Assembly (NCBI GenBank): GCA_945949175.1
Contig: CAMFDU010000013.1
Coordinates: 1 to 35,099 of the forward strand
Direction: 5' to 3'
Length of the DNA: 35,099 nucleotides
From: Gulosibacter massiliensis
GTDB lineage: Bacteria > Actinomycetota > Actinomycetes > Actinomycetales > Microbacteriaceae
Shown here piece after piece: positions 1-35,099 of the stretch. Within the stretch, counting starts at the first letter, position 1, and each line of letters begins with the position of its first letter. Both the position numbers and the translations under genes were made by a program. A model generated the notes under the pieces. It was not told the origin of the DNA. It made no database searches and saw only the letters and a list, made by a program, of their open reading frames with translations.

Positions 1-1005
<1,005 letters not shown>

Positions 1006-1125
1006 GGTAGTTCTGCCAGACCGAAGTCCGACAAATCTGTTGCGGCCGAAGCCGCAGAGTTGTTCTCTGACAATTTAGACAGTCTACTGACTTGTCCGTC
1101 TTTGTTCCAAAGGAATCTTGCCAAC

Positions 1126-1141
1126 CACTAGCAAGCTAGTG
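1126..1141 (-). other. Short perfect hairpin in the 16S leader
   Basis: CACTAGC and GCTAGTG form perfect 7-bp arms around a 2-base centre, 120 bases before the mature 16S end. It lies inside the transcribed leader. It could belong to an RNase III processing structure or act as a pause. No function can be assigned from sequence alone. Confidence 0.5.
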
Positions 1142-1171
1142 ATCGACGAGGTTATTTGGCATTGACTTAGT

Positions 1172-1192
1172 GCACACTGTTGAGTTCTCAAG
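1172..1192 (-). promoter_or_regulatory. rRNA leader antitermination (BoxA-like) element
   Basis: Read on the minus strand this is CTTGAGAACTCAACAGTGTG followed by C. It matches the GAGAACTCAACAGTGTG element that is strongly conserved in actinobacterial rRNA leaders, where it is thought to serve Nus-factor antitermination and leader processing. It lies about 170 bases upstream of mature 16S and downstream of the promoter at 1248-1276, as expected. The assignment is by resemblance. Confidence 0.75.
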
Positions 1193-1247
1193 GACCGTAC
1201 GCACCTGGCTGCGCGTGCTTACACACCGCAATCAGGGCAACTTGTCC

Positions 1248-1276
1248 AACATAGCACCGAGGTATTCCGTATGCAA
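1248..1276 (-). promoter_or_regulatory. Probable rRNA operon promoter
   Basis: On the minus strand the -35 hexamer TTGCAT (1276-1271) and the -10 hexamer TATGTT (1253-1248) are separated by exactly 17 bases. Transcription would start near 1241, giving a leader of about 235 bases that includes the BoxA-like element. It is the best sigma-A-type match I found in the 500-base region upstream of 16S. Further rRNA promoters upstream are possible; I did not find another convincing one. Confidence 0.55.
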
Positions 1277-1291
1277 ATCGTGACGATTTGC
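1273..1291. promoter_or_regulatory. 19-bp perfect palindrome overlapping the rRNA -35 box
   Basis: GCAAATCGT-G-ACGATTTGC is a perfect inverted repeat with 9-base arms and a single central base. It covers four bases of the proposed -35 hexamer and extends upstream. Size and position resemble an operator for a dimeric DNA-binding protein. No specific regulator can be named from the window. Confidence 0.5.
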
Positions 1292-1526
1292 GAATCTCTT
1301 CGGCGAGATGTCGAGTTTAGTCCGAGCCGCCGTTGCTCGCAAGAGCTGGTTGCTGGCCTGATGTCCCGCTTGAAATTCGTTGACTTTTCGCCGACAGAAT
1401 CTTTGGGGAACTTCCCTAACCTATGCCGATTTTCCCATGCCGGCAAACAAGGGAACAACCCGGGCGTGTCATAATCATCCATCGTTAGATGTATACACGA
1501 TGAACGAATGTCACTAGCGTTGTTGC
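1292..1526. other. Gene-free stretch between the rRNA promoter and a divergent membrane protein gene
   Basis: No convincing coding frame is present. The two opposed small open frames here (about 1219-1482 and 1271-1474) look like nothing recognisable. A small stem, ATCTC-TTCGGC-GAGAT, lies at 1294-1309, immediately upstream of the 19-bp palindrome. The stretch probably contains upstream control elements of the rRNA operon and the start region of the gene at 1527. A TATACA box at about 1491-1496 could be a -10 for that gene, but no matching -35 is evident. Confidence 0.4.
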
Positions 1527-2270
1527 GTGGCTAATAAGTCAATCAGGACTGGCGGAATCCTTGCAGTCGCGGGCTGCCTTTTCGGTCTCGCGCCGCTCAT
1601 CATCTCGTTCATCGCGCTGGCATTCGGAAGCGATATCGGCAACGTCCTGCACTGGTACACGTTCATGACCGCGCCCGTCGGTGCGGTGGTCGTGATCGTC
1701 GGACTAATCATTGCCATCGTGGGCGCTTCAAAGAGCACTCCCGAGGACTTCGCCGACTCTGTTTCGAACACCGCGGACAAATCCGGCCCGAAAACGGCCG
1801 CGACACAAGGGTCCCCCTCGGCGCCAGTAACTCTGCCGCCGCTACCGGCCTCGCTCGCGCGTGCGGTCAAACTCGCGTATGCGGTCGGATTCGGCGTTGT
1901 GCTCGTGAGCTGTGTCATGCGGGTGGCACTGTTTCAACCGGATTCCGGCATCTTGACCTTGTTCGACCTGATCCCCGCCTTCTTTGCGGGATGGTTTGTT
2001 TTTCTGGCGCGAAACGCTCACGACGGCCTGCAGTTCCTTCGCCTAGTCCAGTCCCAGATGATCGTGTCTATCGCCGGATGCGTAGCGGGGCTTTACCCGC
2101 TCGTATACCTGACCAGCGACATCTCAATGTTGGGCCACGAGGGAAGCGACGACTTTCAATCGGGCGGAACAATCATCACGGGGTTGATCCCGCTGATTGC
2201 GTCAATCGCGTCGCTTGTCTTCGCGGGCATCGCGCGGGCTAGTTACCGCCGAAGCATCGCGAAAGGCTAG
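1527..2270 (+). CDS. Hypothetical multi-pass membrane protein
   Basis: I do not recognise this 247-residue protein as a member of a named family. It begins with GTG and has no clear Shine-Dalgarno sequence. Hydrophobic segments occur at roughly residues 9-32, 44-66, 107-127, 138-157, 172-190 and 214-236, which suggests about six membrane spans. Between spans two and three is a hydrophilic stretch (about residues 70-103) rich in Ser, Thr, Asp and Pro. It ends with a basic cytoplasmic-like tail. It stands alone, divergent from the rRNA operon, and its stop codon overlaps the end of the broken gene on the opposite strand. An integral inner-membrane location is a safe inference; a role is not. 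Confidence 0.75.
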   Translation: MANKSIRTGGILAVAGCLFGLAPLIISFIALAFGSDIGNVLHWYTFMTAPVGAVVVIVGLIIAIVGASKSTPEDFADSVSNTADKSGPKTAATQGSPSAPVTLPPLPASLARAVKLAYAVGFGVVLVSCVMRVALFQPDSGILTLFDLIPAFFAGWFVFLARNAHDGLQFLRLVQSQMIVSIAGCVAGLYPLVYLTSDISMLGHEGSDDFQSGGTIITGLIPLIASIASLVFAGIARASYRRSIAKG

Positions 2271-2481
2271 GCGAGCTCGGCGTCTACGCGGGCAGATAAC
2301 TCCGCCGCGGTGACACCGGTCGGTCCCGACTGGTCGTGAGTACCCTCGGGGTACGTTCCATGAAGGCCAGGGACGGGTCGACGCGTTCGCGGATTCGATC
2401 GAGGAGTGCTTCGTGGTCGGGAACCGGCCAGTCCCCCGCGAATCCCCAGTTCTGAACGTCAACAACCAACAGTGCGCGCAT
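2267..2481 (-). pseudogene. Isochorismatase/nicotinamidase-like gene remnant
   Basis: Four bases after the tyrS stop, an ATG at 2481 opens a frame beginning MRALLVVDVQNWGF. This matches the first strand of cysteine hydrolases such as nicotinamidase PncA, including the catalytic Asp of the VDVQ motif. The frame closes after 65 residues (2284), far short of the usual 180-210, and lacks the Lys and Cys of the catalytic triad. A shifted frame reads HGTYPEGTHDQSGPTG, continues with GVTAAELSARVDAELA, and stops at 2267, where its TAG overlaps the convergent gene's TAG inside CTAG. That pattern recurs at 32484-32487, so the shifted frame may be the original C-terminus. I read it as a frameshifted and internally deleted remnant; a genuine short protein from either frame is possible. 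Confidence 0.5.
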
Positions 2482-2485
2482 GCGG

Positions 2486-3786
2486 TTACTCCTTGATGAG
2501 AGCGGCGAGGGTTTTCTTGCCGCGGCGCAGGATAGAAATTCCACCGGCGAGGGTGCGGTCGCCGACAACATCGGTTTCGCCGGCAACGGCTTCGTTGTTA
2601 ATCGCCACACCGCCCTGTTGAATGGCACGCCGCGCGTCGGAAGCGGACGAGCACAGGCCCGTCTCGACGAGTGCGACGGTGACGAGAGTGTCGGCGGTCA
2701 CGGTCGCCTGGGCTAGTTCCGCCGTCGCTCCGCGCACAGTGTCTGCGTCGAGGGCGAACAGGTCGCCGTTCCCGAACAGTGCGGTGCTGGCGGCGACGAC
2801 CGCATCGGCGGCCGCATCGCCGTGCACGAGCGCGGTGACCTCCCACGCGAGTGTGCGTTGGGCTTCTCGTTTGGCCGGTTCTGCCTCAACCTGCGCAGCA
2901 AGCGCCTCGATCTCAGCGCGAGACAAGAATGTAAACACCTTGAGTCGGTCGATGACGTCGGCATCGAGAGTGTTGAGCCAGAACTGATACATCGCGTAGG
3001 GCGAGGTCAGGTTCGGGTCAAGCCAGACCGCGTTCCCCTCGCTCTTGCCGAACTTTGTGCCGTCCGAGTTAGTAATGAGCGGGGTGCCGATAGCGTGCGC
3101 CGAGACACCCTCGACCTTGTGAATCAGGTCGGTGCCACTCGTGAGGTTTCCCCACTGGTCACTACCACCGGTCTGAAGGACGCAGCCGTACTGGCGATAC
3201 AACTCGAGGAAGTCGAGAGCCTGCAAAACCTGGTACGAGAACTCGGTGTACGAAATGCCCGCCTCGGAGTTTAAACGCGCGCTTACCGCGTCCTTCTTGA
3301 GCATCGTCCCGACCCGGAAGTGCTTGCCGATCTCGCGCAGGAAGTCGATGGCAGACATCGGCCCAGTCCAGTCGAGATTATTGACGAGCCGCGCGGGGTT
3401 TTTGCCCGAAAAATCGAGGAACTTGGAAATCTGTGACCCGAGGTACCCGACCCATTCGGCCACCGTCTCGCGGTCGTTGAGGGTCCGCTCGGCGGTGGGC
3501 TTGGGGTCTCCGACCAGCCCGGTCGAACCGCCGACGAGTCCGAGCGGGTTGTGCCCCTTCAACTGAATTCGACGCAACAACAGCAATTGGACGAGGTTCC
3601 CGAGGTGAAGGCTCGGCGCGGTCGGGTCGAACCCGCAGTAATAGGTGACGGGGTCTCCCTCGAAGAGCGCCTTCAGTTCATCGGCGTCGGTCGAAACGTG
3701 AACCAGCCCGCGCCACTGCAGTTCCTCCCACAGGGTGGCGAACGACGGATCGTTGGATTGGCGATGAAGCGCGGTCGTGTCGACCA

Positions 3787-3787
<1 letters not shown>
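2486..3787 (-). CDS. tyrS: Tyrosine--tRNA ligase
   Basis: This cytoplasmic class I aminoacyl-tRNA synthetase charges tRNA-Tyr with tyrosine. At 433 residues it has the normal bacterial TyrS length. The HIGH-type motif is HLGN (residues 61-64) and the KMSKS-type motif is KFGKS (245-249). The tyrosine-pocket stretch includes TGGSDQWGN (206-214). A C-terminal S4-like RNA-binding domain covers about residues 365-433 (SDARRAIQQGGVAINNE). The ATG overlaps the argH stop as TGATG, indicating translational coupling. In many Actinobacteria tyrS ends the arg cluster, as here. All motifs appear intact. Confidence 0.97.
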
Positions 3788-5199
<1,412 letters not shown>

Positions 5200-5220
5200 T
5201 CAATCCTACGGTTACTGCCG

Positions 5221-6144
5221 TTAGGACGCCGTGAGGAGGAAGTGCAGCAATGCCTTCTGTGCGTGAAGGCGATTTTCAGCCTGGTCCCAAACGATGCTCT
5301 GAGGTCCGTCAATCACGTCGGCATCAACTTCGTATCCACGATAGGCGGGAAGACAGTGCAAGAACAAAGCCTGCGCGTGCGCACGTGACATGACGTCGGC
5401 GGTGACTCCGTAACCCGCGAAATCTGTGATGCGCCGTTCCTTCTCAGATTCCTGACCCATGGAAATCCACGTGTCCGTCACGACGATGTCAGCACCCGAA
5501 ACCGCCTCTGCGACATCATCGGTGACGAGAACGGATCCGCCGGTTTCCGAGGCGATGCGGGTCGCCGTCGCACGGGCGTCGGCTAACGGCTGATAGGCCG
5601 AGGGCGTCGCAACACGCACATGCATACCCGACATTGCCCCCGCCAAGAGGTACGAGTTGGCCATGTTTGACGAGCCGTCTCCGACGAACGCGACCGTCAG
5701 CCCGTTGAGCGAACCCTTGTGCTCGTGAATCGATATGAGGTCGGCGAGCAGCTGACACGGATGGAAGGAGTTCGACAACGAATTGATGACAGGCACGTTT
5801 GAATGGTCAGCCATCTCGTCGATGTCAGTCTGAAGAAAAGTGCGCCATACGATTGCTGCAACCATTCGGTCGAGCACACGAGCAGTATCGGCGATGGATT
5901 CTTTCTCACCAAGCTGGGACTCCCCCGCGTGAATAATCAGCGGATTGCCGCCCAGATCTGCGACGCCAACACTGAACGACACCCTCGTGCGCGTCGACGG
6001 CTTGTCAAAAAAGAGTGCGACCGACTTCGGCCCAGCGAGGGGCTTATGAGAATAGGGGTCGGCTTTCATCGCGATGGCCAGGTCGATGATGTGCTGTTGT
6101 TCTGCGGGGGTGATGTCGTCGTCGCGACGGAAGTGACGAACCAC
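5221..6144 (-). CDS. argF: Ornithine carbamoyltransferase
   Basis: It transfers the carbamoyl group from carbamoyl phosphate to ornithine, giving citrulline. At 307 residues it has normal length. The carbamoyl-phosphate-binding STRTR motif is at residues 50-54. The HPCQ motif and the ornithine-binding HCLPA motif are both present, so the active site looks complete. The start is GTG, only two bases after the pheT stop, so expression probably depends on read-through from pheST. In relatives argC, argJ, argB and argD usually lie between pheT and argF; here they are absent. A catabolic role with carbamate kinase (arginine deiminase pathway) cannot be excluded, but adjacency to argH favours biosynthesis. 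Confidence 0.95.
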   Translation of the reverse strand: MVRHFRRDDDITPAEQQHIIDLAIAMKADPYSHKPLAGPKSVALFFDKPSTRTRVSFSVGVADLGGNPLIIHAGESQLGEKESIADTARVLDRMVAAIVWRTFLQTDIDEMADHSNVPVINSLSNSFHPCQLLADLISIHEHKGSLNGLTVAFVGDGSSNMANSYLLAGAMSGMHVRVATPSAYQPLADARATATRIASETGGSVLVTDDVAEAVSGADIVVTDTWISMGQESEKERRITDFAGYGVTADVMSRAHAQALFLHCLPAYRGYEVDADVIDGPQSIVWDQAENRLHAQKALLHFLLTAS

Positions 6145-6146
6145 GA

Positions 6147-8642
6147 CTATTCCCGCATCGTTGCGTTGTGACGGGACGCGGCGACGGCAACACCGGCGAG
6201 CTTGGCGTCGGTCGCATCCTGTTGGGTGAGGGTTTTGTCAGATGCGCGGAATCGCAGCGCGAAGGTCAAGGATTTTTGGTTCTCGTCAAGGCCGGTTCCG
6301 CGATAGTCGTCGACGAGATGAGCGCTCTCAAGAAGTTCCCCCGCACCGTCAATGATCGCTTTCCGAACGTCGGCGGCGGGCACGGTCTGGTCGACGACAA
6401 GCGACACGTCTTGGGTCGCTGCAGGGAACACGAGCACCGGGGCCGCGACGACATGGTCTGGTGCGCGAGCGATGATTGCATCAAGGTCAAGGTCGAGCGC
6501 AGAGACGACTCGGGGTAGGTCGAGTGACATCGCGACGCTCGGCAGCATTTCGCCAGCGAAACCGACCGAGTCATCGCCCACGAAGACCTCGGCGCAACGT
6601 CCGGGGTGAAACGCGTGGTGGGTACCTTGGCGAATCTCGATGTCGACACCAACAGCGGTCGCGACGGCGTGAACCGCGTCGATAGCTTCGCCGAGCCCCG
6701 AAGGTACGGCGGTCTGACCGGGTTGCTTGGTGGTCACCGGTCCCACGAACACCGCGGACACGTGCCACGGCTGGGCCGGAACGCTGTCGTACAGGCCGTC
6801 AAGAGTCGCGACGTTGGGCCGCACGTTTCCGATGGGGATGGACGTTGAACCCGTTGCGCCGACCGGCTGGAACACCACACCGACTTCGTAGATTGCTAAA
6901 GACGTGAGCCCGCGAGCGACATTGCGCTTGGCAATATCGAGAATCCCGGGAAGCAACGACCGTCGAAGTTGCGCGACGTTGGGGTCGAGCGCGTTCGCGA
7001 GCGTCATCGCGGGGACGGACGTGCCATCGACAGAGCCGAAGAGCGCGTTGTGTTCAGAGGTGACGAACGGGTAGGCGAGCACTTCGGTCATTCCAGCTCC
7101 GGCGAGAACCTGCGCAACACGGCGACGAGCAGCTTGCGCTCGTGACAGCCCCTTGCCAGGTGGTGCGACCGGAATCGCGGACGGGATGCGGTCGTAGCCG
7201 TGAATTCGGGCGACTTCCTCGGCAAGACCGGGAGCGTCTACCAGGTCCGGTCGCCACGACGGTGGCGTGACGGTCCAACCGTCTTTCGCCGTCGAGATGG
7301 TTGCACCGATGTCCGTCAAAACAGCTTCAATCTCGGTCGACGAGTAGTCGACGCCGATGAGTTTGGCGGTGAAGTCAGCGGCCAGGTGGATTGCCGCCCG
7401 TGGCTCGAACTCGACCAGGTCGGTGCCGAGTGCGTCGGCCGTTCCGCCACCCAGTTCGACGAGAAGGTCGACGACGCGCTGCGCAGCGGCACGCGAAACG
7501 AGCGGGTCTACCCCGCGAGCGAAACGCTTGGATGCCTCGCTCGGCAACTTGTGTCTGCGGGCGGTTCGCGCGATGGTCACGGGGTCGAACGTCGCCGCTT
7601 CGATGAGAACGTCAGTCGACGCGTCGTCGATTTCCGTCGTCGCACCGCCCATGACCCCCGCCAGACCGATCGGACCGGATTCGTCGGTGATGAGAAGGTC
7701 TTCCTCGGACAGCAGGCGAACCTGCTCGTCGAGGGTCGTCAGTTTTTCGCCCTTCGATGCTCGTCGTATCGTGATTCCACCCGTCAACTTGTTGAGATCG
7801 TAGGTGTGGGTGGGCTGGCCGAGTTCCATCATGACGTAGTTGGAAATGTCGACAGGAAGCGAAATCGAGCGGATACCCATGAGCGCGAGGCGTTTGATCA
7901 TCCATGCTGGCGTGCGACGCGTGCGGTCGAGATCGCGCACGACACGGGTGACGAAACCGGTGCAGCCGACGACACCACGAATCGGGGCAGTGTCGTCGAT
8001 CGTGACCGAGAAACCTGAACCCGGTGTGACCGTGACGGCCAGCGCGGGGTCACGGAAGTCAGAACCGGTAGCGTGGGCGTATTCGCGCGCAACCCCTCGC
8101 ATCGACATCGCATAGCCGCGATCGGGCGTGACGTTGATTTCGACGGCAAAGTCGCTCAACCCGAGAAGTTCGATCGCATCGGCGCCAACCTCGGGGTCGA
8201 GTCCCATCTCGGACAGACGGAGGATGCCGTCGTGCTCATCGCCGAGTCCGAGCTCTTTTGCCGAGGCAATCATTCCGTCAGATACGTGCCCGTAGGTTTT
8301 CCGAGCGGCAATGGGGAACGGCCCGGGCAGTACCGAGCCGGGTAACGTCACGACCACCTTGTCGCCGACCTCAAAGTTCGCCGCACCACAGACGATTCCG
8401 CGCACAGCGTCGTCACCTGTTGTCGCAACGCGAACTTGGCACCAGCGAATCGTTTTTCCATTGTCTTGAGGCTCCGGAGTGAACTCGAGTACTTCGCCCA
8501 CCACAATCGGACCGGAAATCTCGTTCGGGTGGACGTCTTCTTCTTCGAACCCGACCGTCACGAGGGCTTCGTGAAGATGTTCTGCTGTGACGTCAGCGGG
8601 AAGCGCGACCCATTCGCGCAGTTGGCTTGCGGGGATGCGCAC
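6147..8642 (-). CDS. pheT: Phenylalanine--tRNA ligase beta subunit
   Basis: This is the large subunit of the alpha2-beta2 PheRS; it recognises tRNA-Phe and carries the editing site. At 831 residues it has full length. An N-terminal EMAP-type tRNA-binding domain covers about residues 40-150 (VVGEVLEFTPEP, IVCGAANFEVGDKV, SDGMIASAKELGLGDEHDGIL in order). B3/B4 editing and B5 domains follow through the middle. A C-terminal FDX-ACB anticodon-binding domain begins near residue 735 (FPAATQDVSLVVD). It starts with ATG immediately after the pheS stop with no spacer, consistent with coupled translation. Several long open frames on the opposite strand here (for example 7200-8018) are shadows. Confidence 0.97.
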   Translation of the reverse strand: MRIPASQLREWVALPADVTAEHLHEALVTVGFEEEDVHPNEISGPIVVGEVLEFTPEPQDNGKTIRWCQVRVATTGDDAVRGIVCGAANFEVGDKVVVTLPGSVLPGPFPIAARKTYGHVSDGMIASAKELGLGDEHDGILRLSEMGLDPEVGADAIELLGLSDFAVEINVTPDRGYAMSMRGVAREYAHATGSDFRDPALAVTVTPGSGFSVTIDDTAPIRGVVGCTGFVTRVVRDLDRTRRTPAWMIKRLALMGIRSISLPVDISNYVMMELGQPTHTYDLNKLTGGITIRRASKGEKLTTLDEQVRLLSEEDLLITDESGPIGLAGVMGGATTEIDDASTDVLIEAATFDPVTIARTARRHKLPSEASKRFARGVDPLVSRAAAQRVVDLLVELGGGTADALGTDLVEFEPRAAIHLAADFTAKLIGVDYSSTEIEAVLTDIGATISTAKDGWTVTPPSWRPDLVDAPGLAEEVARIHGYDRIPSAIPVAPPGKGLSRAQAARRRVAQVLAGAGMTEVLAYPFVTSEHNALFGSVDGTSVPAMTLANALDPNVAQLRRSLLPGILDIAKRNVARGLTSLAIYEVGVVFQPVGATGSTSIPIGNVRPNVATLDGLYDSVPAQPWHVSAVFVGPVTTKQPGQTAVPSGLGEAIDAVHAVATAVGVDIEIRQGTHHAFHPGRCAEVFVGDDSVGFAGEMLPSVAMSLDLPRVVSALDLDLDAIIARAPDHVVAAPVLVFPAATQDVSLVVDQTVPAADVRKAIIDGAGELLESAHLVDDYRGTGLDENQKSLTFALRFRASDKTLTQQDATDAKLAGVAVAASRHNATMRE

Positions 8643-9674
8643 CTAGATCACCATCCCGAACTGTTGCGAAAAGCGAACGTCGCCCTCGACCATGTCGTGC
8701 ATGTCGGCGACGTCGTTGCGGAACATGAGTGTTCGCTCGATGCCCATGCCGAACGCAAAGCCCTGGTATTCGGCCGGGTCGATGTCCGCCGCACGCAACA
8801 CGTTGGGGTTGACCATTCCACAACCGCCCCATTCGATCCAGCGAGCGCCGCCGCGGAATGTCGGGTGCCAGATGTCGAGTTCGGCGGATGGTTCGGTGAA
8901 GGGGAAATAGTTGGGTCGCAGGCGAATCTTGGCACCTTCGCCGAACATCGCGCGGGCGAGGTGTTCCAGAGTGCCCTTGAGGTGCGCCATCGTCAGCCCC
9001 TTGTCGATGGCGATTCCCTCCATCTGATGGAAGACGGGAGTGTGGGTGGCATCGAGTTCGTCGGTTCGATACACCCGACCCGGTGCAACTATGTACACGG
9101 GAAGTTCGCGCGTCAACAGGGATCGAATCTGGACGGGCGACGTGTGCGTACGCATGACAAGGTGACGGTCGACAGGCTCAACAAAGAACGTGTCCTGCAT
9201 TGCGCGGGCGGGGTGGTCCTCGTCAAAATTGAGAGCATCGAAGTTGAACCACTCGTTTTCGAGTTCCGGTCCTTCGGCGATCTCCCAACCCATTCCGACG
9301 AAGATGTTCGACATCTCTTCCATGAGCAGGTTGAGCGGGTGGCGGGCGCCAACCCGGTGACGGGAAGCAACCGCGGTGACATCCACCGATTCGGTCATGA
9401 GGCGGGCGTGTTCTTCCGCCTGCAGAATGACCGATTCGCGAGCAGCAAAAGCCTGGTTGATTTCGCTGCGGGCCTGGCCGACAATCTTTCCCGCTTCCGC
9501 CTTCTCGGCGGCGGGAACATCGCGCAGGGTCGAGTTAATGACGGAAATCGGTGAACCGTCTGCGACAAACTGGGTGCGCACCTGCTTGAGTTCGTCACCC
9601 GTCGCTGCGCCAGTGATTGCGGCGAGTGCTTCGGCGACAACGACAGCTAGTTGTTGGGGAGAGATGCTGGACAC
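8643..9674 (-). CDS. pheS: Phenylalanine--tRNA ligase alpha subunit
   Basis: This is the catalytic subunit of PheRS, a class II synthetase that aminoacylates tRNA-Phe. The 343-residue length is standard. After an N-terminal coiled-coil segment (about residues 1-90), class II motifs are visible: HPARAMQDTFF, the glycine-rich RWIEWGGCGMVNP, and motif 3 GFAFGMGIERTLM followed by RNDVADMH. The start is GTG (9674), nine bases after the methyltransferase stop. It is directly followed by pheT. The long plus-strand frame 8436-9554 is the mirror of this gene and shows no family features. Confidence 0.97.
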   Translation of the reverse strand: MSSISPQQLAVVVAEALAAITGAATGDELKQVRTQFVADGSPISVINSTLRDVPAAEKAEAGKIVGQARSEINQAFAARESVILQAEEHARLMTESVDVTAVASRHRVGARHPLNLLMEEMSNIFVGMGWEIAEGPELENEWFNFDALNFDEDHPARAMQDTFFVEPVDRHLVMRTHTSPVQIRSLLTRELPVYIVAPGRVYRTDELDATHTPVFHQMEGIAIDKGLTMAHLKGTLEHLARAMFGEGAKIRLRPNYFPFTEPSAELDIWHPTFRGGARWIEWGGCGMVNPNVLRAADIDPAEYQGFAFGMGIERTLMFRNDVADMHDMVEGDVRFSQQFGMVI

Positions 9675-9683
9675 TCCCCAATC

Positions 9684-10490
9684 CTAGACGAGAGGCGGTT
9701 TAGCGCTGCTCTGGGCGAACGCGCTCGCGTATAGGCAAACACTGGCCGCCGTGGCAAGGTTTAGAGACTCCGCTTTGCCGTATAAGGGGACCGATACGAC
9801 GTGGTCAGCGAGCGCCCGAGCGTCTTCACTGAGGCCGTGGGCTTCGTTGCCAAAAATCCACGCGGTTGGCTTGGACAAGATAGAGGACATGGTTGGGATG
9901 GATTCACCGTCTGCGGCTGCTGCAAGAATTGTGACTCCCCTGCCAATGAGCCATTCGATGACGTCCGCGAGGTCATCGTGCTCAATGATCGGCAAGTGAA
10001 AAATCGAGCCGGTGCTCGAACGAACGAGTTTGGGGTTGTGTAGGTCGACAGAATTTCCGGTCAGTATCACCGCGTCCGCTCCGGCGGCGTCGGCCGCGCG
10101 AATGACGGCTCCTGCATTTCCCGGGTCGCGGATTTCGTCGCACACCGCAACGAGTCGAACCTCGTCGATCGACGAGAGTGAGTGGGACAGGACCTGAGCC
10201 ACCGCAATCACGCCCTGCGGGTTGACGGTGTCGGCCATGACCTCGAGCACTTTGTCGGACACTTCGTCCATCACCGCCGGAGAGCGTTCGGCCAACTGGA
10301 TGATTGCACCGTATTTCTCGGCGAAGGCTGCGGTGTAGAAAACATCGACGACTGAAGTTGGCGAGAAGGACAAGAGTTCGCGGACAGCCTGTGGTCCTTC
10401 CACAACAAACACCCGTGCCTCGTCACGCCTAGACCGTTCAGCAAGTCGGGCGATGGCCTTGACTTGAGGGTCTGCGGGATTCGTGATCAC
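9684..10490 (-). CDS. TrmH/SpoU-family RNA 2'-O-methyltransferase
   Basis: It is a SAM-dependent SPOUT methyltransferase of the TrmH/RlmB group, which methylates ribose in rRNA or tRNA. The 268 residues contain an N-terminal substrate-binding domain (about 1-105) and a trefoil-knot domain. The three SPOUT motifs are present: DEIRDPGNAGAVIRAADAAG, FGNEAHGL, and VPLYGKAESLNLATAA. This gene commonly sits between rplT and pheS in Actinobacteria; here the acidic-protein gene has come between it and rplT. The start is GTG at 10490. Which RNA it modifies cannot be decided from sequence. Confidence 0.9.
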   Translation of the reverse strand: MITNPADPQVKAIARLAERSRRDEARVFVVEGPQAVRELLSFSPTSVVDVFYTAAFAEKYGAIIQLAERSPAVMDEVSDKVLEVMADTVNPQGVIAVAQVLSHSLSSIDEVRLVAVCDEIRDPGNAGAVIRAADAAGADAVILTGNSVDLHNPKLVRSSTGSIFHLPIIEHDDLADVIEWLIGRGVTILAAAADGESIPTMSSILSKPTAWIFGNEAHGLSEDARALADHVVSVPLYGKAESLNLATAASVCLYASAFAQSSAKPPLV

Positions 10491-10512
10491 CTTTAGATGT
10501 TACCCAACGAGA

Positions 10513-10544
10513 AACGAGGCCCCGAGCGAACCCGAGACCTCGTT
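10513..10544 (-). terminator. Probable terminator after the acidic-protein gene
   Basis: On the minus strand AACGAGG pairs with CCTCGTT around an imperfect GC-rich centre, followed by TTTCTCGTT. It lies 15 bases downstream of the stop at 10559 and 23 bases before the methyltransferase start. The U-tract is weak, so termination may be partial. Confidence 0.55.
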
Positions 10545-10558
10545 CGAAATAGCGCTAG

Positions 10559-11122
10559 CTAGTCCTCGTCGTCCGATTCGTCGTCAGAGTCATCCTCGTC
10601 ATCCGATTCGTCCTCGTCATCCTCGTCATCCTCGTCATCCTCGTAGGCATCGTCTTCGTCGTCGTCCTCGTAAGCGTCATCGTCTTCTTCGTAGGCGTCG
10701 TCGTCTTCCTCATATGCGTCATCGTCATCTTCCTCGACAACAACCGGAGGGTCGACTGGCGTGCTCGGGTCCGGGTTGACACCAAGGTCAATGAGAGTCT
10801 GCTCGATTGTTGCAAGTTGCGTCGTGAGGTTGGAGTCGAGGAGTGCGGCCAATTCTTCCGCCGTCAGCGAGGAAACACCGTCCACCGAATTTCCGGCCGC
10901 GTCTGTCACTGCGGGGGCCAACAAATTGTTTGCCATCGCGTCGGCAATGAGTTGACGCAGGGTGTCCGAATTCGCAATACCCAACTGTGCGGCAACCGCC
11001 TCTGCCAGATAGTTTGCAATCTCGTCGTTCGTTGCCGCGTTGGCCGAGGTGGTTGCCCACCCGCCAAATCCGATGAGTGCAGCCGCGGTGGCTATCGCCA
11101 TCGCTTTCGTCAGTTTGTTCAT
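10559..11122 (-). CDS. Secreted protein with an extremely acidic Asp/Glu tail
   Basis: The start at 11122 is preferred to an upstream in-frame one because it follows an AAAGGAAG ribosome-binding site and opens a classic signal peptide: basic MNKLTK, a hydrophobic stretch, then SANA with likely cleavage after residue 29. The 187-residue precursor has a middle part (30-129) of Ala/Leu-rich predicted helices and a short Pro linker (DPSTPVDPP). The last 58 residues are about 80% Asp or Glu, with tandem DDDAYEE units and SDDE runs. I recognise no family. Such a tail could bind divalent cations or interact with cell-wall polymers; that is inference. It has its own ribosome-binding site and terminator and splits the usual rplT-methyltransferase neighbourhood. 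Confidence 0.8.
   Translation of the reverse strand: MNKLTKAMAIATAAALIGFGGWATTSANAATNDEIANYLAEAVAAQLGIANSDTLRQLIADAMANNLLAPAVTDAAGNSVDGVSSLTAEELAALLDSNLTTQLATIEQTLIDLGVNPDPSTPVDPPVVVEEDDDDAYEEDDDAYEEDDDAYEDDDEDDAYEDDEDDEDDEDESDDEDDSDDESDDED
10664..10726 (-). repeat. Three imperfect 21-bp tandem repeats encoding DDDAYEE
   Basis: Three consecutive 21-base units (10706-10726, 10685-10705, 10664-10684) encode DDDAYEE, DDDAYEE and DDDAYED. The units differ at several third-codon positions, so the repeat is not freshly expanded. A fourth, divergent AY-containing unit and short GAC/GAT/GAA runs follow down to the stop. Length variation between strains would not be surprising. Confidence 0.75.
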
Positions 11123-11265
11123 CTGAATCTTCCTTTCGCTGGGCTCCGTGGTGAGCACACTTGAACGCTAGAACGCCGTCGAACCGCCGTCTACAGACTT
11201 TGACAAAAATTGGATATCCCTTTGCTGTTTGTTGGACTAACAAGTGCTTTCGAGCGTGAAACGAG

Positions 11266-11295
11266 CGAAGTCCCCGCCTTTCGACGGGGACTTCG
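11266..11295 (-). terminator. Strong terminator hairpin after rplT
   Basis: CGAAGTCCCCG and CGGGGACTTCG form a perfect 11-bp GC-rich stem with an 8-base loop, 19 bases downstream of the rplT stop on the minus strand. The following bases (CTCGTTTCACG) are only moderately U-rich. Its position fits the end of the infC-rpmI-rplT transcript. Confidence 0.75.
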
Positions 11296-11314
11296 ACTTC
11301 GCGTGGGGCGAAAA

Positions 11315-11695
11315 CTATGCCTTAGGTGCCGAGGTGTCCTTGGGCAGAGCAGCCTTCGCAGCCTTCGCAATAGTCGCGAACGTGGCGGCGTCATTGACGG
11401 CCATGTCGGCGAGCATACGACGATCAACCTCGATGCCCGCAAGTGCGAGCCCCTGGATGAGTCGGTTATAGGTGATGCCGTTGAGGCGTGCAGCGGCGTT
11501 GATGCGCTGGATCCAGAGGCGGCGGAATTCACCCTTCTTGGCGCGACGGTCTCGGTAGGCGTAGTTCAGCGAGTGAACAACCTGTTCCTTGGCCTTGCGA
11601 TAGAGGCGTGAACGCTGACCGCGGTACCCCTCAGCGCGCTCGAGTATCGTACGGCGCTTCTTTGCCGCGTTGACCGCATTTTTTACACGTGCCAT
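11315..11695 (-). CDS. rplT: 50S ribosomal protein L20
   Basis: L20 binds 23S rRNA early in large-subunit assembly. The 126 residues match the family: [15 protein letters not shown] at the start, then [17 protein letters not shown] and the [13 protein letters not shown] segment. It lies 26 bases after rpmI in the standard infC-rpmI-rplT operon and is followed by a strong hairpin. A short Ala/Lys-rich C-terminal extension is typical of actinobacterial L20. In several bacteria L20 represses its own operon through the leader; whether that holds here is unknown. Confidence 0.97.
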
Positions 11696-11721
11696 GTCAG
11701 TTCCTTAAATTCGGTCTCGGG

Positions 11722-11916
11722 CTACTTGCCGAGAAGCTTCTTGATGACCTTCTGGTCGGCGGGGGCGAGGACTCGGTCCTTGTTGAGGCTGCGCTTGACG
11801 CCGCTCGACTTGACCTCGAGGTTGTGGCGCATTCCCGCACCTTGCTTCTTGATCTTGCCGGTACCGGTGATCTTGAAGCGCTTCTTCGTACCCGAGTGGG
11901 TCTTCTGCTTCGGCAT
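11722..11916 (-). CDS. rpmI: 50S ribosomal protein L35
   Basis: This is a small, very basic large-subunit protein of 64 residues, the usual length. The sequence [20 protein letters not shown] and the ending KVIKKLLGK are diagnostic. It begins with ATG 14 bases after the infC stop, with a purine-rich GAAAGAGAAG ribosome-binding site, and precedes rplT in the canonical operon. Confidence 0.97.
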
Positions 11917-11930
11917 GTTCTTCTCTTTCG

Positions 11931-12530
11931 CTATTCCGCTGTGGTCGGGGTCTCGGGGGCGGCGGGTGCCGCTTCCGTTGCCTTGGGCTGTGCCTTGGCA
12001 GACTCCGCTTTCGCGTCGGACTTGTTCTTCAGTGGGGCGATCACCATCGTCATGTTTCGGCCATCAACGGTCGGAGAGTGTTCCACTGTTCCGAATTCGG
12101 CTACGGCTTCGGCGAACTTGTGAAGGAGTCGCACACCCGCCTCGGGGCGGGATTGTTCACGACCTCGGAACTGGATCATGGCCTTGACCTTGTCGCCCCC
12201 CTTGAGGAACGTCTGGGCATGCTTGAGTTTGGTTTCGTAGTCGTGGGTGTCGATTTTGAGCCGGAACCGAACCTCTTTGAGGACGGTCTGTACCTGGTTT
12301 CGACGTGCTTCCTTCGCTTTTTGAGCGGCTTCGTATTTGAACTTCCCGAAGTCCATAACTTTGACAACGGGTGGTTTCGCTTCCGGAGCTACTTCGACAA
12401 GGTCGAGGTCAGCTTCGCGCGCAATGCGCTGTGCGACCTCGAGCGTGACGACGCCAACCTGTTCGCCGAGGGGCCCGATGAGTCGGACCTCGGGAACGCG
12501 GATGCGCTCGTTAATTCGCGGATCGGTGAT
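11931..12530 (-). CDS. infC: Translation initiation factor IF-3, probable AUC start
   Basis: IF-3 binds the 30S subunit, prevents premature 50S joining and checks the start codon. Homology begins at [16 protein letters not shown]. No ATG, GTG or TTG lies at that point: the codon before Thr is ATC (12530-12528), preceded by GGAG six bases upstream. IF-3 genes are known to use rare start codons (AUU in E. coli) for autoregulation, so an AUC start giving 199 residues is the best reading. The upstream ATG at 12590 would add 20 unrelated residues and lacks support. The N-terminal domain (about 1-70), the lysine-rich linker ([13 protein letters not shown]) and the C-terminal domain (to about 170) are intact, followed by an Ala/Pro/Glu-rich tail. 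Confidence 0.93.
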
Positions 12531-12740
12531 ATGTGTCTCCTTTGGTGCTGCGTGCAACCGGTAATCCGGTCGCGGCGGACAACGCCCCAAGGAAACATAG
12601 AAACCTTAACCCCGTGAGGGGACGCACCCTTTCGCTGCCGGTTGCCCGGCGGAGTACAACGACCCGAAAATCATCTTACGATTGTCAGGTGGGATTTCTC
12701 CGCTTCCTTGTTCGGGTTACCCCGAAACCTCCATCAGAAT
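12531..12740 (-). promoter_or_regulatory. Structured leader of the infC-rpmI-rplT operon
   Basis: The long non-coding region upstream of infC contains several compact inverted repeats: ACCGG-TAAT-CCGGT (12557-12570), CCCC-GTGA-GGGG (12610-12621) and TTCGGG-TTAC-CCCGAA (12711-12726). A TATTCT -10-like box lies at about 12740 on the minus strand, without a convincing -35. IF-3/L20 operons in other phyla are controlled by structured leaders, so an attenuator or protein-binding leader is plausible. The folds are read by eye and are not energy-checked. The same stretch must also hold the promoter of the divergent gene at 12784. Confidence 0.4.
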
Positions 12741-12783
12741 AGCAGTAATCGCGACTTCGCGCATCCCGCCTCGAAAGGCCTTC

Positions 12784-13122
12784 ATGTCTGACTCCCCCAA
12801 CGCCGACCACGACGCCGCTCTCGACATCGCCGATGTGGCCGCGGTTGAGGTGCTTCAGGAGGTCGCCGTTCATCTGATGAGCGCCGCCGCCGTCAAGGTC
12901 GGACTGGCCGAGGACGTCGAGCCGGATCTCGCCGAAGCCCGCATGCTCATCAACGCGCTCGCGGGGTTCATGACCGCCGCCGCCCCCGAATTGGGCGATC
13001 ACCACGCCCGGCCGCTGCGTGACGGATTGCGTTCGCTACAGCTCGCGTTTCGCGAGGCTTCGGTGATTCCCGACGAGCTAGGGGCTGGTCCTGGCGAAAA
13101 GTGGACGGGTCCTGTCGTCTAA
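12784..13122 (+). CDS. DUF1844 family protein
   Basis: This is a 112-residue soluble acidic protein matching the DUF1844 family, which is usually found beside infC in Actinobacteria. The core VAAVEVLQEVAVHLMSAAAVKVGL and the DLAEARMLINALAGF segment are characteristic; the fold is expected to be a small helical bundle. The start at 12784 follows GAAAGG; an in-frame upstream ATG at 12682 would add non-homologous residues from the infC leader. It is divergent from infC. The molecular function of the family is not established. Confidence 0.85.
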   Translation: MSDSPNADHDAALDIADVAAVEVLQEVAVHLMSAAAVKVGLAEDVEPDLAEARMLINALAGFMTAAAPELGDHHARPLRDGLRSLQLAFREASVIPDELGAGPGEKWTGPVV

Positions 13123-13133
13123 CTACGGAACAA

Positions 13134-13150
13134 ACGGTCGAGGGTTCGAA
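13134..13150 (+). repeat. T-arm-like sequence, left copy
   Basis: ACGGTCGAGGGTTCGAA, continuing CCCC, resembles the T-stem/loop of a tRNA but only four stem pairs form and no tRNA body precedes it. A related sequence, ACGGT-TGGGTTCGAA, occurs at 16996-17010 just past the flavoprotein pair. The shared core is GGGTTCGAA. The two flank 13173-16977. They could be remnants of an integration site or coincidence. Confidence 0.25.
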
Positions 13151-13172
13151 CCCCTAGGGAATAAAATGAATT

Positions 13173-15674
13173 ATGGATCTCCTTGCAGACCGGTCACTGA
13201 GCGCAAGCACATTTCGCACCGTTGCTCCCTCGAATTTGCCCGAATCGGCGTCGATTGTGATTGTGGGAGGGGGGATCATCGGCTCGAGTATTGCGTATCA
13301 CCTTGCTCGCCTGGGTCACAAAGACGTACTGCTGGTCGAACGCAATGTGCTAACCAGTGGGACAACGTGGCACGCCGCCGGTCTCATCGCTAATGCACGA
13401 GGCTCCATTGCGCTGACCGGCCTCGCGAAGTACGGAGCGTCGTTTTATTCGACCCTGCACTCCGATACTGGCATCGATATCGGGTACAGCACACCCGGAT
13501 CAATTAGCCTTGCCCGCACCGACGCTCGCGTGGACGAACTTACGCATGCCGCCGACATTGCTCGTCACTGCGGCGTTCAAGCCGAGCGGTTAAGTCCAGA
13601 GGCCATCACAAAGTTATGGCCGTTAGCGTCGATGGAAGCCGTGACCTCTGGACTTTACTTCCCTGATGATGGCTTTGTGAATCCCGGTTTCGCGTCCCTG
13701 GCTATGGCCCAGCAAGCGCACCTAAGCGGAGTTGAAATCCATGAGAACGTGACGGTCGAAGAGATAGTGACACGAGACGGTCGTGTAATCGGAATTCGGA
13801 CCACAACAGGCGAAGTGTCAGCAGATGTCGTAGTCCTGGCGTCCGGTTTGTGGAGTCGTGAACTTGCCGCCACCGCCGGCGTCCACCTGGCGCTATTTGC
13901 GGCGGAGCATGTCCATGTGAGGTCCGAGCCGCTGACCACCGACATCGCAGACCTGCCCGTGTTGAGGGACGTAGACAACAGTTACTACATCCGCCGCGAG
14001 GAGAATCGGCTTCTGGTCGGCGCATTCGAACCACGGGGAATCCCCCGGCAGACGAGCGAAATCAATTCCGCGGGCTTTGCTACCTTCCCGCCCAACTGGG
14101 AACATTTTGGGCCCGTCCGCCGGCAAGCGGAGCGAACAGTTCCGGCACTTGCCGATGCCGGGTACGAGCGCTTCATCAATGCCCCCGAAAGCTTTACCCC
14201 CGACAATAATTTTCTGCTGGGTGAAACTGCCGAGGTCGGTGGGCTTTTTGTCGCCGCGGGGATGAATTCGCAGGGCATCATTTACGCGCCGGGCGTGGGC
14301 AGGGCGGCGGCAGAGTGGATTACGACGGGTTCGCCGGATTTCGATTCGGCCTCCGTGGATGTACAGCGATTTTCCCGGCACCAAAGTAATGAGCGTTACC
14401 TGTATAGCCGGACTAGGGAAAGTCTGGGCCGTTTGTATGCCACCCATTGGCCAAATTACCAAGCAACGACAGCACGAAATGTCAGACGAAGTCCACTTCA
14501 CGGTTCGCTGATCGAGCGTGGGGCGCGGTTTGGCGAGATTAATGCGATGGAACGTGCCAATTGGTTTAGCGGACCCAGCGTCGAAGAATCCTATTCATTC
14601 GGCAAACCAGGATGGTTCGACCAGGTTGCTCTCGAACACAACAGCGCGCGGGAAAACGTCGTCTTATTCGACCTCAGTGCTTTCGCAAAGTTTGAGGTAG
14701 TTGGTGACGGTGCTCTGGCCCTGTGCCAACGTGCCACGACAGCCAATATTGATCAACCCCCTGGGCGAGTTGTCTATACGCTGTTCTGCAATAAGGCTGG
14801 CGGAATCGAATTGGATGGCACTGTCACTCGGCTTTCGGAGAACCGTTTTTTGGTGGTGACACCATCGACGAGTCACACCAAGACATTCGGTTACCTCACG
14901 ACCCTTTCACGAGATTTTGCCGCAACCGTGATTGACCAAACAACATCGCTTGCCACCATTGGCGTTGTTGGTCCCCGAAGCCGTGAATTGATCTCGCGGG
15001 TCTCTCCCGCCGACTGGTCCAACAATTCGCACCCCATCTATAGCGGACGTGAGGTTGAAATCGCGGACGGATTTGGGTGGGTTCTGCGATTAAGCTATGC
15101 CGGCGAACTGGGCTACGAAATCTACGTCCCATCTGACTTGGCAGTAAACGTATACGAAACACTGATGGATGCGGGTAAGGACCTCGGTGTTTGCCCCGCG
15201 GGTTTCTATGCACTCGACTCTCTCCGTAGCGAAAAAGGCTATCGACATCTCGGTCACGACATCGGTCCAGCAGACGACCCGTTCACCGCTGGGTTGGCAT
15301 TCGCCGTTGACTTGGGTGACGACAGTGACTTCGTCGGCGCGGAGGCATTGAGAGCCATCGATCGCAGTTCGCTTGACAGACGTGTTGTTTATCTGGCAGT
15401 GAACGATCCATCCGTGGTGCTAAACCATGACGCGACCATATTCGCCAATGGCAAGCAGGTTGGACACCTGACGAGCAGTGCTTACGGTCATACTCTCGGA
15501 CGTAGCGTTGGTTTGGGCATTATTGATAGAAACATCGACCTGGGTGCCGATTTCTCCGTTCGACGAATGGGACGTCTTTACCCCATCACGGTCTCTAACC
15601 GCCCGTACTATGACCCCGCGAACCTTCGCATGCTCGACAACGACGAAAGGGGCAGCCTCCATGCACACGTATGA
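13173..15674 (+). CDS. Dimethylglycine/sarcosine dehydrogenase-like flavoprotein (DAO-GcvT fusion)
   Basis: The 833-residue protein has the architecture of dimethylglycine and sarcosine dehydrogenases: an N-terminal FAD-dependent DAO domain (about 25-390), a short FAO-type linker domain, then GcvT and its C-terminal barrel (about 450-833). The dinucleotide-binding GGGIIG is at residues 32-37. TSGTTWHAAGL (61-71) is the region that carries covalent flavin in this family, with His67 the candidate. In the folate-binding half, SYAGELGYEIYV and GFYALDSLRSEKGYRHLGHD are intact. These enzymes oxidatively demethylate N-methyl amino acids, passing the one-carbon unit to tetrahydrofolate or releasing formaldehyde. 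The exact substrate is not determinable. It overlaps the next gene by 14 bases. Moderate certainty on family, low on substrate. Confidence 0.88.
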   Translation: MDLLADRSLSASTFRTVAPSNLPESASIVIVGGGIIGSSIAYHLARLGHKDVLLVERNVLTSGTTWHAAGLIANARGSIALTGLAKYGASFYSTLHSDTGIDIGYSTPGSISLARTDARVDELTHAADIARHCGVQAERLSPEAITKLWPLASMEAVTSGLYFPDDGFVNPGFASLAMAQQAHLSGVEIHENVTVEEIVTRDGRVIGIRTTTGEVSADVVVLASGLWSRELAATAGVHLALFAAEHVHVRSEPLTTDIADLPVLRDVDNSYYIRREENRLLVGAFEPRGIPRQTSEINSAGFATFPPNWEHFGPVRRQAERTVPALADAGYERFINAPESFTPDNNFLLGETAEVGGLFVAAGMNSQGIIYAPGVGRAAAEWITTGSPDFDSASVDVQRFSRHQSNERYLYSRTRESLGRLYATHWPNYQATTARNVRRSPLHGSLIERGARFGEINAMERANWFSGPSVEESYSFGKPGWFDQVALEHNSARENVVLFDLSAFAKFEVVGDGALALCQRATTANIDQPPGRVVYTLFCNKAGGIELDGTVTRLSENRFLVVTPSTSHTKTFGYLTTLSRDFAATVIDQTTSLATIGVVGPRSRELISRVSPADWSNNSHPIYSGREVEIADGFGWVLRLSYAGELGYEIYVPSDLAVNVYETLMDAGKDLGVCPAGFYALDSLRSEKGYRHLGHDIGPADDPFTAGLAFAVDLGDDSDFVGAEALRAIDRSSLDRRVVYLAVNDPSVVLNHDATIFANGKQVGHLTSSAYGHTLGRSVGLGIIDRNIDLGADFSVRRMGRLYPITVSNRPYYDPANLRMLDNDERGSLHAHV

Positions 15675-16977
15675 CGTTGTTGTTGTTGGTGCGGGGCTCG
15701 CTGGTTTGAGTGTTGCACGTGACCTTGTCGCGGCGGGATCCGATGTCATTGTTATTGAAGCACGGGCCCGCGCTGGCGGGCGCGTCGAGCAAACAACGAC
15801 GGCTGACGGACGTCTGATTCAACTGGGTGGCGAGGTTATCGCCGACTTTCATACCTCGTATCGACAGCTGGTTGCTGAACTCGGTTTGACGGTTGTTCCG
15901 AGTTTCACCGATATTCCTGGTGAATCGACGTGGCTCATGCGCCACGGTGTTTTTCGGGGAGAGGACATGCCGTGGATGTCGGGGACCGACCGCGCCGTGT
16001 ATGACCGGCTTGACCACGCCTTCGCCGATTTGGCCTCGGGAATCAATCCCGATGACCCCTGGTCCCATCCGGACTCGGTGGCTCTCGATCGAATCTCTTT
16101 TGGCGAATGGTTGCGTTCGGAGGGTGCGACCCTTGATGTTTTACGGGCGATGGAAACTCGGACTTTTGGACTCGCAGAAGACTCAATTGAACGACGTTCG
16201 CTTCTCGCGGACCTCCGTAAAGAAGCGGCCGCTGGTGCGAATGGTTTCTACGACTATGACGTGTGGGAGAACTCTAAGGTCTTAGAGGGTTCTGCGACGG
16301 TGGCCCTCACCATGGCTGAGGGTCTAGGGCACCGGATTCGTTACTCGACACCAGTGGCATCGATTGATATCGCGTCGGAGAAGTGCCGTGTTATGGCATT
16401 GACCGGGGAAACTTTTCACGCGCGCAATGTTGTTTCTGCTCTTCCCGCTGGTCCATTGCGCGATGTGACAATTACCGGAGTCAGCACGTCGCGATTAGAT
16501 TCGCTTCACCGCCAACAACACGCACCTGTGGTGAAGTATGTGCCCGTTTACGAATCATCGTTCTGGGAGAACCAAGGGCAGAACGGTACCGGTTACTTCG
16601 AAAGCGCGATACTCGGCGGAACTTGGGTACAAAACGATGGTGTAATCTCCGCACTCGTTCCGGTCGACCGGCTTGGAGCTTACAACGCGCTTCCACCTAA
16701 TCGACGCGCGGCAGTACTTCGGGAAGAATTGGTCCTCGCTTACGGTGAAGCCGCGGCGAACACCCAAGAGGAATACCTACGAAACTGGGGTGCCGATCCC
16801 TGGACACAGGGATACATCACATCGTGGCGACCCGGTGAACTCACCGCGGTCGGGCCACTTCATGGCACACACGAGCCACCATTCTGGGTAATTGGGTCCG
16901 ATCAGTGGGTTTGCGGATACATGGAGGGTGCTGTTCGGACAGGACGCGAAACAGCAAAGTCAATTCTCGCCCATTAG
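15661..16977 (+). CDS. Flavin monoamine oxidase family protein
   Basis: This FAD-dependent amine oxidase has 438 residues. The start at 15661 follows AAGGGG and gives the expected beginning MHTYDVVVVGAGLAGLS; the longer upstream frame overlaps the preceding gene and is rejected. The FAD-binding GAGLAG (10-15), the EARARAGGR stretch (33-41) and the C-terminal GYMEGAVRTG motif are all present. Family members oxidise primary or secondary amines, polyamines or amino acids to an aldehyde or imine, ammonia and peroxide. It overlaps the DAO-GcvT gene, so the two are almost certainly co-expressed and may act on one substrate or on successive intermediates. The substrate is unknown. Confidence 0.9.
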   Translation: MHTYDVVVVGAGLAGLSVARDLVAAGSDVIVIEARARAGGRVEQTTTADGRLIQLGGEVIADFHTSYRQLVAELGLTVVPSFTDIPGESTWLMRHGVFRGEDMPWMSGTDRAVYDRLDHAFADLASGINPDDPWSHPDSVALDRISFGEWLRSEGATLDVLRAMETRTFGLAEDSIERRSLLADLRKEAAAGANGFYDYDVWENSKVLEGSATVALTMAEGLGHRIRYSTPVASIDIASEKCRVMALTGETFHARNVVSALPAGPLRDVTITGVSTSRLDSLHRQQHAPVVKYVPVYESSFWENQGQNGTGYFESAILGGTWVQNDGVISALVPVDRLGAYNALPPNRRAAVLREELVLAYGEAAANTQEEYLRNWGADPWTQGYITSWRPGELTAVGPLHGTHEPPFWVIGSDQWVCGYMEGAVRTGRETAKSILAH

Positions 16978-16995
16978 AGCAGGTCCGCGGATCAG

Positions 16996-17010
16996 ACGGT
17001 TGGGTTCGAA
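16996..17010 (+). repeat. T-arm-like sequence, right copy
   Basis: ACGGT-TGGGTTCGAA shares the ACGGT and GGGTTCGAA blocks with 13134-13150 in direct orientation. It lies in the 67-base convergent gap after the amine oxidase gene, just before a short alternating GC run (about 17019-17030). No tRNA can be folded here. Confidence 0.25.
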
Positions 17011-17044
17011 TTTCGAGGTGCGCGCGCGCGTATCGTTCTGACTG

Positions 17045-18643
17045 TTAACTCTTCCACGAGGCCTGTTCAAGTGTGACGTTGAACGAGTCCTCGTATAGTG
17101 CGTTATTGCGCGACGAAAGAAGGGGTTTCGTCATCGCGTGATTGCCCCACGAATCCGAGTCGTCGAGAGAACAAATTTGAGTGACCCAACGCCCCGGTTC
17201 ACCCATGCTTTCGTGTCGTGGCCACGAGACGTGGTCTGGACTGAAAATCCCTGATGGGACCGATTCTGTCTCTGAGCAGAAACCCAACCACACATTCGCG
17301 TCGCCAGCACGGAAACGAATCGGATGCCCAAAAGTGGGGTCTGCTTCACCCAAACCTCCGAGAAAGGGTGCGCGGGTTCCGGTAGATCCTCGAGGCGGCC
17401 GAAGTGCATGATCACCCTGCCCAAGAATGACCGAAGCGCCGAGAATCGACAGTGCGCGTGAAACAGAATTGGTCGAGAAACCAGAATTCGGCATGACTCC
17501 GATGTGAACTCCCGCGAAAGTGAGGAGCGAGGCGGTCTGGCTGGTTTCCGACACGGGGAAACAAAAGAATTCCGAATCGGGAGTGGCGATGAGAATTTCT
17601 GTCTCACCGCTGTCGCTGCCGCGCCGTCCCTGGACTACCAGTGAGTTGTTTGTCGAGGCAAATGCGCGCGTGTCGTCAATCCAGGTGTCGCGGTTTTCGG
17701 TCGTCGTCGGAAGCACGAGCAGGCGAGGCGTGCCGTCTGAGAGGCTCGGTGCCGATTCGATTTTCGTTGGGTCGCCCGACCAAACGCTGATGGTGACGGC
17801 GTTCGGCTCGACGTCTGATTCAGAGCCGACGAGACGGTGGACGTGAATGTCAGGCTTCCGTGCGCCAGGATTCGCTGGTGCTGGGGTTGCCGTCAATTCA
17901 AGGTCTGCCGTCACAAGGCCACGACTGTAATCGTTCGAGGCAACCACAACCGCGTTGGCGTCAATAATGCAGCTACCGCCGCTGAACACAACTCCCCGGT
18001 CGGTACCAATCAGGTCAGCCGCGATGATCGGTATTCCATACTCCGCTGCGCGAAGCGTCCAGGTGGCACTCGGTGCTGGTTCGGCTACCCATGCGGTCGA
18101 AAAAACAATCGCCTGAGCACCGCGCGCTAACGCCGACTCGACCGGCTCGGGGTAATCCAAATCGGCGCAGATCAATGGCGCTACGCGTCCAATCGGGGTC
18201 TCCCACAGCGGCGGAATCGATTCACCCGCAGTTGCCCACGAAAGGTCTTCGACAAAGAGGCACGTCTTGTCATAATGCCCGACGACTTCAGCCGGCGACA
18301 CGAGCGTGCAGCGATTGGTGAGTCGGCCGGTGGTCGCGTCGAGGGCGGGGTGGCCGATAACCAGCCAAGACTCAATGTCCTTCGCCAAGTCAATCCACTC
18401 CGCGTGCGTGGCCGGGTCACTACATTTGACGGCGTGCGGCATTATCTCGGTAGCACTCGACCAGATGTAGCCCGTCAACGCCATCTCAGGGAACACGACA
18501 ATCGAAGGACGTGGACCGTCATTGGACAGAAGAATGTCGCGGGCCTGCTTCAGATTTGCGTCAACATCGCCGTGAACCGGTTCGAACTGCAAAGCGGCCA
18601 CTCGGACGCGGGAGTTGTTGGGACGTGCGTCGGAAAGGGACAC
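17045..18643 (-). CDS. Double-length nitrilase-superfamily hydrolase with degenerate second domain
   Basis: The N-terminal half (about 12-275) is a complete carbon-nitrogen hydrolase domain with the catalytic Glu53 (VVFPEMALTGY), Lys126 (GHYDKTCLF) and Cys159 (PLICADLDYPE). Such enzymes cleave amides, N-carbamoyl groups or nitriles. The protein has 532 residues, about twice the family norm. Residues about 281-510 look like a second nitrilase fold: RLLVLP aligns with the Glu strand and HIGVMPNSGFST (380-391) with the Cys strand, but Glu and Cys are gone (Thr313, Asn386). The second half may regulate or stabilise the first. The start is GTG, with no good ribosome-binding site, one base after the dehydrogenase stop, implying coupling. 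Substrate unknown; an amide or carbamoyl compound imported by the NCS1 permease is a reasonable guess. Confidence 0.88.
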   Translation of the reverse strand: MSLSDARPNNSRVRVAALQFEPVHGDVDANLKQARDILLSNDGPRPSIVVFPEMALTGYIWSSATEIMPHAVKCSDPATHAEWIDLAKDIESWLVIGHPALDATTGRLTNRCTLVSPAEVVGHYDKTCLFVEDLSWATAGESIPPLWETPIGRVAPLICADLDYPEPVESALARGAQAIVFSTAWVAEPAPSATWTLRAAEYGIPIIAADLIGTDRGVVFSGGSCIIDANAVVVASNDYSRGLVTADLELTATPAPANPGARKPDIHVHRLVGSESDVEPNAVTISVWSGDPTKIESAPSLSDGTPRLLVLPTTTENRDTWIDDTRAFASTNNSLVVQGRRGSDSGETEILIATPDSEFFCFPVSETSQTASLLTFAGVHIGVMPNSGFSTNSVSRALSILGASVILGQGDHALRPPRGSTGTRAPFLGGLGEADPTFGHPIRFRAGDANVWLGFCSETESVPSGIFSPDHVSWPRHESMGEPGRWVTQICSLDDSDSWGNHAMTKPLLSSRNNALYEDSFNVTLEQASWKS

Positions 18644-18644
18644 G

Positions 18645-19742
18645 CTAAAAAACGATCACGGAACGCGTGCGCTCACCTCGTCGCATCGCGTCGAGAGCGT
18701 CATTGACGTCGTCGAGCCCCACACGATCCGAAATGAGGTCGTCAAGAGGCAACTTACCCGCGAGATAAAGTTCCGCGATTCGCGGGAAGTCGACGAGAGG
18801 AACGGACCCCCCGTAATTTGATCCGACGAGGGTGAGCCCCAATTCGGCGAAGCTCAGCGGGTCGAAGGTTGCGCGATGACCAACGGGAGGAAGCCCAACA
18901 ATCACCGCGGTCCCGCCCGCTCGTGTGATGCTCGGGAGGTCCTCGATGCTTCCCACTCGACCGATTGCCTCGAAAGAGTAGTCGACACCATCGGCAACGA
19001 TTTCCTTGATTCCGGAGACCATGTTGTCACCGGCAACGACAGTGTGCGTTGCGCCGAATCGAACTGCAGCGTCCAACTTTTCTGTGCTGATGTCCACCGC
19101 GATAATCGGGTGCGCACCGGCAAGCGCAAGGCCCATGATGACTGAAAGCCCTACGCCTCCACAACCAATTACTAGGGCCGATGAACCGGCGGTTACATGA
19201 GCGTTGTTGAGCACCGCACCCACGCCGGTTGTGACGGAGCAGCCAATCAGACTCGCGACGTCAAAAGGGACATCCTTAGAGATTGCCACGACGGCCGATT
19301 CGGGCGCAACGGTGTATTCCGCCATCGTCCCTAGTCCCAAGTAGGGGAAAGCTTGTGCGCCATCAATCGTGTGACGCGTTGTTCCGTCGGGCATGATGCA
19401 CTCAACCGAGCGCGTGCGTGTGCATGCCCAGGACTTGCCCTCAGCGCACGATCGGCACTTTTGACACGGTGCGAACCACGAGAGGATGACGTGGTCACCT
19501 GGGCGAACCGTGGTGACGCCTGCTCCTACCGCTTCCACGACACCAGCACCCTCGTGACCAAGGATGGTGGGTGTGGGCATGGGCCATTCCCCATCCACGA
19601 CGTGGCGGTCGGAACCGCAAACTCCCGATGCACCCATTCGAATCAGCACCTCGCCGGCTTGTGGGTGGCCGAGCTCGACATCAATAATGTCGAGTCGGTC
19701 AGATTTACCGGTGTGGACAGCCGCTTTCATCGAACGGGGCAT
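18645..19742 (-). CDS. Zinc-dependent alcohol dehydrogenase (class III/MDR type)
   Basis: This is an NAD(P)-dependent medium-chain dehydrogenase of 365 residues. The start at 19742 follows ATAGGAAA; a further in-frame ATG upstream would run into the permease gene. Catalytic zinc ligands are Cys42 (GVCGSD) and His63-Glu64 (LGHEGAG). The structural zinc lobe has Cys93, 96, 99 and 107. The Rossmann motif GCGGVGLSVIMG follows. The sequence around CSVTTGVGAVLNNA resembles class III (thiol-formaldehyde) dehydrogenases, so oxidation of formaldehyde or another aldehyde or alcohol made by the neighbouring flavoproteins is possible. It lies between the permease (25-base gap) and the nitrilase (1-base gap). 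Substrate is inferred only. Confidence 0.9.
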   Translation of the reverse strand: MPRSMKAAVHTGKSDRLDIIDVELGHPQAGEVLIRMGASGVCGSDRHVVDGEWPMPTPTILGHEGAGVVEAVGAGVTTVRPGDHVILSWFAPCQKCRSCAEGKSWACTRTRSVECIMPDGTTRHTIDGAQAFPYLGLGTMAEYTVAPESAVVAISKDVPFDVASLIGCSVTTGVGAVLNNAHVTAGSSALVIGCGGVGLSVIMGLALAGAHPIIAVDISTEKLDAAVRFGATHTVVAGDNMVSGIKEIVADGVDYSFEAIGRVGSIEDLPSITRAGGTAVIVGLPPVGHRATFDPLSFAELGLTLVGSNYGGSVPLVDFPRIAELYLAGKLPLDDLISDRVGLDDVNDALDAMRRGERTRSVIVF

Positions 19743-19767
19743 CGAGAGTTTCCTATCTACTGTCTTG

Positions 19768-21216
19768 CTATTTCTTTGCGGATTCGAGCTCGGTCGGCAA
19801 TTCATAGCCGCCGCGCCCGGATTTGGCCGAGTTCAGCAGTGGCGTGAGCAACAAGTGCAGCACAAAGGAAACCGCCACGGCAGGAACGGACGCGGTCGTC
19901 CAGTTGAACAGCGCATCGGTTTCCAATGTCATCGGGTTGTACAACCAGAGGTAGACACCGACTCCAGCCAGAGATGAGACCATCGCCGCGAGGTTGAAAC
20001 CACCGTGGAAGTGGTAACGCGACTTGCTGCCGGGTGCGTAGAGCGCTCCGAGGTTAATCCGCTGCTTGCGCAAGACGAAGTAATCCGCGATGACTGTTCC
20101 ACAGACCGCCGAGAGGAACGCGCCCGAGAAAGTGACGAACAGCAGGAACTGGTCGTAAAGCAATCCGGGAAAGAAGCTCACGATTGCTGCGGGAACCAGG
20201 AAGATTGCCGCGAGAACTTCCCATCGGGTGGCGGCAAAGAGTTTGCCACTCGCCTGACGCAGGGCCAGAGTGTTGGAATACACGATGGACGCGAGAGACG
20301 TGATGTTAGCGAAGGCGATAAACAGCAACGCGATTACTCCGAACACCGCCCCGCCTGCCGTCATCAACCACACCGTGGGGTCCCACTCGCCGAGAGTAAG
20401 CGCTGACGCCATTCCCACCAATTGCGCGATGATGGTCACGATTGCGAGACCGATAAACGCGGGCCACAACGATACTTGAGGGGACTTCGTGAGGCGCCCA
20501 AGGCTTCCCATGATGGGCCACCACGAGAAAGCCACGCCGAGGTTGAACTCAACAGCAATCGCAAAGTTCAAAGCTGGGTCGTCAAAAGGTGCAAGCGGGG
20601 CTGCAGCCATCAGGTCGGTCCATGTCGTTTGTGTGAACAGGAAGACGACCAGTCCGAGAGTCACGAGTGCCAAACCGGGAGCAACGATTCGGTTGAAGGC
20701 CTTAATCGATACTGGGCCTTTGGCTACAAGCGCCCAAGCGGCGGCGATACAGACCAGTGCGAACACAGTGATCAGAATCGAGTTGGGGTCAATGGCAGTC
20801 CCGAAAACCGTATTCGAAACCTGTGCCGTTGCGCGACCGAACATCGCTCCGAGCAGAGCCGACCAGCCCACCTCAGTAAATGTGATCACGGTGAAGAAGA
20901 TCAACGCGACCCCACCAAAACCAAAAATGCTCCGAAGGATGGTGTACTGCTCGACTCCGTATCGGCTGCTGATTACCGTGGTGGCGAGCAACATAATGAT
21001 GACACCGGCAACGTTGCCGATGATCATGGCGAGAATTCCTGGACCAAAGCCGACAAAATTCGCTGTTGCACCACCAACCAGGAATGCCCAGGTGGCGATG
21101 GCGAGGCCGATGTTGACCCAGGTGAAGTCTGCGAATCCCCACTCGCGCTCACTCTTGAGAACGGGGAGCGATCCGAATGTGCCTGCTTGACGAACTGCTT
21201 CTTGAGTTTGTGACAT
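19768..21216 (-). CDS. NCS1-family permease
   Basis: This integral membrane symporter of 482 residues has about twelve membrane spans and belongs to the nucleobase:cation symporter-1 family. The family imports purines, cytosine, allantoin, hydantoins or thiamin precursors with H+ or Na+. The start at 21216 shares a base with the stop of the upstream small gene (TAATG); a longer frame reaching 21276 would cover that gene and is rejected. The N-terminal FADFTWVNIGLAIATWAF and the internal FAFANITS-type helix region are typical. The adjacent amidase-type hydrolase and dehydrogenase suggest a nitrogen-containing substrate such as a hydantoin, ureide or N-methylated amide. The exact ligand cannot be read from sequence. 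Confidence 0.9.
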   Translation of the reverse strand: MSQTQEAVRQAGTFGSLPVLKSEREWGFADFTWVNIGLAIATWAFLVGGATANFVGFGPGILAMIIGNVAGVIIMLLATTVISSRYGVEQYTILRSIFGFGGVALIFFTVITFTEVGWSALLGAMFGRATAQVSNTVFGTAIDPNSILITVFALVCIAAAWALVAKGPVSIKAFNRIVAPGLALVTLGLVVFLFTQTTWTDLMAAAPLAPFDDPALNFAIAVEFNLGVAFSWWPIMGSLGRLTKSPQVSLWPAFIGLAIVTIIAQLVGMASALTLGEWDPTVWLMTAGGAVFGVIALLFIAFANITSLASIVYSNTLALRQASGKLFAATRWEVLAAIFLVPAAIVSFFPGLLYDQFLLFVTFSGAFLSAVCGTVIADYFVLRKQRINLGALYAPGSKSRYHFHGGFNLAAMVSSLAGVGVYLWLYNPMTLETDALFNWTTASVPAVAVSFVLHLLLTPLLNSAKSGRGGYELPTELESAKK

Positions 21217-21392
21217 TAGAGCGAAACCACCAATCCGATAGCTAAGGTGACGAAAACGATAATCCCCGCCGTCCATAATTCAGTCGACGTGAGTGCCCGA
21301 TGTGACTCGTCACCTGCTTCGTCTGACTGAATAATGTCGATTCGACGTTTGAGCTCTTGGGACAGAGCCGCTTCTTGCTGCTGACCGTTCAT
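21216..21392 (-). CDS. Small single-pass membrane protein coupled to the NCS1 permease
   Basis: A 58-residue frame starts at ATG 21392 behind an excellent ribosome-binding site (AAAGGAGAG) and ends in TAATG, its stop overlapping the permease start. It reads MNGQQQEAALSQELKRR, then a charged, probably helical stretch to about residue 35 and one membrane span at the extreme C-terminus (WTAGIIVFVTLAIGLVVSL). The permease itself has no good ribosome-binding site, so its translation likely depends on this gene. Small accessory subunits are known for some secondary transporters, for example MetS with MetP in corynebacteria. I do not recognise this one as a named family. It may be a helper subunit, a stability factor or simply a coupling leader. 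Confidence 0.75.
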   Translation of the reverse strand: MNGQQQEAALSQELKRRIDIIQSDEAGDESHRALTSTELWTAGIIVFVTLAIGLVVSL

Positions 21393-21518
21393 TACTCTCC
21401 TTTGAGTTGTAGTCGTGCTTTGTGGTCATTACACCCTCAATCTATCCCAGCAGCACTGGCTTTACTAGGGAATCCGGCGATTCAAGGCAAACCCGCGATG
21501 ACTGGGTAACCTTGGGGC

Positions 21519-22520
21519 ATGAGTACTCACGTCGGACGGCGGGCGGCAATTGGAGGCATCGTCGGCCTGCTGATTTTCGCTGGCGCATTGACCTTACGCA
21601 CGCTCTTCCCCGGCGACGCGAGCGCAGGATTGCCCGATGCGGCTCTCGATTTTTTCACTCTGTCGATCAGCGTGTTCGTCGAATCATTGCCGTTTATCTT
21701 TCTTGGCGTGTTGCTGTCCGTCCTCGTGCAGATTTGGGTACCGACGCGACTCTTCGACCGAGTCCTTCCCCGCCGACCAGTTTTCCGCCGTGCGGTGATG
21801 TCATTGATGGGCGTGCTGTTGCCGGTGTGCGAATGCGGCAATGTGCCCTTAGCCCGCGGGTTGATTCTGCGCGGGCTCACCGTGTCTGAATCGATGACGT
21901 TTTTGCTAGCCGCACCCATTTTGAACCCGGTGACAATCATCACCACTTATCAGGCGTTCGGCTGGGACAACGGAATCCTCGCCGGACGAATCATCGGCGG
22001 ATTTGTTATCGCCAATCTGGTGGGCTGGGTTTTTAGCAAACACCCGCGCCAACCAGAGTTATTGACCCCGCGATTCGAAGCACACTGCCAATCGCACCAC
22101 GGTGAATCCGGTTCGGGCGACAAATTGAGGCGAAGTGTTCGAGGGTTTGCCGAGGAAACCAGTGCGATGCTTCCCGCCCTCGTCGTCGGCTCTGCCGTTG
22201 CCGGCGCTATTCAAGTGGGCATCTCGCGCGACATCCTGATTGCCTTGGGATCCAACCCGATTTGGTCGGTGCTCGCCTTGATGGGGCTTGCGTTCATCAT
22301 CGCGATTTGCTCCAACGTCGATGCCTTTTTTATCCTCTCGTTTGGTTCGACATTCATGCCGGGCAGTATTGTCGCCTTCCTCACCTTCGGCGCGATGGTT
22401 GATTTGAAAATGCTTGCCCTCCTGCGAACCACATTCACAACCGCCACACTGGTCCGACTGACGGCCATCGTTGGGTTGTGTTGCATGATTCTTGGATTCG
22501 GGGTGAACCTCGTTGGCTAG
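21519..22520 (+). CDS. DUF318/UPF0718-type predicted permease
   Basis: The 333-residue integral membrane protein has about eight to ten spans in two halves, separated by a His-rich hydrophilic loop (SHHGESGSGDK). The conserved PVCECGNVPLARGLILRGL motif near residue 105 identifies the family (YcgR-like in B. subtilis). Its transported substrate is not established; a metal or metalloid has been proposed for related proteins. It starts with ATG in the 126-base gap divergent from the small membrane gene, and the next gene begins inside its last codons. Association with a TIGR03943 protein is the usual arrangement. Confidence 0.85.
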   Translation: MSTHVGRRAAIGGIVGLLIFAGALTLRTLFPGDASAGLPDAALDFFTLSISVFVESLPFIFLGVLLSVLVQIWVPTRLFDRVLPRRPVFRRAVMSLMGVLLPVCECGNVPLARGLILRGLTVSESMTFLLAAPILNPVTIITTYQAFGWDNGILAGRIIGGFVIANLVGWVFSKHPRQPELLTPRFEAHCQSHHGESGSGDKLRRSVRGFAEETSAMLPALVVGSAVAGAIQVGISRDILIALGSNPIWSVLALMGLAFIIAICSNVDAFFILSFGSTFMPGSIVAFLTFGAMVDLKMLALLRTTFTTATLVRLTAIVGLCCMILGFGVNLVG

Positions 22521-23265
22521 TCGATTCCTCCACCGCTGGCGCGGTGTACTGCTGAGCCTGATCGGCATTGTTGCCATTGTCTGGCTTGCCTTCACCGACC
22601 AACTCGGCCTGTACATTCATCCGCGTTATTTCGTCTTCACAGTGATCATGGCCGTCATCGCCGCCGTTTTCGTCCTGCTGGCATTTGCTCTGCCGACGCA
22701 AACTGGCAGCGGGCAGCACGATCACGAGACGCCAACTCGTGGCGCGTGGTTGTGGGTGCCCGCCAACCTTGTGTTGCTTTCCTTGACCGCCGCCGGAATG
22801 CTCGCCCTTCCCCCCACGACGCTGACGACGGCAACCGTCTCGCAGCGCGACATCAACGGTTCCGCGACGGCGTCCAGCCAAGACGACGCCATCACGTTGG
22901 TCGGCGGAGACGCTAGTTCGTTGACCGTCAAAGACTGGGCCGGACTGTTGCGTCAGGGGGCCGACGAGACGTCCCTGGCCGGAAAATCGCCGACCCTTGT
23001 CGGATTCGTGACCCCCGATCCTGACGACCCCACAAACGTCTTTTATGTCGCGCGATTCATCATCACCTGCTGCGCCGTCGACGCGCAGCCCGTTGGCGTT
23101 CCGGTGTACCTGCCCGATTGGCAGGACCAATTCGCGGTCGATGAGTGGGTGAACGTGACGGGGACGTTTGTCTCGAACCCGAGTACCGAAAGCCGGCAGG
23201 CGATTGTGCTATCCCCATCCACCATCAGTTCGACCGATCAACCTGCACAGCCATATGTCTACTGA
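22513..23265 (+). CDS. TIGR03943-family permease partner protein
   Basis: This 250-residue protein has two N-terminal membrane spans (about 10-28 and 36-57), a third near 80-98, and an extracytoplasmic C-terminal domain. The FIITCCAVDAQPVG segment, with adjacent cysteines, and the VDEWVNVTGTF ending are hallmarks of the family (YcgQ-like), which pairs with the DUF318 permease. The start is TTG, eight bases inside the permease gene. Overlap at both ends (with 21519-22520 and 23255-24685) shows a tight three-gene operon. The pair is presumed to form one transport unit; the function is not established. Confidence 0.85.
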   Translation: MASRFLHRWRGVLLSLIGIVAIVWLAFTDQLGLYIHPRYFVFTVIMAVIAAVFVLLAFALPTQTGSGQHDHETPTRGAWLWVPANLVLLSLTAAGMLALPPTTLTTATVSQRDINGSATASSQDDAITLVGGDASSLTVKDWAGLLRQGADETSLAGKSPTLVGFVTPDPDDPTNVFYVARFIITCCAVDAQPVGVPVYLPDWQDQFAVDEWVNVTGTFVSNPSTESRQAIVLSPSTISSTDQPAQPYVY

Positions 23266-24685
23266 TACTCAAACCAGGCGGACTCGAACGAAGCACCCGC
23301 AACGCTTCCGCCGTCTCAGCGGCGGATTGATTGTCGTCCTAGCGGTGATGGCCGGCGGCCTGGGCATCGCTAATTCGCTGCAGGGCCCTCGCCTCCTTTC
23401 TGCCGAGGTGAACCCGAACGCCCTCACCACCCGCGCCGGGCAACGCGTTATCCTTCACCTCAATCAGCCGTTGTCAGAGAGCAGCCCTGTCCAGGTGAGC
23501 ATCTCTCCCGACACACCCAGCGAGGTGACCGTCGATGCGAACACTGTAACCATTCGGTTTCCTCGAATGCTCGATTACAACACCACCTACACCGCCACCG
23601 TCGACACGAGAAGCGCAGCGACGGGAATCGCGGGGCGGATTGATTACACCTTCGCCACGGCGGATGTCGATGTCTATTCACTCCTTCGGGACACCCGTCA
23701 AGATACAACCGGCGGGGACGCGCCTGACAAGATTCTGCTCAACAAACTCTCTGGAACCACCGCACAAGAGGTGGCGTTTGACGCACCTCGGATTCAAAGC
23801 TATGTCGTGCTCCAAGACCAGCTCGGCGTGATCACGTTGGACCCGAACGACGTTCCGTCGCTGATTGTCAGCTCACCGGTCGACGGAACTCAGTTCGACA
23901 TCGATCTAGCCGGCGCCCGCACCATCGAAGAATTACACGCGACCGAAAACGGCGACATGTTCGGATACGTCCTCGACGACGGATCAGGCGATGCAAACGG
24001 GATGCGCGACACGTTATTCCTCTACGACCTAACTTCTGGTTCGGGGGTTCCCGTTGCTGTGACCGGTTTCGCGCAGAGACCTCTCTCGGTCATTGACTGG
24101 ATGTTCGTGCCCGGAACCACATCGATCGTCGTGCAAGACGAAGACCTACAGCTCTATTTGATTGACGGTCTCGAGGGCGGGGACCCAACTCCCCTCGGTT
24201 GGCACGCCGAGATGCGCGGGTTTATCCCCGGCACATTGAAACTGGTGGTGGCCGACCCACAGAGTGGGTCCATCATCGATCTCTCGGCAGGAACCACGAC
24301 AGCACTCAGTTTGCCGGAACCGCAGATGATGCCCGACTATTATCCCGGCAAACTGGTACTTCTCACGGACGACAGCTATGTGCTACTTAATTCCACCTAC
24401 GCTCCCGGCGCTTCGAGCACGTCGGTACTCGTGTTGACCGACAGCGAGGGAAGCAGGGAACTTTTCCGGACAACAACTGCCGGAAGCGGCGTCAGAGATT
24501 TCTGCCTTTCGCCGAACGGCGAATTTCTCGCCGTCGAGGTCGTTTCGGGCGAAGGGATCGCCGACAACTACCCCGGCGAGTTGGGCTACAGCGCAACCTC
24601 GATCTATTTCGTGCGTATCGACGACGGTACCTCGAACCGCGGGGTAAACGGTTTCCTACCAAACTGGTGCGGTTCGAGCAATTAG
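23255..24685 (+). CDS. Membrane-anchored Ig-like/beta-propeller protein
   Basis: The 476-residue protein has a basic N-terminus and a single membrane segment (about 22-42), so most of it lies outside the membrane. An Ig-like domain (about 50-135; ALTTRAGQRVILHLNQPL, then DYNTTYTATV) comes first. After it are repeated beta-rich segments of about 40-50 residues, resembling a WD40/TolB-type propeller (for example FCLSPNGEFLAVEVVSG near the end). The start at 23255 lies ten bases inside the preceding gene; an in-frame upstream ATG at 23168 would overlap more and lacks the basic-hydrophobic start. It is likely a third member of the permease operon, perhaps a surface accessory. No enzymatic motif is seen. 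Confidence 0.8.
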   Translation: MSTDTQTRRTRTKHPQRFRRLSGGLIVVLAVMAGGLGIANSLQGPRLLSAEVNPNALTTRAGQRVILHLNQPLSESSPVQVSISPDTPSEVTVDANTVTIRFPRMLDYNTTYTATVDTRSAATGIAGRIDYTFATADVDVYSLLRDTRQDTTGGDAPDKILLNKLSGTTAQEVAFDAPRIQSYVVLQDQLGVITLDPNDVPSLIVSSPVDGTQFDIDLAGARTIEELHATENGDMFGYVLDDGSGDANGMRDTLFLYDLTSGSGVPVAVTGFAQRPLSVIDWMFVPGTTSIVVQDEDLQLYLIDGLEGGDPTPLGWHAEMRGFIPGTLKLVVADPQSGSIIDLSAGTTTALSLPEPQMMPDYYPGKLVLLTDDSYVLLNSTYAPGASSTSVLVLTDSEGSRELFRTTTAGSGVRDFCLSPNGEFLAVEVVSGEGIADNYPGELGYSATSIYFVRIDDGTSNRGVNGFLPNWCGSSN

Positions 24686-24716
24686 ATCGACCGACGGCTC
24701 GAACACGATCGACAGA

Positions 24717-25481
24717 TCAGAGTGACCGGTTATTGAGAGTCAGCGTGAGAGCGTCAACGTCCGAGACGAACAGAGCGTTATCTGACACGCGCGCTTGGAC
24801 TTCGGTGGTGAGGACGCGGACCTGCTCGGCGTTCAGGTCGTCAGCGAGTCCAAGGAACAGCGTGACATCTGGTCCTTCTCCCGTCGCGCGAGGGTCACCC
24901 GGACCGATTCCGACCTCGAGTAAGTTCTCGATGCCGTCAAGTAACGTCGTGGTCTCGGTGGCAAACGCGGCAGATTCCCATGGCGCGACGTAGGGAATCC
25001 CCTGAGCCATCGACCAGACAACGGGGCGGCGCAACGTGACCGACTCGGTTCCCGGGTTGACGACAAGCCGATCAGTCTGTTCGCTCGCTGCTGCCAGCGC
25101 AACGCGCTGGGCTTCGATCGGGATCGGGCGAGCCTCGGCATGCCAGGTTTTCATCGCCGACGCCGAGGTGAATACAGGGATCACCCTTTCCCCACTCGGT
25201 CCCGCCACGGTGACGACCGACAGTTCTTGGACTTTGTCTTCCATCACGGGATTGTCCACGTCGAAGTCGTCACCCGCGTGGGCAACGAGCGGGATGAGAA
25301 ACCTGTTGGCAGCAAAAGCGGCGACGAGGTCGGTAAAGGAATCATGTCCTGCGCGCCACTCGGCGAGGCGTTCCGCGACGTCGCTCGGCGTCTCGCCCAT
25401 ATCCCCCGCGTGCGGGTTGGGCTGAAAAGCGCGCCCTTCCCACGGGACGCCGGACGAATCCGCGTGGTGGTCGTTCGGCAC
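24717..25481 (-). CDS. SseB family protein
   Basis: This 254-residue soluble protein contains an SseB-type domain (about 45-140; FLIPLVAHAG, VIPVFTSASAMKTW) and a second beta-rich half. It starts with GTG four bases after the priA stop, the same arrangement seen in other Microbacteriaceae. Its gene stops 31 bases from the convergent Ig-like protein gene. SseB was first named as a sensitivity-enhancing protein; the biochemical role of actinobacterial versions next to priA is not known. Confidence 0.85.
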   Translation of the reverse strand: MPNDHHADSSGVPWEGRAFQPNPHAGDMGETPSDVAERLAEWRAGHDSFTDLVAAFAANRFLIPLVAHAGDDFDVDNPVMEDKVQELSVVTVAGPSGERVIPVFTSASAMKTWHAEARPIPIEAQRVALAAASEQTDRLVVNPGTESVTLRRPVVWSMAQGIPYVAPWESAAFATETTTLLDGIENLLEVGIGPGDPRATGEGPDVTLFLGLADDLNAEQVRVLTTEVQARVSDNALFVSDVDALTLTLNNRSL

Positions 25482-25485
25482 CGGT

Positions 25486-26220
25486 TCAGTCCCCGTTCGC
25501 CACCGCGAGGGCGTCGGTCAGGGTAAACGCACCGGCGTAAAGCGCTTTTCCGAGAATCGCGCCTTCGACTCCGACGTTGACGAGGTCGCGTATCGCGGCG
25601 ATATCGTCAAGCGTCGCAATTCCGCCGGATGCGATGACAGGAGTGTTGGTTCGGTTTGCGACGTCGCTTAGCAGTTGAAGGTTCGGGCCGCTCATTGCAC
25701 CGTCGGTGTCGACGTCGGTCACGATGTAACGGGAACAGCCGGCAGACTCAAGAAGTTCGAGCGTGTCGAACACGTCAGCGCCGATGTCAGTCGTTCCCCG
25801 CGGCACGAGCGTTGACCCTCGCACGTCGAGCCCTACGACCAGGCGGTCGCCATGTTCCAAAATTGCGGATGCCACCCAATCAGGATTCGCCAGTGCAGCC
25901 GACCCCAGGTTGACCCGTCTAACGCCCGCGGCGAGTGCTCGGTTCAGCGAAACTTCGTCGCGAATTCCACCCGACAGCTGAATCGACAGCGAACCGGCAA
26001 GTTCGTCTACGACGCGGCGCAGAACATCAGCGTTGTCACCCCGGCCAAACGCGGCGTCAAGATCGACGAGGTGCAACCACTCGGCGCCCTGATCGAGAAA
26101 ATCGCGCGCCGCATCGAGTGGGTCGCCGTGTGTTGCCTCGGTGCCGGTCTGACCGCGGGTTAGGCGAACGGCAAGACCGTTCGACACGTCGACGGCGGGC
26201 AAGAGGATGAGTTTCGGCAT
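25486..26220 (-). CDS. priA: PriA-type phosphoribosyl isomerase (HisA/TrpF) with altered loop
   Basis: PriA is a TIM-barrel enzyme that isomerises ProFAR (histidine) and PRA (tryptophan) in Actinobacteria. The 244 residues keep catalytic Asp11 (PAVDV), Arg19 (AVRL), the SGGIRD phosphate loop (83-88) and Asp173 (TDVDTDG). In the mobile substrate loop the usual RGW is RGT (141-143), so the tryptophan that stacks on the histidine-pathway substrate is Thr. The adjacent hisH is also degenerate. This resembles cases in genome-reduced Actinobacteria where PriA keeps only TrpF activity after histidine genes are lost. That interpretation is inference; the fold and basic identity are clear. It lies 12 bases after hisH. 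Confidence 0.9.
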
Positions 26221-26232
26221 GGTGGCTTTCGG

Positions 26233-26880
26233 TTACAGCGACTGTACCCAGTTGCGCAGAAGTTGCAGTCCAGCCTCACCAGACTTCTCGGGGTGAAACT
26301 GTGTGGCGGTCAAGGGTCCGTTCTCGACTGCGGCGATGAAACGCTCGCCGTGATTCGCGTACGTCACCCTGGGGGCGGCGAACGCGCCATAGACCTCGAG
26401 GGTCCAGGTCGTGGCTGCTGCCGAATGCTGGAAGTGGAATTGCTCGGTCTCGATGCCGTTGAACAGGGTGGAACCCGCGGCGGAATCAACGACGATCCAC
26501 CCGGGGTGCGGGACTGTCGGAGCGCCCAATTCGGTGACCACGCCTGGCCACTGAGCGAGCCCCTCGGTGTCGACGTCGCCGGCGATGGCGATGGCGCCAT
26601 CGAACAGGATCTGCATGCCGACACCGATCCCCAGGACCGGACGACCGCCCGCGAGGCGACGTTCGATGAGTTCGTCCCCGCGCGATTCGCGCAGTTGGGC
26701 CATCACGTCGGCAAACTCGCCATCGCCGATGACCACGAGTCCGTCCGCGTTCGAAATGAGGTCACGGTCACGCGTAAGAGACGCATTCGCGCCGACAGCA
26801 TCCAGCGCGGACACCAGCGAGTTCGCCTCGCCCGAACCAATGTCGAGGACTGCGATGTACGGGCGATTTTTGGCGGGCAC
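26233..26880 (-). CDS. hisH: HisH-like glutaminase subunit lacking the catalytic cysteine
   Basis: By length (215) and overall sequence this is HisH, the glutaminase subunit of imidazole glycerol phosphate synthase, which feeds ammonia to HisF. The nucleophile motif GICxGMQ reads GIGVGMQ: residue 86 is Gly (codon GGT at 26625-26623). Other conserved sites also differ: YGSGN is IGSGE (14-18), the oxyanion PGVG is IGDG (51-54), HMGWN is HPGWI (125-129) and HSY is HSA (152-154). His196 and Glu198 (HPEKSG) are kept. Glutamine hydrolysis should be lost. The frame is open and the C-terminal region is well conserved, so the protein may still be made, as a pseudoenzyme or early in decay. hisB, usually upstream, is replaced by a divergent sugar gene. 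Confidence 0.85.
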   Translation of the reverse strand: MPAKNRPYIAVLDIGSGEANSLVSALDAVGANASLTRDRDLISNADGLVVIGDGEFADVMAQLRESRGDELIERRLAGGRPVLGIGVGMQILFDGAIAIAGDVDTEGLAQWPGVVTELGAPTVPHPGWIVVDSAAGSTLFNGIETEQFHFQHSAAATTWTLEVYGAFAAPRVTYANHGERFIAAVENGPLTATQFHPEKSGEAGLQLLRNWVQSL

Positions 26881-26962
26881 GCTGCAATCCTAAGCGAGCG
26901 CGCGTCGGCCCCATTTGGCTGTTACCCGTCAATGCGCTCTCAATAGGGAACAATAGGAACCG

Positions 26963-28099
26963 ATGTCCCTTCGATTCACACACCCCCACATCGCATCCGC
27001 CGAGATGGATGCCGTGCGACGCGCCATCGAATCCGGCCACACCTGGGGTGACGGTCCGTTCACACTCTCCGCCGCCGAACAACTGACCGAGATGCTTGAT
27101 GCCGCGCATGTCGCAATTGTCACGTCGGGAACCGACGCAGCCGAACTCGCGGGAATTGTCGCGGACTTTGGGCCTGGCGACGAGGTGATCGTACCGTCGT
27201 ATCAGTTCCCGTCCGCCGGACTGTCAGTTGCTCTTCGGGGCGCAACTCCCGTGTTTGTCGACGTCGACCCGCGAACGGGGAACATCGATGTGTCCCATGC
27301 CGAGGCGGCCGTCACCCCGAACACTCGGGCGATAACGTTTGTGAATTATGCGGGGGTCACCGCGGACACGAAGGCAATTCGTCGCATCGCCGACGCACAC
27401 GACCTCATCGTCATCGAAGACAACTGTCACTCATTGGGCGGAACTGCAAACGGCGAACCGATGGGGCGAGACAGCGACCTCGTCCTGCATTCCTTCCACT
27501 CGTCGAAAAACATCTCCTGTGGCGAAGGTGGCGCACTTGTGGTCAACAACCGGAGGTTCGTTGAACGCACCGAAATCGCGCGCGAGAAGGGAACGAACCG
27601 CCACCGTTTCCTGCGCGGTGAAGTTGACCGATACACCTGGGTGGACCTCGGATCGAACTATTTGCCAAGCGACGTCCAAGGCGCGATGCTCGACGCGCAA
27701 CTCCTCGACTACGACATCATCCAGGACCGACGGATGTCAGCGTGGGCTTCCCTCAACGACGGAATAGCGGATTGGGCGAACGACTCCGGCGTCGACATCA
27801 TGGACGCGGGACCCGGCAACCATCACACCGCGCACCTCTTTTATGTGTTGATGCCCGACCAGACACAACAACGGGCATTACTCGACCACCTCGGTGCGCG
27901 GGGTGTTCCGTCGGCCACTCATTATCAACCGCTTCATTCCGCCGAAGCTGGTGAGAGATTCGGGCGCACAGTCGGTTCGTGCGAGAACGCGACCTCGTTC
28001 GCGTCGAGAATCCTACGGTTGCCGATCCACACGAATCTGTCGGCGGCAGACATCGAACTGATTGTCGACAGCGTGACGTCGTTCGAGGTCACAAACTAA
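26963..28099 (+). CDS. WecE-type sugar aminotransferase (DegT/DnrJ/EryC1/StrS family)
   Basis: This 378-residue PLP enzyme transfers an amino group to a nucleotide-linked keto-sugar. It closely resembles WecE/RffA (dTDP-4-amino-4,6-dideoxygalactose transaminase): GDGPFT near the start, DEVIVPSYQF (73-82), EDNCHS (152-157) and SFHSSKNISCGEGG, with the PLP lysine at 182; EKGTNR and YTWVDLGSNY also match. The ATG follows AGGA. It is divergent from hisH, and its stop overlaps that of the convergent BKACE gene. With the acyltransferase and glycosyltransferase nearby it probably makes an amino (later N-acylated) sugar for a surface glycan. The exact sugar is not certain. Confidence 0.9.
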   Translation: MSLRFTHPHIASAEMDAVRRAIESGHTWGDGPFTLSAAEQLTEMLDAAHVAIVTSGTDAAELAGIVADFGPGDEVIVPSYQFPSAGLSVALRGATPVFVDVDPRTGNIDVSHAEAAVTPNTRAITFVNYAGVTADTKAIRRIADAHDLIVIEDNCHSLGGTANGEPMGRDSDLVLHSFHSSKNISCGEGGALVVNNRRFVERTEIAREKGTNRHRFLRGEVDRYTWVDLGSNYLPSDVQGAMLDAQLLDYDIIQDRRMSAWASLNDGIADWANDSGVDIMDAGPGNHHTAHLFYVLMPDQTQQRALLDHLGARGVPSATHYQPLHSAEAGERFGRTVGSCENATSFASRILRLPIHTNLSAADIELIVDSVTSFEVTN

Positions 28100-28950
28100 C
28101 GACCGAGCACCGTGACCCGGTATTCGGCCGGAGTCATGACTCGGCGTCCCAGCAACTGGATTGACTGGTGAACCCGTTCTACGAGGGCCGCGTTCGTCGC
28201 CAATTCCTCACGGCGATGATCGAGGAAGATTCCGTCTTCGAGACCGACCCGAACGCCACCTCCCGCGGCGAGAGCCATCATCGTTGCCGATGTCTGTGAG
28301 TCCCCCAATCCCGCTCCGTTCCAGTGCGCGGTGGCAGGAAGACGATCGACCGCGAGACCGAGTTCCGACGGCGTTGCTTGAATCCCTGCGATGTTGCCCA
28401 GGAAAATGTTCGCAGGGAAATCGCCGACGAGAATACCTTCGCGCTGCAAAACGTGTGCGAAGTTGATCATTCCCAAATCGAAAATCTCTAATTCCGGAAC
28501 AATCCCACGGTCACGCATGATTGTGGCGAGGGCGCGGATTGTCTCGGGTGCGTTGACGGACGGGCCATCAAGGAAATTGAGTGACGACATCGTGAGCGAC
28601 GCGACCTCGGGTTTGATGTCACCGTCGAGAGCGAGAACATCCGCCCTTTTTTCAAGCTCGGAGAAGTTCCGACCCGACGTCGACACGTTGATGACGAGCT
28701 CCGGGTGACGATCGCGAACGCGGGTGATGATATCGGCGTACACGTCGCGCTCCCACGTCGGCGCACCGGACTCATCTCGTGCGTGGAGGTGTACGGCGGA
28801 AATTCCGAGGGCAACCGCAGCCGACACATCATCGGCGATTTCGGCCGGCGTGATGGGAACGTGTGGCGTCATCGCCTTGGTCGGAATCATCCCCGTTGGC
28901 GCGAGGACGATCGGGACAGGTTTCGCTAGTTCGTCGCGCAATACGGGCAT
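28096..28950 (-). CDS. BKACE (DUF849) family beta-keto acid cleavage enzyme
   Basis: Zinc-dependent BKACE enzymes condense a beta-keto acid with acetyl-CoA and split it into acetoacetate and a new acyl-CoA. The 284 residues carry the metal-binding His54 and His56 (AVHLHARDE), the N-terminal [19 protein letters not shown] segment and the GLEDGI motif near the C-terminus. The start at 28950 overlaps the acyltransferase end by 25 bases; a longer frame to 29226 would cover half that gene and is rejected. Its place inside a sugar-glycan cluster is odd: it could supply an acyl-CoA for the acyltransferase, or be unrelated. The beta-keto substrate is unknown. Confidence 0.88.
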
Positions 28951-29582
28951 GTCGTCACCCACTCCTCTACTTCTGTGAGCACTCGGGCCGGGTTTCCGAC
29001 AACCGTTGTGAATGCCGGAACGTCTTTCGTTACCACGGCTCCGGCCCCGATGACGGCACCCTCGCCAATCGACAAACGCGGAAGGACGACCGCGCCGGCA
29101 CCAATGAATGCGCCGGCACCGATCGTGATTTCGCCCGCCACGGTCACCCCAGGTCCGACGTGCACGAAGTCGCCGACCGCCGTGTGATGCCCGATCGACG
29201 CCGCACGATTGATGTTGGCGAAACACCCGATTCGAGCCCGTGCCCCCACAACGACGCCCGCGTTGACATACGCGCCGTGGCTCACGGTCGCGCTACCAGA
29301 GACCGTGGAGGTCGCGTCGATGAGAGAAACGGGGTTGTTCCAGCCCGCTGTATGCGCAGCGACCGCGCTTGCTCGGCGGGCGTTCGCCGAGCCCGTCCCA
29401 AGAACATAGTCGACGGAACGATCCGAGATGGTCGATTCCGTCACGAGGTTCGGAAGCTCGGCGTCTGCACCGCCGATGTTGTCGACACACAACGGCTCGC
29501 TGCCGGAACGGCTCACTGACTCAATCACGTCCCACACGTACGGCGCGGAAACAGCAACGATTCGCAGGTGGCGGGGAGTCAT
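28926..29582 (-). CDS. NeuD/PglD-type hexapeptide sugar acyltransferase
   Basis: This 218-residue protein has a small N-terminal alpha/beta domain (about 1-80) and a left-handed beta-helix of hexapeptide repeats (about 85-200; for example [25 protein letters not shown]), ending in the typical VVGNPARVL. Such enzymes transfer an acyl group from acyl-CoA to an amino- or hydroxyl-sugar nucleotide. An amino sugar made by the WecE-type aminotransferase would be a natural substrate. The ATG overlaps the glycosyltransferase stop as ATGA, and its end overlaps the BKACE start, so the three minus-strand genes form one operon. Confidence 0.9.
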
Positions 29583-31564
29583 GGCAGTTGTTCCATCGCT
29601 GTTCGCAGCGCACGAGGGTCGACCTCGAAACTGAGGTGCCCGCCCGCCCTGACCGCTCCAACATCAAAAAACCGCGATCCGCGGGCTGCGAGCGTTGGGT
29701 TGAGGAAAGTCACGTACCTATTCTGCAGGTTATCCGGTTTGCTCTGCACTGTCACGAGCCTCGATTCGGACGGCATAAACATCGACCAGGTGAGTGCGCT
29801 TCCCTGTTCGCCGAACATGTCGACGGTCGAGGTCGCGAGACGCAGCTGTTCGTCGAAGGTCAATAACTCGGGAATAACCTTCTCGTAGCCGAAATCCGCC
29901 GCGATTAGATCCAGTTCGAGGCGATTGGCGCATCCACCTCGAAGTCCCGACGAATCCTGACGCGCGAGGTACACCCGGCGACCCGGCGTGTGAGCCGATT
30001 CGGGCGTCAACCGCGCCACGAACTCCGACATCCATCGCGAATCCGCGCGGGCGGTTCTCGATTCAGGTTGCAGCTGCGTCGACACGATCAATTCGGGCAC
30101 TCGAACAAGGTGCTGGAGTTGTTCTTGGTGCACCCGAACTATTCGTTCAGGGGCAACCCCCAGTGCGTTCATCTGCGCAATGTCGTTCCACGGCACGTGG
30201 CTGACGAGGAACGACGTCGTCGGGTCGAATCGGTTGACCGCGTCCACGCGCGGTGCGACCTGCATCAATCCGTTTCCAAACGCACGTGACATCGTGATGG
30301 CGAGGCCGGCTCGACCTGACCGCTCATCGGTAATCCAGCCATTGATCGGAATCACGTTTTGCGGTCCGCCGAAGTATGTCCCGGCGAGCAACGTTCCGTC
30401 CTCGAGAAGAACGGAACCATTCGGGGCAACGATCGCGTTGGTGACCGAAATCAGCCACGGTCCCAGAGACCGTTCCCGCAGGACGCTCGAATCCTGGCGG
30501 CGCCACGCGCCGTTCCGAAAAAATCGATGTGCGTCCACCGTCGTGTCGTCGACGGTGTAATCCGGTCGGGAAATCACCTCGACCCCACGCGGCAGTGCGA
30601 GCCCGTCTCGTAGCGCTTCGTCCATGTCGAAACTGCCGGTGACGGTCACACGAGACGGGTCGCGCGGTGCGCGGATCGCTTTATCGACGATGGTCACGGA
30701 TGCGGTCGGTTGAGCGAACTCGGAGAACGGCAACAATTCGGGTGATTCAACGAACACCGAAGACGCGCCCGAAACGGACCGCGCGATGGCATCAACCGAC
30801 AAGCGATTGACGGCAAGTAACCGCGCGCCCGCGGATTCGTGGTCGAAACGGACGTCAACAATAGAATCGTCCCCGAGCGGCCCCCGAAGGTTGTTGTATT
30901 CCAAATACACACTGGTCGGCGTCGCGGTTGCGTCGCCCCGTAACGTTTCGGCGAAGCGCGTGACTTGCCCGTCAGCAATCGTTGGCGACGGCAATCGAAC
31001 GAACATCGCGGAACCGGTCCTGCGGGCAGCGCCCCTCGTGATTGCAAATCCGGCCAGCGTGACGCCGCACGCATTGGCCAACGTCTTGATGGGGTGGTGC
31101 GGCTTTTCTGAAAGATCTGGCACCACGACAGCGACTCCGGGGGAAAACCTTCCCAGCGTGGCAAGGCTCGGACCGATCGATTTAACAATATTGAGTCGCG
31201 TTGGTCGGACCGAGAGCAAAAACGCACACGGCGTCCCGACGTCGATGACCTCGGTCGCCTCGTCTCTATGTTTGCCTATCCCGAAGCGAGCACTGACAAG
31301 CCGCCGTCCGCCCGCCGTCACCGACCCGTTGGGAAAAACGATCGCATCCGCGATGGCGATGACGAGCGGGCCGAATTCGTCACGCTCGACAACAGTGACC
31401 GAGTCAGGCCAGTTTGTCGTCGAGTCGAGGTCCACGAAACGCAATACGGCCAGGGTTCGACGAATTCGTGAGGTCACCCTGTGAATTAGGGCGTGGTCCC
31501 GAAATGCGCGCAACGGGCTCTGTTCGCGTTGATTGGGGCGCTTCCGCTGGTCGTCGAGGCTCAC
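29579..31564 (-). CDS. GT61-family glycosyltransferase with duplicated, partly degenerate domains
   Basis: The C-terminal half (about 360-661) matches GT61/DUF563 glycosyltransferases: [11 protein letters not shown] (529-539), [18 protein letters not shown] and the nucleotide-site-like GEQGSALTW (585-593). The N-terminal half repeats the layout: [11 protein letters not shown] (72-82) corresponds to [11 protein letters not shown] (375-385; 8 of 11 identical), and a VYLEYNN...FVESPEL stretch mirrors the later motif region but lacks the glycine loop. It therefore appears to be an internal duplication with an inactive first copy. At 661 residues it is longer than typical members. No signal peptide or span is evident, so it is likely cytoplasmic. 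The start is GTG. It heads the minus-strand operon with the acyltransferase and BKACE genes. Acceptor and donor are unknown. Confidence 0.8.
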
Positions 31565-31671
31565 GTGTCAATCGTAAACGCCGGACGGTCGGGGGGATTC
31601 TTCACAATTCGTTCACTCGCCATTCACGCTAAACTCAGCGGATTCGCGGGCAACATTGTCACTCTGTAACC

Positions 31672-32487
31672 GTGAACATTCGCTCGTACGTCGCCATTGG
31701 GGATTCACTGTCAGAGGGAATGGGCGACCGTTTCTTCCTCTCACATCGCGTGGGAAGCGGGTGGACCGACCGGCTCGCACACCTGCTCGCGACGGATGCC
31801 GCCGCTCGAGGCGACGCATTCGAATACGCAAACATCGCGATTCGCGGGTGCAAGCTCGAGGACATCATGGAGGACCAGTTAGAGCACGCGATTGCATTGC
31901 GACCCGACCTGGTCACTATTCTTGCGGGCAGCAACAATTTCTTTAGCAACGCCGGCACGGTAGAGCGCCTTGAACGGATTTTCAGGTCGGGGTTGCGCCG
32001 TCTGAAGATTGCGGGCATCCACGTCGTAGTCGCGAACACGATCAACCCCTGCCATTTGCGATTCTTCGGACCAGTGCGCCCCAATGCCCAACGAATGTCG
32101 CGGATGATTGAGCGGGTTGCCGGCGAACTCGACTTCCCCGTCATTGACGTGTACGGAATGAGCGAACTCGAGCACCTCGAGTTTTGGTACCGCGACATGG
32201 TGCATTTTTCTGAGATCGGTCACGCCCAGATTGCCAATGCGGCCGCCGAGCTTCTCGACACCACCGCGCGATACTCACCCCGCGATTACGAGCCGAGTTT
32301 CGCGGCGGATCGACCGTTGGGCGAAACTGTTGCGTGGTTCTTGCGCGACGTTGTGCCGTTCATCGATCGACGGCTTCGCCGAACCTCGTCGGGCGTTGGA
32401 ATTGCACCGAAGTTGCCGGCACTCGTGCCATGGGCGCTTGTCCCCGAAATCGAGGACTACCTGAAGCGCGAGCTGGTCGGCGTCTAG
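31672..32487 (+). CDS. SGNH/GDSL-family hydrolase
   Basis: This 271-residue esterase-type hydrolase lacks a signal peptide. Block I is AIGDSLSEGMGD with nucleophile Ser12, block III is GSNN (86-89), and the Asp-x-x-His pair is DMVH (175-178). Such enzymes remove acyl groups from lipids, glycans or other esters. The start is GTG at 31672, divergent from the GT61 gene across 107 bases that must hold both promoters. Its stop overlaps the ABC ATPase stop within CTAG. The C-terminal 60 residues are an extension beyond the core fold. Association with glycan deacylation is suggested only by the neighbourhood. Confidence 0.88.
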   Translation: MNIRSYVAIGDSLSEGMGDRFFLSHRVGSGWTDRLAHLLATDAAARGDAFEYANIAIRGCKLEDIMEDQLEHAIALRPDLVTILAGSNNFFSNAGTVERLERIFRSGLRRLKIAGIHVVVANTINPCHLRFFGPVRPNAQRMSRMIERVAGELDFPVIDVYGMSELEHLEFWYRDMVHFSEIGHAQIANAAAELLDTTARYSPRDYEPSFAADRPLGETVAWFLRDVVPFIDRRLRRTSSGVGIAPKLPALVPWALVPEIEDYLKRELVGV

Positions 32488-33539
32488 ACCCGAAGGCCCG
32501 TTGTGGGGTCGAACAAGTGGTGCGACCCCGCGCGAACACTGACACCGACGTCGGCACCCTCGACGATTCCGTCCATTCGCGATGCTTCGATCACGGCGGT
32601 GAGCGAGTGCCCCGATGCCTCGACCTGAACGATCGCGCGCGGTCCCAACAACTCGATCACGCCGATGCGTCCGCGGCTGACCGACTTCCCACCGACCTCG
32701 AGAACGATGTCGTCTGGCCGGACACCGAGAGTTTTCGCCCCGGCCGAAACCCCTGCGACCGCGAGCGTTAGCCCCGACGCCGACACAAATTTGCCGGCCG
32801 AGAACGTTCCCTCGAGAAGGTTCATCTTCGGGCTTCCGACAAACGACGCGACGAACGTGCTGTTCGGCTTGTCGTAGACGTCTTTAGGTTTTCCCTGCTG
32901 GGCGATTTCACCATCACGCATCACCACGATGAAGTCAGAAAGCGTCATGGCTTCTTCTTGGTCGTGTGTCACGAACAGCGAGGTGATACCGAGGCGACGC
33001 TGCAGTTGCAGCAACTCGGTGCGCATTTCGACGCGCAACTTCGCATCGAGATTGCTTAAGGGTTCGTCGAACAAGAACACAGAGGGCTCGCGAATGATGG
33101 CGCGCCCGATTGCGACGCGTTGCTGTTGCCCGCCCGACAGGTCTTTAGGCTTTCGGTCGAGAAGTTCAGACAGCCCCATCGTTGCGGCGACGGCGCCGGC
33201 CCGTTTCAACGCCTCGGCGCGATTGACGCGAATCGCCCGCAGCGGGAACGCGAGGTTCTCGCGAACCGTGAGGTGGGGGTACAGCGCGTAGTTCTGGAAC
33301 ACCATCGCAATGTCGCGGTCTTTGGGCTCGAGGTTGGTGACGTCCTTGTCACCGATTCGTATCGATCCAGAGGTCACGGGCTCGAGTCCTGCAATCATGC
33401 GCAGCGTCGTGGTCTTGCCACACCCGGAAGGGCCGACGAGCACCGTGAACGCCCCATCGGGTAGTTCCAAATCGAGACCTTTGACGACGGTGGTGTCGCC
33501 GTACTTTTTGACGACGTTGTCGAATGTTACGCGTGCCAT
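32484..33539 (-). CDS. Carbohydrate ABC importer ATPase (UgpC/MsmX/MalK type)
   Basis: This 351-residue ATPase energises a CUT1-type sugar or glycerophosphodiester importer. Walker A is GPSGCGKTT (36-44), the signature is LSGGQQQRVAIGRA, Walker B is VFLFDEPLSNLD, and a TOBE-type regulatory domain occupies about residues 240-351 (TLGVRPDDIVLE). The start at 33539 follows AGGA; an upstream in-frame start overlaps the permease gene end and is rejected. It is the last gene of the operon after two permeases. Such ATPases can be shared between several importers, so substrate cannot be inferred. Confidence 0.95.
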   Translation of the reverse strand: MARVTFDNVVKKYGDTTVVKGLDLELPDGAFTVLVGPSGCGKTTTLRMIAGLEPVTSGSIRIGDKDVTNLEPKDRDIAMVFQNYALYPHLTVRENLAFPLRAIRVNRAEALKRAGAVAATMGLSELLDRKPKDLSGGQQQRVAIGRAIIREPSVFLFDEPLSNLDAKLRVEMRTELLQLQRRLGITSLFVTHDQEEAMTLSDFIVVMRDGEIAQQGKPKDVYDKPNSTFVASFVGSPKMNLLEGTFSAGKFVSASGLTLAVAGVSAGAKTLGVRPDDIVLEVGGKSVSRGRIGVIELLGPRAIVQVEASGHSLTAVIEASRMDGIVEGADVGVSVRAGSHHLFDPTTGLRV

Positions 33540-33555
33540 GTTTCTGTTCCTGTCC

Positions 33556-34371
33556 TTATCCCTTGACGGCTCCGCCACTGATTCCTTGAACCAGTCGCTT
33601 TTGCACGAAGAAGCTTGCGATCACCACGGGGATGATTGCGATGAGAATCGCCACCGCCATCGGCCCCAGCTCGACACCGCGGAAGGTGTTGAAGCCCGCG
33701 ATTGCCACGGGCAAAATCGTCGAGTTGCTGGGCGACAAGATGAGCCCGTAGAACATGTCGTTCCACGACAGCGTGAAGCCGAAAATGGCGGCGGCTCCGA
33801 TTCCCGGCAGGACCTGCGGTAAAACGACCAACCGGAACGTGTCGAATCGCCCAAAACCATCCACCCGCGCTTGCTCTTCGATTTCTTTCGGCACGGCCGC
33901 GAAGAACCCGATGAGGAACCAGGTGACGACCGGGACGACGAAACTGAGGTGCGAAAAGATGATGGGCACGAGTGTGCCATTCAGACGCAACATGTAGGCG
34001 ACGCTGAGGAACGGAAACACGAGAACGGCGGGCGGAAGAACCTGGGCCGCGAGTATTCCGAATCGGGACAGCGATCCTCCCGTGCTGAATCGCGCGATCG
34101 AATAGGCACCCATCGACCCGACCACCACGGCGATGGCCACGGTGACGGTCGCAACGAAGACGCTTCGACCAACGGCGGCAAAGATGTCGGACGACAACAC
34201 CTCGGTCCAGTTCGCCATCGTCGGCGTGAACCAGAGAAGGCCCGGCTGATTGAGGTCGGCGGGGGTCTTGAAAGTCGCCAGCGCGACCCACAGCAACGGC
34301 AGTGCAACGGCCGTGACGGCGACCGCCAACAACAGGACTCGCGACGCGTCGATCAGTTTGAATCGCTTCAT
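33556..34371 (-). CDS. ABC sugar importer permease (MalG type)
   Basis: This 271-residue inner-membrane subunit has six predicted spans. The conserved cytoplasmic EAA loop that contacts the ATPase reads EEQARVDGFGRFDTFRLVVLP. It belongs to the CUT1 family's second permease (MalG/UgpE-like). Its ATG overlaps the stop of the upstream permease by four bases and it precedes the ATPase by 16 bases. The substrate is unknown. Confidence 0.93.
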   Translation of the reverse strand: MKRFKLIDASRVLLLAVAVTAVALPLLWVALATFKTPADLNQPGLLWFTPTMANWTEVLSSDIFAAVGRSVFVATVTVAIAVVVGSMGAYSIARFSTGGSLSRFGILAAQVLPPAVLVFPFLSVAYMLRLNGTLVPIIFSHLSFVVPVVTWFLIGFFAAVPKEIEEQARVDGFGRFDTFRLVVLPQVLPGIGAAAIFGFTLSWNDMFYGLILSPSNSTILPVAIAGFNTFRGVELGPMAVAILIAIIPVVIASFFVQKRLVQGISGGAVKG

Positions 34372-35099
34372 CGCAGGTTCACCCGCTCAAGTCGGCGGAA
34401 CAGAAGGATTATGACCCCCAAGACGATGACGAGGAGGATGAACGCCATCGCGCTCGCTTCGGCCAGACGGTAATAGGAAATTCCGGTCTGGTACGTCAAG
34501 TATTGGATGGTCTTTGTCTCGATACCGGGACCGCCGCGAGTCGTCGCATAGACGTATTCAAAGACCTTCAGGGCATCGAGTCCGCGCAACAGAACCGCGA
34601 CGACCAAGATGGGTGACAGCATCGGCAAGGTGACGCGACGGAAAATGTAGAACCGATTCGCACCGTCGACTCGGGCCGCTTCGATGGGCTGCTTCGGAAT
34701 CGATTCAAGGCCCGCCAACAACAGCAACACCATGAACGGCGTCCACTGCCACACGTCGATGAACGCGAGACTGACGAGAGCTCTGCCCGAACCAAAGAAA
34801 TCGTAGGACATTCCGACCTTGTCGAGGTAAAACGGAATCGCACCGAGTTGGTCGTTAAGAAAAAATCGGAACATAAGCCCGACCGCAATCGGTGTAATGA
34901 ACATCGGCGCGAGCAGGAACGACCGAGTGAAGTTCTTGAACCACTTCTGACTCTGCAGTGCGAGAGCAATCGTCAGCCCGATAATGAGTTCGAACGTCAC
35001 CGAGAGAAAGACGTAGGTCGCGGTCGCGGACAATGATGTCCAATAGTCGCCATCCGACAGGATGCGAATGTAGTTGTCGAGACCTACGAAGTCGGCGAC
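34368..35099 (-). CDS. ABC sugar importer permease (MalF/UgpA type), 5' end outside window
   Basis: The reading frame is open to the window edge at 35099, so the gene is cut at its 5' end; the visible 243 residues are most of a normal 290-310 residue permease. The frame begins VADFVGLDNYIRIL, the typical segment before the second span of this family. The EAA loop reads EAARVDGANRFYIFRRVTLP. A TTG at 35033 could be mistaken for a start but cuts inside this conserved part. A substrate-binding protein gene would be expected further upstream. Confidence 0.93.
   Translation of the reverse strand, partial: VADFVGLDNYIRILSDGDYWTSLSATATYVFLSVTFELIIGLTIALALQSQKWFKNFTRSFLLAPMFITPIAVGLMFRFFLNDQLGAIPFYLDKVGMSYDFFGSGRALVSLAFIDVWQWTPFMVLLLLAGLESIPKQPIEAARVDGANRFYIFRRVTLPMLSPILVVAVLLRGLDALKVFEYVYATTRGGPGIETKTIQYLTYQTGISYYRLAEASAMAFILLVIVLGVIILLFRRLERVNLR

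Follow-up and report, generated by a model that had tools for sequence, protein, structure and literature searches.

IGP synthase is a textbook two-subunit enzyme. Its HisH subunit is represented by structures such as PDB 4gud, 1ka9 and 1gpw. A class I amidotransferase domain that was kept after replacement of its catalytic cysteine is known from human CPS1, in which the glutaminase-like S2 domain carries Ser294 (PMC4655335). Another relevant precedent is PriA, the HisA/TrpF isomerase. In the SubTrpF proteins of Actinomycetaceae (PMC5404923) and in SubTrpF2 (PMC13055916), both TrpF-specialised, loss of HisA activity is accompanied by replacement of an active-site tryptophan, Trp139Gly or Trp145Ser (Trp139 in A. 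urogenitalis and Trp145 in M. tuberculosis numbering). Neither article mentions hisH or hisF in its main text. Lastly, deletion of hisH in Corynebacterium glutamicum left growth in minimal medium unchanged, according to unpublished data cited in PMC3896937, an example of an actinobacterial hisH kept though reportedly dispensable. Literature searches retrieved no description of a HisH without its cysteine in titles or abstract openings, most subscription papers not being covered. To our knowledge, no HisH disarmed by a glycine has been described.

The window analysed here is the whole stretch of 35,099 nucleotides from Gulosibacter massiliensis (assembly GCA_945949175.1, contig CAMFDU010000013.1; genome G000, 1,243,923 bases or 1.24 Mb, 94.5% complete). 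It contains an open reading frame (Table 1) whose product resembles HisH in its profile score, its predicted fold and its ancestral place in the order hisC-hisB-hisH-priA, but has no nucleophile, has altered oxyanion and glutamine-binding motifs and is found in a genome without a HisF match. We refer to it as the Gly-type hisH. In CPS1 the S2 domain lies within the polypeptide that it serves and the enzyme still works with ammonia (PMC4655335), whereas the Gly-type HisH has no synthase partner left and carries a glycine, a replacement found repeatedly. It differs from the SubTrpF and SubTrpF2 cases in that hisH is retained beside a Trp-replaced PriA, whose TrpF activity is inferred. It also differs from C. 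glutamicum, in which HisF is present and hisH complements an E. coli hisH deletion (PMC3896937).

Table 1. Coordinates of the features discussed, as positions within the window.
Feature	Positions	Strand	Remarks
Gly-type hisH, putative HisH pseudoenzyme ORF	26233..26880	(-)	215 codons; TIGR01855, AlphaFold model, PDB folds
Nucleophile codon, residue 86, Cys to Gly (GGT)	26623..26625	(-)	
Oxyanion strand, residues 51-54, PGVG to IGDG	26719..26730	(-)	P51 and V53 gone in all four lineages
Residues 125-128, HMGW to HPGW	26497..26508	(-)	Trp retained in window copy
Residues 152-154, HSY to HSA	26419..26427	(-)	
Residue 149, Tyr to His	26434..26436	(-)	aligns with T. maritima Tyr138 (1gpw_B); Tyr gone in four lineages
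FHPE, residues 195-198	26287..26298	(-)	catalytic His and Glu intact in window copy
TAGGAT, TANNNT -10-like element (predicted leaderless-type promoter)	26887..26892	(-)	begins 12 nt before the Gly-type hisH start codon
Spacer, Gly-type hisH stop to priA start, 12 nt	26221..26232	(-)	
priA (HisA/TrpF isomerase), RGW to RGT, SubTrpF-like	25486..26220	(-)	TIGR01919 321.7 bits
SseB-domain protein, cluster gene 3	24717..25481	(-)	PF07179 76.8 bits

The initial annotation, made from the sequence alone, had read this gene as a full-length HisH with glycine at the nucleophile and changes in the PGVG, HMGWN and HSY motifs, and all of this was borne out. The frame runs from a GTG start to a TAA stop without internal stops, and its product scores 146.2 bits with TIGR01855 against a curated cut-off of 105.4. 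The nucleophile motif GIC-V-GMQ has become GIG-V-GMQ, and HMGWN reads HPGWI. Three properties expected of HisH are not met, namely the cysteine of the Cys-His-Glu triad, the oxyanion strand PGVG and a HisF partner in the same genome. The product is, as judged from these residues, a HisH relative that fails the catalytic definition of HisH; its lack of glutaminase activity is inferred, without activity data. Its closest named proteins are HisH mostly of Microbacteriaceae, e.g. Microbacterium. A contig titled Stenotrophomonas maltophilia (L060) also encodes a HisH 63% identical to it, possibly a contamination of the public assembly.

Comparison with relatives, one of the checks proposed by the annotation, found the same cysteine to glycine replacement in six further genomes. 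For these seven post-loss genomes we distinguish lineages A (G000, G004, G006), B (G011), C (G355, from another genus of the family, g11) and D (G456, G718, from another family, f6). A sequencing error at the cysteine codon, or a second, intact hisH together with relaxed selection on this copy, would have refuted the reading. The former is very unlikely since glycine appears in seven separate genomes through four different codons (GGT in G000, GGG in G004 and G006, with GGC and GGA also among the seven), a judgement made on assemblies without raw reads. The latter is set aside on the single HisH match found in G000 (94.5% complete). In three genomes (G355, G456 and G718) the catalytic His of FHPE is substituted as well, and the tryptophan of HPGW, which we take to be the equivalent of T. 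maritima hW123 at the HisF interface, is missing in lineages C and D.

A way to see which parts of the protein have been given up is to compare the four lineages with functional HisH. The baseline consisted of 86 functional sequences, 79 from named genomes and 7 from survey genomes; 80 loci had been fetched from named genomes, and one (L090) was excluded because of a stop or ambiguous base. Cysteine is present in all 79 usable named sequences, and residue 86 is Cys in 86/86 functional proteins aligned versus Gly in 7/7 post-loss genomes. Among the 74 columns conserved at 95% or more, nine are gone in all four lineages (Y14, N18, P51, V53, C86, E98, R147, Y149, V151), 25 are retained in all and the remaining 40 are mixed. 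As far as they can be placed, the nine lie in active-site or HisF-facing motifs. C86 is the sole near-invariant position at which an identical new residue, glycine, appears in all four lineages. As far as can be told from these alignments, each lineage has had its glutaminase-site and HisF-facing residues dismantled with many structural residues retained. Glycine suits the strained turn of the nucleophile. The lost Tyr149 and residue 199 align with Tyr138 and Lys181 of T. maritima, and PDB entry 2wjz is, by the visible part of its title, a HisH K181A/Y138A mutant that "displays const...", which we read as constitutive glutaminase. The loss of the Tyr138 equivalent in every lineage would then give a reason for disarming the cysteine.

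An AlphaFold model (pLDDT 91.5, pTM 0.90) of the window protein has HisH structures as its nearest PDB folds, with 4gud and 1ka9 at the top, and the protein is therefore predicted to keep the HisH type of class I amidotransferase fold. The model leans toward the functional fold because it was made from an alignment with 44 functional relatives. The products of G355 and G456 gave no Pfam family at E 0.01 and are therefore far diverged.

The loss of histidine synthesis in G000, supposed in the annotation, is well supported by genome searches. PF00977 matched PriA and, weakly, one 309-aa frame without revealing any HisF, and HisD and HisG had no match either; HisB, HisC, HisE and HisI were outside the genome-wide search. 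Within the genus, HisH was matched over its full length in 8 of the 15 genomes (at 84.9 to 204.3 bits, leaving out weaker matches of 20.7 bits or less). The cysteine is kept in G001, G007, G008 and G013, all with HisD and three with HisF and HisG (G013 is 79% complete), and the four genomes with glycine (G000, G004, G006, G011) have no match to HisF, HisD or HisG. The other seven, 61-79% complete, carry little weight; two of them (G009 and G002) have some his genes. The gene order gives further detail. In G001 an FKBP-type gene is followed by hisG, hisF and trpE; the FKBP-type gene directly adjoins trpE in G000, G006 and G011, hisG-hisF being gone, and in G355 it is rpe that adjoins trpE (the names at this locus rest partly on our own reading of the sequences). 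Since the flanking genes remain neighbours, an incomplete assembly can be discarded as the cause of the missing hisG-hisF. Stretches around the Gly-type hisH of the seven post-loss genomes contained no hisB or hisC remnant (tblastn, E 0.01, this locus only). The HisF, HisG and HisD searches did not cover G456 and G718, which are missing hisC and hisB at the locus.

Profile surveys indicated how widespread HisH is, with matches in 380 of 398 genomes of the family (E 1e-10) and 367 of 396 of the order (E 1e-8). A closer look at part of the low-scoring genomes revealed G355, with PriA and no HisF match, and the two genomes of family f6. A Cys-less HisH would escape such surveys if its score were normal, and the count leaves out other low scorers (other g21 genomes, G147, G292, G423, G455, G480, G536, G569, G583, G654, G672 and a 38.9-bit match in G257). 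Five low scorers, G034, G222, G438, G546 and G467, proved to have a HisH with its cysteine and extra residues. Cys-bearing HisH with inserted residues were noted at loci L141, L142, L189, L194 and L195, in genera from three families. Three candidates were discarded by eye, L200 and L145 as PdxT-like and L146 as TrpG/PabA-type.

A tree of TrpC, SseB, HflX and LexA, built without HisH and PriA, groups G011 with the histidine-positive G008 and G000 with G006. Forcing G000, G006 and G011 together was rejected (p-AU 7.8e-9), and with it one common ancestral loss within the genus. The tree has 9 genomes and omits G004, G013, G257 and the SseB of G007; G000 fills 44% of the columns, G355 and G019 were flagged as long branches and G150 has an odd composition. 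G004 was put in lineage A, outside the tree, by the derived motifs and neighbourhood that it has in common with G000. Lineages C and D are taken as independent because other members of their genera show normal HisH scores, and in genus g119 the three members read keep the cysteine. The seven genomes apparently represent four independent losses.

The annotation had left two readings, early decay of the gene or its retention as a pseudoenzyme with a different function, and dN/dS was among the checks it proposed. The pairwise omega is 0.163 for G000-G004 and 0.123 for G456-G718, and omega=1 is rejected in both (2dlnL 73.7 and 118.7), so that neither pair meets the expectation for a pseudogene (omega near 1). 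For comparison, functional hisH gives 0.061 (G007-G013) and priA 0.081 (G000-G006) and 0.054 (G456-G718). When a codon model was fitted to eight members of the genus, functional branches had an omega of 0.038, the post-loss clade 0.169, the G011 branch 0.105 and the stem 0.29; fixing omega=1 on the post-loss clade costs 58.4 lnL units and a single omega for all costs 14.4. These values come from our own script with the positions of G004 and G013 assumed, and are rough, given the long distances and the branches that reach the bound. The many derived active-site changes common to G000 and G004 indicate that the loss should predate their split. Early decay is thus not supported on this sequence evidence; the product of the Gly-type hisH is under protein-level purifying selection between post-loss species. 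The other reading is favoured, its role not being shown, and we think it likely that the gene encodes a pseudoenzyme with a role at the protein level. A constraint on the fold alone, without specific function, would look similar.

A slower decay, in which stops and frameshifts have simply not yet arrived after the loss of histidine synthesis, would account for the roughly fourfold rise of omega over functional HisH and for the drop in genus profile scores from about 200 bits to 145.7, 137.4, 91.7 and 84.9. It would also agree with three genomes (G019, G257 and G150) that have a TrpF-type PriA, no HisF match and a locus without HisH. This explanation appears improbable to us given that omega=1 is rejected in the two pairs, that the hisB and hisC around the gene have left no detectable remnant, that all seven frames are open and that every lineage holds the identical glycine through synonymous codon differences. 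The open frames by themselves are weak evidence of function, as neutral simulation gave a probability of no stop from 0.17 to 0.0085 per comparison.

Dissecting the gene by codon windows in G000-G004, protein constraint is strong at codons 73-126 and 163-198, and codons 1-36 are nearly neutral (dN 0.40, dS 0.48). Codons 91-126 have a low dS (0.31, with 16 of 19 fourfold sites identical) that is absent in G000-G006 and G456-G718. Synonymous sites are mostly free, including the 3' end, and a nucleotide-level constraint there (promoter or RNA) was discarded, dS not being lowered. A long antisense ORF at 26263-26946 (+) was likewise considered as what holds the frame open. Its G000 frame has 1, 4, 2 and 14 stops in G004, G006, G011 and G355, on which this idea was rejected, although the antisense frame is also open in the histidine-positive G007 and G008; it is probably a by-product of high GC.

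In histidine-positive relatives the gene order is lexA, a LysM gene, hisC, hisB, hisH, priA and sseB. In G006, G011 and G355 the LysM gene is followed by the Gly-type hisH, with hisC and hisB gone, and in G000 and G004 a block including a sugar transaminase lies upstream. The Gly-type hisH stands directly upstream of priA in 7/7 post-loss genomes and probably opens a hisH-priA-sseB operon. Its start is preceded at -12 by a TANNNT hexamer in G000, G004, G006, G011 and G355, and the same offset is found at hisC in the 3/3 histidine-positive genomes looked at (G001, G008 and G584); the background for a 4-nt offset window is 112/3540 (3%). TANNNT is the mycobacterial -10 motif, whose centre lies 7-12 nt ahead of the transcription start (PMC3898074). 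A deletion of hisC-hisB would have put a leaderless his promoter right on the hisH start.

These features could also mean that the gene is only a translated leader, priA being translated by re-initiation after its stop, with selection acting just against misfolding. The exact -12 position of the hexamer fits, as do the distance to priA (12 nt in G000, G004 and G006, a 1-nt overlap in G456 and G718) and the almost free N-terminal 36 codons. However, G257 offers a simpler arrangement, a TAAACT at -12 of priA itself with hisH missing, and the 60 nt ahead of the gene in G456 and G718 contain no TANNNT. Moreover, omega of 0.12-0.16 and windows with dN of 0.03-0.05 are strong for mere maintenance of a fold. 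A leader ORF is therefore a good account of the promoter geometry and a poorer one of the protein conservation; we regard it as unlikely, if somewhat less so than slow decay. A pseudoenzyme with a role of its own remains the reading that we prefer.

The constant neighbourhood of priA suggests where this role could be sought. The HisA-type tryptophan (RGW) of PriA is replaced in 7/7 post-loss genomes, although in G456 and G718 a loop insertion required aligning the position by eye. The window PriA, with RGT, meets the SubTrpF expectation of a replaced tryptophan and is by sequence SubTrpF-like, TrpF activity without HisA activity being inferred. TrpC was found in four of the five post-loss genomes tested (G000, G006, G011 and G355; it was not found in G004, 83% complete), and with the Trp-replaced PriA this indicates that PriA is probably kept for tryptophan. 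The G019, G257 and G150 loci without HisH imply that the Gly-type protein is not required everywhere for a TrpF-type PriA. That the protein is a partner of PriA specifically is a tentative inference without binding data, for which we would not claim an even chance. It is very doubtful that HisH has gained a separate activity or ligand, for example as a sensor or with a partner other than PriA. The changes Y149 to H, Q90 to H, V151 to D and N18 to D, each of which three lineages show in one member or more, would suit such a gain, but the gene is always directly upstream of priA and, Gly86 aside, no new residue at near-invariant positions is common to all members.

In the preferred reading, the Gly-type hisH thus encodes a HisH pseudoenzyme without catalysis that recurs across lineages and is perhaps retained because it partners or stabilises a TrpF-type PriA. 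With hisG-hisF deleted and hisC-hisB gone from the locus, hisH was left ahead of priA and sseB. Under this proposal, after loss of HisF, glycine at the nucleophile turn would disarm HisH and prevent an uncoupled glutaminase as the HisF interface loosened. Glutaminase chemistry would be lost, at the nucleophile, oxyanion strand, glutamine pocket and HisF-facing residues, and the predicted amidotransferase fold kept. The folded protein, whose expression and folding are inferred without expression data, could then support PriA, a barrel homologous to HisF, in a non-catalytic way.

In several lineages that seem to be separate, one subunit of IGP synthase outlives its partner and pathway and carries an identical change at the nucleophile, a natural experiment on the change from enzyme to pseudoenzyme. 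The recurrence in relatives suggests that the dead HisH still has a job, which adds a protein to the known specialisation of PriA after gene loss and offers a direct route to testing PriA as a hidden partner of HisH. A broader possibility, speculative and more easily doubted than accepted at present, is that HisH of actinobacteria serves, besides its glutaminase function, as a structural partner of PriA. This service alone would outlast the pathway, and HisH would repeatedly evolve to a Gly form dedicated to a TrpF-type PriA. If true, such a role could explain why C. glutamicum keeps a reportedly unneeded hisH.

The opposite situation was seen in G065 (L152, L164) and G134 (L153, L165), both 100% complete and from genus g52 of the same family. 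They have HisF and a PriA with RGW, with hisG also present in G065, but no HisH match at 1e-6, and hisB is followed directly by priA. HisF may work with free ammonia in these two genomes, and either subunit may thus persist without the other in these bacteria.

The region upstream of the Gly-type hisH in the window (26963-31564; L168, L175) is occupied by a WecE-like transaminase block, also found there in G004. It lies upstream of hisB in the histidine-positive G013 and was not seen at the hisH locus of G001, G006, G008 and G011. It is possibly a variable surface-sugar block, one gene of which is found between hisC and hisB in G007.
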